Origin: Crambe crambe
Lineage: Eukaryota; Porifera; Demospongiae; Poecilosclerida; Crambeidae
DNA length: 64,000 bases
Direction: 5' to 3'
Assembly (NCBI GenBank): GCA_963924555.1
Contig: OZ004583.1
Location: 4,311,501-4,375,500 of the forward strand
The first letter of the stretch is position 1. Each line of letters begins with the position of its first letter. The position numbers and the translations under genes are program-made. Under the pieces are notes generated by a model. It was not told the origin of the DNA and searched no databases. It worked only from the letters and a program-made list of their open reading frames with translations. This document shows, piece after piece, positions 1-64,000 of the stretch.

Positions 1-19
1 AATGCCTTAACTATGTTAC

Positions 20-3000
20 CTCCAGAGCTTCCATGGCCAATATTCTCCAATCACCTTCTGTCACCCCCAAACATGCTATCTTGTATGCCTCTCTACAAAG
101 TGAATTAGATACTAAAGTTGATTTATAATCCACACAGGGGTTGCCTCTATAATGGCAGGGATTAATAGTAATGTGACTACTATAACATACTTGTAATTTT
201 TTCGTTCAAGGAACTGGATCATTGAGACAGACTGCATAAACACCAATAAAGATGGTATAGCTAGTGGTCATGAATTTTTAATTCTTTCCTACCTGGGGAA
301 CATCCACACGAGTCATGGAAAAAAAATTCAGACAAAATATTTGAGTGCCACTGAAACCAACAACGAAGCCCTAGATAAGTAATAAAATAAAAATTAATAA
401 ATAATTGTGTACTATACTGGAAAATTTGATATAGGTTTAAAATACATGGCTCAGATAGTACTCTGTGCATACCTGTTGTTTCAGTTGATGGACTGGGAAA
501 TTGCTGGCCTTTATACTGAGATAACCACTGCCACTAAAGCATAACATATCCTGCACACACAGCAAGAGAATTTATATTACTGCATGCACTAATTACACAA
601 GTAAGGGAAAAAGGATTTCGTGAAATGAAAAAAGATGTAGGGATGACCACTGCTCAAAAAAGAAGAAGGATGGAAATGGGATCAATCTTTGTTCTGTATA
701 TCCAGCCAATAATCCCTACATATACGTATATTACTACACTATAATCTGAAGCTACCCGACGTATACGTAGGGATTGTTGGCTGGATATACAGAACAAAGA
801 TTTCCATCCTTCTTGTTTCCTTACTTTTTTGAGCAGTGGTCATCCCTACATCTTTTTTCATTTCACGAAATGCTTTTTCCCTTACCTCTCTTTTATGGTT
901 TTAGCTATGTATAGAGTTCATTCTTCTATGTGTATGCAGGGACAGATGAAAGAAGAATAGTTCTCCAATAGCATACCAGCCCAATCATTATCAATGAGTC
1001 AAGGTGTTGTTATTGTTGAGCTATACTTGGAGGTCGAAGATGCTGAAATAGAGTCTACCAGTAGATGGATTGGTGAATCTAAATCCCCGAGTTGATTCAG
1101 TAGTCTATCACCGGTACCATTATCTAGAGCTAGCTAGCAGCTAGAGACAGCTGAGTAATATTATAATTTCAAATAATTGGATATCAAATACATGCGCATA
1201 CATATTATAGAAAAGATGGCTTCCACTAATTGAATTAGTCAAGTGCTGTGCTCCGTAGTGTCTCCTTTTTCATCGACTCTTTCGAGGATCAACGAGTAGA
1301 AAAGATCGTAGTTCGTAGAATTTGGAGTGGATTTATCCAGAAATCATAGCTGTAGCTTGAGTGATTCGAGAGATATGGTTGTCTAAGAAGAAGAATAAGA
1401 AGAATAATAATAGAGAAGAAGAAGAATCCAGCGATTTACCTGCTTGCCATATTTCTGAAATGGTACGCTCCCTGGTCCTGAAACTTGGTCTGCACATTGT
1501 CTAGTAGGCTGGATAATCATTCACAGTAGCTTTTGTTAGGTCTAAGTGGGGGAACTAGAATTTCACTTTCGTATTAGTCTATAGGCGGTGCGCGCGGCCG
1601 TCCGAGTCATCCCTACATACAATAAGTCAATTACCTCATATTGATTATTCCACGATACACTGGTAGCATTGGGTTCTTGGTAAAGGAGCTGCTTAGTTGT
1701 GAGATCATACACCATCAAAATACTGTTTTCATCCACTACTGCAAGCTTGGATCGGCTGCATAATAGAAAAATCATAGGCATGTTATGGATATGTTGTGAA
1801 AGTGAGTTTATTTAGAACATGGCTTGATTGATTCCTGCAATCTGATTGGTCAGTTAGAGGTAGACTAGTTCACTTATTTACTGGGAGGTGTCTACATATA
1901 TACTTACCTCCTCTCAGGGCATAGGTAAGTCTACATATATTCACTCCGTGCCTGATTAGAACTTAGCAACGCACTAACCGTTTCCAAGGAAGTAGCTGTA
2001 GCGCTGAGATTTTATGGCAAGAACAACGTAGACATCACAGATGAACTGAACAACCCCAGCGTATTCTAAGGTAAGGCCAGGGCCAGGACCAGGGATGGAG
2101 CTCGAGTGAGGTAGAGGGCAGCTTGGGTTGCTACAGTAGTCTAGCTCGTCTGTTATGTCTCGGTTGTTCACGTCAAATAGTCTAAGCATGGCGAGTCGCC
2201 GAGTATTTGAAACTAGCTAGCTAGCTATAGCGCTAGGTTGTCAAGGTTATTGCCATGTTCTAAATTAGTTAGACACCTCGACCAACGGGATCTACCGTCT
2301 GTATAAACCCTCAGGCCCCTAGTAGCACCCTCGCTACGCTCGGGACGCTACAGCCCAGGGCCTTCGGGTTTATACAGACGGTAGATCCCTCGGTCTCGTT
2401 GTCTAACTATTATTTCGACACAAATATTTATCCCCAGCAACTATGGACCCATGTTGACTTCTAATAGTGTGTGGAGCATGTGCTTAGTTATTGGGAGATT
2501 TTTAATTGACATTGCATTTTGACTTATGAATATCTACATAATTGATTAACCAGTGTCTCACCTTAAGCTTAGGTCCATGCAACGTATAGCACTTTGTTGC
2601 TTGAGGAGAAGGTTGGGGAAAGGATTATTCACAAAGATCCTAAAAATTTGACCATTTCTCAGTCCCACAAGAATCGATTCCTTTCCTACTGGTCCCCCAA
2701 CCACTTTAATATAGCGAATCTGTACATCCAGAACCCATTCCCTACAATATTTTTTAGTTACACATACACTGCAACTGGCTACTGCAAGATTAACTACAAA
2801 TTACCTCTCCTTTTCACCAGAAAATGTGAAGCAATTTAAAGTTTGCTCCTGACAAAGAATGACATGAGAACTACAGACAACCAATAAACTACAGTCCTTC
2901 TTGTGCACAAATTTATTCTGGATTTAAAATAAAAATATGAAAAATCTTCTAGTGACAATGATCCTACATGTACCTTAATTTTGTACTTCATATCTTGTGA

Positions 3001-6000
3001 ATCATCTGAATTTAGCTCATACACTATAATTTTTTCAGGGAGCTGAATCTGTGGAAGGTTAGGTCATATCAGCATTAATTTTATGGAATTGAATAATCAG
3101 TGAACTGTCTAACCGCAAGTCTGTTCTTGTATACTGCTATCTTTTTGACCAAATCACGACACTTAATGTGGACCATTTCTTCAGTTACCAGATTCTGGAC
3201 CACAACTTCTGTCATTCGCTCACGATATGCATACCTAATCATATTATGCAGATATGCAGATGAGATGCAGCCTCATCTTCAGGCCTTCCTCCATAAAAGG
3301 AAGGCCTATAGGTTTGAGGTCAAGCATTTTGATTGCTCTGATGTTGATCTGGAAGAATCAACATACATATATATATGTGTGCTGTGAATGATACATAAGA
3401 GCAATCAGCCAAATTTAATTCCACATGATAGTCATGCATGCTATTGAAGAGCTGGGTTTGATGGCTGAAGAATCTGCTTTCATAACAATAATTAATGTGA
3501 TGTTCCTGATAACGTGGGGTATAAAAAAACAACAAACCAAAATATACATAGTAATACCTTTCTTTATAAAGACCATGGACTGTACTAAACGTGAGCTGAT
3601 ATAAAGCAATGGTTCCATCTTGGCCACCAATGACCTAGTTTGATTGAAGAATTCATAGTAGGATTCGCAGTAGCTCAAACTGATGATGTCAACTCACCAA
3701 TTGATTAGTGTTTTTGCCAGGACGAATACTTCCCACAGTAGTCCATGAACTAAGCATTTCACCCACTACACCCAAGAATACACCTTCACGTGAGTAAATG
3801 CTAGCCTGTTATGGAAACCAATGTTATTGTAAGTACATAAAAAATATGGTACTGACTTTTCGATTGGTGCCAGTTATCACTGCAAATTCACCAGAAGGAA
3901 AATACCTTAAGCTGGTGGCATCAAAGTTCAAAGTACGGTCTTTGCCAATCTAGAATATTTAGGAAGTCAAATTTTTAAAGAAGAGAAATTATGTGGACTG
4001 TAAATACCTGTCTTCCATTGAGTTGGTAATAACTCATTTTTTGTCCCCAATCACACACAGTCAAGATATCATATTGGTCTTCCCTATTTGGAAATAATAC
4101 ATAAGACTCATGAGATATGGGGAGGTACTGAAATATAGCCATATGCTGGACTAGTGATAGATATATTTCCAAGCGCAATGCTTGATTAGTGGTTATATTA
4201 TTATTGCCAGTTCACACTGGAAGTTACTCAACAGCTGGTCTATGCATTAGTGGGCATCGGCTAGTTGCAATTTGGCTATATATCTTGTGAGCTAATTTGG
4301 TGTTCATCTAGGAACTGAAGTTGGTGGCAGACTCAAAGATGGTGGAAAGTGTATGATTATAGTGGTGAATTTGTATGCTGCAAGGGTTGCTTACAAGAGG
4401 CTTACCCTATCATGGGGTCCTCCATTACCATCAGAAGGAATATCCAAGCCAAATGTCATAAAATATAAGGTATCTAGTTGCCATGTCAGTAATACTTTCT
4501 CATGGCAGACAACGAATACATAGATGAGTAGAATATATAACTATATGCTACTTTGATATTAGTCTTTGGGAATGAAAGTCATCTCATCAGGTGAGGTGGC
4601 ATGGAGGCCACAAGTAGAGCTCACAGGAAGGATTATTAACCAGTACCTTGAAGGATTCCATGATAGACACCAAATTGGACATCCTCCTGGTCGTTCAATT
4701 CTAACCTTCTCCTCAGCATCCTGAAATATGAATACATAGGTGCTATTTTTAAAAGCATGCAGCTCACTAAAAGTATGTTCAGAACCTTTGTCCAGATTGT
4801 TACAGTCCCATTATAGTGTCCAACAGCAAAATATTGGCCATCATTGGTCCAACAACAACTACAACACCGTGAAGACACCTTACTCTTTTGTACTGACTTC
4901 TGATCTGGTTCCCACATTCCTATTGGGGTACAATGATCAATGCAGTTTGCTAAAGGTATTACACACAAATATAAAGTACATTCCTCTGGAATATGGCTGA
5001 ATTTGGGGGTTCCATTATGATCTTACCAATGTCAGTAGCAGTGCAGCTAAGGACTTGCATGGCTACTGGACTGAAAGATAAACACTGGATTGTGTCTGAG
5101 TGGGAAAACTTGAGCTTTCCTTCATATGGATTGCAACCCCAGACAATTACTTGTTTATCAGCACCTCCTGATACAATAGCATCACCTGGAAATTGAAGGA
5201 AATGTATTTCCTGACCACCGTGCTAGACTTGGGGAGAAAGGCTATAGATGATGCATTATTGTTCTTACCACTCCTAGCATATGAAGTACAGTAAATTGTG
5301 TCTCTATGACCTTTCAAACACACTTTCATACGGCCATCTTTTACAGAGTGGATCTGTACAAATGATTAGTGCATAGAGAAATCTATTGGTAAAGAATTGA
5401 AATACCTGCAATTTATTCCCAGAAGCTACTACAAATTCTTCTCCATCAGGCCGAAATGCAATGTCATATATGCTGTTGATTGATATTTAAGGAATATTAT
5501 AAGCAGAATAATAGTCAGGACCACCATCAGCCAAATCTAGTGGCTAAGTTGGGGTTCTAGTCAAGAATTACCAACATTAACTTTATACAGATGCTTCCAT
5601 CCGTTAATGGAAGCATTATTAAATGATATTTTGATACTCTAAGATTTGGCCACTAGTTAGCCTTGTTGCCATGCAGTGATACATATGCTTATTATCAATT
5701 GACCTTTGAACTGTGACAGACGTATGTACAAGTGTAATTTAGCTATAATATTATTACGATTAATAACTAGAGATGCTTGTATAGCATTTAGTTGGGCGAG
5801 CGAGCAGCCTGTGGTCATTTCAATGTACTCCTCCCTCACTTATGATTATACAATGACTTTGTTTTCGATATCTATTCAGGTTGTTAACTGACTTGGTGCA
5901 TTCCCAGTTAGCATCAGAGTGTCTTCTCTGAACCCAGGCTACGGGACTGACGAGGACCCTGGAATGCATGGTAGCACTCCTGTTCAGACTCAGTGGTTAG

Positions 6001-7470
6001 TCTCTCATTATTATGAGCCCTCATTTGCTCTAATCTGGCAGCTCTGTGTTCTGCTGACTCTGCTCTCCTTCTGGCTCTCATTTGCTCTGCTCTTGCAGCC
6101 TTATTTTCTGCTGACTCTGTACATTCCCTCCTCTTGGCTCTATCTCTTGGCTAGTCTTGTTTTTCTCTGTTCCTTTGACTCTGTTCTCCTTCTAGCTCTG
6201 TCTCTTTCATTTCTTTCATGAAGTCTCGCTCTTCTTTGCTCGTCAGTTTCTAGAGGGTGTTCTGGGGCCCTCCTTCGCTTCTTTTCTGGTTCTCTGGGTT
6301 CCATAATACTCGCTACAATAGTGTTTCAATTTCAAGTTTAACGAAAATTATTGCATTAAAGTTATTAGACCAACGTTGCTTAGTAGCTATTTCATGCGCA
6401 TGCGTATTTTAATTGACGTACGTGTACATATAAATATCTCAATTTTCCATTTTGACCAATTAGTGTGGGGCTTCGCTCACTCACCAATAACCCAAGTAGA
6501 AAGTTATGTAGGGATGACAAGTCAAAAAAAATCAATGCCAAAACTCAAGGGAAGACAACTTTCATGTAATGTAATACAATAAGGCCACTATTTATAGAAT
6601 CCTAGTTTCCTGTCCAAGAAGACATCCAAAAGTGCTGCGGGCGGGCGGTTATTATAATTATTCTATTATTGCTTCGTTGTTTGTCTCAAGGGTCCTGTCT
6701 TCATCATTCACCACGGGAAGAGCTGCATGTGAAGCCAAATGTGCGCGCTCTATTGCGCGCATGAGCAATGGCAGGCGCTAGGCAGTAATAATATTTTTTG
6801 ATGCGGTGACATTTTCAATACGCGGGCGGTGGACAGGAAATAATATTCTATTAATAGTGGCCTAATCACATGCAATTGATTTGTAATTATCCCTATTATT
6901 CAGCAAGTGAGCTGATTCTCAGATTATGACTCATTGAAATTAGGTCTACATTCCAAAATGTGCCAGTAGCTCCTGCAAGCTAGATTTTTTTCTACAACAT
7001 TTTGTCAAAGTGGATTATATGTAGGTAAGGATTACAGCTTCCTATGTATGCAGCTGTATGGTTGGGAGTTGAATGAATTGAAGCCCTTTGTCTACTTACT
7101 GGCACATTGCCCTATAGTATTAATGAAGCAATTTACTTGCCCATAGCCATGTATTTTTGTGTGCACAGAGTATTGTGGCTGAATGTACTAGCTATTTACA
7201 CTTAGTAATTGTGTGAAATTAGGTTATTATAGAAGTTTACCAAACCTTTCTTCCTTGCCTACAAAAAAAAAAGGACTTTGGAAATGCCCACAAGAAACAC
7301 CTTGGAAAAAATTATGGCCTGGTATTAGGGCCTGGGGTATTGTTCAGAATGACTTCGCCCATGTCAGAGGGCACATGTAGCTAATTATATCACCAGCTAG
7401 TTATCTTTACTTACCATTGACCTTCATCCCTCTCTTTCAACGTATCAACCCACACCAGCGCTGAACGCAT
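20..7470 (-). CDS. IFT122: Intraflagellar transport protein 122 (IFT-A), N-terminal part, cut by window edge
   Basis: WD40/TPR subunit of the IFT-A complex that drives retrograde ciliary transport. Nineteen exons read on the minus strand: 7470-7415 (ATG at 7470, start MRSALVWVD), 5472-5406, 5353-5269, 5185-5027, 4919-4786, 4720-4647, 4083-4008, 3949-3857, 3805-3698, 3634-3558, 3234-3114, 3048-2974, 2917-2805, 2741-2562, 1755-1635, 550-473, 370-293, 231-191, 92-20. They join in frame to 603 codons. Diagnostic stretches of IFT122 appear in order: [83 protein letters not shown]. The two beta-propellers and the start of the TPR region are present; the rest lies left of the window. Intron 1 is long (7414-5473) and holds a transposon-type relic. 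A further possible exon near 4402-4460 is not needed for the frame. Identity is near certain; single junctions are inferred. Confidence 0.96.
601..885. mobile_element. Fold-back MITE with GTAGGGATGAC-type arms
   Basis: Two arms of roughly 115-130 bp are inverted copies: the left starts AAGGGAAAAAGGATTTCG and the right ends with its complement at 885. Both carry the motif GTAGGGATGACCACTGCTC. No coding capacity. It lies between IFT122 exons. The same arm end recurs near 63520-63555, and related GTAGGGATG ends occur at about 6508, 26740, 27473 and 33615, so a family of related non-autonomous elements is likely. Confidence 0.85.
2268..2407. mobile_element. 140-bp palindromic MITE (GTTAGACAC family), copy 1
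   Basis: Terminal inverted repeats start GTTAGACACCTCGACCAACG and end with a near-perfect complement ending GTCTAAC. A second copy lies at 8399-8550 in the opposite orientation. It sits in an IFT122 intron and has no coding potential. Confidence 0.85.
5914..6304 (-). pseudogene. Arg/Ala/Glu-rich repeat protein fragment, transposon type, one frameshift
   Basis: Read on the minus strand from an ATG at 6304, the frame gives [15 protein letters not shown] followed by copies of an RxxRRxESxEqRxxRL repeat. It hits a stop after about 54 codons. One base out of frame it continues with [20 protein letters not shown] and two more repeat units to a stop at 5914. Repeats of this kind are familiar at the N-terminus of large Helitron-like or unclassified proteins in sponges and cnidarians (recollection, not a search). 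A single-base frameshift and location inside IFT122 intron 1 suggest a decaying insertion. Confidence 0.5.
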
Positions 7471-7671
7471 TTTTACGGCAGATGAAGCTGCCTGGAAGTG
7501 GCCCCCAAGCGCTGGTTCTTATTGCCGCCGAAGAAGTTAGTTATATTCATATGGTGTAGTCATAGAAACCAAGAACGGGGAAACCCCACGCCCGCATGCG
7601 CATGCGGTCAGCTTGCAGAGAGGTAAAGGGTCGGTTCAACGTTAATGCGCATGCGCTATGCATGATACGAT
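7471..7671. promoter_or_regulatory. Divergent promoter of IFT122 and LTA4H with NRF1-like palindromes
   Basis: Only 201 bp separate the start codons of IFT122 (minus) and LTA4H (plus). The stretch is GC-richer than its surroundings and holds the perfect palindrome CCGCATGCGCATGCGG at 7592-7607 and GCGCATGCGC at 7647-7656, both close to the vertebrate NRF1 (alpha-Pal) consensus. The same palindrome recurs at 49516-49525 and 53718-53727 in other promoter-like places of the window. Transcription starts are not visible from sequence. Confidence 0.65.
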
Positions 7672-10600
7672 ATGGAAGAAGACCCCAGCACCCATTGCAA
7701 CCATCGAGAAGTTGTAGTGAAGCACTATCATTGGAGTATAGATGTGGATTTTGATGCCAGAATCCTCCATTGTTCGGCCACTCTTACCATTTCAGCCATC
7801 AGTGGTTGTTCTCAACTTGTAAGTACTGAAATGTAGTCACATCCTTTTCAGTCTGTGCACCATGCAGATACAAGGGTAATCTTGTGGCTAAAACCCCTTT
7901 CATTGAAATGAAAGGGTTGAGAACTTGAGCCTTTTGAGTTGATGTTCAAAATACGATATAAGTATGCATGTAGAAGTGTGTGGAGATGGTGCAGGCACCA
8001 TAGATGATAATCTGGTGTAGTCAGCCCCAAGCGCCGAAGGCGTGAGGGTCTGGTGACACATAATACTTGGACTTGTTCATTTAATCATGTGACATATTCT
8101 GGCATTTAGTGTGAAATGATGTCATGTGTCACTGGATGACGTCATTGAAAAGCGTGTGGAATGCACATGCTGTAATGATGGCTGTAACAACACTGAAAGA
8201 TACTGCCAACAGAGCTGTTGTTAGATTGGGGTACCCATTGGGGTTGAAGCGTGAGCAGTTGGATGCTTTTCTATCTGGATTGTGGCACATGAATTATTGG
8301 AAACGTCATCTGCGCACTTCCTGCCCCCGAACAAGTCCAAGTATTACGTGTCACTAGACCCTGTGCTCAGGGCTGGCTATGCCAGATTACAAATATATGT
8401 TAGACACCGAGACCAAGGGATCTACGATATTTAGAAACCTGGGCTGGGTTAGAGGTCAAATAAATATTACCACGCACCTACCACCGATCGTGCTACTAAG
8501 GGCCTGAGGGTTTCTAAATACCGTAGATCCCGTTGGTCGAGGTGTCTAACTTATTTAGACTATAGCAACTGTTGCTAGCGCCGCAAGCAATTCGCAAACA
8601 AATCACTCGTAGAATGGATGAACTTGGAGCTGACTTTCCCCCGTTCTCGTTCTTTTGTAACGAGATAACGAACTGGCTTTCGGATATAGGCCAAAGCGAA
8701 GCTGAGCTAGCACCGGATGTGCGTACTACGAGACCCACCCTTCCAACTAACGAGCTACCAAGCCGTTTTACTTCAGCTAAGAGTGACGATGAAGTTTCTT
8801 CAGCGAGAAAAAAATCGTCTGTGGAATAAAAATGGAATGGTAACCAGCTCTTGATTTTTTTTTCTGACAAAGAATTCTGTGAATTTAAGGCATCCTTGGA
8901 TGCTGAAATGAAACGTATTCAAGGTTTGGGTATTGGTATCCAAAAAAACAAGCTGAAATAATCACACAAAATGAGGAAGAAATATTGTGGGAAAAAAGGC
9001 CTTCTAGGAGCAAAAGTCCTCAGGTATTGCTTGACACCATTATTTTATTTTTGCTCTACGAAGTGGCAAAGAACACCGCCAACTCCGATCAAATCCCTGC
9101 CAGATTGAAGTGATAGAGAGAAGTGGTGAAAGGCCCTATCTAAGATACACCGAAGAGATATCGAAAAATAGGCCAGGCCTAAAAGGGAGGAAAATGCAGC
9201 TGAAAGTTGTCATTCAGTGGAAAATCCAGAGCGGTGCTTTTTGAGATTGTTCAAATTGTACATCAGTCTTTGCCCAGTAGATAAACCACATCATGCTTTT
9301 TATTTCCAGCCATCTAGCATGCCAACACCATCCTGCTGGTATACAAATAAGCCATTGCGACATAACACACTCCATAAAACAGTAGCCAGGCTATGCAATG
9401 AAGCTGGAATTGGAGGGTTCAAGACGAACCATTCCTTACGAGCTACAGCAGCTTCTCGACTATATCAGCACAGTGTTGATGAACAACTAGTTATGGAGAG
9501 AACGGGAAACAGAAGTATTGAAGGTGTAAGGGGTTATAAGAGGACATCCGATACTCAAAGAGAAGCGCTATCAGATATTTTCAATAACAGCAAGAAAGTG
9601 TGCATGGTCGATTCATCTTTGTTAGTACCTGCTGGATCAGTACCTGTGATACCTGCTGAATCATCTTTGTCCGCAGTACCTACCGGATCATCCTCATCTG
9701 TAATGCATAATACTGTCAAGCAGACCCAAAATAGTTTACCAGGGTTCAGCTTTACTGGGTGTTCTTCTATAAACATTAGCATCAATAACTACACTAACTA
9801 ACTAGCTATAGCTACTGCTATAGCTATGACTTCATTATTGTCTTTCTTCATTTTATCCCTAAAACCTGTATAGGAAACTTGTTATCAATAATAGCCGATT
9901 CTATTATGCCCATGAAGGTGGATTCTATATGTAGAGTCCCTCCACAGAGGGACTCTAAGTGATTTAGAATCCTCACACTCCCCATTATAATAGTAATATA
10001 GTAGCTATAGTCTAAGGGTGAATAGAGAGCATTGTGATATTCATTGCCAGGGTTTCATCTAGAAATTTTGATTAGGGGTGGAAGAATATCTGCGTGCTTG
10101 CATGCAGAAAAAATTTTCCTGGCCACACCCACTTTTGTCTAACCACACTCTTTTTGGTTCTGCCTGTAATGCAGACTTGGTGAAGACTCCCTAGATCAGG
10201 CTATGCACATCAGTAAAGGCTCTCGAAGACTCGAGGCACAGTGCTGGAGGCGACTATGTTGGTGGTACGTTTGTCCATATCTGTGCATGCACATGACCTT
10301 TAATGCATGACCTTTAATGACTGCAAGAGACAGCAGGCAAGTTAACAATTATCTGAGAAAGCAGGCAATCATCTGAGAAGTAACATGAAAGTCATAAACA
10401 GCGAGAACAGAGAGTAGAATCTACACAACTTATGATACAATTGTCTGAAAGATAGCAAACAAGCAGCGAGAGCAGAGAGGATACAATGTTTCTGAAAAGG
10501 CAGCAACAAGAAAGCCTTGAATTGCGAGAGCAGAGGCTACAAAGTAAGCCGGTCATTAATTAAACAGTCATTTGAGATAGCAGCAAGAGAGCCACGAAGA

Positions 10601-13600
10601 GCAAAGTCTCTATTGCCCTAGCATAGAAATTTGTTGACAGATAGTATGATGAATTTCAGATCTTTAGTCTTCAGTATAACTTCTGTATCTACTTGCAAAA
10701 AAATTTCATCAGTAGAATAGCTATCTAAGAAACCGAAAATAAATGCTTGGTGCATATCAAGTCTTATGTGCTGAGGCATCAAGTCTTTTTTAAAGACATA
10801 CTTGTTACAACAAGACTTACAAGTTGAACTTAAATTCTCAGGCACTAAATGCTTTAAAGTCTCATAGAGTCTCATTATAGCTAGCATAAAGCTAAAACTG
10901 ACCTTTTCTGGGACAGTCAGGCCTGTAGCCAGGGGGTTCAATCAAACCCCTTTTTCAAAATGAAATTTTTAAGTGCAAGCATGCATGATGCGCGCATGTA
11001 CGTCACGTGAAAGTCATTTGCACACGCTTGATTGATCAAATTCGCAAAGCGAGAGAAAGAGAACTAGTCTAGAATGGAAAATAGTACTACATACGAAAAA
11101 TTTATGGTCTTGTACATGATGAGGATATCCTCTTTCATTGGTTGGTTAGAGTGTTTGATGGAGTATATATGGGGATTTTCAATTACTCAATGTGTGAGAC
11201 TTCACTCCAACTCATACTATCACATGTTATTATTATGACACATCAGCAGTATTTAACCTATTTTAATATCAGAACCACAATAACCAACGTAGAGAGGGGC
11301 CTACTTCAACCTGTTGCCGTACTGAGTTTAAACACAGGGTGGGTGGGAGGGGAGCTTGAAGGCTTCTGGCTGGCTGGCTCTGACACGCAGACTGAACTGA
11401 CTGCTAAAGCTTGCACATGAACCTCCTAAGTACTAGCTGGCCGGATGTCTGCATGCCACGCCTACTCCTGCCCTGCGTGCACCTCAGAGCTCCTATGTTA
11501 ACCCTGTTTAAACTCCATAATGTAGTACAGAATTAGAATGCTACTGGCTAGTCGGAGTTTGAATCTTCTGTTCTCTCTTTCTTTGTAGAGTGGAGAGTAG
11601 GTGTGATATCTGGCAATGATTATTGCCACTTTTGGAACCTATTTACCAGAGTGTCTGTAGACTTCTCTTATCCTCCTATCTTTCAACTCTGGTGAGGCAT
11701 GCTGTAGAGACTCAAGAAGAGGAGAGGAGTGAAAAGCTTCATAGATCCAATTCTGTAGTCTTGTCCATCATCTGTTGACCAACTGTTCACACGCATGCTC
11801 TCTGACCAATCAATGTGCTATTCCACTGAATGATTATAAAAGTGTAATACGTTGCAAGCTCTATGACCAGCCGATGTCAGATAAATTTCATTTTGCGTCC
11901 AGTACATTTAGTATGGGGAACAGAATTAGCTATAATATTAAGCACTGTATAATAATATTATTATGGCAAACCACCTTCAGTGATATTAATTGCCTATTTA
12001 GTAGAGCACTAAAAGTATATCATTTTGATATAATGTAATGACATGTCAGGTTTTGCAATTCATATTATGACTCCAGTATGTACGTATGAACCATATACTA
12101 GCCATACCATCATCATAATATTATGTAGCATGAGGTTTAAGCAATTTTGCTGGTTATTTTCACTTTTAATACTCTTTCTAGATTTTGGACATAGGCAACC
12201 TTCAAATCAAGTCAGTATTGGATGGAAGTACCAATGTGCCTTTAGAGCATGAAATCATTTCACCTCAACAGGACAGCTTTGGTTGCTCTGTTAGAATCAA
12301 ACTGCTCACTTCTTTGATACAAGTGTGAGTGTCAGTATGTACCTATGGATGTTAATGTAATTACAAGTAAAGCTGTAAACAAGGAAAATGAAAATTGTAA
12401 ACATGAATTTTTCTAAAGTGCAATAAGTACGTAAATTAGTGATGTGTGGGACATACACCACTGAACAACAATGTGGGAATTATAAGAACTATGAGGGTTA
12501 TAAATTGCATTTTGGTACATACCACCAAATGAGTTTGAAATAGTCTTTAGGGGGCTTCGACATCTCGCCTATGCGCTCGTTTTGCAGGTTTCTAAGGAGA
12601 CTACTGAAACTTGCAGAGATAAGCTACGAAGTGGAGTGATTGCTGATCTCCTAAGCTAAAAAGACTAAAATTAATACTTCCTTTTTTTGTGCTAAACTTA
12701 CGATGTTGAAAATAGTTTCACATCCTTCGTTTGCATACGTATAAGACAACTATGGATAGAATTGTCTATATATAACCTAGCTTCCTAGATACACAAATGT
12801 CTAGCTTTAAAATGAACTGCTGAAAGCTCTAGTTCTTGAAGATTTCCAATCCCTTCTACAGGAAGCAACGTGCCAAGTATGGAGTTGCTTCTGATGGGTT
12901 GGCTCTCAGAGCCTGGAGTTGGTTTCGGTGACACTCAACTGGCGCTGATAGTCTACATTATTTTTTTCTAGCTACTAGATTATAGCTATATGGAAATTGA
13001 ATGATAGTCATTATTGTTACTATTATTACTTTCCTGCTTGTATGCCACCTACAAAGGTAACTTCATTCGGGTACAATTTGAAGAGGAGCAAAAAGAGAGT
13101 GTCTTACAGCTGGCCAGTGAAAAGACAGTTTATCAGTTTGCCAATGGCAAGCATTATCCTGCCTTCTCTGTTTGATTTAATTTGTGGTGACGAGGAGAGA
13201 AAATCGTTTATTGTTGTATTACCCTTGTGTGCCTTAATGAATCACGATTGCCATCTCCTTCTCTTACTGCATTTTTAAATTCTAGATACAGAAGCCCCAA
13301 GCCATAGATAATACAGTACCTCCAGTGGATATGAAACGCCCGCATATACGGACTTTTTTGTGGAATAATCACTGTAACACTTGAGGACAATGTTCTCACT
13401 GCAACTGCAGCCCAGTTCTGTCCATTTTATCATTTTCCTTTTCACTCCTTGCAACTTTAGTGCACGGAATTTACTGATATAATAAGTGTAGTAAGTGAAT
13501 GTTACTTAGTTTATAGCTTAAAACTACACCAAAGCATTAAGGAAGATGGTATTATTAATTTTAGTTACTTGGACTGAAATAATACTTTTGTTAGATTATA

Positions 13601-16600
13601 ATAGCACTTATTATCATGCATTGAAAAAAAAAGAGCAACCTGAAAATTCTTACCTTGTGGGAGACTGGGAGAAAGTAAAAACAAATGTAAAATATTGTCA
13701 TGGTGGTTAAAAATAGCAACTCAAGACGCAATAATGGCTGATATTTTTGTTAAATTTTCATCCACATAATAATGCTGGGATAGCAATTTTTCACATCTTT
13801 ATACAGTTAAAGGGTCAGTGCACCGGGAGAAAATGTAATTTTCATGGACTAATCACTCCTTCACACTTGGTGGCACTATCAAGATACACATGCTTTCACT
13901 ATGTAGCTAATTGAAAAATTGCCTATGGCATAATTCAGTTTTTGGATAATAAAAATGGCAACAAACAACAGCAACATTGCTGCAACAAACGTATCATTCA
14001 ACCATTGGCATGCATAGGTATGATAGCTAATGTAGCTAGCTGGCTAGTTGTATAAATCTTGTGATTATAGCTAGCTAGCTATAATTGTTACTGTAGTATA
14101 ATGGAAAACCATCCTACCAAATTTCACAAAAGATGAAAAAAAAGGAGCCAGATCAAGGTTTGATCAACATGTGAGAGTGAGGGTAGCCTATGTTTATTTG
14201 TTCAGCTCAGAAGTAAGAATGCTTGCAATGCTGAAGATCCAAGAACAGTCCAAACGCTGTATGCAATCCAGGAGCTCTCCTATTCTTTTACCTTTTGGAG
14301 AATGCTTAATTAATTCTTCTTTTAGAAACCATAGAGAGAAAAGGATCAGAACATTCCTGTTCCCCCATGGCTTTCTCACTGGTTGTAGCTGCTGCTTCTT
14401 GTATTACAGATTGTGTCTGTATACACTAAAACTTACATTTGTTTGCATCCATTTTCCTCCTTCACTCTCTTCTTGACTCCATGAGCCCATCTCCAGCGCT
14501 AGTGGCTATGTATTCCACCATGGAAACCTGTAATTTACTATTGTATCCATGCACGTAGTCCGTGACCGAGTGATTGAATTGCCACAATAATTAAAATCTG
14601 GAAACGTATATTCCAAACTCATTATTCCATGAGAATATTCTAGGACTGTATCATCAAGCTGAGACTCACAATCTTTCATACTCAGTAGAGAGATCTTCGT
14701 ATTCATTAACAATGACCTTTGAAATGTCAAAGGGTAGAGTCCATCTCACAGAGTCAGGTTCCAAGACACAATGGATTCTGATGGTGTGTCATCTAACGAT
14801 GACATACCAAGATAGGTAGTGCTAACAGCAATGACATATCCAGTAAGAACGACTTCTAAAAGTCTTCTGAAGCATTGACATCAAATTTCTCTTGACGTCC
14901 TACGGTTAATCAGGTTTCTGATTTGAAAAAAAGTGCCCTCAGCCATAGGTATCATTGGTCTTTCATTAATTGCTGTATTTGATGTACTGAACTTCCTGTG
15001 CACGTGCAATAGAGAGGTAATCTCCACCCACCATGAGTAGAATATATGCCTTGCTTATCTTCACTGTAACTCTCTTTGATGGAATATAATTTTTATATGC
15101 TTCCAGTATGTCTATCATATCTTCATATTTGGTTTCATGTTTGGGTAATACTTCAAGCAGTACCTATAATATTATAATTATAATTCAGACTTCTTGCTAT
15201 GCTCTGCACTATGTGTGGAACATGCTTTGGTACGAGTTTCTTGAAGTCATCATGGAAGAAAGGAATATGCTCAGTGGTAATTCTGGCTGCCACCAACTGG
15301 CGAAAGCATCTGTCATAGCCCATCCACGTACCTCCCTCATATTCCATATGGGCTTCCAGGAGGAGTGTCTGATAGCCCAACAGGTCTTTAACCTTCTACG
15401 GGGATTTATCTCTGATCACAGCAATGTACTCCAAAATACTTGTCACCTGGTGTCTCCTTGGGTTAGAACCTTTCTTATCATCACCTGATCCTTCTTACTC
15501 CATTCCTATATTCACCCCTAACCTATCCAGAAGCAACTCAACTATTTTGATAAACTCCCCAGCCTGTATCTTATTCACCAGCTTTTGAGGCACATGTGGC
15601 AAGCCTGCTCCAATGGACAATAATGCTGATGCTTCCTTATCAGCCTCCACCGACTCAGTTATAGACTTCACATAGTCCAGAGGGCCTTTGGCTGTGGCTT
15701 TACCTTTTTCTATAGCACCCGGTAAATCTGCTTTTGTAAGTAGCCTCTCATCCCCCCCAGTAACCATTTCCATCTCAGTAGCCATTAAAGTTACACTGAA
15801 AAGGAAAATTGCACTGCAAGAGTTTCTTGCCCAGCTTCGTGGTTTGTGGCTTTTTTTGGGAATTTATAAAGTAACCATGGATATCATGTGTGCATGCTCG
15901 CTCAAGCACCCTGAAGCAAGTTCACATGCGCGCATGCACATCCAACATTAACAATCTTTTTTTTTCAAACCGTATTGTACTTATTATGTGATGATGTCAT
16001 TGCAGTTATTATGTGATGTCATTGTAGTTATTATGTGACATGATGTCATTGTAGCTATTATAATTATTATGATGTCATTGCAGTTATTATGTGATGTGAT
16101 GTCATTGCAGTTATTATGTGATGTCATTGTAGTTATTATGTGACATGATCTCTGTAGTTATTATAATTATTATGATGTCATTGTAGTGGAACAGAATGCA
16201 AGTTGATTATCACTTATAAGACAAGTCCTTCTTGTTCGGCAGTCCAATGGTTGGAACCTTCTCAGACAGCTGGCAAGAAGCATCCCTACCTTTACACACA
16301 GTGTCAAGTCAGTAATTTTCCACACCTTTGACACTTTTATGTATGTGAACGTAATTCTAGCCGATTCATGCACGCAGTATGCTACCTTGTATGGACACTC
16401 CTTCGATCAAGACCACATACACTGCAGAGGTATTGTGTATTGAAATATTTTGCTAGTTAGTACATATCACTGCTAATTATAAGTCATTAATTTTGGCCTT
16501 CTCTCGTAATTGACTCTGGTTGGTCTCATGTATGTAGGTTGTTGCCCCTTCAGATCTAACAGTCTTGATGAGTGCAGAGAGGGAGAGTTGTGAGCCTCAT

Positions 16601-19600
16601 CCTACTCTCCCAAACAGAGCAGTCACTAAATTTAGCCAGAAAGTGCCCATTCCATCCTACCTGATAGCACTGGTTGTAGGGGCTCTGGAATATAGGCAAG
16701 TACCCATTCCATCCTACCTGATAGCACTGGTGGTAAGGGCTCTGGAATAGTACCCATTCCTAATAGCACTAATATACAAGAATCAACACATAATCCTATG
16801 TAATGCAAATAGCTCTTAACTCTGTTATGTATTTGAACTTGCAGGCAGGTTGGTCCAAGAAGCAAAGTGTGGTGTGAGAAAGAAGTAATCAAACAGGCTG
16901 AATGGGATTTCTCAGAGGTTAGGTCTGTATAGATTAAATGTGTATCTATCTGTACATTGTTTTCCCTGTTCAGACGGATAAGATTTTATGTACAGCTGAA
17001 AAGATAGCAGGACCATACTTGTGGGGAGTGTATGACATACTGATACTTCCACCTTCTTTCCCTTATGGGGGAATGGAGAATCCTTGTCTTACATTTGTCT
17101 CCCCAACAGTGCTGGTAAGTATAAGGTTTATTCTGCTCCTTTTTTGTTGAAGAATTACTCCAATTTTTAGTCTGCAACCATTGAAGGAGGAGATAAATCT
17201 GCTGCTAGTGTAAGTTATTGTATTGTAGTTGCTTGAATGGTTGTATAGTCAGACATGCTTTGCACTCCATCACTGCCATAATTTATAACAGGTCTGGACT
17301 GCTTCACATACCAGTTACACTAATGGGAGGTCAAATTTAATAATGTAGATGTACAATATAGCCTTGACCACAGGGCCCTCCTTTTAATAGGGCCTGGTAC
17401 ACGAAGTCACGTGGTGGTAGAACTGGGGGAGAACTGACTTAATTGGGCGTGGGCAACATTTTGACCCTGCCCATGCATTTGGGCTTCTTTGACTGGAGTC
17501 TACTGGACCCAAAGGGCGCCAGGTGTTCAGAAGGACTTCTACTCTGTCAAAAGGACTAATTCACTACAACCATACAACCAAGGACTTACTAACACTTGTG
17601 AAGAATTCTGCAGGCCGTATGATCCATCTATATATGATCCACCTAAGCCTAAAGGGATGAACAAATCTACTTGATGGGTTACTAAATAATGATAAGTGGA
17701 TCCAATGCTACATATCTGCTGCAGGCTAGCATGCTATAATAATAATGTTCCACAAAATATTTAAATATTGGCGCAACAAATTTATCATAAAGTGAATCAA
17801 CGATTGTTGTGATTGCCATCTAAACATGAATCAGCGCTGAGGCAGCATTACAAGGATGGTCCGGAGAGAGCAAGCACATCAGACGTTTTGGATGAAGTTG
17901 TAATGGAGCTTGCACCTACAGACGTTGACATCTTCACTCTAGGTCATGTCATCACTGATCAGGGATTAATGCAGTGAGCAAGAAGGCAGAAGAGGAGGCA
18001 TACATATGTCTACGACATAGAGAAGGGCATGGGTACTGACAGTCAGTCCTATTGGATCAGGAGAAACCAACAGGAAGTGGTGCAGCTGAAGCAAAGGCTA
18101 GTCCAGTTGGTACAAGAATTGGATGTTACGAAGAGGTTGGATAACCAAATGCGGTCCCTGCTAACCAACAGAACCATTTCACCGCTTCGCAAAATCGGAA
18201 GTGGTTCCAAGAGCGTTGCCATTGAGATCCACTTGCTAATGCTGACCTAATGGCTGATGAACAGGTATGTATTGATCTTCCCCTTAGATACATGCAGAGG
18301 ATTAACAGGTAGTTGTAGGCAATGAGCTCACTTGCAATAATATCAGGGGATGCAAGATGTGTCAAGTGAAAGAACCTTGCCCAAGGCCAGAGACGAGCAA
18401 GCTGTCATGGCATCCAATACATATGTACATACATGCATGAGAGAAAAAAACATTTCTGCATTTCTCTGAAATGACCATTGCTAAAAAAAGTAAGCAAACA
18501 AGGGTATGGATGAAGGAAAGAAATGGCTCATAAATCCAGCCAACAATCCTTACATATACAGTCACGAAATTTTGGAAGCTGACTATCTTCAATTATGGCA
18601 ACAAACTTGTCAAGGATATCTGAATGTACTGTTTCTATGGCAGCAATCTGAGTAGAGTCTAGATTTTTTGTACAGCATGAGAAAGACTGATACATAGATT
18701 GGTACACTTGAAGTAGAAATTGGTGGGTTCTCCTAAAATTGGAGCATTGGATGAGGGAGGTCAAGGTTTCAGACCTGTGTCCATTGACCTGCTTCAGCGA
18801 ATGCCTTCATGAGAGCTTTCAAGAGAACCTGCCAGTCTCCTGGTAAAACAATGAGCCATTTCCATACCTGGACATAGGTACTTGCCTTAGCAATCAATAC
18901 CCTGGTCATGAAGGTCTTGTGCAAAACTTTGCTCAGTGTAATTGATTCGGATAGATTTTAGTACTGCCTTGATTGAGGTACTCGCTGAGGTCTACTTCAA
19001 GGACTTGTAGACTTTCTGAGCATGCTCCTTCTGATTGAGTGGGAATGATAACATGAGTATGAGGTGATGCATTTATCCTACTTTGATGGACTGTAGGCAT
19101 TGGAGATTATATAGGAGAGGAATTTGGACGTTTTCTTGTTCTCCCTTATCTTGCTGTAGTTGGCGAGGTTTTGTACACTGTACTGCTGTTCCATGGCAGC
19201 TGTGAGTCTCATCCGTACTGGCAACAATAGCAAATGATTATGCAGTGAGTTTGGGTGGAGCTCTGAATGTATGCTGTTGGTGATCTGATGATGGACAACC
19301 TCCTATTTGGAGTCTCTATGACCAAGACTTAAAGGGATCTATATTTGTTGGGTGAATCCTAATCTTACCACTGGTTATTTGCTTGTTGGTGCATGAGTTT
19401 ATTGAGATAAAGAATTACATTTTTTTCTTTGATACTGGAGCCACATAAGTATGTTGCCTGCATTAGCACTTATCTATCTCGGGTAGTACGTTGTGAGCAG
19501 ATTGCTCAGTCTGGGGATAAGCTTTGTTTACTTGGGTCATAAGGTGCTTGAGTTTCATGGACAGGGCTTTGCTGTCCATAGACTTTTAAAATTTTGACAA

Positions 19601-22600
19601 ATGTTTCTGAATGCATCTACTGAATCACTTCTTCATATGCTGCATCATTTCTTCACTGGAGCAGTGTCCCCATGTGAGGTCATGCCTCTCTAGTTCTGTA
19701 GAAATAATATTTGGAATCATAAACTTGGATCTGCAGAAGAAGATAGTTTCATTATTAACAGAAGACTAGATTCCTAACTTTTAGGAAGACAACTCACAAT
19801 CCTTGCCTTCATGCAGGAGTTCCTACAGCTACCAGTTCTGTTGCAGTGGCAACAAGTCATCTTGAATAGCAATGAAAGATGAAAAGGACAGATACACCTG
19901 CTGTTTCTATCTAGAATTTTTAAGTTAGGGTAGGAATAATTATGTCAAGATGCAATTGTGGTGGGATGTGACAATTGCATGGCTGTTAGGATGCAGCAAG
20001 GGGGGTGTGCCCCCTCCTGCGCGGAGCGCAAAGCACAAAATGACATACTTTTGGAAACCTAGGCATAATGAATGTATGTGTCCCCTCCCATGTGGAGCAT
20101 AGAGCTGATACTTTATGAAGAACGAGTCATCGACAATATTGTTTTAATGGGATTTACACTTTATTGCCTTCTAGTGTGTTCTGATGATAAACTTGTGCTA
20201 ATAGCTAGCTACAGAACAGCTGCCTGTCTCATATGATTCAAGTAGCGGGGTGCCATTTTCGAATTTCAAATTCAAAATTATATTATTATGGTTTCTATGA
20301 TATTTTCGCATACCAGGCCCTCCACAAGAATGGAGGGCCTGGGGCCGAGGCTTGTACAACACTGATACGTATGTACATTGAGTCATTTTACAACCTATCC
20401 ACACAGAGCATGGTCTCTGTTTTGAGCCCAGTGCCCATGCAAACACTTATCACCTCAGTGGATGTGCAAGGGTTACAGTACTCAGTTGGTGTATCTGTGT
20501 GTGTGTGTTATGTCCACCACGCGACCAGTAGTGATTAGAGCGCTTCGATTTCAGCCATAGACAATACTCTCTTTAAATTGAGCAGATTTTGGAAAAAGGC
20601 TTTATTCCAGAAAGAAATTGGATCATAATTATTCTAATCTATGCTTCTGACCATTACCTAATCTATCTGAAATGCTTTGAGGCTGTGTGACTACAAGGTG
20701 AACTTATCTGCAGCTGTGGACAGCAGCATAATATGATGTTAGCTAGCTCAACAATAAGGAATGTTTTATAGACGATTGAAATAATATCTCCTGCTCATCA
20801 GTGATCTGCTCAATTATTTATTGATAGCTACTATAAGCATTCTTAGGGGTTAGCACTTCAGTATCATTTATTGTTTTCTGTAGTTAATAGTGGCGCATGA
20901 AGTTTCTCATAGCTGGACTGGGAATTTAGTCACCAATGTGTCTTGGGAACACTTCTGGTAGGACATGCATACGTATGTACATTATGAGAAGGTTCGTATT
21001 GTAAACTGTAAACCGTACAGGTTGAATGAAGGGTGGACTACTTACCTGGAGAGGAAGATAGTAGCAAAGCTCTATGGAGAGAAGGAGCGTCATCTTCGTG
21101 CTATCAGTAAAAGCAGCCACATTATTATGTACATGAGATGCTCCACACTCAAATTTGCTTCTTATTATCTTGCAGATGGATGGAAGGCTTTGAAAGATGC
21201 TGTCAGTGATACAACTAGAAAAAATCCATTAATTATTGGTTTATAATACCTATTGTAGATTGAACATTTTAAGAGTTGTGATCAGACCCCCTTGACAGCC
21301 ATGATCCCTCGTCTTGCTGGAATTCACCCCGATGATGCCTTTTCTACCATCCCTTATGAGAAAGGGTCTTCTTTCTTGTTTTATTTGGAAACCTTATTGG
21401 GAGGACCAGGTCCAGAATGCATTACATTATAATCATGAAGAATTATAACCATGAAGACTTTTTTTTTTCTTAGGCTCCCTGGATGAATTTATAAAAAAGT
21501 ATATTGCAGATCACAAGTTTTCCACCATTGACTCTAAAAGCTGGAAACTTTACTTCTTGAACTATTTTCAAAAGGAGGTGTGATACTATATCTGTCTAGT
21601 ATATATATGCATGGTGTATTTTGATTCATCACTGCAGGTTCGTCAAGGGTTATTAGATGAAGTTGACTGGGACAAGTGGTTTTATGATCCAGGATTCCCT
21701 CCCTGCACTCCTCAGTTAGTTATAGTACCTTCATGTATGGTGGTACTCCTCAGCAATGTCTGAAATAATAGCATTTGAACATTATGCTTAAGAGCCTAGA
21801 CCATAAAAAGTAAGACGCTTAAAATGTCCATATCTTCATTATGCTACCCCCTATAAGCTTGATTTAGGTCTCAAAAGAGAGCTCTCTTTGAGAGCTTTCC
21901 AATAGTGTACTTAGTTACAACTTTACACCCCCCATATATGGAAGACCTGACATGACCTCAGAAATTAAAAAAATTCTTTAAAATTACCACATACTTAATA
22001 GGAGGCCTTTGATACTCCTATCATAGGTTCTATGGGCCTAGCTGCTTTGAATGAACGAAGGGATTTCAAGGGGGGGGGGGTATGGTTCCAAACATATGAA
22101 GGGAGATGTCGAAACGAGTATCTTTTTTCACATTTACCTTTTTTTCTTTGGAACCATACCCCCCCCCCCCCCCCCCCCTTGAAATCTCCCTTCGTTCATT
22201 AAAAGCAGCTAGGCCCATAGAAGCTATGATAGGAGTATCAAAGGCCTCCTAAGTATGTGGTAATTTTAAAGAATTTTTTTAATTTCTGAGGTCATGTCAG
22301 GTCTTCCATATATGGGGGGTGTAAAGTTGTAACTAAGTACACTATTGGAAGCTCTCAAAGAGAGCTCTCTTTTGAGACCTAAATAGGGGGTAGCATAATG
22401 AAGATATGGACGTTTTAAGTGTCTTACTTTTTATGGTCTAGGCTCCCCTTCATAAAACGTACACTAAATCAAGTGGAAAATGATAGTTTTCCACTGTTAT
22501 AATAACTTTATGGATTTCAGATATGATACAACCCTTGCTGATGCTAGTGCTGCCTTAGCTGAGAAGTGGGCATCCATCACAAATGTCAGTACAAGCTTCA

Positions 22601-23366
22601 GTCTATGTTAAGAGAGAGGCTCAGTCAATTTCCTCTTAATTTTGCTATTAGATATCTGAGAAGGTCTTGATGCAGTTTTCTGCTGATGACATGAACATGA
22701 GTGTGTTAGCTCAACAGGAATTTCTCAACAAACTCCTAATCAAGGTTTAAATAAGGGAAAGTGCAGCTGCTCCACCACCTAGGGCATCATATCTTGTTTA
22801 GTTGTCACAGCTACTTATTACCTCTTTGGAACTCAAACTAAGGTTACAAATCTTGTTTCATTTAGGTACCATTGCCTCATGATGTGCTAGAGGCCATGGA
22901 TCATATCTATGATTTATCCAGCAAGGAAAATTCAGAGCTCAAGTTTAGGTAATAGCTACTTGTGTCTAAAAGACGGTTCCTAGCTGCAAACTTGATTGCT
23001 GAATGTGTTAGGTTTCATTACACATTACAGCTCTATAATCTTCATAATATTCATCGTGCATCAAAATAATTATTATAGATGGCTGAAACTCTGTCTTGAG
23101 TCAGGTTTGGTTAAAGTTTTCCCTGTTGTTGTTGACTTTGTGACAAAGCAAGGAAGAATGAAGTTCATCCGTCCTCTTTATAGGTACAGTTCTAGCAGCT
23201 TAGATTAAATAGCTCATGTACACATTGTATCTTTAGGAGTCTGTTTGAATGTGGTAAAGAAGGAAAGGAGTTAGCTGTGAGGACATTTTCTGCTCACTGT
23301 TCTTTCTATCATTCAGTTGCTGCCTCTCAACTGGAGAAAGATCTCCAACTCAGAGTAGTGCCTTAA
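7672..23366 (+). CDS. LTA4H: Leukotriene A4 hydrolase / M1-family aminopeptidase, complete, 19 exons, 627 aa
   Basis: Zinc enzyme of the M1 family: epoxide hydrolase on leukotriene A4 and aminopeptidase in vertebrates. Exons: 7672-7818, 12182-12324, 16187-16307, 16361-16429, 16538-16695, 16845-16917, 16974-17114, 17171-17209, 20884-20957, 21021-21106, 21176-21201 (26 nt), 21259-21409, 21474-21577, 21638-21714, 22521-22584, 22652-22744, 22866-22948, 23079-23183, 23237-23366. They total 1884 nt in one frame. Key residues present: substrate motif YGGMENP (exon 7), zinc ligands HEVSH (exon 9) and the third ligand in LNEGW (exon 10), catalytic Tyr in IPYEKG (exon 12), carboxylate-binding GRMKF (exon 18). 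Length fits the family (human 611). Oddities: exon 5 ends best at a GC donor; exon 3's acceptor lies in a tandem repeat; the residue matching human Tyr378 is Phe. Introns 1, 2, 8 and 14 are long and full of repeats. No signal peptide, so cytosolic is expected. Confidence 0.96.
8018..8379. mobile_element. MITE with about 50-bp terminal inverted repeats in LTA4H intron 1
   Basis: Left end TAGTCAGCCCCAAGC followed by GGGTCTGGTGACACATAATA; the right end carries the complement (AAGTCCAAGTATTACGTGTC then CTAGACCC and GGGCTGGCTA). No coding capacity. Confidence 0.75.
8399..8550. mobile_element. 152-bp palindromic MITE (GTTAGACAC family), copy 2
   Basis: Starts GTTAGACACCGAGACCAAGG and ends in the complement GGTGTCTAAC. 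Its right arm matches the left arm of copy 1 at 2268-2407, so the two lie in opposite orientation. Their centres differ in sequence. Confidence 0.85.
8572..8829 (+). other. Unrecognised 85-codon open frame beside the Crypton relic
   Basis: Open frame on plus with [17 protein letters not shown], Ser/Thr-rich at the end. The complementary strand is also open here (8514-8870). I do not recognise either product. Position directly before the Crypton relic suggests it may be part of the same insertion. Confidence 0.2.
8860..9801 (+). pseudogene. Crypton-type tyrosine recombinase (DUF3504/KCTD1-like), frameshifted
   Basis: Translated fragments in several frames line up with the recombinase domain found in Crypton transposons and Crypton-derived animal genes: [16 protein letters not shown], then [27 protein letters not shown] and [13 protein letters not shown], then an open 195-codon frame (9217-9801) with [35 protein letters not shown] and YKRTS. 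The HSLR (HxxR) and terminal Tyr of tyrosine recombinases are kept in the last frame. At least two frame breaks and a lost start mark it as dead. It lies in LTA4H intron 1. Confidence 0.75.
9802..12181. other. Rest of LTA4H intron 1: no gene recognised
   Basis: AT-rich intron sequence. From about 10300 to 10600 a degenerate purine-rich motif recurs (AGCAGGCAA, GCGAGAGCAGAG variants). A minus-strand open frame at 10941-10618 (107 codons, with a [12 protein letters not shown] stretch) resembles nothing I know. No tRNA or other structured RNA seen. Confidence 0.4.
12325..13207. other. First part of LTA4H intron 2: no gene recognised
   Basis: A plus-strand open stretch at about 13040-13182 reads [17 protein letters not shown] and onward for about 47 codons to a stop. 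It looks coding in composition but I cannot name it. Otherwise AT-rich intron. Confidence 0.35.
13208..13399 (-). pseudogene. DUF6589-type transposon protein fragment
   Basis: The minus strand reads [19 protein letters not shown], which matches the SLGLLxxxFxdAxxEGDGeR signature of DUF6589 proteins, a family linked to unclassified mobile elements in sponges, cnidarians and fungi (recalled, not searched). The frame breaks soon after. A related fragment lies at 14506-14760. Confidence 0.5.
13480..13590. repeat. Empty target site of the TTAA element found at 57119
   Basis: The stretch around TTAA at 13518-13521 (TTTATAGCTTAAAACTACACC, continuing AAAGCATTAAGGAAGATGG) matches both flanks of the element at 57119-57696, which is missing here. 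It is another copy of the host repeat without the insertion. Confidence 0.7.
13908..14606. repeat. About 700-bp dispersed repeat, copy 1 (inverted partner at 28214-29146)
   Basis: The reverse complement of 28214-29146 matches this stretch almost throughout, for example GGAGCCAGATCAAGGTTTGA and GGCAACAAACAACAGCAACA. The partner carries an extra MITE of about 220 bp. Both copies hold DUF6589-like coding remains at one end. Confidence 0.8.
14506..14760 (-). pseudogene. DUF6589-type transposon fragment
   Basis: The minus strand contains [20 protein letters not shown], resembling the segment that precedes SLGLL in DUF6589 proteins. The frame is short and interrupted. It overlaps the right end of the dispersed repeat, so that repeat is probably a relic of this element. 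Confidence 0.4.
15153..15785 (-). pseudogene. Gag-like retroelement protein fragment in two frames
   Basis: Minus-strand frame 15785-15495 gives [18 protein letters not shown]; after a break, 15380-15153 gives [20 protein letters not shown] and [15 protein letters not shown]. The order FVDMAELLPDRLG ... LLGYQTLI.EA..EY.G..W..YDRRFRQ is typical of gag-like proteins of tyrosine-recombinase or Gypsy-type elements in cnidarians and sponges (recalled). The frames do not connect, so a decayed copy in LTA4H intron 2. Confidence 0.6.
15981..16186. repeat. Tandem repeat ending exactly at an LTA4H splice acceptor
   Basis: About nine to ten degenerate copies of TTATTATGTGATGTCATTGTAG and shorter variants. 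Most copies end in TCATTGTAG or TCATTGCAG, a good acceptor sequence. The last copy supplies the acceptor for LTA4H exon 3 at 16187. Confidence 0.85.
16642..16770. repeat. Two-and-a-half-fold tandem duplication of the end of LTA4H exon 5
   Basis: The exon tail coding [16 protein letters not shown] (16642-16698) is repeated at 16699-16748 with few changes, then a third short copy follows (16749-16770). The first copy carries the coding exon and its donor; the second keeps an open frame for [15 protein letters not shown] before a stop and lies in the intron. Confidence 0.85.
17210..20883. other. LTA4H intron 8 (3.7 kb) with unrecognised coding-like pieces
   Basis: This intron separates the GDKSAAS exon from the HEVSH exon. 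On plus, about 17830-18250, broken frames read [20 protein letters not shown] and later [20 protein letters not shown] (coiled-coil-like), probably part of a mobile element. The minus strand carries a DUF6589-type relic (separate entry). From 20560 to 20760 a repeat with GGCTTTATTCCAGAAAGAA resembles 56790-56830. Confidence 0.45.
18530..18960 (-). pseudogene. DUF6589-type transposon fragment (PGDW region)
   Basis: The minus strand reads [20 protein letters not shown] near 18850-18790 and [18 protein letters not shown] at about 18740-18690. The spacing and words (PGDW, then NFRRTHxFLLQ) resemble DUF6589-like element proteins. There is no complete frame. Confidence 0.45.
21793..22445. mobile_element. 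650-bp near-perfect fold-back element in LTA4H intron 14
   Basis: Arms of about 300 bp are inverted copies starting AGCCTAGACCATAAAAAGTA and ending with its complement. The inner ends hold a 10-base G run (22071-22080) against a run of about 22 C (22159-22180), and the loop is only about 60 bp. No coding capacity. A diverged relative of one arm is visible around 32310-32350. Confidence 0.85.
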
Positions 23367-25241
23367 TGTTATCCATAGAAATGCAAACTATGTAGTTAAG
23401 TTGTACAAGTATGATATAATGGTCGGATTATTGGACGATCAGTGCACGTACGCAGGGTTGCAGTAGTAGGTAATGGTTGACAAACATACAATAGCACATA
23501 GCTAGAAGGTGCAAAGTTGCTTGATGAATACTGGGATTCTAACTGATTTTAGTTATGTGAGGGTTAGCAGATTTAATTATTGAATAGTGTTAAAGCAAAG
23601 TGCATTTCCTTTCTTCTCTCTCCCTTAGCTCTCTCTCTCTTGCATGCATCTAACTGTTCGATGAGAGCACTTTTTGTTCAATAAGCATTTTTTCTCTCTA
23701 TGCAGTATTTATCAATACCTGCAAGAATTAACACGACTATCTGTTGTCATCAGTACATGCAATAGTACAAGAAGCTATGTAGCTAGTGCACTCATCAATT
23801 GAACAAGTGTAGCTAGGATGGTTTTTTCAGGGCCACAATATCAATTTACAAGTAAACATGTAAGGGCATGTACATAAAGTATTTAATAGGCACCGTGCAT
23901 GAGAATTTGAGAATAGCATAATTTATCGAAGCCTATGTAACAATGCAGAACAGTTGGAGTCATGTGCACATGCAAGAAAGTTACAGAAGCATGTGCGTGA
24001 ATGAGTCTGTATGCAGTTCTCATGACATTTTTACTGACACTCCAGTTACTAAGCATGCCAGCCTAATATCTAGTTCTTTTCATAACCTATAGCTACTCCA
24101 TAATAGTGGTCACTTAGGTGTAGACAAGTCATATTTCTTGTATAGGTTATTATAGCTTTGCCATTGGACAGTTCAACAAATGTCAGGCATGCCAAAAAGT
24201 ATGTTATCCACTAGCTGCACTTTAATAATGGGTACATATTGCAGCTGTATAGCTCTCTACCCTGCCTGTGCATATGCAGCAAGTGTACTGGTTGTCTGAA
24301 CAGACCACAATATATGCCCTCATTCATAGCTAACTCCAAAGGAGTAGCTTAGCCAGGTTAATTTCAGTAACCTCAATGATCAATCTTTGCTGTAGCTACT
24401 AATTAAGCAAAAATTCTCATTGCTATGTACTATGCTAGCATTATTCTCTTATGCTTTGACATACCTAAAATGCTCAAAAAATGCTAGCATAATTTATCGA
24501 GGCCTATTGTAGCTATGTGGTTTGCATAATACAATGTACATGTTGCAACTGTGCCAGATGCAATTTTTTTTTTTTTTTTTTTGCAAAAAGATATCATACC
24601 ACTATACAATCACCACTGCCCCCTAGAGCATCATCTGCCGATATATTTCTCCTATTTGCTTCAGCCTTCTCACTGCAGCTTCAGTCTCTCAGTGCAAGTG
24701 GTGGTTCTTGGAGGTACAGAGTGACTAAAACTACAGATTATAGCTGCTATACATTGTAGTAGTAGGTATAGAATTGACATGTGTAACACACAATAGTTGG
24801 CTCCTACATGTAGGCATATCTTGCACATGTACTCAAATATTATATCTGATTGTGTGCAAAATACATGTAGCATAATGTGCATGCTGCTTACAAAAATGTG
24901 TGGAGGATTTATGTGATTACATACACAGGATAGAACAGCATGCTTTTGGCCACGGTGTTGAAGTGTAGCAGAAGAAACATAAGCAAAAATGGAATAACAA
25001 TACCCCTGTTTACATGGGGGTTCTAACCCGGATTTGACCCCACTTCGTGTGTAAACGGTGCCAACCCGGATTCCAATCCAGGTAGCCCAACCCATATCAA
25101 TTAGGTGGATTGGAATCCGGATTGAATCTCAACCTGGGTTGGGCGCACGTGTAAACACGGCTATTGATGGACATACAAGCTACATGTGGTCAGTGCCATC
25201 TTTAGATATTAGTCAACATTAGATGTTAATACAAAAATATC
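23367..25241. other. Spacer between LTA4H and FIC gene 1
   Basis: AT-rich. Direct repeats AGCATAATTTATCGA(A/G)GCCTAT occur at about 23917 and 24487. A T17-18 tract lies at about 24567. A MITE at 25002-25162 is listed separately. No gene recognised on either strand. Confidence 0.5.
25002..25162. mobile_element. 160-bp MITE with GTTTACA ends
   Basis: Left end CCCCTGTTTACATGGGGGTT; the right end reads CACGTGTAAACACGG, giving terminal inverted CC(n)GTTTACA. Internally, copies of (AA/TC)CCGGATT appear in both orientations. Probably a hAT-like non-autonomous element (inference). Confidence 0.65.
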
Positions 25242-28200
25242 TTATTGTTCTAAGATTAATGATAATGAAATTTTACAATATACTGAGAAGAATTGCTCCC
25301 ACGCTTGAAGTACACTTACAACAGTCAAAGTTGTCATGTGAGGATTATTACTGTAAGAAAAAATTCTGTCACGATCTCTCTCCAAACACAACACTAAATG
25401 TTTTTGTGATTTCCTATGACCAGATGTCAATACTGTTGGAAACGGAAGTTTATCTCGCATCAACGAATAACACCATAACAGGCGACTAATTCGGCCATTA
25501 CCATCTTCAAAGGGATGTAGAGAGCAAATGTTAAAGTGGAGCCAACTTGCAAGCTCATATGGGTCGTGTGGATTGGAGAATTTCTCATTATATTCTTTAA
25601 CTAACTTTGCCATGTTATGAGGAATGCATGTGTAAGAAGGATAGACATGTCCACCACCTGACCTCACGGAGATAGTCCGATAGGAACCAGCATTGATTGA
25701 TAGACCCTGTTCATTTTTTAAACCATGCATCATAATACCATGTGCTTTCTTTATCACATCTTCAGTAAGATCTGGTAAATCATCTCTTCCTTCAGGCTTA
25801 CAAAGGAGTTTGAAGGCTTTAAAATGTTGTTTCACTTGGATGGGGCTGCTTACCTAATGAAATAAATTAGAGGTGTACATAAAGCCATATACTTTTAAAC
25901 AGGTACCGTATAGCTGGAAATATTGACGGGAATTATATTATAAGATTTCCTTATAAAAATACCATTGATGGTACTTAATTTGACGGAATCTGAAATCGCG
26001 CAAAATAAATAATGCGCGTGCATCGTGCATGCGAACTGTGTACAGCTAGCTAGCTAGCCATACAGCAAGTACGAGTTCTCCAGTCGTGTTTGTGTTAGTC
26101 TACGAAAGTGTATGGACTTCAATTCTTGGGAGAAACTAACACTGATAGCAATCCTTATATGCTACAATTGTTGGACACATCCCTCGAAGAATTTCAGCCG
26201 CTTGTTCTCTCTTTCTTTATAGTGATGGATGGCTCTTTAATTTGTTGCGCCATCACAGGTACAAGGTGCTACTCCTCCAGGGCCTATACGTTTTCTTTGA
26301 TTTTCTCTCCAGCAGTGGTGTGCAATAAATGGAACGCAACGTATCGGAAACTTAATTAAACTGTGCAACTTTTTGACAGTTTTATTTTTGGCGATTTGAT
26401 GCTTAAACCGCCAAAGTGTCAAATTAAATCTTTGTCAATATTTCCGGCTATACGGTATAATCGTTAATGAATCTGTATTGCATAGTGAGAAATTTTCAAG
26501 GTCTCAAGATTTGATTGCCAACTGGCCACACCCCCTTGTAGACAAAGAAACTCCATAGCAGTGAAGGATGAGCTATGCACTATATAAACACACTTCACTT
26601 ACACAAATGCGTATGATTTTGTTCCTCAATTTTTTTGCTATCAGTATTCAATTATTAAGTGCATCCATGCAAGCTGCTAGGTTTAATCATGAGATTGAGG
26701 TTGCTCACATTATCAGAGAGTACAATAGTACTCTCTAAGTAGGGATGGCACGGATTGCCCCATTGCACCTATACATTCATTATGCATTTCTCTTCTACTA
26801 GATAGTGTTAGGACTCAAGTATACTGAAGAGCAGAAGATAAAGCAGTGTCATTAACAGCGATTGCTGTTTTCATCTGGTCATTCATCATCATCATCATCA
26901 TCATCATCAAATAACTTATTTCAGAAATGGTTCATTCAAAGCTATAATTCTTATACCACTCTACTCAGAAATGACTGCTATAATCCTTTACCTTTAACTT
27001 GACATGTTCAAAAATAAGACCTGATAGCTTTCAACCTACAATGTGGCAAACATTTCTATATAATATGCCCTGCCCCTGTGCACATGATTCTTGGACCTTG
27101 ACCTCATATCTGACTGGCACTGGTCTGGTTATGAATCAAGCATTGATGTAACTCTGATCAAGCATATAAGGTACAACACCAGTTTGTAATTGACAATCAA
27201 CTGTATAAATACGAGCTACACCAGAATTTTATCCTCCCTTTTGGCTGAAACTGCTGATAAACTGCATAGCTAAAATATATGTCTGGGATGGATAGGAGGA
27301 TCACAGCATCCAGTTGCCTACAATAGTTACAAAGTAATAAGTACCTCTGAGACTATAATTATCCTAGATACATGCACCATAATTATATTCATTATGGTTA
27401 TCTGCATTATATCTAAAAAGGTGATGAACAAGTAAAGGAAAAAAATTAATATTTATTCTAAATAAAAAGGAGAAGTAGGGTTGGCTGTGTGCGGTTCAAG
27501 AAAGTTCAGCAACAAGGGAGTGAACTTCAGTCAGGTAACCCCTTACCCATCACCAACATTACCAAACTATGAGCTAACTATTCACTCCCTTTATACCATC
27601 TTGGCCTATCATGGGAGTGAAGTAGGAATAGTTAGCTCAGTTTGGTGATGGGTAAGGGGTTACTTGACTGAAGTTCACTCTCTTGTTGCTGAACTTTTTT
27701 GAACAGCCATCCCTACTTTTCTTACATAGTGAGGCTAGCAGAACTCCGTTTTCTTCTTTCAACACAATTCAACATACCCAATACACATCATGCATGGTGT
27801 GGAGTACCAGCATTGGTGACGAGCCTTACCTTAACTACACTTCTTGATATTGTTAGGCTACAAGGTGCTTTACAGGAGAAATGTAGGGTGAGACTGATGA
27901 TCCTGATCGATGTGATTAGAGTTTCTTGTGCATGGTGAATTTCTTGATTATTTGTGCAGGTATTTACTTTGAAAGCTGGTCAATGGACTGTCACCTTGAA
28001 ATCCTTGTCTATGGTTTCATCTTAGAAATCAAGTGCTGTGGTATGGTTTGTATTCATTAATAAGACTTTGCACATAATTATAGGAAAAATGAAGATGATT
28101 AAACGACTTCTCTGTAGATGCTCATAATCTACATATTTTGTGCAATTTATCTCTAGTTGCCCTTGTTATACATACCATAGATAATATAGATACTCCGTAT

Positions 28201-29867
28201 GGATGTGAAACGTTTCCGAATTTTAATTATTGTGGCCATTCAATCACTGTAACGCGCAGTCACGGACTACGCGCACGGATACAATAGTAAATTATGGGTT
28301 TCTATGGCGGAATACATAGCTACTAGCGCTGGAGACGGGCTCATTGAGTCAAGTAGTGATACTGAGAGAGTGAAGGAGGTTTATTTGAAGAGGAAATAGA
28401 AGATGGATGCAAAGAAATGTAAGTTTTAGTGTAACAATTTTATTTATTATCATTATACAGACACAATCTGTAAGCAGCAGCTACAAACAGTGAGAAAGCC
28501 ATGTTCTGATCTTTTTCTCTCTATGGTTTCTAACATATTAAAAGAAGAATTAATTAAAAGAATATAGGAGATTGCATACAGCATTTGGACCGTTCTTGTA
28601 CCTTCAGCATTGTAAGCATTCTTACTTCAGAGCTGAATAAATGTATTCAATCTGGAAACAAACATAGGCTACCCTCACTCTCACATGTTGATCAAACCTT
28701 GATCTGGCTCCTTTTTTTTTTTTTTTCTCGTCTTTTGTGAAATTTGGTAGGATGGTTCCCTAAAGCGGGGCTATTTCGAACGGCGGGTAATTCCGTATTG
28801 TTCAAATATTTCTGAAACTACTGAAGTTTCTGAGCTCAATGTTGGAGGATATAATCTACTATAATAGTAGAATATATCTTTCAAAATAGAGATCATAAGG
28901 TCGAGGAGTTTTGAAAATATTTGACCTACGGAATAGCCCCACCGTTCGAAATAGCCCTGCTTTGCCTTATCAATTATAGCTAGCATCACAAGATTTATAC
29001 AACTAGCCAGCTAGCTACATTAGCTATCATACCTATGCATGCCAATGGTCAATGATACATTTGTTGCAGCAATGTTGCTGTTGTTTGTTGCCATTTTTAT
29101 TATCTAAAACTGAATTATGCCATAGACAATTTTTCAATTTGAGATGGGGGAAAAGATTTCTTAAAGCTATTCAAGGTGGACGTAGGCTTGGCTATTCAAT
29201 TCTAAAAGTCATACAAATAGAAGCAGTAAGCTCCTTCATGAAGGGAAAATCGCTATCAATTGCATCATAGCCTACGTCCACCTTGAATAGCTTTAAGAAA
29301 TCTTGAGCCATCTTTTTGCTCGCATGATTTTGACCAAGTCATGACATACTATGACGCATTTTTTATGCGCGGCGCATGTGAGACTACACGAATGCTCAAA
29401 AGCTAGTTCTGGCCAATGTAAGGTAAGGCAGGGCAATTACAAGGGTGGAGCAATTGTCATTTTTGATAACCTTTGTTTCTCTTGCACTTTTTTTACAGTG
29501 TCAGAATTGTCCCGCCTTACCTTAAAGGCAGACAAAGACTTACTTTATTTCTCCAAGCATTCTCTACGTCATTCCTGCTGATTCCTTTTGGGAGGGTATC
29601 TTCAAGAAAATTACTACTCCATATTAATTCCACTTCCATATTATCTTTAAATTCTTTCATTCCTTCGGCGTACTTAGCTTCAGAGGACAGGGTTTTCTCC
29701 CATTTTTCTTGTATTTTCACACATTTCTGCCAAACATTAAAAGGATCTTCAAACCCCGGCAAAAATCGAAGCTTCGCTAACGGCGGGCCTGCTTGAGTCA
29801 TCCCTCGAGTGGTTGGCGCTTCTTTCCAAAATCTAGCTACCATACCATCCCACCCACCGAATTGCAT
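25242..29867 (-). CDS. Fic-domain protein (AMP transferase family), gene 1
   Basis: Fic enzymes usually transfer AMP from ATP to Ser, Thr or Tyr of target proteins. Two exons on minus: 29867-29544 (ATG at 29867) and 25853-25242, joined at phase 0 (donor GTAAGT) to 311 aa. The active-site motif HPFEDGNGRISR lies near residues 221-232 and fits HxFx(D/E)GNGRxxR. Exon 1 carries SSNFLED (about residue 90), close to the inhibitory motif (S/T)xxxE(G/N) of class II Fic proteins, with Asp in the last place. No TPR repeats or membrane segment, so it is not the usual animal FICD. The last 13 codons follow a possible donor (TTCTCA then GTATAT), so a further 3' exon is possible. The 3.7-kb intron contains repeats. 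A divergent paralogue lies at 35107. Confidence 0.88.
26710..27720. repeat. About 1-kb duplicated block, copy 1, with fold-back element at 27464-27718
   Basis: Words such as AGAGAGTACAATAGTACTCT, TAAGTAGGGATGGCAC, a (TCA)n tract at 26884-26910, CTTATACCACTCTACTCAG and CACATGATTCTTGGAC recur in the same order at 32820-33880. The right end is a palindromic element with arms CAGCAACAAGGGAGTGAACT / complement and GTGATGGGTAAGGGGTTAC. Confidence 0.75.
28214..29146. repeat. Dispersed repeat, copy 2 (inverted relative to 13908-14606)
   Basis: Reverse complement of copy 1, interrupted by a MITE at about 28754-28976. It lies in the intron of Fic gene 1. Confidence 0.8.
28754..28976. mobile_element. 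MITE with GCGGGGCTATTTCGAACGG ends, copy 1
   Basis: Left end TAAAGCGGGGCTATTTCGAA; the right end carries GTTCGAAATAGCCCTGCTTT. The centre is a palindrome around TCTACTATAATAGTAGA. A second copy lies at 53126-53312. The older repeat copy at 13908-14606 lacks it, which shows that it is an insertion. Confidence 0.85.
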
Positions 29868-30060
29868 CACGCAACCGCAATGCTGTTGCTAGCATTTTGT
29901 GACGTCATTTGGGTTGCTCGGCCCGCGCCCGCCCACGCTAGACCGGAAATTATGTTGTCATTTGCAAATAAAATCACGTGCGCGTTCCGTATCATCTTTC
30001 CCGATCGCGCGCGCGGCCCGCCCCCCAAGAAAAAGGAAAAGATTGCGCGAGACTGCATCT
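29868..30060 (-). promoter_or_regulatory. CpG-rich promoter region of Fic gene 1 with CRE-like site
   Basis: Directly upstream of the ATG at 29867. Clearly GC- and CpG-rich compared with its surroundings. Contains TGACGTCA at 29900-29907 (palindromic CRE/ATF-type site), CCGGAAAT, and an E-box-like CACGTG at about 29976. Function inferred from position and motifs only. Confidence 0.5.
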
Positions 30061-30176
30061 GAAGACATAACTCATGGATCCTACACGTACATCAGGTACT
30101 AGCTATAGCTATATAAAATCATTGGCCAGGGGGAGCTTGTACACTGTCGTACACTGCACACTTATAGTGTATGTAT

Positions 30177-30975
30177 AGGGACATTTTAGTGTACATTGCC
30201 AGGGGCGCCGGAACAGGCCCGGCAGACCCGGCAGCTGCCGGACCAATGTTGAAAAGGCTAGCTACTTAATTCTAGTAGACTACTCTAAGTAATCTTACTG
30301 TACAACTGCACCTAACGTGAACCTGAGTCTTCATTTTATTGCGCTCGAGAGCTATCTCTAATTAACGCACACCAATGCAGCCACACCCATTATTATCATG
30401 CTATGGTGGAATTAAATGGCTTCTTCTATTCCTGATCAGTTCAGGCCTGGAAAGTTTTTCAAGTTTCCAAAGAGAAAGTTTGGCAAAGGAAAGGAGGAAA
30501 GATAAGGGCTATTTAAGTCTAATAAGTCATCTTAGTGATGCCTGCAACGAACGCTGCAAGTAAAGATCCTTTTCAGCCATGAAAAGCTATTTGCGAAGTA
30601 CCATGGGACGGGGACAGTTGAACCATTTGATGACTCTAAATATTTACAAGAATGAAGTGAAGTTAGACCTGAATGTAGTGGCAAATGAATTTGTCAGTGG
30701 GAATGAGCATCAAATGAGATTTTTTGGAAACTTTACATAATCACAACAATCATTATAATTAACATTTCCATTTCTTTGCGTTCAGACTTCTAGCTAGCTA
30801 TAAGTAAGAGGACACAATGGCTTGCCACAAAATCTCCAATTCCTGCATGGTTTTTGCCTGACCAATGAAAATTTGCTTCCTCCACCCCTGATTGCACACC
30901 TAAAGTGTGTGTATTGACTATAGTTGGTAAGCTATGCCAGACTAGTGTGCATTGTACACTAAAATGTCCCTATAC
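30177..30975. mobile_element. Inverted-repeat pair GGGACATTTTAGTGTACA enclosing a hAT-type relic
   Basis: GGGACATTTTAGTGTACATT at about 30179 and its complement at about 30950-30971 flank roughly 800 bp. Inside, 30440-30520 (plus) reads FRPGKFFKFPKRKFGKGKEE, the typical start of a zf-TTF/hAT transposase-like protein (FxFPKRxFG). It then stops, so only a fragment is left. Confidence 0.5.
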
Positions 30976-30976
30976 A

Positions 30977-31524
30977 CAAGGGAAGGAAAAGGGTCTGGGG
31001 ACATTAGGATCAACGACTCAAGATTTTGACGCCACCAATCAGATCGCTTGATGGATAATTATTGCATTTTTGTGACATACACGTGACGTATAATAATGAA
31101 CGCGCAGCCTTTAAGCTTTTCAATGCTATTGCAGAGAAGATAAGTATTGTATTGGCTGTGGTGAGCTCATGCAGAAGGGATCTAGAAGAATCATATCTGA
31201 CTCCAGAGACATTCTTTCTTTGTGGGAGGAAGCATTGAAGAAAATTTGGAAGAGACAAGGGCCAAGAAGATGATAGATTTATGTAGAAAATGTTTTAATA
31301 GCTATGTCAAAGTTAAGAAAAAACTAGAGGTATCTAGTCAAAGTTTTAATATAGCTATCTATATATTTAGCAACTTCACTACAGGTCATCCACCAGAATT
31401 TGAGCAAGGCTCTTGATGCATGCAAAATTATTGATTATACAATCTTGTTGTAAATTAACGTTCCTGGAATTCCAAAGTGACAAGTCGTTGATGCTAATGT
31501 CCCCAGACCCTTTTCCTTCCCTTG
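30977..31524. mobile_element. 548-bp MITE with about 45-bp terminal inverted repeats
   Basis: Starts CAAGGGAAGGAAAAGGGTCT and ends with the complement. The arms continue through GGGGACATTAGGATCAACGA. No usable coding frame. Confidence 0.8.
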
Positions 31525-31631
31525 GGTTGCTAAAGGTCATTGCTACACCAGACTAACTGCACACCTAGAGTGTGTGCATTGGGACATTTTAATGTTCTAT
31601 TTTATGGTCCTATATAAAATGACAAAAATAG

Positions 31632-34600
31632 TAAAAATGCCTCATGGCATTGAATTAAGTCATCCATGCCTTGAGTCACTCATGGCATTGATTTAAGTCA
31701 AACGTGCTATGAGTATACATGGCACTGAATTAAGTCAGTGACCAATACAAGTATTCACATTAAATGGCAGCATTTTAAGTCAGAGTAGGTCCCTGGTAAT
31801 GAGAATAATAGGCTGACTTAATTCAGTGCCATGATAATGATAATAACTAAATGGGCAATTATTTAAGTATAAGTTATTAGGTAATGCTGACATGGTGATA
31901 ATTTACAAGGTAGTTATTGTACACGAGATATAACACAGTCTCTAGATTCAATAGCTAAAACAGTTTCTTCATCCTCAGCACAGCATATTATTTCATTTTC
32001 CATTGCATAAGTCGGGGGGGGGGGGGGGGGGGTTACTCGACTAGTTTAACTGCATCATGACAATTATGAGAAAACTAGCTGTACGTAGTATTTGGCTTGA
32101 TGTTGTGAATGACATGGCAGGTATATAATATCCACTCACTCCACTTGACGTATGAGGCCTTTACGAGGTTCTATTAGCTCTCAGTATGTGAGCAACTGTT
32201 AACAATAACCCAATGTCTATTACAAGTTTGTGTTTGTGGTCAGTGATGAATATTTTTAACCAGTGAGGTACCTGGTGTAAAGTAGCTAGCACATAACCAT
32301 TGTTAAGCTTTCTTTTGAGACCAAAATCAAATTGATGGGGGTAGCATCATGGGAAATATAATTAAAAAAATATGGGGGTTGGGGCCAGCTGTGAATAGTG
32401 GGTGGGAGGCCACCACTATAATTATAGGGTGGTCTGGAAGCATTCACCCTCTGTATCAGTACTTAATTCCTGCACAATGTTGAGCATTCACTGAGGGAGA
32501 CTAAGCCGCATAGTTAATTTGGGGGGGACAGCCCCCCGGATTTCTATATCACTGTGTACTATGTTGAGAATTACTCACAGATAGAAATAATTCTTTTTTA
32601 TGGAGCAATAATGACAGGGACCAGTTATTTATGTGAATTTATAGGATATGCAAAATTTGGCAGGGACTAAAATGAAACTCTTCTTGAAGTGCAGGTTACT
32701 AACAGCCATGATACCGCCATTATAGATGAAAGATGGTGCTCCCTTGCACTTATTGTGGTACTCGTAAGCAAATAGCTATTATGCAAATGATGTAACCATG
32801 GTATCAAAAGGAACTTATTATCAGAGAGTACGATAGTACTCTCTAAGTAGGGATGGCACAGATGCTCCATTGGAGTAATACTTGATATTTTCTTTCATAA
32901 CTCCAGAATACTTACCTCCTGCAGTCAGCAACTCCTAACTTGAAGACAGAACACCTTCAACATGCTAGGACTCCAAGTATGAAGAGCAGAGAACAAAGCA
33001 GTATCATTTTACAGCAACTTCAAAAATCACCGGTCGTTCATCATCATCATCATCATACAACTTATTTCAGAAATGGTTCATTCAAATGCTATAATTCTTA
33101 TACCAATCTACTCAGAAATGACTGCGCTATAATCCTTTACCTTTAAATCGACATGTTCAAAAATAGCACGTCATTTTCCAACTTGTTAGCTTTCAACCTA
33201 CAACGAGGCAGACATTTTTATGCCCCGCCCGTACACGTGATTATTGGACTTTGACCTTGCAATTGACTAGTAAATCTGTCATTAGCTTTCTCTCTTGATG
33301 TTGGTCTCTCGATTGCTCAGAGCGTAAACCCTAGGCACTAGTCTGGTTATGAATCAACCCTTGATGCAACAGTATATGTCAGGTACATATCAGTAAAGGC
33401 ATTAAAAATTATATACAAAATCATGTCAATGGCAATCTTATAGATCTTCCAGATCAGTCGGCTCATACAATATTATGATGAAATCTGCAATGAAATACTA
33501 GCTACAATATATGAACTTGATAGCATCCAGTTGCCTATAATAAAATAATAGAACATTACATCAAAAAAGATGATGAACAAGTAAAGGAAAAAATATTTAT
33601 TCTAAATAAAAGAGAGAAGTAGGGATGGCTGTGTGCGGTTCAAAAAGTTCAGCAACAAGAGAGTGAACTTCAGTCAAGTAACCTCTTACCCATCACCAAC
33701 TACGAGGTAACTATTCCTACTTCACTCCCTTTATATCTCATCATGGGAGTGAAGTAGGTTGGCTCGTAGTTGGTGATGGGTAAGGGGTTACTTGACTGAA
33801 GTTCACTCTCTTGTTGCTGAACTTTTTTGAACCGCACACAGCCATCCCTACTTCTCTCTTTTATTTAGAATAAATTCCTTTATGAAATACAGACTCATGA
33901 AAATAAAAGTTACTAAGTGATCCTATTAAAATAATTTCACCTGAAAGAGTAAATATTATGAAGATGAACTAGTAGCTAACTTCTCTCAAAGATGCTGATC
34001 TCACGATTTGCAAAGAGACAGGATTTGTCCTCTTTGATTTGCTCACTCAATTGCCAAAGAGGCATTAGAGACAGGATTTATCCCCCAAACTATTACTTTT
34101 TATCTATAGATGATTGATAATAGTATTTGTTATGAGAAATGGCTAAACTTACTTTCTCAATTATTTATTTCGAACTTCCTCACATAAAGAATCAATACCA
34201 AGAAATAGGCAAAGAGTTTGACATCTCCAGTTCATTCTAACTGGAAACTATAAGGTACAGCTTATAAAATCATGTTTATCATACAGGAACGTGGTTTTAT
34301 TATGATGAGGTCAAATGAAATATGCTGTATACATGCATATCTCTGAGGATGAATTTGATATTGTGGAGATCATGTAGCTAGCTAATAACACTCAATCTTG
34401 TGCATCATAATTACCTTGCTACTAACAGTAATCTATCACTCTAAATAATTGGCTTGTTTACAAGCTTGTACAGCAGGGCAATTAATTATTTTCACTGCAA
34501 TTATTTTTGTTTTTGACTTCATTTCTTTATTAATTGCCCATTCAGTTATAATCATTATCATGGCACTGAATTAAATCAGCCTATTATTCTAATTACCAGG

Positions 34601-34781
34601 GACGTACTCTGACTTAAAATGCTGCCATTGAATGTGTATACTTGTATTGGCATGGAATTAAGTCACTGACTTAATTCAGTCCCATGTATACTCGTGGCAT
34701 GTTTGACTTAAATCAATGCCATGAGTGATTCAAGGCATGGATGACTTAATTCAATGCCATGAGTAACTCAAGGCATTTTTA
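31632..34781. mobile_element. 3.15-kb segment bounded by 225-250-bp inverted repeats built of CATGGCATTGAATTAAGTCA units
   Basis: Left arm 31632-31856 and right arm 34531-34781 are inverted copies. Each arm contains about five degenerate copies of a 20-mer (CATGGCATTGAATTAAGTCA). The interior has no long reading frame. It holds a 17-18-base G run (32014-32031) and copy 2 of the 26710 block (32820-33890) with its own fold-back element (33598-33874). It may be a large non-autonomous element or two flanking copies of a fold-back repeat. Target-site duplication not resolved. Confidence 0.6.
32820..33890. repeat. Duplicated block, copy 2, with palindromic element 33598-33874
   Basis: Same order of words as 26710-27720, including a shortened (TCA)n tract. 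The palindromic element has arms TTATTCTAAATAAAAGAGAG and GTAGGGATGGCTGTGTGCGG, inverted at the right end. Confidence 0.75.
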
Positions 34782-35106
34782 CTAAGTTCTGCACAGCCCT
34801 GTTTTACAGCGTAGCCAGCTTTCAATATAATCATGCAATAGCATCTAACCACACAATCCAGATCATCAGGTTCGCCCCATGACCTTAATTATGTACATGT
34901 TTAGTTGTTATCACATGCTGAGCTATACAGCACACACTGCCATAACAAGAGTAGCTACGAGTAGCTATGTAAGGGTGCATTCCTCAGATAATAATGTAAA
35001 GTATAGGCTTATGAGCACATTAACCCTAAACCTGATTATTTCATTGCCACCCTGTAAATAAATCTATTTTACTTTATAGCTAATGCTTAAATTATTGTAA
35101 ATTCTA

Positions 35107-36054
35107 GCTGCTCTACCTCCATATTTGGATCACAATGACTACCGATTCAGAGATATACTAGGAGATACCCCTGAAGCAGCACACCAATTTTGTACAAAAA
35201 TTCAAGATAAGTGGCACATGGATTTTTCTAAAGATGCTGAGCTTGCTGAATATATGAAGGAATGGAAAAAATCTAGGGCTATTCATTTAATAATGTTTGG
35301 GCCAGATAAAGTGGATGAATTAAAAACGTATCAGCTGCTATCTGATATTTATGATTCCAAAAAAACATGTGACAGTGGTGAAACACAAGTTGGCAGTAGT
35401 GATGCTGAAGAAGATCGGACTAGTGAATGTCAACTAAAGCAACACTTAAATGCTTTGCTTCTCCTTATTGATAATCCTGATGATTTATCAGAAAAAATAA
35501 TCAAAGAAGCACATTGTCATCTCATGAAAGATCTGTCTAGTGAGAATCGTACTATTAATGCTGGATGTTATAGAGAAGAACCTGTACATGTTAGGAATCA
35601 TAATTTTACTGAATATAAAGATGTTCCTGATTCTATGATGAGGATTGTTGAGCAATAATATTATAATGAAAGATTTGAAAAAGATCATAATCCTATTGAA
35701 CTTGCTAGCTGGCTTTTGATGGAAATGCTACAAATACATCCATTTCGGGATGGAAATGGGCGTTTATCACGTTTACTTTGGTGCTATTCACTAATGAGAG
35801 ATGGACTGCCATTTCCAGTCATTCCTTTCCCAGGAGTAAGCAAAGCTTATAAACAGTATATAAGATGCATTCAGGGGGATCAGGATCGTTGTAATAGATC
35901 AAAAAATAAACACGTAAATTCACTTACTCTCATTAGTGTCACAATGACATGGAAAAAATTTATTACAAATTTGAAATCGAAATGCCAAACAAAGTATGAC
36001 ATGATCATTACTTGGTTGAAGGAAAGTGGTAACATGCTTACAGATCTAGAGTAA
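35107..36054 (+). pseudogene. Fic-domain protein, gene 2, interrupted by one in-frame stop
   Basis: Paralogue of Fic gene 1, divergent from it. The exon opens after acceptor TTCTAG at 35106 (ALPPYLDHNDYRFRDI) and stays in one frame to a stop at 36052-36054, except for a single TAA at 35656-35658. After it the frame continues (YYNERFEKDHNPIELASWL). Active-site motif HPFRDGNGRLSR at 35737-35772 fits HxFx(D/E)GNGRxxR. Around the stop, gene 2 has two codons more than gene 1 (EQ, stop, YYNERF against KEYNEKF), so a small AT-rich insertion may have made the stop. Where gene 1 has SSNFLED, gene 2 has FGPDKVDE, so the inhibitory Ser and Glu pattern is gone. A 5' exon was not found. Alternatives: a young pseudogene, a truncated protein of about 180 residues, or a base error. 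Confidence 0.8.
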
Positions 36055-36283
36055 CTATGATAAGTAACATTGTTTTGCTGTGCTGAAGTAGTAACTATAG
36101 CTTGTTTGTGTTGCATTCCAATTAGTTATGATATTTAAATAAATTATTTTGTTGAGCTCTGGTATTCTCCCTGACATGTGCACTTACATACAAATTAACC
36201 TTTGAATCATGATGGATGTAGATACGAGTGTAATAATATAAATATTCATACAATCAAAGTAAAACAACTATAGTTATTTAGCT

Positions 36284-39200
36284 CTATACATTGAGCCTTT
36301 TCTCCTTGACCCCAGGAGAAGGGTTAGAAACTCCAACAATTGATCCATTTTTCACACTGGGTAAGAATCCGTCAGGTTTTTCTGCTTGTTCTTTAATCCT
36401 AGGAAGCATGTTGGGTTTCCTAGATGCTGCATGTGGTACACTTATAATCAGAAATGCTGATAGCTAAATAGGTGAAGCATTATAGCTAATAGAGGGAAGT
36501 TGTTCCTTCTAGGCTTATGTGAAATGCTAAGAGTATGAATCATACCTCTAAGATTCATTAATTTTTTTGCAGATTTTTTGAGAGGAACAGGATGAGCTGA
36601 TGAGGGCTGGAGAGAGCTTGTTTGTGCACCAGTGAGAATTTTCCCTTTGTTGAAGGAATGTCTGTACTCATTTATTGGACTGGAGTTAGGAGGTGGCGGA
36701 GGGGTAGGGGGAGAAACAAAAGGGTCTTTACTGTGTCCATTAGACCCCGCTAATGAAGTTAAAAGTGAACATAATAATTACGTAGCTGACATTAAAAGTT
36801 TCCTGGGAACAGCTTACAATGACCAGGATTGACTTTGGTGAAGCCACTGGCATGAGCAGAAACTTTAGTGTTAAGATGATGGGCAGATTGGGGCTGGCTA
36901 GATAATCTAGATTTCATCTTCTGATGAAAAGGGCATTTATCCTTTGGCAGACTTGAATTTGGAGGTTTAGGAAGGAGAGGGAGCGATAGTCCAGGAGAAT
37001 TATTTGACTCTAAGTATAAAAATATTGTTATAAGCTCTGGATATAATTCTAGATAACTGGAATGGCTACAAAGAATAAGCTGGGCTGTATTCTGAGTACT
37101 TACTTGACACAACAGGATTTGAGCAGGATTGCACTTTTTTTTTAGTGGCACATAAACCATTACCTCCAATTTTGGGAAATTTTATACATTCTGAATACAT
37201 AATACCAATAAAATCTAATTCATCATAACATCAACTCTTGCCTTTATTTTTTGAGCTGAGCTCCTTCAACATGTTCTCACTACTACCAAGGTTATTCTGT
37301 ACTTGCTTGGGTTTAATTTTAGGATATTCTATTTATTTGATTATTATTATGATTATCATTAAACTTCACTTTAATTCATTACCTCCATCTGAGCTGAACT
37401 CCCTCAGTGTTTTTTCACTACCATTAGTATTGTCTTGAACTTGTTCCAGTCTGATTTGGGACATTTCTGAGCAGAGTGAATGATCATGAACTGGTCAGTT
37501 ACAACATTAACTCTTACTAGATCCAAATTTGCTGCCTGTACTTGACCTGACCTTCAAAGTGGTCCCTGATTATAACAAAATATCGCAGGTATAATAAAAT
37601 ATTGCAGGAAAATTGTGACCATTACCTGATTCAAATTGACTGCCTTCATCAAAATTTGCGTTGTACTTTTTTGTTACACACTCACCACTACCATTATTAT
37701 CTGGATCTAGCGTTGATCCAATTTGAGGCAACTTTGAACCTTCTAATTATGAATAGATGACAACATCAGATGAAGAAATTTGAAGTAATCTTACTGGATA
37801 AAGAGCTGGACTCCTTCAATATTTTCTCACTGGTACTGTCATTATGAACTTGAAACATTTCAGAATATATTATTTATGATATTAATAATACAATATCAGT
37901 CCTTACTTGATTGACTGCTTGCAAATGAATTAGCCTTCACTGTGGCTTTACTATCACCTTTAGGACTTTGTTCTGGTGTAATAGGGGATAATAAAATTCA
38001 ATTTCAAACATCAGTCCTTACTTGGTGCAAATTTACTGCCTGCTTCTTCCACTCTGCTCAAAGTATATCCTAAAATGTAATAAAAACATAACAGGTAATT
38101 AACATTTTGGGACTGTCAATCCTTACTGGATGCTAATTCACTGCCTGAATTTGAGCTGGCCTCCTCTACTCTGTTCAAATTACTACCTGAAAATTCTGAA
38201 TAGTAACAACATGTAACAGTATCTTAGGAACATAAATCCATAGTTACTTGATGCACTGCCTGCTTTTGAATTGGCTTCCTTTATTGTGTTCAAACTACTA
38301 CCTTTATATTCTGAATGGTAATAAAAAGAATGGCAGTAACATTTTAGGAGTGTCAATTTCTTACTTGATGCTATTTTACTGCCTGCATTTGAGCTGGCCT
38401 CCTCAATTCTGTTCAAACTACTACCTGTATAGAAACAATGTAATTATTATTTTAGGAAGATAAATCCTTAGTTACTTGATGCAAGTCCACTGCCTGTTTT
38501 TGAACTGGTACTACGTCTATATTCTGAATAGTAATAAAAATAATAGCAGTAACATTTTTGGAGTGTCAATAATTCTTACTTGATTCTGGTTTACTGCCTG
38601 CATTTAAACTGGCCTCCTCTACTGTGTTCAAACTACAACCTTTGTATTCTGAATAGTAATGATAGGTAACAGTAATAATTATTTTAGGAATATAATCCAT
38701 AGTTACTTGATGGAAGTTGACTGCTTGTTTTTGATCTTGCCTCTACCACTGTGCTCAAACTACTATCTTTGTATTCTGAACAGTAATAAAAGTAAGAATA
38801 TTTAACAGTAATATTTTTAATACTTACTTGATGCTAATTCACTGCTTGCATTAGAGCTGGCCTTCACTACTTTGCTCAAACTACCCCTTGTAAATTCTGA
38901 ATAGCATAACAGTAATAATAACACGTTGTGAGTATCAATTCTTACTTGATGAAAGTTCACTGCTTGGATTTGAGTTGATTTTCTCTACTGTCCTTGAATT
39001 ACTACCTGTATATTCTGAATAGTAGTGAAAGGTAACAGTAACGTTTGAGAATATAAATCCTTATTTACTTGATGCAAATTCACTGCCTGCATTAGAACTG
39101 GCTTCCTCTACTGTGCTCAAACTAACACCTATATAATAATAAAAGCATAAGAGGTAACAATTTCATTTTGGGGCATCAATCGTTAATTCACAGCCTGTTT

Positions 39201-42200
39201 TCGAGCTGGCCTCCTTCACTGTGCTCAAACTACTACCTGTATAACCTGAACAGTAATAGTAACAAAAGCATAAGAAGTAACAGTAACATTTTGTGAGCAT
39301 CATTCCTTACTTGATGCTAATTCGCTGCCTGCATTTGAGCTGGCCTTCACTACTGTACTCAAACTACATTCTGAATAGTAATGACACAGGTAACAGTAAA
39401 ATTTGGATATAAATTCTTAGTTACTCGATGAAAACTCACTGCCTGTTTTTGAGCAGGCCTCCTTCACTGTGTTACCTGTATATCCTGAATCAGTAATAAC
39501 AAGTAACAGTAACATTTTGTGAGCATCATTCCTTACTTGATGCTAATTCACTGCCATTTGAACTGGCCTCCTCCACAGTGCTCAAAGTACAACCTATATA
39601 TCCAGAGTAGTAGGTACATAATAGGAACATCAATCGTTAGTTACTTGATGTTAATTCATTGCCATTTGAGCTGGCCTCCTCCACAGTGCTCAAAGTACAA
39701 CCTATATATCCAGAGTAGTAGTACATAATAGAACATCAATCATTAGTTACTTGATGTTAATTCATTGCCTGGATTTGAGCTGGCCTCCTTCACTGTGATT
39801 AAAATAACACCTGCATAATGTTCAGAATAGATAACAGTAGGAATATCAATCCTTAGTTACTTGATGCAAATTCACTGCCTGCATTTGAACTAGCCTCCTC
39901 CTTTATACTCAAATTAGTATCTGGGATTTGAGGGATATTCCACACATAATTGTTGTCAATTTAGCATTATTAATCTTTACTTAATGAAATTTCACTCTCT
40001 ACTGAGTCCTGCAGTTTCTTAGTTGTACTCACACTACTTCCACTTCCACCTGCAACTAGTTTTAATCCAGTTTGAGACAACTTAGAACATCCTAAATGGA
40101 ATAATGATAAAAAGAAGACTAAGAAGAAAAAGGATTACTCTTACTTGAAAATTCACTGCTAATGTATGAGCTGGTGTCCTCCAATGTACTCTCACTCTCA
40201 CCAATATTAACTTGAACTTGCTTGTTCAGTCCAACTGAATAGTAACAATTGCCATAAGGTAAGGTGGGATATGTACGTAGCTTCAGAATGTAGCTAAAAC
40301 TCCTGCTAGCTATAATAATTACTCCAGTTAGTTATGTAGATGCATAACAGGTTGTAGCCCTCCACAGTTGGAGTTTCCCTGCTTTTATATAATAGATGTT
40401 TTTTTTGTTGTTACCCCTCTCTACCTTATAATACTCCACAGCATGGATTTTTCAGTTACTCTATGTTAACACTCACTTAATGGAAATTTACTGCCTGCAT
40501 CAGAGCTGGACTGGAGCAACTTTCCAGTTACACTCTCACCACTGTAATTATCCTCTGGATCTAAAATGAATGTAGTAATTTGATCAAAGTTAAACTCAAT
40601 TCTTACTAGAAAGAAGTTCACTGCCTGCATTTGAACTGGCCTCCTTCACTGTGCTCTCACTACTACCTGCATCATCTGCAATTTATTGTGATCTAATTGT
40701 GGGCAATTCTGTAATCTGTCGAATCAACTCTTACTTGATGCTAATAAATTGGAGCTTGATTCCTCAAAATTTTCAACACCACTAGTATTATTTGGAACTA
40801 GTATTGAGGCAACACAGGTTAATAATTATAATGCTATTAAATTGGTATTAATCCTCACTCGAAGCATATTCATTGTCAGGATTTAACCAGGGCTTTACCA
40901 ATATGCTCCGAGCCTTACTGGATACTATGGACTCCTGTAACTTTCCAGTTACTTTCTCACCACTATCTGAGTCTAACTTTGATCCATTTTGAAATATTTC
41001 AGAATGTCCTAAGATTAATAATGATAGTAATCTATATTTTGATGATTACATCTATCTTTACTCGATGCAAGTTCGTTGCCTGGATTTGAGCTGGCCTCTT
41101 CCACTGGTCTCAAACTACCACCTGGAAGTCAATATGTAATGATGATACTCTGTCAAATCAACTCTTACTTGATGCAAATGAATCGGCCTCCTCCAATTTT
41201 TCAGTCTCTCTCTCACCACCATCAATATTACTTGGAACTAGCAATCCAATTTTTGGCAGTACAGGATATTCTGATATAGTAAAATCTTTGATGATCAATT
41301 ATTCTTTAGTGGATTACTTCCATTCATGGTTCCAATCTTTAACTAGTATTCATAAAGAATCAAACTCACTTGAAGCAAATTCACTGCCAGAACTTGAGCT
41401 GGTCTTCACTAATGTGCTCTTGTTATCATTTGGTTCTGTTCCAATATGAGATATTTATTAGCACTAGATAAAAGTACAAAGTCATCACTTACTTGATGGA
41501 AGTTTACTTCCTGAAAAATTATCCTTTGGCTCTTGATTAGATCGCACTTCAGAATATCCTGAAATCCCAGAAATTAATATCTGACCAATTATAAAAATCT
41601 CATCTATATTCCTACTTGATGCAAGGTCACTGCCTGCACTTGAGCTGGCCATGCTCCAACTACTACCTGCATCATCTGGTTATTTTTTGGTCCAATTATG
41701 TAGAATCAACTCTCTTACTTGATGTAAATGAATTAGAACTTGTTTCCTCAAAATTCTCAGTTGCACTCTCACCACCATTGATATTTGGAACTACTTTTGA
41801 TCCAATTTTAGGCAACACAGAGTATTCTGAGTAGTAGTAATGTTTTCCATCATACAAATTTCCTAAGATGAAATTTAATAGTTAAATCCTTACTTGAAGA
41901 AAATTCATTGCTAGAACTTGAGCTGGCCTTCAGTTTATTATCTGGAATTTTCAATTTGAGGAATAATAATGATTATAATGTTAACACTTACTCGATGCAA
42001 ATCCACTGCCAGATTTAGAGCTGGATTCCTGTAAATTTTCAGTCAGTCTCTCACCACTGCCAATATCCTTTGGATCTAGCTTTGACTGCAATTCAGAATA
42101 TCCTGAAATTAATAATAATAATATTAAATTTTGATCATTAAAACATCTCATCTATTCTTACTGCCTGCATTTGAGCTGGCCTCCTCCACTGTACTCTCAC

Positions 42201-45200
42201 TACCACCTGTATTATCTGGAATTTGTTCTAGTCCAATTATGAGCATTTCAATAATGATAAAACTGTGCCAAATCAACTCTTACTTGAAGCTAATGAATTG
42301 GAGCTGGATTCCTCAGTTGGTCTCTCACCACCATCAATATTACTTGGAACTAGATTACATCCAATTTTAGGCAATACAGGATATTCTGAGTTATAATAAA
42401 TGATAACAGCAATAAATGACAAAAAAACAAAAAACGAAAATAAAAACAATAACAATACTGTAAATTATCATGTTGGAAATTATATTTCAACAAGGAAATT
42501 TTGATCATAGCATGAAACATTACTCACTTGAAGATAGTTCACTGCCAGAACTTGAGCTGACCTTTGCTACAGCAGTGGTGCTGTTGTTATTATCTGGAAT
42601 TGGTCATGAGGTGAAACTTAGTATATATAAAAATACTTCAACATTTACTCGATGCACATGTGCTAGAATCAGAGCTGGAGTCCTGTAACTTTTCAGTCAC
42701 ACTTTTAGTACGTCCTTGTTTTTGCTTTGATCCAACTTGAGGCACTTCAGAATATCCTGAAATTCCTGAAATCAATACAGTTATACAGTAATTGTTATCT
42801 AATCATTTAAAACATCCTACTTGATGCAAGTTCGATGCCTGAATTTGAGCTGGCCTCCTTCACTGTATTCTCATTACCACCTGTATCATCTGGTCCAATC
42901 ATTGTTGTTAATTGAACTCTGTCAAATTAACTCTTACTTGAATAGGAACTTGATTTATCCGATTTTTTAGATGCATTCTCACCACCATCGATATTACTTT
43001 GAACTAGTTTAGATCCAATGTTAGGCAATACAGGTCCTGTTGATAAAATTACACTAAAATCTGATCTATCACAACTTTAACATACTTGATGAAAATTCAC
43101 TGCCTGTATTTGAGTTGGCTTCTTCCAGTATGCTCTCACTACCACCTGTATTACCTAGAATTATTTCTGATAACAGTGCTCCCAACTTGGAGCACATAAT
43201 GAATATTACAGGGAGTACTCCTTACTCGATGTTACTTCACTGCTAGAGCTGGACTGTAGCTTTTCTGATGCACTTTCAGTACTGCTATCATTTGGGACCA
43301 GCTTTGATCCAATTTGGGGAAGTACAGAATATTCTGGATTAAAATAAGAGTAGCTGAATCATAGCTAGCGATTATTTCTTTCACTCTTACTTGAAGTGAA
43401 TGTATTGCTTGAATTCATGCTGATACTATCCCCACTGCTGTTGACAACTTCTTCTACTTTAATTTGGGAATTTTCTGAGTATTGTATAGAGTTCAGTAAT
43501 GATAAATTCAAAGAAGGGGACTTCTCATTAATTATTTGTGGCAACTTGGGGGGCATTCTGAATAATAATGAGTACTTGAGTATTTATTCCTTACTTGATG
43601 GAAACTCAGTGTCTTCTTTAGAGCCTGTGCCAGCATTATCTTGAGCTTTTCAATGTTCAATTTATAACACAATTTCTATACTAATAGGTAAGCTTAGCTA
43701 CCTGATGCATTTGAACTGGCCTTTTCCAAATCTTCAGCTACATTCTCACTGCCACAATCTAACTTTGATCCAATTTGGGGCAATACAGAGTATTCTATAA
43801 AATTTGAGTGGCATTGAAAAAAATCTGCTTAATCGTAAAGAAATAGTTGTACTTGAAGCAAATTCATTATTTGAGTGGGATTTCAATGTGCTTTCACTGC
43901 TACCAGCATCTTCAGTGTGTTCTGAGTATCAGAAAAAAAGTGTAATAGCTCAACCCTTGCCTGATGATACTCACCTTCTGCATTAGAGCAAGACTCCTCG
44001 GTCATGCTCTTACCGAAAACATTCAATCCAATTTTAGGCAATACAGGATGTTCTAATAAATAGTCTGATCGATCATAGCATACAACTCCTAGCTACTAAC
44101 TTGATGCAAATAATCCACTGCCTGTTGCTTCCAATGGTGTGCCCTCACTATCACCAAAGTTATCTATTCCAGAATTACAGAATGATAAAAATGTGAATAA
44201 CCTCAACATTAATGTTTACTTGATTGAAATACACTTCCTGTGTTTGAATAGGACTCTTCCAAATTCTCAGTCACTCCATTGCTATCACCTGCAAGTATAA
44301 TAGCTACTGAATAAACATCTTCTAGAGGTGGCCATACCAAGTCCTAATTCATAACCCTTACTTGATGTAAACTGTAAATCATCAATTAATAGGAGTAGCT
44401 GTATCTAAATTACCCTTACCTGATAAGAATCCACTGTCAGCATTAGAACTGGCCTCCTCCAATGTCTTTAAGCTATCTTCTGGAACTTTCATTTGGAAGA
44501 AGTCATAGTATTCTGAGTAAGCAACCATCAAAATAATAATTGATTGTTATAAAACCAAGCCTTACCAGCTAAAATATCATCACTGTTTTCCAAGCGTCTG
44601 TGATGGTTTTCAGGAATATATATTGACCCAAAAGTATCATCAAGTTCCACTGATTCAATATCAGGTAAACCTGAAATTTTAACAAGAGCAAAAATTTTTG
44701 GGGAATGAATTGTATAGCAGTGTAAGTAAAACACCACAAAGTTTCGTTATCTGGTAAATTTGTTCACCTGAATCAGATTCGCAGCTGCTCACCTCCAACA
44801 AATCAAGTAAACTCTCATAGCTGAGTGCTGGATGAGGCTTAACTACAAAGACATAATCATTTTATCAGAAATGTACTACTTTCAATGTTATACTGACTAC
44901 ATACGATTACATTTGAACCCAGGCATGAAAAAGTGAGACAAAGTTTGAGACCAATATTAAGCTATTTTAAAGACACTTGCTTTTTGTGGGACATCATTCT
45001 TAATTTTTAGTTGCTAAAATTGCTAAACTTAATAAAAGTGTCATAATTCACTCAGTCGCAGGCTCTTGAAACTGATCAGAGGGTTTTTTTTACCTAAGGA
45101 AACCTCTAAACAATGTGTATATGCATTGATAGTTACACCAATCTATGATGCAACCACTAGCCCCTCTCTCAGTTAGGGTAGCTATTATTACAGTTATACA

Positions 45201-48122
45201 GTGGATACATGCAGATGTCAAATATTCTGTACTGCATGCATCCTGCATGACATTCATATGTCCTGGCATTTATGACTGAGCTAGCAGAGGCCTGAAACTC
45301 TACATCTTTAGCCCCAGCTCGTTTGGTAGATAGGCACATGAATGGCAGAATGCACACGATAAGGAAAATTCAAAGTCTGCATAAATCCAGTGAATCACTC
45401 TGCTGTAACACTTCGGACTAACTTTCCCAGAACATCCTGCTTATTGGACTTGTTGGGATTTCTGGCTTTTCAGGTGGACCAAAAGCACGTAGGAATTGAC
45501 TTGGAGTGATGATATCATCTTGGAATATGCAATATTTTTTGTATTCTGGTTCAGGTGGATCTGGAGACAACATAATAGGGTTTATTCTGACACTGGAGTC
45601 TGACAATAAGATGTACCTTCCTTTATAGGCTCATTTTCCATTTCATCATCACCATCATCACTATGTGAATCAGACTCATAGTAATAAGCTTCATACGTTT
45701 CACACATAGGAGGAGGAGGAGAACCGTAAGTGTCATGTGGAGGAGGAGAATGATATCGATGAGAAGGATAAAAATCACCATGTACTTCTGAAGGCAGCCG
45801 TTCAATTATTGCTACTTGAATAATTTCTAGAAATTATAATGTCAATTATTTCTCTACAATTGGCATTGGCATGGTAATAATACAAATAGTTAAAATAGAT
45901 TTATTGGGATTTTAGCAGGTACTTATAATACCCACTCTAAGAGAGCTTCTATTATGGTCTATCACTCACTCCTCACCATTAAATCTTACAGTCTTCTTTT
46001 TCTTCTTTTTTAGACTGCCACTTTCAGGATAGATTAGTTGATCATAGCAATTACTGGCATGATCATCAGCTGGAACATATTCTTTTGCTGGTTGATTGTA
46101 CCAAACACTGGCATGACCATCAGTTGGAAGACTTTCTTTCAATTGATCACTCTGAACCAACCCAGTCTCAATGGTGGTGGCTTGACTACAGTTCTCTTCG
46201 ATATCCTCAAGCTCAATATCATTGTTGGTTGGGGCATATAAGAAAGTGCTGTCACCACAACAATCTCTGCTGAATCCCCTTTCTACTTCTGCAAAAAACC
46301 CCGTCTGCATGGGGATAATGACAATGTTATATGAGGTGTAGCTACACATAAAATCAATCCCATGCACCTGCCCAAATCTTTTATCATTAGCAAATGATAG
46401 TTTTTGATGCTTCTTGTTCAGATATACACAAAAAGCCACACCCCCATGAGCAGGGGGGCATTTGATTATATCTGAAGTAGATGGAAGTTCTTCGAGGAGT
46501 GAAAATCCATGAATAAGAGACTTCACTGAAGTAACATTTCTCCTCTGTCTAGTATTAGCAGCTTGCTCATTCTTTATACTCAGACGTTCATGCAGAAGCT
46601 TGCGGAGGTTTAGACGATTAATCTCCACTGATACCATCTTTTTCTGCAATTGTTCACTGAGTTCTTTCCCACAAATCCTTGCACTGGAAGGACAGTATGG
46701 AGTGGGAGGATGGCTGATAGCATGATCTTGTTCAAACTGCACTTCAAAAGCAACATTACCCTTTCTTGAAGTGGTAATAGCTAATTCAGGTGTATAATCC
46801 TGATCAGCATTTGATTTTGGTTTGGCATCAGCTAACTCAGGTGTGCTCTCCTGAACAGCATCAGAACATGATCCGGTACCAGTTGATTCAGCGTCAGATC
46901 TTGGCTTGGGATAAGCTGTATTCTCCTGATCAACATCAGATCTTGATTCAATGCCAGCTGATTTAGCCTTGTCATCATCAGATCTTGGTTTGGCATCAGC
47001 TAACTCAGGTGTGTTCTCTTGGTCAGCATCTGATTTAGCCTCATTAGCATCAGATCTTGATTTGGTATCAGCTAACTCAAGTGTGTTCTCTTGGTTAGCA
47101 ACATATTTTGATTTAGTACCAGCTGATTCAGAGGTATTTTCCTCATCAGCATTAGATACTGGTTTGGCAAACTCAGGTGTACTCTCCTGATCAGCATCAG
47201 ATCTTGATTCAGTAGCAGCATCAGATCTTAGTTCGGCAGGTGACTCAGGTGTACTCTCCTGATCAGCATCAGATCTTGATTCAGTAGCAGCATCAGATCT
47301 TAGTTCGGCAGGTGACTCAGGTGTACTCTCCTGATCAGCATCAGGTCTTGGTTTGGTATCAGCTGTATTATCCTGATAAGCATCAGATTTCGGATTGGCA
47401 TCAGCTAACTCAGGTGTGCTATCCTGATCAGCATCAGAACTTGGTGTAGCATCAGGTGTATTGTCCCGATTAGCATTATCAGATCTTGACTTGGTACCAG
47501 CTAACTTAGGCGTATTGTCCTGATTGGCATCATCAGATCTTGACAGGGTTGACTCAGGCGTACTGTCCTGATTAGCATCATCAGATCTTGACCCTGTACC
47601 AGCTGACTCAGGTGTATTGTCCTGATTAGCATCAGATTTTGATCTGGCATCAAGTGTATTGGTATCTGATCTTACTTTGGCATCATTGGCATCAGATCTT
47701 GGATTGGCATCAAATATTGGTTTGGCATCAGATCTTGAATTGGGATCAGATCTTGGTTTGGCATCAGTTTTGGCATCAGATCTTGTTTTGGCATCAGATT
47801 TTGGATTGGTATCAGATTTTGGATTAGCATCAGATCTTGGTTTGGCATCAGATCTTGGTTTGGCATCAGAGCTTGGTTTGGCATCAGAGCTTGGTTTGGC
47901 ATCAGATCTTGATTTGGCATCAGATCTTGGTTTGGCATCAGATTTTGGAACAGCATCAGATCTTGGTTTGGCATCAGATTTTGGAACAGCATTAGATCTT
48001 GGTTTAGCACTAGATCTTGATTTGCCATCGGTTTCATTGTCTTTTTTAGCCTTTGATATTTTAGGTTTGATCCTAAAAATGTTTCTTTTGATCCATTTCA
48101 TTATTCTCTTGCCTCTACCCAT
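36284..48122 (-). CDS. Unrecognised giant repeat protein encoded by a tandem array of symmetric mini-exons
   Basis: ATG at 48122, stop TAG at 36286-36284. First coding exon 48122-45977 (2146 nt), then 45826-45617 (210), 45599-45423 (177), 44842-44768 (75), 44670-44566 (105), about 50 mini-exons down to 37190-37104 (87), then 37009-36818 (192), 36749-36546 (204) and 36456-36284. Every exon I could bound after the first is phase 1 to phase 1, so each can be skipped without a frame change. Mini-exons code Ser/Ala/Glu-rich peptides, class A like LSTVEEASSNAGSEFAS (often exactly 60 nt) and class B like EYPVLPKIG...VPSNIDGGE...EESSSNSLAS. The 3' exons are proline-rich. No signal peptide, membrane segment or known enzyme domain. 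The protein could reach about 2,000-2,500 residues and should be largely disordered. Some units have lost a splice site. Function unknown; I recognise no homologue. Confidence 0.75.
37104..44500 (-). repeat. Exon-intron tandem array (about 50 units, roughly 100-200 bp each)
   Basis: On plus the unit reads (C)TTACTTGATGCAAATTCACT, then GCCTGCATTTGAGCTGGCCT, then CCTCCACTGTGCTCAAACTA and a CTGTAT(A)TTCTGAATAG acceptor: donor, exon and acceptor of a minus-strand exon. In 38125-39980 the spacing is regular (97-128 bp, mean about 115). From 40000 to 44500 units are longer and class A and class B exons alternate. One unit near 39180 lacks the donor half. Divergence between units is substantial, so the array is not a recent expansion throughout; neighbours at 39533 and 39648 are nearly identical and recent. 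Confidence 0.85.
45977..48122 (-). CDS. Large 5' exon of the mini-exon gene: basic start, KPRSDA repeats, unique domain, KTVRF motif
   Basis: First 716 codons. Residues 1-30 are basic (MGRGKRIMKWIKRN). Roughly 30-150 are short repeats (K/S)(P/S)(R/S)SDA. Roughly 150-450 are longer repeats combining SRSDA with DQENTPESA-type words; two units of about 26 residues (TESRSDADQESTPESPAEL) are exact tandem copies. About 465-715 is unique, with a helix-prone segment (ELSEQLQKKMVSVEINRLN) after AFEVQFEQDH. The end is KKKKTVRFN, a good match to the RVxF docking motif of protein phosphatase 1, directly before the donor at 45976. The AFEV...LSEQLQKK order faintly recalls stathmin-like domains, but I would not rely on that. 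A 5' UTR acceptor lies at about 48164 (TTTCAG). Confidence 0.75.
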
Positions 48123-48164
48123 GCTGTTGCAAGGGAATCACACAGAGTGTGATAGGCAATTCTG

Positions 48165-49320
48165 AAACATAAAAATTTTACAATAATAATCATATTAGCA
48201 AGATGTCCAGTTAGCTACAATTTGCATAGGTGCAAGGGGGGATAAGGTGGGTAGAGCCATATACAAATTCTCTTCTAGCTGCTATACCATGCTCCCATAG
48301 CATGCTTTAGGTTGTAGCTAATAGCTAGGCAGCCAGACACCGCACTTTTTAATCATAAAAACACTAGAAATCTCGGCTGAACTTCTTGATGACTGCATGT
48401 ATATTAATTATGGCCTGTTATGGATGTGGGCTAGACACTGAGTTTCTAAGGCTTATGCAAGCAACTTTACTGTTTTGTTGCTACAAGCAGGTTATAATCA
48501 TCCTCCTTGCAATGGATCCAATAAAGTCATTTTTGTTATTGAGAATGGAAGCATAATTTTTTTTTGGGGGGAGCTAGTGCACATTGATGGTCAATCAGTT
48601 CCAGTAAGGTCTCTGCTGGAGAAATTCCAAATGAACGGCAGCAGCTACAGCTAATTGGTCATAGATCCATGGTCACAAGGATGATACTGACTTTCTTCTT
48701 CAAAATGACCACCATGGGTAAAACTAGTAGCTACTAGGACAACTGCCAAGTTTGTATAGTATTGCGAGTTTCTGTTCTCTGCTCCCTAGCTTTTGTTTAC
48801 TTTGTATTCACCTCTCGTTTCTGTTTCTTGCACCTCTCGTTTCTGTTTCTTGTACGTAGCATAGACAGAAAATCCCTGTAGCTAATTATTTCGGTGGTGT
48901 GTGCAGTCACAGCACATGTGCACCCAGATAGCTAATAATATTCACATGCACTCAGCACGGTCTCAGCGAAAACAAAACAAAATAGATCAAAAAACATGAT
49001 ACCAAGTAGAAGTAATGTAATCCGAAATAGCTAAAAAAAATAAATTCAGTACACTTTGTAGCAGCTAGCTAGCATCAAGCAATAAGACGCATACAATAAT
49101 GCATTACTGAATCTGTACACAACACAAAAATTAATGCCTTAAAAGCAAAACTAAACCAAACAAAGCAAAAAAAGCAAGCAAACAATAACAACAACAAGAA
49201 CAAAACAAAATAGAGATCCACTATAAACAAGTAAGTTGTGAAAAGTGTGGAAAGAAGAATGACAACAATATCAACAAGGTCAAAACAAAACCGAACAAAA
49301 GAATGAAGGTAAAACAAGCA
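48165..49320. other. Probable 5' UTR intron of the mini-exon gene
   Basis: An acceptor TTTCAG on minus just upstream of the ATG exon implies a 5' UTR intron here. AT-rich, with A-rich stretches at 49130-49310. No gene recognised. Confidence 0.4.
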
Positions 49321-49354
49321 AAATTAGAATGGAAAGAAAATTTCTATTAAAATG

Positions 49355-49600
49355 CTTACACAATAGACTTCCTCGTATCTTTTTCGCTGAATATAAACTC
49401 AACTTCTTCTTTCATTCACCTAGCCGCAATGCGTCGATTTCTGAGCTGCGTCTGCGCGCGCGGGGTACATATCGACGCGCGCGTACTGCTTTTTGCAACA
49501 TCCATTTAACTTACGGCGCATGCGCATTAAAGGCTGCGATGTATTAAATAGTTGCTATGCTACTTAGGCTCACTCCACGCCCCATCCGCGGCAAATATGG
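49355..49600. promoter_or_regulatory. CpG-rich promoter-like stretch with NRF1-like palindrome
   Basis: GC-rich island with GCGCATGCGC at 49516-49525 and many CpG dinucleotides (CGCGCGCG words at 49450-49490). On minus, GTAAGC at about 49359 could be the donor of a 5' UTR exon that joins the acceptor at 48164. On plus, an ATG at 49597 opens a short frame (MASCELYYTKAYSSLELNA) of unknown meaning. A divergent promoter is a reasonable guess. Confidence 0.4.
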
Positions 49601-51085
49601 CTTCCTGCGAGCTATACTACACAAAAGCTTACAGTAGTCTGGAACTGAATGCTGAGTCTTCAACAACTGACCTTGGCAACCTCAAAACTGCGCATGCTCA
49701 GACTGTACGTTTGCAAAAAGTTCGCAAAATCCAGTACGTACTTGTACGTATATACATGCGCATTAGATCGACCGACCAAATGCCTGCCCACGCATAATAT
49801 TCAAGTATACAGCCTGGTGACTTTATCTCTGCACTTTCTTAATTTCTGCCTGAACTTAAGATGTTAAAGCCATCTTCATCCTTGAAGAATATCTAGTAGA
49901 GTCTAATCATAAGAGAATGTACACACATTTGCACCAAAGAAGCAAGGGTTGTTAGTGTAAATTACTGTGGGATGGAGCCTGATTTATGTAGAAAAGGTAC
50001 CTAAAATTGTAGGAGTCATAATGGAATATGAATTTAGTAGAGGGCATATGGTCAGTGCCAGAAAGAAGTGAATTTCTGTGATTATTTAATAGTGGAGGAC
50101 TTATTAGTAAGGGGTTATCAACTTCAAGAAAGGGAAGATTGGTTCCCTCATGAAATCAGTTAAGTGTTGAATCCATTTTGTAGTCTGACAGCCAAGGAGT
50201 CATAAGTACAGCATATATATATATATATTATTATTATTGCTCAGTTGGGAATTGAGTCTGATGTCGTCCTCTAGTTCTGCACCAGTCACATGCAAGGTCT
50301 TGAAGAGCCCCAGCTGATTTAGCTAGCAAATCTGACTTACTAACCATCGCCTCAGAAGAAAGCCCATCACAAAGTTTTTGAAACCATGTGGCTCAGATAC
50401 AATCTATATGGGAAGATGATTTGGGCTTTTGGTGCTGGCTTTTTCATCTTTGTGAACTTCTCAAAATCTAGAGGGGCAACTGCCTCCTTGCCCACCTGCT
50501 TCCTACTCCAAGGCCAGAATGCAGTGCACACACTCTACTAGTGCTAAATTTGTGAAACAGCTAATTACAAATCCTCCATTTGTTTTGGTGGCTGAGTGGG
50601 GACACTCCAACATGTTGTACACTATTTTTTCCAGCTTCAAACATTCCTCTCCATGACCAAAGGCTAGATGGCAGTGAATTTTCATAAGATGTAGCAATCT
50701 GGGATTATTCACTCCCTGACTCTGCATTGCTTCCTATAATGAACACCTGGTTGTACAGTAGAAGCCATTAACTGGCTGGCAGGAAGCTTTATAAACTTCT
50801 GCTTGCATTCTGTATGGTTGACAGCAGCATGTATGGCAGTTTGCGATTGTTTACCGGGTGTGATAAATTATTACATTAGCTACTCAGCGGAGTACTGTAA
50901 GAGCTTGTGTTTTTGAATATAAAACACCTGAACTAAAATTCAGCTAGAGCTATGATTATACCTTTACGATAGCAAACAATCTTCTAGCTAGCTAGATAGC
51001 TGAAATATGTTACATGCAGGAGAAAGAGAAATAAAAACATGACAGAAGCTAATTGTTAAACTATAGATAAAAGCGCATATGCAAA
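49600..51085. other. Spacer downstream of the lipase gene
   Basis: Mostly AT-rich. (AT)n at 50213-50228. A minus-strand open frame at 50727-50503 (74 codons, with HLMKIHCHLAFGHGEECLKLE) may be a gene relic but I do not recognise it. TAGCTAGC clusters near 50985. Confidence 0.35.
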
Positions 51086-53029
51086 TTATTGTTCAAGATT
51101 GCCAATGATCCAATCCTTTATCATGTTCCGGGCCCTCTCCTGACCTTTATCATGGAGAACTTCATGAAAATTATCGTCAAATACCTTGAATATCAATAAA
51201 CACACACACATTATTATTTTCTGTGCTACAAAGGTACCAATCTCTGTTATAATTACACTCTAATAATAATTATTATTGAGTTCACCTCATATTTAAGGTC
51301 TTTATCAGGAGTACCAATGTTATTGTAAATGAACAAGGAAGCATCCAGTGGTACAATGCCATCAGAGCTTCCATGAAGAATCAGTGCAGGTATCTTAATT
51401 TTCTTTATCCCTCTCCTTGCTATCAGTATTGTGTTCAAAAATTCAGCAGCCCATTTGGCCTTGAGCTTCCCTTTGTACACAAGTGGATCATTCACGTACC
51501 TTTCAACCTATAATAAGGGGATGAGTGTAAATAAACAATACAAGTCTATAAAACAGTCTTAGTGTTTTTGGGGATAAAATTAAGCATGGGGAAACTGGAC
51601 AAGGATACTAGCTTGCCAATGTAGCTACTAGAAAGCTCCTGATCATAAACTACGATTTTTGATTTTGCCCTAGTGTTATCATCGCACAAGTTGTATAATC
51701 TGCCTCTCATCAGTCTACTTTATTACCTCTTCAGGAATACTGCTGATTAAGGATGTATCTATTGTTTCAACACCACAATGAGGAAAGAGACCTCCCAAAA
51801 CTCGTGCTAAGATTTTCTACAAAGAGGACAACAAATCATAATGGCTGTAATATGAAAAATTACCACGACTCACTTCACAGCAGGTTTTGTATGTATCCAA
51901 ACCAGCAGCACTAAATACAACCCCTGCAAACAGATCCTTTTCTTCTTTAGCAACAATAGCTGCAATTAGTCCTCCCTGAAACAAACAAACAAACAAAAAA
52001 GTGACACCTTTACAATCAGCCATGGATGCAAGTGTTCAAGTTTACCATTGAATGACCTAACAGGAAGCATGGTATTCCAGGATGCGATTCTTTGTACTCT
52101 TTTACATGATTTATTACATCATGAACGTAAGTATTGAAATCTTCAATAAAAACCTTTTCGCCACCACTATTACCATGACCAACTGCATAATTATTATCAG
52201 GTCAAAGCAAAATTATTAGAAAAAAATAATTATTATTTAATTATAGCTAAGTGGCTTGGCAGCTGCAAAGTATCTATAAACAAGCCTGCACTACATAATG
52301 ATAAGAAAAATCAATGAAGCCTGGATATTTGGAGCGTGGTATCATGTAATCACAACACATTAAACCCGATTTGCTTTCTTTGGTAGGACTGCTCAATCTT
52401 TGAGAAGTATTGAATTAGCCTACCTGAAGAACATTCGTGTAGTAAGTCAATGGCCCTGAATTGAGCCATTTTCAAAACATCTAGTAGCTAGAGTCAGCCA
52501 AAAAAAGTGACTTGCTTGAAGATACAGCTATAGTTAGCTATGTGCATGTAGGATTTTTACTAGGCTATAATTATTGCTTACATGTATAGTTTCAAAGGAT
52601 AAACCTCTATTTGGTATTGTATGATAGCTAGCCAAGATAAGTATCAGATTACCTACCATGATCATGACCAAATACTATGATGCTATTCTCAGATAATACA
52701 TTTGCTAGCTCTCGATAGCGTCCCATGTATTCTGCAACACCATGAGCAATATAGACCAAGGCCCTATATCAAGAGAGATGATATAATTATCATTGCCTCC
52801 AACGTATGAACTTTGATTCCAGTAAAAAATACTCCCTAAAGCTATCTGAGGAAAGAATACATGCGGGGAGGACACAAATAGCTCGAATAGAGCTAATCAA
52901 CCTGACACTCTCAGTAGTCTTTGGTGCCCAGCGCCACACAGAGAGGTTTATTTCATTCCAGATCGATTTTCGAAGTTCACCTGTTTCACCGACAGAGAGT
53001 GGTGAATCACTGTCCTTAGTTTCAGCCAT
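51086..53029 (-). CDS. Monoglyceride lipase-like serine hydrolase, 7 exons, about 294 aa
   Basis: Alpha/beta hydrolase of the Hydrolase_4/S33 type, which in animals includes monoglyceride lipase (MGLL), the enzyme that splits monoacylglycerols such as 2-arachidonoylglycerol. Exons: 53029-52902, 52763-52657, 52182-52046, 51975-51874, 51816-51727, 51507-51286, 51184-51086. Phases match and the frame is intact. Family marks in order: VYIAHGVAEYMGRYRELAN (HG oxyanion region), VFGHDHVGHGNS (HDHxGHG), nucleophile elbow GHSM-G split by an intron (Ser near residue 123), NDPLVYKGK, ILHGSSDGIVP (catalytic Asp), FDDNFHEVLHDK (catalytic His). Length is close to human MGLL (303). No signal peptide. I leave the symbol open because sponges may have several members. 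A MITE sits about 100 bp upstream of the start. Confidence 0.9.
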
Positions 53030-53125
53030 TGCTAGGTAGATAGCTAGTAGCCTACACCGGGTCTCAGGCTCAAAAATTAGCTATGCTTCCGCGGATAAGG
53101 GTCTGGGGATCGTCGTTTTATAAGG

Positions 53126-53312
53126 TAAAGCGGGGCATAAATATTTCGAACGGCGGGGCTATTCCGTAGGGTCAAATATTTTCAAAACTCCACGAGCTTA
53201 CGAGCTCTATTTTGAAAGATATATTCTACTATTATAGTAGATTATATCCTCCAACATTGAGCTCAGAAGTCTCAGTAGTTTCAGAAATATTTGAACCTAC
53301 GGAATAGCTAGT
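53126..53312. mobile_element. MITE with GCGGGGC...TTTCGAACGG ends, copy 2
   Basis: Matches 28754-28976: TTTCGAACGGCGGGGCTATT, TTCTACTATTATAGTAGA at the centre, and CTACGGAATAGC at the right end. It lies just upstream of the lipase gene, so it may sit inside its promoter or 5' UTR. Confidence 0.8.
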
Positions 53313-54480
53313 CTCGCGCAGACTTTCCTGATGGGCGGGGCTTCAAGGAGAGGGAGAGCTGTGGCCAGGTTTCAGTGGACACTGCAGGAATTTGTGGCAG
53401 CACCAATCAGATCGCTGATTCAAAAAAATGGGCGTGAATGTCATGTGATTGTCATGAATATCAGCTATAAACGATCGCGCGTTCGAAGATGGATGACTCT
53501 CTTGCTATCGGAGAAGCTGTCCATTAGCTGATGGCTGAAATCTCGCACAGATAACAATCAGATCCTTAAACCTCCTCCCTAAAAAAGGAAAAGAACTCAA
53601 ATAAATTCTTTTGCGCACGTGACAAGTGCATGTGACTGCATTCCAGAGCAATAAGCAATTGCGTCATGCGTCACGGAAGATTACTGAGAGATTACGATTT
53701 CCCCCAATAAAAAATCGGCGCATGCGCAAACAGTGGGTACCATGCTCTTTTGTCCAGGAGATCGAGACTGACAACAGCAACAAGTCTCGCAGCAGTCAAA
53801 CAGGAAGGAGTGGGAGGGAGACCACAATAAGGCACCTAAACAGCACCGGGAACCGAAGCGAATAGCAACACCAGAAGAGAGAAGGTAGTGCTCGCGCGCG
53901 CTGAACAACCAGTTGGTAAAGGGTTTTGTTCGCTCGATCCGGCCTGAATATCATTCGAGCACGTGTCTAGGTCTCTCTAGCTAGCTCTTGTAAGTTATTT
54001 AGCTATGGAGGAGTCTGTTTTTGACCTCATTTTCTCTCTTAGGTAACATTATGAAGGCATCTAAGCGCACGGCATATCCTTTTACCAGCTGCCTGCTGGG
54101 CTGGCCGTGCAGTTCTTCATCTTGATGATGATTATGCATGGAGGAGGACATACTATATATACCAAAATGACAGAATGAACACAAGAGGTTAGTAAATTAA
54201 TGGGTTTGGCATGGATTTAAAGATAATGCTTTTATGGCCCTTTCACCATTGACCCTAGTCTCGCGCGCCAGATGTATTTAGCAGAGTACAAAGGATCTGG
54301 TAACAATCGCCAGGTTTCCGTTCTTTCAAAGAATGTGCATCACATGACTCGTGGGATAATAATTTACCACATGTGGGTGCGCACACAATTAAAAATCAGA
54401 TCCGTCTATAGCTAAAGCTAGCTGAGATCGAGCCGTACTCAGGCGTAGCATGGCCGACTCAAGTGCCAAGAAAGGTCTTG
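53313..54480. promoter_or_regulatory. GC-richer spacer with NRF1-like palindrome at 53718-53727
   Basis: Contains GCGCATGCGC at 53718-53727, CGCGCGCG at 53893-53901 and ACGTGAC/CACGTG-type words. This could be the real promoter of the lipase gene displaced by the MITE, or belong to an unseen gene. Short frames here are not convincing. CTAGTCTCGCG occurs at 53309, 54258 and 55559 and looks like the end motif of a small repeat family. Confidence 0.35.
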
Positions 54481-54499
54481 CAGTCCAACTAGTCTATAG

Positions 54500-54900
54500 C
54501 TAGCTATTCTGACCTATGGTAGCATAGCTACTTGCTTCAAGTCCCTTAGCTTGAGCATGATCCTTCTTAAGAAGTATCATTGCATGAGCATGCTGATCTG
54601 AGTGAGAATGATCCTTGATATTGCTAGTACGGATGGAGTCAGCACCAAAAATCCACTTGTCACTAGTTTCTTCTACTTTCTATCTTTGACTGGAACAGCA
54701 CACACACCTTACATTTGAGCTTGGTCACAGATTTTTTAGATCCAACACCAGTAGTCTCACATTCCAACCAAGAAAGAGTGTGGTGATCCCTATCCAGCTC
54801 AGTTTTCCATTTCTGGAAGGTGGCAAGACTAACTTGGCGCTTCTTGGCAGGGGGGGGGGGGCTGAGGAGTCACCCTGACTACTAGAGCTTTGTCGCTTCT
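54500..54900 (-). pseudogene. ZNF862/KIAA1586-like (hAT-related) transposon protein fragment
   Basis: The minus strand reads KKRQVSLATFQKWKTELDRD and HTLSWLECETTGVGSKKSVT, then LKCKVC, and after breaks KWIFGADSIRTSNIKDHSHS and DQHAHAMILLKKDHAQAKGL. This is the N-terminal, BED-like cysteine/histidine segment of a protein family common in sponge and coral genomes and related to ZNF862 (recalled). A run of about 11 G (54851-54861) and internal stops break it. Confidence 0.6.
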
Positions 54901-55556
54901 GGGTGTCTTGATACAAATAAAAGAACTAACCTAGAACCAACATACTGACAAAAACAGCTCTATCCCTGACTTCAAGCTTAAAACATGCATTGAAATCATG
55001 CAAACTTACCATGTCAAGAACAAGCAGCTGCACACAGTAAAAAAAACAACAGCTGTTCACGTGGAGCATGCGCAGTGTGCTATTAAACTATGCATGCCCG
55101 ATCCGAGCACGCGCACTTGAAGTGGGTGGAGTCTCGAACTAGAGTTAGTTTCTTACCTCCTAACGCTAGGAAGCCTAGACAAGAGTAACAAGGTACCGAA
55201 GGTAGCGTAGAAAGCTTAGTTAGTTCATATTTCCCAAGTGTATAAACTTGAAGCCTCTGGTCATTTGCTTGGATTCTCTGTGCACGAAGCTTTCATGGCT
55301 GACTAACTAGCTTTAGCATTTCATTCGAAGCCTTTCTACTTCAGTCTTTTCTACTTTAGTCTAAGTTCCAAGTTTGTATAGTTCAGATCTCGCAATTATT
55401 GTTAGGACATTGTGGCAGTGCAAACAATGAATTGATCGGTCAAATCCGATAATTGCATGGAAAATGACCGATGTCCGCCTGTTATTTTTAGCTCTGCTAT
55501 AGCTCCCCATACCTAAGAAAGGTGTTTTTGCACATGAATAAAAATTATCCTGGGAA

Positions 55557-55620
55557 CTAGTCTCGCGTAGCCAGACCCAATTCTTTCTTTTATATTGGGC
55601 GGGAGAAAGAAAGGGTCTAT
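55557..55620. mobile_element. Very short MITE, CTAGTCTCGCGTAGCCAGACCC end
   Basis: Begins CTAGTCTCGCGTAGCCAGAC; CCCAATTCTTTCTTTT is mirrored by AGAAAGAAAGGGTCT within 60 bp, a small palindrome of AGACCC...GGGTCT type. Confidence 0.45.
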
Positions 55621-55726
55621 GCTAAATGACCAGTGTGACCAAAATTGAGCTTAACTTCCCTTGCTGTATTGCTTTGTGCCGAGAGCAAGGGTAGATGTGG
55701 TAGTTATGAGTCGCCTCACTCCTAGG

Positions 55727-56122
55727 TAGGCCTTGGCACATTATGCCGGCATAATTTTGAGCATAATAACATTGATTTGTAAGGCAAGCAAAATCGATAA
55801 TCAACAATCGTATGAGCATAATTGTCTCATTTCAAAAATAAAATCATATTGACATATTCTTTTTGAACGGCTATTATACTCTAGCATGACACTCAATTGA
55901 TTCCACATAGTCTTGCAGTGAGCTATCTTGTTTATCAGTAAAATGTCTTTTTAGCATAAAAAAAACTCTTTCAGTATCAGCTGAACACAATTACCACAAA
56001 CCCAGAGTCAGATTACTGAGGTTAAAGGTCAATAATACCAGTGCACATGAGCATAATAACTTTACACATGAGCTTAATAACATGAGAATAGCAATTTTTT
56101 GAGCATAATGTGCCAAGGCCTA
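55727..56122. mobile_element. 396-bp MITE with TAGGCCTTGGCACATTATG ends
   Basis: Left end TAGGCCTTGGCACATTATG; right end CATAATGTGCCAAGGCCTA. CTCCTAGG stands before or after both ends, giving a candidate target-site duplication. Inside, GAGCATAATAAC repeats several times. Confidence 0.8.
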
Positions 56123-57118
56123 CTCCTAGGCCTCCTAAATGGGTGTGGTGATTTTTAGTAGTACGGTGTGTCAGTACAATTTCCATCTCTGTGTTCAATA
56201 GGAGTAACGAATGAGGCTAATGAGTTACTTGATCTGACGGACATCATTCAACACCTACTGCTGTTATGTATGAATTAAGTAATACCACACTACTGATTTC
56301 TTTATAACTTGAGCAATTTTTTTGGAAATGTATAGGTATTATGTAAGAAATCAGTTGTGTGTACGTGGTTGTAAATGTAGGTACTGTATTCATTTAATAT
56401 ACTTTAGGTTGTGGGGTTGGTATTCAAAGTTAGAGTGTAAGAACTTACTAAAATATTGTTTGGATAAATTTCCAGCAGGCTTTGTATTATAGTGCATGAG
56501 AATGATACAAATTCAGCATATATTTGTCAAGAGCGAAATCTGTTGACATTCAAGGTAAGAAATGTATCCTATTACTATGGCAATGAGTCTATCATTTGCG
56601 CATGCTTTGTGTACAGTGAATTCTGAAAGATTTTAATTCATAACTTGCTCTTGATGGGGCTACCAACAGCTACCATTTGTATCAATAGGAAAGGTTGTAG
56701 CTAAACTTAATCAGTTGCAGCTAGTAACACTTTAACTTTAGGCTTCAATGATGTTCAGATGATCTTTCCAAGAGTTTAAATGCATTGATTTTGGATAAAG
56801 GCATTATTCCAGAAAGAAGGCAAGATTTGCTTCTACATAACCCATGCTTCATGCAATATTTGACAACCATTACTTACTCCCCTAGTAGTATAGGCAATCA
56901 CATGCTTTTGAGTGTAATTTGGGTATAATTGCATGAGGAACTGGCTAGGTAATTCCACAAGGCAAAGCCAGTGCAATTTTAGACAGTTCCAAATGTAAGT
57001 ATACCCAAATTGCATGAAAAAGCCTATTAATAAATTACTTGTATCAGCCAGGCAGCTGCATGTAGGAAGCTGTTTATGACCAGTAAGTGAATATTAGCTA
57101 GGTTACTTCGTTTATAGC
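56123..57118. other. Spacer, no gene recognised
   Basis: AT-rich. 56790-57118 belongs to a repeat also seen near 20570-20760 and 13480-13590 (words GGCATTATTCCAGAAAGAA and TTTATAGCTT). Confidence 0.4.
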
Positions 57119-57696
57119 TTAAGGTGGTGGGCAAGAGAAAAAATTTCGCACGGTAAAATTAAAGTCACACCTACAAAGACAGCCAGATTGAGGTCTCTCT
57201 TTTTCAGGACGCCTTAGAAGGAAGGCTGGCTGCTACAGCGAGTTTTACCCATCCAGTCACATCCCCAATAGTCGAATGGAGGGGAATACGTAGACATCAG
57301 GGGGCGTTTGGCCCTGGAAATCGACTAAGACCTGGCCCTCCCTGCTCATAGTTGCCCGGATCAGCATAAACAAATTATTTCTATCTATTTAAGCAACAAT
57401 AATGATGCAATCTCTACGTAGCCCCCCCGCAGTGTATTTTAAGCTAGCTTTGGGGGAAAAAAGTGGTTATAGCTTGCTTCAGGAGTGGATGAGACGTCCA
57501 GAAGCTTGATAAACTTCACGTGGATGTCGTTTGACACTGGCTTACTGCATGCTGACTTGACTCTGCTGGTAAATAGTATCACTATCATTCTACTAGAGTA
57601 CTAAATTTCTTTGATATTATATACAAAAATGATGAGCTAAGAGAGAGGAACAGATGACAACATTGAAAATTTTTTTTCACTAGCCCACCACCTTAA
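57119..57696. mobile_element. Non-autonomous element with TTAA target duplication (578 bp)
   Basis: Ends TTAAGGTGGTGGGCAAG and CTAGCCCACCACCTTAA. TTAA flanks both sides, as for piggyBac-like transposons, although these ends do not begin with the usual CCC. The empty site occurs in a repeat copy at 13518-13521. No coding capacity. Confidence 0.8.
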
Positions 57697-58640
57697 CACT
57701 ACACCAAAATATTCAGGAAGATGGTATTTTAGTTACTTGTACTGGAATAAACTCCTGGCTGGCTTGCTCCTCCTGGCTTGCTTGGCACTTGACTGATGGC
57801 ATGCGCATGCACACGCGGTATAGGAATGCGTGCACAAGTGTGCCGCGCTGCCACCAATAATAATATCTGCTCCATGGTACATATGCTAAATAAAACTATG
57901 ATGTAAGTTTATACAGTGACTTTTCATTACTTTTATTAGCTACTTCTGCGCTGTGGCTTTTTTTTTTTTTTCGAAGCAACCTCTATGTTGACTTCTTTAG
58001 GCACTACGTTCATTGTTTTCAGATCCTTATATATTGACCTTTGCTGAACTAACGTGGCTGCATTGTAAGGCACTCGATGAACTGTGGAGTTATCACAGCT
58101 TAATTCCCAGTGGTGCTATCTGCTGAAATACCTCTCAAGAGGATCTTGTGAAAATACCTCACTGAGTAAATATTTAACTCTTTCCAATTTCACAAGTTTT
58201 GGTCGTTTCTGTGACGTAAAGGTGCTCTATCCACTTCCATGAGATTTGCTGGCCTTTTTTATATCATACAGCATTATCATTCTCATTATAGCTAATTCAT
58301 CTAAGGCTTAGTCGGACAATGCAAATAAATAATCATGAATGAGCAAAAGAATTGCTAAAGCAATTTCTAGCTGCTTTTAAAGGGTGAGGAGGATCGCAGA
58401 TAAAAAAAATAGCTCATGATCTTAAGAGAATGAATTGAATGTTTTTGAATTGTAGCTTTTTCCCACGCTTTTCTGTCTGACACATTTTGTAAAATTGCCT
58501 GTGGGCTTAGCACCATCACTTGTAAGTGAGACCACAGGAATGTTGTACATTTTCAAAGACCTCCCACACCATAGCTCACCTGTGTCACATCATTTCACTA
58601 TGTGTACAGCAATTTTTTGTAATCTTGAAAATTATTCTCC
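57697..58640. other. Spacer upstream of the transposase gene pair, no gene recognised
   Basis: Repeat remains to about 57760, a T15 tract at 57958-57972, then AT-rich sequence. CATGCGCAGTAAC at about 58646 and CATGCGCAAACC (complement, about 60833) could be weak terminal repeats of the two-gene element that follows. Confidence 0.35.
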
Positions 58641-58696
58641 ACGCATGCGCAGTAACTTTTAAAAATGAGCCCTTCCCTTAGTGTGCTTGCTAGTGG

Positions 58697-59667
58697 ATGA
58701 TGATCAACTCTGGGAACTTAACTGCCCACGGTAGTGTTGTGGTGCAGGGAGATAGGCGTGTAATTGTAACTCCACTTCAACCGGCTACAGCTATAGCGGT
58801 GAGTCTGAAATTCTATTTAAAGCCCACTTGTGGAGATTTTCTTATGCTCGATCATAGGCTCAACAACCTATCTTCAGTTATCGTGTGAAGATAATCAATA
58901 ATGTTAAAAAGAAGGATAGCATAGTCAGGGACATGAGGTCTTTCAGTGGAAAATTTTCATCTATTACTGACCTCAAGGTTAAAATTATGGAAGAATTTGA
59001 AAGTCAAGTCCCACGAACTACACACTTTTCAGTTGGATATTTTGAAGGTGGGCGGCACTCCTCCAAAAAGTGGCTAGTAACTCCAGCGGACCTCTCTGCC
59101 ATGTATTCCACTATAAATCAAAGTGGTACAAAGATAGATATATACTTGTGGTGTGATGGAGCCAGTGAAGAGAATTCAAGGAAACGTAAGAGAGATAGTA
59201 GTCCTGCTCCTCCATCGAAACGAGTTGAAAAAGAGAGGGAGATTGATGACATGGTTGCAGAGATAAAAGAACTTCATGAAAATGATAACTATAGTGATCC
59301 ACAATATCGATTGTGGGCTAGGATGATTGTGAATGGTCTTCATTCTTCTAAGGAATCCCCACCTCAAGTACCAATGATAACTGGCATTGTACCAACCAGA
59401 GCTTCTAGAAAATCCATTGAGGATACTGTAGCAAGCACAGTTTCAGCAGTTGTGAAGGCAATTGCCAGTCCTCAGCAGTCTCAGCACAATTCTATAGAGC
59501 CTCAGTTAGGAATGGGGATATCACCAACCAAAGCAGTTGATATACGAGGTAAATGTTTTTCTCAACTTGCTAGCTTGAAAAAGCTCTTTGAAGAGTCTAT
59601 CATTACTGAAGATGAAATGCAGGAGCAAAAGAGTAGCATTTTGAAAACTTTAAGGAAATTTAGTTAA
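58697..59667 (+). CDS. Accessory-type protein with SHOCT-like C-terminus, convergent to transposase
   Basis: Two exons, 58697-58798 and 58858-59667 (59-bp intron, donor GTGAGT), joined in frame to 303 aa. Start MMINSGNLTAHGSVVV. Residues about 55-140 form a compact segment (RSFSGKFSSITDLKVKIMEE, TPADLSAMYSTI, YLWCDG), then a basic linker (RKRKRDSSPAPPSKR), a helix-rich part with QYRLWARMIVNGLHSS, and a last about 35 residues (FSQLASLKKLFEESIITEDE then EQKSSILKTLRK) that fit the SHOCT pattern of short C-terminal domains. Tail-to-tail with the DD34E transposase, 106 bp apart, so probably both belong to one two-gene element. Similar partner proteins occur in sponge and cnidarian genomes (recollection). 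Role unknown, possibly DNA binding or regulation of transposition. Confidence 0.75.
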
Positions 59668-59773
59668 TTGCCTGATTGGACAGTGCTTCATGTACTAGCT
59701 ATATCTATTGAATTGAGTATCCTGTAAACATAGATATTATTTCAAGTTGTCTAGTATGATACAATCACTGGTT

Positions 59774-60769
59774 TTATTGATTATAAATTCTACTATCGGC
59801 AATCCATCCTTCACAGTCTTGTGGTGTTATTGTTGAGAATGCACTATAAACTATAGTATCAATGTCTTGAATTGCTTGCATTTCATCTTGCATTGCTCGC
59901 ATCATAGCCTTGGCTTTTGAAAATAATTCTTCAATAGGGTTCATATCTGGTGAATATGGGGGGAGCCAGTAAATCAGGACTCCTACCTCCTGCAGAAGCT
60001 GTGTAACTTCAGATACATGATGAATAGTGCAATTATCCATTATGACAATACTTCTAGAGTTATTGCCATTGAAGGGCATGACATTGGGCATCAAGGAGTT
60101 TTCAATAAATTCAATAAACGTTTCACCATCAACACTTCCTCTTACTATTCTACAAGCTAATATTCCTTCCACTGACATGATACAAATTGCTGATATGTGT
60201 TCTCCCCTTACCAAGAGTTGCTGTTTTCTTGCTGGCCTTCCTCTTAAGCTGTATCCCTTGGTTCTAAAAGTGTCCCGGTGATCAGTTCCAGTTTCATCAA
60301 GGAAGAGTAACATGTGTGAACTGAAAAGGGAGATATCTGCAGCAAACTTTTCACGCAGATCATCATCTCTTTGTACAGCATACAACTTGAGTCTTTGTCT
60401 AGTGAAGCCAGCCTTGTTGAGAAAAACACAAATAGCACTCTCTGTGACATCAATACCTAGCTGTAGCTCGAGTTCATTCTTCAGCTCTCGAAGATATAGG
60501 CCTGGTTTATCAATAACCAGGTGAAGAATAAAAAGCTCAGCTGATTTTGTGATTTTCCTGAATGACTTCTCAGAAGGGTAAGCTTTCTTGTTAACACTGC
60601 CAGTAGTTTCAAACAGTCTAACAATACGTCGGACAGTAGATCCATCCAAGCTCAAATTAGCTGCAACTTTCTTGATGGGCAACTGTAAAGCTAATACTTG
60701 CCATACTAACCTCCAACGCAAGTCATTGCTGTATGGACTGCTCCTTGAATTTTCACAAGATGTCGACAT
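59774..60769 (-). CDS. DD34E transposase, Tc1/mariner-IS630 type, intact single exon, 331 aa
   Basis: ATG at 60769 in a good context (GCGGCCATG). N-terminal helix-turn-helix (residues about 17-60: WRLVWQVLALQLPIKKVAAN then STVRRIVRLF) followed by a DDE domain: first Asp in LLFLDETGTD (about 160), second Asp in IVIMDNCTIHH (about 247), Glu in PDMNPIEELFSKAK (about 282), 34 residues between the second Asp and Glu. Length is normal for the superfamily (about 340). No stop or frameshift, so recently active or under selection. The convergent gene at 58697-59667 is probably its element partner. Clear terminal inverted repeats were not found (only a possible CATGCGCA at both outer sides), so a host-owned pair cannot be excluded. 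Confidence 0.9.
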   Translation of the reverse strand: MSTSCENSRSSPYSNDLRWRLVWQVLALQLPIKKVAANLSLDGSTVRRIVRLFETTGSVNKKAYPSEKSFRKITKSAELFILHLVIDKPGLYLRELKNELELQLGIDVTESAICVFLNKAGFTRQRLKLYAVQRDDDLREKFAADISLFSSHMLLFLDETGTDHRDTFRTKGYSLRGRPARKQQLLVRGEHISAICIMSVEGILACRIVRGSVDGETFIEFIENSLMPNVMPFNGNNSRSIVIMDNCTIHHVSEVTQLLQEVGVLIYWLPPYSPDMNPIEELFSKAKAMMRAMQDEMQAIQDIDTIVYSAFSTITPQDCEGWIADSRIYNQ

Positions 60770-60842
60770 GGCCGCGCCGGCTAGCTAAGCGTCCCGACCC
60801 TTTACCAACCGAGAGGTTCAAAAATTGTTGGTTTGCGCATGA

Positions 60843-61265
60843 TCATTGAGATAATTTTGGCAAGGCTACAAAAAAACCGTGTATATATGGTGATCTTAAG
60901 CATTGCATGCAGATCATACCTTTGAGATCAAGCTGCATAGCTAAAGATGGCTTAAAAATAGCACGTGCCATGAATACTAGCGTCTGGTCAGCAAATTTTG
61001 TACTTGTATCTTCCCCACTCAATAGTAATTCAATATCTCGATTGACACCACCAAGATCCACAAATCCCACCAATTTACCATTATAATCAAATACTAGCCC
61101 GCTTTTCATCTTCATCTCATCCATGCTCAAGGTGCAGCAATGTTGAGCACTTGGTATATCACCCTTCATTCTAGCGAACTCCTCAATGAACTCTAGACTA
61201 ACACCACTATTTGAAGTTGATATAATTGGATAAGGTTTGCTCACTTGGTAAGTGTATAATGCCAC
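60843..61265 (-). pseudogene. P-element/THAP9-like transposase fragment
   Basis: The minus strand reads ARMKGDIPSAQHCCTLSMDE, then MKMKSGLVFDYNGKLVGFVD and LGGVNRDIELLLSGEDTSTK, then LVFMARAIFKPSLAMQL. The order LSxDEMkikxglVyDxxxgxliGFvdLG ... LVFMvRgIF is characteristic of P-like transposases and the animal proteins derived from them. Only this segment is present and the end is out of frame or spliced. Confidence 0.6.
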
Positions 61266-61487
61266 TCTGGCGAATCTCCTTCAAGGGCTCTTAATGTTTC
61301 CGACCAGACAGAGCTCTTACAAAAGGTTACAAAAGAACTTAGTTTGAATGAACTACGCCTAGAATCGCAACAGCTCAAGACAATGTATTCTCTGAAGGCT
61401 AGGTTCACAAGGCTGACTAATTCTGAAACATGGGAGCAAGCTGTTATCAAATACACAGCGAGGAACAACTATCAAAGTTTACTGTGA
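61266..61487 (+). other. Coding-like fragment, unrecognised (74 codons to a stop)
   Basis: The plus strand reads SGESPSRALNVSDQTELLQK, then VTKELSLNELRLESQQLKTM and YSLKARFTRLTNSETWEQAV up to a stop at 61487. The composition looks like a real helical C-terminus. No start and no clear upstream exon. It could be the last exon of a transposon or host gene. Confidence 0.4.
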
Positions 61488-61939
61488 TACCAAAAAAAAC
61501 AACAAAAAAAAAACACTGATGAATGAACCTTCTTGTTAATGAAGTCTTGAATGAAACTGCTAAATAAGAGGGAGAAAAGTACACCTTGGCTTGCTGTGCT
61601 TTTGTTGATTTCTGCTCGAAGACCAAAAGTTAAGTATACACATGCGTATAGCCATTTATTACCCCTTGCATTTCATTTGGGCCAATAATACAGTTATACA
61701 CGGTGAAAGTGCACTATCTTTGGCCACGACATGGGAATTTTGGTGAAAGAAAAATGGCTCACCTGGGACGCAATTTATACAGCTGACGAGGCCTTTTTTT
61801 ACTAGCACCGCTGCCGAAGTATAATAGTTTAGTATGGGCGTGGGTAGTACGTAGCGAACAACCACAATTTTTTATCAAAACTCTGCAGGCCCTTAATATA
61901 GTGCCTTATATGTTTGTGCTTTGGTTTAAAATTATACAG

Positions 61940-62105
61940 ATTGCTTGAGGAGACCATGACTAGGAGAATCAAGCACAAATCCAGTAGTGGATTAGTTCAG
62001 ACAAAGTGCCACCACAAGATATTAATGGATTACTGGTTAGTTAGGCAGTATGCTCCATCAATCAGTGGAGCAGACCTGACTATTATAGACACACAAAACT
62101 TGGAG
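61940..62105 (+). CDS. Probable internal exon of an unrecognised gene
   Basis: Bounded by TTATACAG (acceptor) and GTACAA (donor), open for 55 codons: LLEETMTRRIKHKSSSGLVQ, then TKCHHKILMDYWLVRQYAPS and ISGADLTIIDTQNLE. I do not recognise it, and neighbouring exons on plus are uncertain. Confidence 0.4.
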
Positions 62106-62377
62106 GTACAATAATTGGAAGCCTTTCATTTATTGAATTTATAAAGTGTATGTGTAACTACTAAATACTTGATGGTTTACTCTATACTGCAAAAGAAATT
62201 AATGGAATTTGCAAGCATTCAATGCCGCAGTGAGGTTTGCATAATTATTGCAATGAATTAATGACCCAGGAAGAAAATTTTAGAGGTTGCTGTAAAAATT
62301 CATACAACTCTGACTCAATGGCGAACAATGAACACCCACAACAACAGGGAAGACAACATCAAACATTTAATTCTTAC

Positions 62378-62515
62378 CATTGATAAACAATCTTTGATAC
62401 TTTTCTCTGTTAAACTTCTGAGCAACACAGAATATAATTCAGACGAAACCAGTTCTGTGTGCTTAGTTTTTTTAAACAATGCCTCCCACTCAGTAGTCCT
62501 TCCTTGAGTAGCCAT
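62378..62515 (-). CDS. Probable first or internal exon of an unrecognised gene
   Basis: Minus strand, ATG at 62515, 46 codons (MATQGRTTEWEALFKKTKHT, then ELVSSELYSVLLRSLTEKSI) ending at donor GTAAGA. A possible acceptor (TTGCCAG) lies just before the ATG, so it may be internal. Helical, repeat-like composition; no family recognised. Confidence 0.45.
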
Positions 62516-63814
62516 GACTTCTGGCAACAAGGACAGTAGCAAGCCTCAGCACACATACACAGGAAACTGCAGGCAAAGACATGTCATAATACAACAGACA
62601 GCAGTAATTAACTTCTCTACAGAGCAGTGAAGATGTTGCTGTTTTACATTCTCAGGCTTGGAAGTGAAAATGATTTGGTGACTCCCTGGGTAGCAGGTAC
62701 ATAGCAAGACTCTTTGTCACTTAACTCCTATACATCTCACTGTGTGAAACATTTTTTTAGTTCCCTGTTCAAAGTCATTATAGCCAAGGACAGAGACCAA
62801 TACCTTGATGATCACAAAATGTGAGTTTTATCACGTACTGTGCATATGTAATACATGTATAGACATAAAATGCAGCAACCCATAGCTAGCTTGGAGAGAG
62901 AGAGGAATTCTGGAAGGCCCACTCCCATTGTGCTTGTATAAACCTGTGGTTGCACGAATACATTGAAATCTTTACTCCACGCCTTTCAATCGTTGATGGA
63001 TCATCAATGAACTCGGTAGTTTTCTGATACTCTCTACTTCAGATAGGTTGGAGCAATATAGACTTGATAATTCTTAATAAGTATTTGAATAATATTTCAC
63101 CCATCACCGCTTCATATCCAAGGTCAGCTGCTCTTTGCTATCAGCTGGTACTTGTTAATTTCTTTTCTGCTTTTAGTTTTTTTGCCTTTTATAGTTAATT
63201 ACAACTATATTTGTTTAATTCATTTATGTACTTATTAATATTGCCAAGCTACATCCTTAGCTCTAGCATGTTAAGAAAGGGCTTGACCTTCACATTTCTG
63301 TAGTTTTCTAGTGTCTAGTATCACTTTTTATTCTTATTTTATACACGTAACAATTGGATTGAGGTTTATGTGAGTGTATGCATGCTATAATTGGTTCAGT
63401 TTGAGTTGTTATTTCTGTGAGTCCAGACCCTAACCCTTCAACTACCAAAGCTAGGCTTTGGCAGTACACATGTTTGCCTAGGTAGACATTGGGTCATTCA
63501 TGTTGTTGACTGTTGACCTACATCTTTTTTTCATTTTACGAAATGCTTTTTCCCTCATACAATATCAGAGGTTCTACTGTAATGACATTGATTCACTTAC
63601 TCTTTTCCAATCTTCTGGTATATTTTTCCACTTGTTATTGCTTATTGCCGTGTTATTCTAGAGATACAACACACAAATGCAAATCACATAACACCTTGCC
63701 CCTCACTCCCCCCTTAAATCGAAACCCTGATGTGGATTAACTAAGACACTTATAATTATTCAGATAATTAAGGGCCAGGTGTTAAATTATTACACCATAA
63801 TATACATACCTCAC
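62516..63814. other. Spacer or intron near the right edge
   Basis: AT-rich. Around 63516-63555 a relative of the 601-885 fold-back arm (TTTTTTTCATTTTACGAAAT). No convincing exon in between. Confidence 0.35.
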
Positions 63815-63904
63815 CTTCCGGTTAGCATACGTAGGCCTTGTACCCATGCTAACTTCACTAGTGTCAATCAGCTGATCTGACTGGGGACGAACTTGCACTG
63901 GTTC
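63815..63904 (-). CDS. Probable internal exon (30 codons), gene runs off the right edge
   Basis: Acceptor TTTTATAG and donor GTGAGG on minus enclose exactly 90 nt open at phase 0: EPVQVRPQSDQLIDTSEVSM then GTRPTYANRK. Good splice sites and codon use favour a real exon. Product not recognised. It may belong to the same gene as 62378-62515. Confidence 0.45.
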
Positions 63905-64000
63905 CTATAAAATTAAAATTTATAACGTGACACAGACATGTACATGCAATGCAAAGATCATGGCTCGACAAGGCTTCATTTAGAGGGGCAGGGGGAATTT

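Follow-up and report, generated by a model that had tools for sequence, protein, structure and literature searches.

The window analysed here, a stretch of sponge DNA 64,000 nucleotides long, carries on its minus strand a predicted gene of 60 exons, the start and stop codons of which mark the exact limits of 48122-36284, the same coordinates as in the original prediction. The gene opens with a first exon of 2,146 nt, which encodes the whole head of the protein, continues with 58 internal exons and closes with a terminal exon; in what follows the head exon is unnumbered and the internal exons are numbered 1 to 58. The predicted protein has 2,324 residues (or 2,314 should the terminal exon begin at the acceptor that matches, by homology, that of a paralog described below), and its tail makes up 1,609 of them. 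Elsewhere in the window there are a DUF3504 or phage-integrase-like frame at 9217-9801 (+), a second Fic-domain reading frame at 25242-25835 (-; PF02661, E 4.4e-19), a 331-aa DDE_3 transposase frame free of internal stops at 59774-60769 (-; E 1.1e-27) and a fragment of a TNP-like RNase H domain at 60843-61265 (-; PF21787, E 4.4e-11). A PAZ_2 match on a neighbouring frame (E 0.082) was treated as chance.

All of the exons described here are on the minus strand. The first coding exon (45977..48122) has a 718-aa open frame which encodes, in order, a basic N-terminus (MGRGKRIMKWIKRN) common to the paralog at C5:1802282, a long region of in-frame repeats of the RSDAKP/NQDNTPE type, a segment resembling stathmin, and an end rich in lysine. 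Exon 1 (45617..45826, 210 nt) is of phase 1-1, as is exon 2 (45423..45560, 138 nt) if its weak GTTAGT donor is used; alternatively, exon 2 may end at a TAG, which would give a possible short isoform of about 830 aa. After the longest intron of the gene (580 bp, 45422-44843) come the upstream tail exons 3-32 (40477..44842), all of phase 1-1, with an A-B-C-D repeat roughly from 43333 on, in which the A units are of the KYSVLPKIGSKLVPSNIDGGE type and the B units of the SGSESTVEEASSNAGSEFAS type. Exons 33-34 (39981..40234) are transitional units, and exons 35-50 (38022..39920) are sixteen consecutive B-type mini-exons of 48-69 nt, with introns of 49-63 nt except for one of 182 nt. The downstream exons 51-57 (36818..37972) are again 1-1, and exon 57 (37009-36818, 192 nt) contains HLNTKVSAHASGFTK, which is conserved in the paralog. 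Finally there are the proline-rich exon 58 (36546..36749, 204 nt, phase 1-1) and the terminal exon (36284..36456), which contains the conserved ASRKPNMLPRIKEQAEKP and begins at 36456, or at 36426 by homology to the paralog.

It is striking that all 58 internal exons have a length that is a multiple of three, in 25 distinct lengths, and that all 59 junctions of the final model are in phase 1. The introns (43-580 nt, median 57) are random modulo three, with remainders 2/0/1 in 21, 19 and 19 cases (n=59). The median tail exon is 66 nt, and most of the coding region lies in such very small symmetric exons. Because all junctions share phase 1, the segment between any two introns can be copied or lost without a break in frame. 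The original prediction of symmetric 1-1 exons is thus borne out for the whole array. Its count of about 50 mini-exons was too low, and of the eight exon lengths that it gave, those of 210, 75, 105, 60, 87, 192 and 204 nt reappear in the model, but that of 177 nt is modelled as 138 nt; the longer version would need an acceptor 39 nt upstream, leaving an intron of 17 nt.

Every junction is a prediction from a semi-Markov gene finder, which combines splice-site matrices and codon scores, leaves the phase free, and was trained on the locus itself. The settings used were strict (minimum exon 30 nt, a higher intron penalty and a codon term), and the raw output had phase 1 at 58/60 junctions before manual editing. 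In these edits, exons 1 and 2 took the place of the three small exons with which the finder had begun, and the donor of exon 57 was shifted by 6 nt to a better GTAAGC. A looser first version, which admitted exons as short as 9 nt and penalised introns little, broke the gene into too many pieces (101 exons, with phase 1 at 61/100 junctions) and was set aside. The tail exons have no in-frame stop in 1380 codons, compared with 83/1436 and 189/1380 in the other two frames, a difference due in part to the finder itself, which does not allow in-frame stops.

The region from 60 bp ahead of exon 3 to 36240 was scored against 60 dinucleotide-preserving shuffles and against its own reverse strand. The trained free-phase model gave a score of 1530, compared to 72±21 for the shuffles (maximum 142, n=60) and at most 33 for the reverse strand, and placed 56/56 junctions in phase 1; in the shuffles, the junctions were divided among phases 1, 0 and 2 as 358, 355 and 313. 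Starting the chain in phase 0 again gave phase 1 at 56/56 junctions, and starting it in phase 2 gave 54/55. A generic splice matrix with no codon term scored 221 for the real sequence and 20±10 for the shuffles (maximum 43, n=60), with phase 1 at 39/41 junctions. Since a copied exon takes over the phase of its source, the 58 symmetric exons do not count as 58 separate events. The exon layout is well above chance, and as judged from the sequence the protein-coding interpretation of the array is well supported.

A rival reading is that the gene generates isoforms, its symmetric exons being skipped or included in many combinations as in the schistosome micro-exon genes. The frame would be kept on skipping any one of the 58 internal exons (58/58), and an in-frame alternative AG lies within 15 nt of the acceptor in 23/54 tail exons, a count made with no chance control. 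We consider this reading unlikely, and with it the earlier proposal of very many isoforms, for which symmetry is permissive. Intron definition is suggested by the short introns (about 57 nt), and retention would add an in-frame stop at 53/59 introns, only 2/59 introns being both a multiple of three in length and free of stops. The symmetry goes back to a few founder exons, and calls for no explanation by splicing. According to the available part of PMC4432959, exon skipping is rare in the sponge Amphimedon, with 513 events making up 1.8% of alternative splicing events and affecting 1.0% of transcripts, while intron retention accounts for 45.0% of events; Amphimedon is another sponge, and the figures may not apply to the present host. 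Taken together, the rarity of skipping in what is available of that source and the stops introduced by retention make constitutive inclusion the default reading. The same text gives 103 exons for the most exon-rich Amphimedon gene model, so that 60 exons is a high number, yet not unprecedented.

The head exon offers the only hint of a known domain. A helix at 46536..46667 (-; KELSEQLQKKMVSVEINRLNLRKLLHERLSIKNEQAAN...) was judged weakly stathmin-like from Pfam PF00836, a profile search of the PDB, and structure prediction. The helix pieces of the window gene and its paralog match Pfam Stathmin PF00836 alone, with E of about 0.016 and 0.039, both of them aligning at profile positions 92-135 (about 43 residues), and their scores of 14.4-15.7 bits do not reach the curated cut-off of 24.7. 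A profile made from the two paralogs was compared to 177,635 distinct PDB sequences and gave just two matches at E up to 10, both of them to stathmin chains (the stathmin-like domain R1 and Stathmin-4, E 0.013 and 0.25); the helix piece of the window gene by itself matched none at E up to 1. With the full 718-aa frame no Pfam family was matched at thresholds of E 1 or 0.1, nor was any with the 337-aa frame of the paralog at E up to 1, and a genome-wide PF00836 scan listed neither paralog and no locus over the cut-off, with a weak match on C18 (E 0.495). A structure model from the two sequences is mostly of low confidence (mean pLDDT 41.5). For a piece of 277 aa the model has a helix at residues 40-102, which is confident over about 41-80 (pLDDT 71-91), and nothing else in it is confident. 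The segment is therefore a probable stathmin-like helix that falls short of PF00836 membership. It resembles the stathmin family in that a helical segment aligns in both paralogs and that the PDB matches are stathmin chains, and differs from it in the sub-cut-off score and in the match being limited to one helix-length segment.

Directly ahead of the helix is a GNVAFEV segment (46740..46760, -), identical in both paralogs, which may resemble the N-terminal hairpin motif of stathmin-like domains. The first exon ends with KTVRF (45981..45995, -), a K-x-V-x-F motif to which the paralog has KKVHF at the matching place. We take it to fit the docking motif for protein phosphatase 1 (PP1), and it could dock PP1, although the protein has 2 such matches where 1.0 would be expected in shuffles. 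Read by eye, the N-terminus MGRGKRIMKWIKRN is basic rather than an obvious signal peptide, and the domain hint is to a cytosolic tubulin-binding family, so that the suggestion of a matrix-like protein is not upheld. The protein is probably cytoplasmic. N-myristoylation was considered from the MG start and is not claimed.

A search of the genome (143.1 Mb, 119 contigs) with the end of the head found one other locus, C5:1802750-1803142 (E 4.4e-8). It lies in the paralogous gene (C5:1802282 to about 1810857), 2.5 Mb from the window gene. The two genes have in common the N-terminus, the GNVAFEV segment, the helix, an exon end of the form K-V-x-F-N-G, and the C-terminal exons; their C-termini match by BLASTP at E 1e-20, and the terminal exon of the paralog ends in a stop. 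They differ in that the head of the paralog consists of three exons split by two phase-0 introns, that its tail is short, and that it has a Ser/Glu repeat (IPEEVESSSSLEIELKS) inside one exon of 495 nt, not in separate exons. In a gene-finder run limited to the region, 11/12 predicted junctions of the tail were in phase 1. The tail has about ten predicted exons or fewer before the C-terminal one, worded in this way because two of them (9 and 10, close to a poly-C tract) are uncertain and two runs of the finder disagree on the first exon after the head; exon 11 was counted as part of the terminal exon, and a last exon at 1811561 was dropped. A finder retrained on the paralog ran into unrelated downstream repeats with mixed phases, and the region-limited run was kept. 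The short tail of the paralog indicates that the long array is specific to the window gene.

It is worth adding that C5:1812000-1822000, downstream of the paralog, is occupied by a long stretch of purine-rich repeats that give Lys/Glu/Arg-rich words (ETGESKSGCHGKI type) in several frames and are probably non-coding. Outside this genome no relative was found at E up to 0.1, in a protein collection that is possibly poor in animals, and another protein search returned solely the paralog's own frame and one match to a SRPATAM-type repeat (P0003). A literature search on this layout, on sponge stathmins and on parallels turned up no account of the gene among the papers listed; in the text available from PMC3789837 stathmin is just a comparison, and the exon array is absent from the accessible portion of PMC8786786.

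The paralog also bears on whether the locus might hold a pair of genes, the first covering the head and stopping at the TAG of exon 2, the second made of mini-exons and beginning after the 580-bp gap at 45422-44843. The donor of exon 2 (GTTAGT) is weak and is followed by an in-frame TAG, and the gap would be the longest intron of the gene. On the other hand, frame and phase run on across it, the finder predicts a GTTAGT donor for a further exon of the array as well (ending at 44101), and in the paralog the head is followed by mostly phase-1 exons up to a homologous C-terminus. A division into two genes is accordingly quite improbable, and the single-gene model is kept here.

The array has the features of tandem duplication of symmetric exons, namely consecutive exons of the same phase and of lengths divisible by three together with homologous copies, and the product is repetitive and of low complexity as originally predicted. 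Among the upstream exons, identity is highest at offset 4 (0.58), followed by offsets 2, 6 and 8 (0.54-0.55), compared with 0.42-0.47 at the odd offsets 1, 3, 5, 7 and 9; at offsets 10-12 it is level (0.50) and the even/odd contrast is gone. The resemblance at even offsets fits an old four-exon unit, A-B-C-D. The upstream introns have identities of 0.46-0.52 at all offsets, with no even/odd pattern. Further downstream, in exons 33-51, neighbours average 0.67 identity for exons and 0.59 for introns, and one pair of adjacent introns is 94% identical, which indicates a later phase in which single exons were copied with their introns. Tandem Repeats Finder detects these exon-plus-intron units at 108-127 bp, and exons 35-50 look to be the youngest part of the array. 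An exon and its best partner may be up to 0.95 identical, while the introns are mostly no longer alike. The duplication of exons together with introns, as had been proposed, is thus confirmed, the copying of intron sequence being clear only in the young downstream part.

A second copy of part of the locus allows selection on the frame to be judged against a near-neutral control from the same genome. Window positions 35075-39691 have a partial copy about 100 kb away at C5:4246186-4250715, 88-91% identical in four blocks, which has no counterpart to the 5' part of the array and lies directly beside a leucyl-tRNA-synthetase-like sequence (PF13603, E 1e-20). Of its 22 comparable exons six are frame-shifted, and 2 more are mostly gone through one 162-bp deletion. 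Eleven indels fall inside exons, one of them an alignment-edge effect, and 4 of the eleven have a length divisible by three; 2 more cross exon boundaries. Substitutions are about as frequent in exons (94/1721, 5.5%) as elsewhere (92/1483, 6.2%). The copy therefore looks like a relic that is decaying near-neutrally. The units of the window array have a pooled pS of 0.25-0.46, compared with 0.066 for the relic, so that by unit divergence the window array is much older; despite this, it has no frame breaks. The frame shifts in the relic and the unbroken state of the older array argue that the frame is under selection in the window copy.

Constraint on the residues themselves appears weak. The pooled dN/dS between units is 0.47 for A, 0.67 for B, 0.79 for C, 0.90 for D and 0.77 for the 3' B array. 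The groups were chosen by eye, with three A-like exons (8, 10 and 30) and one B-like exon (24) left aside, and the alignments behind the pooled values are short and have sequences in common. Between the window and the relic it is 0.79. Thus the ratio is below one, but in most classes it is not far below.

Both copies of the array have a Fic-type gene adjoining them, which was duplicated together with the array (window 35125-35658 (+) and C5:4246202-4247185). The distant copy has an open frame of 327 aa (PF02661, E 8.6e-18) and the window copy one of 177 aa. On its upstream side the relic is apparently joined, at about L008:5710, to the leucyl-tRNA-synthetase-like sequence at C5:4251300-4254400 (L008 about 6300-9400, -), in which the editing domain is matched at L008:7271-7591 (E 1e-20) and the remainder was judged by eye.

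That the array is a non-coding, satellite-like tandem repeat merely resembling exons, as units of 108-127 bp visible to a tandem-repeat program and the weak constraint on residues might suggest, is very improbable in view of the 25 exon lengths all divisible by three beside introns of random length, the free-phase scores far above the shuffles, the frame shifts that occur in the relic and are absent from the window copy, and the conservation of the end exons in the paralog.

We conclude, with reasonable confidence, that the locus is one sponge gene for a protein of about 2,300 residues, mostly disordered as judged by composition and of a cytoskeletal type, the tail of which grew by four-exon blocks and then by single exons. 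The protein would consist of the basic N-terminus, low-complexity repeats, the stathmin-like helix, and a long tail rich in Ser, Glu and Asn. The sequence shows that the units were copied at two scales, as A-B-C-D blocks upstream and as serial B-type exons with their introns downstream, with both ends of the gene staying recognisable in the short-tailed paralog. All units would normally be spliced in by intron definition over the introns of about 57 nt. The head may bind tubulin or a similar partner, and the tail may act as a long, flexible and multivalent linker presenting repeated short motifs of the VLPKIGSK type, the evolvable trait being tail length rather than the exact residues.

In relation to this proposal, we note that the A units repeat a VLPKIGSK-type motif, and that MLPRI/VLPKI occurs in the terminal exon of each of the two paralogs. 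The motif [VLIM]LP[KQRN][IV] occurs 8 times in the protein, compared with 0.02 in the shuffled protein, an excess that is not an independent test because the copies are related by duplication. SxIP-like motifs, of the kind that bind EB1, also occur 8 times (shuffled, 3.4±1.8); their serine is not conserved among the A units, and an EB1-binding role is not claimed. A match of DUF5773 to the tail (E 0.077) was treated as chance.

A bolder and rather doubtful version of the proposal is that a stathmin relative of the sponge lineage became a giant multivalent scaffold for tubulin or microtubules. Its valency (the number of VLPKIGSK-type motifs and Ser/Glu spacers) would be set by the copy number of the symmetric exon-plus-intron units, making array length tunable and possibly variable in populations, and the paralog would have reached a similar Ser/Glu repeat within one exon. 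If so, the two genes would offer a side-by-side natural comparison of two routes to a Ser/Glu repeat. If the stathmin-like head is confirmed, the family would be an early-branching animal member of a tubulin-regulating family. We know of no stathmin with an exon-array tail of 1,600 residues.

More generally, the locus bears on the extent to which exon duplication can serve the evolution of proteins, as opposed to the making of isoforms, in an animal with splicing dominated by intron retention. One genome here holds three states of one family: the gene with the long array, its paralog with a short tail, and the partial copy of the array that is in decay. Together they can show how a disordered tail expands by means of symmetric exons.

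The original statement that no described family has this layout was too strong. The schistosome micro-exon genes, as described in the accessible part of PMC4350168, similarly have a coding region made mostly of very small symmetric exons that can be freely skipped. Their products, according to the same part of that source, are secreted or gland-associated and are varied by splicing, while the window protein has no obvious signal peptide by eye. In the window gene, moreover, the tail exons have a median of 66 nt, the 58 internal exons are visibly tandem copies and follow a stathmin-like head, and the likeness is one of exon layout. Elastin and the PEVK region of titin are further repetitive proteins that have grown by duplication of symmetric exons of the same phase. 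Collagen-type genes (PMC4838654, in the text available) likewise encode a repetitive, extended protein that has grown in this way. The window gene differs from the elastin, titin and collagen types in its composition (Ser 21.7% and Glu 8.9% in the tail), its small introns, its intracellular stathmin-like head, and its duplication at two scales. The layout thus belongs to an already known route to repetitive proteins, and it is the three-state family within one genome that is the most useful novelty.
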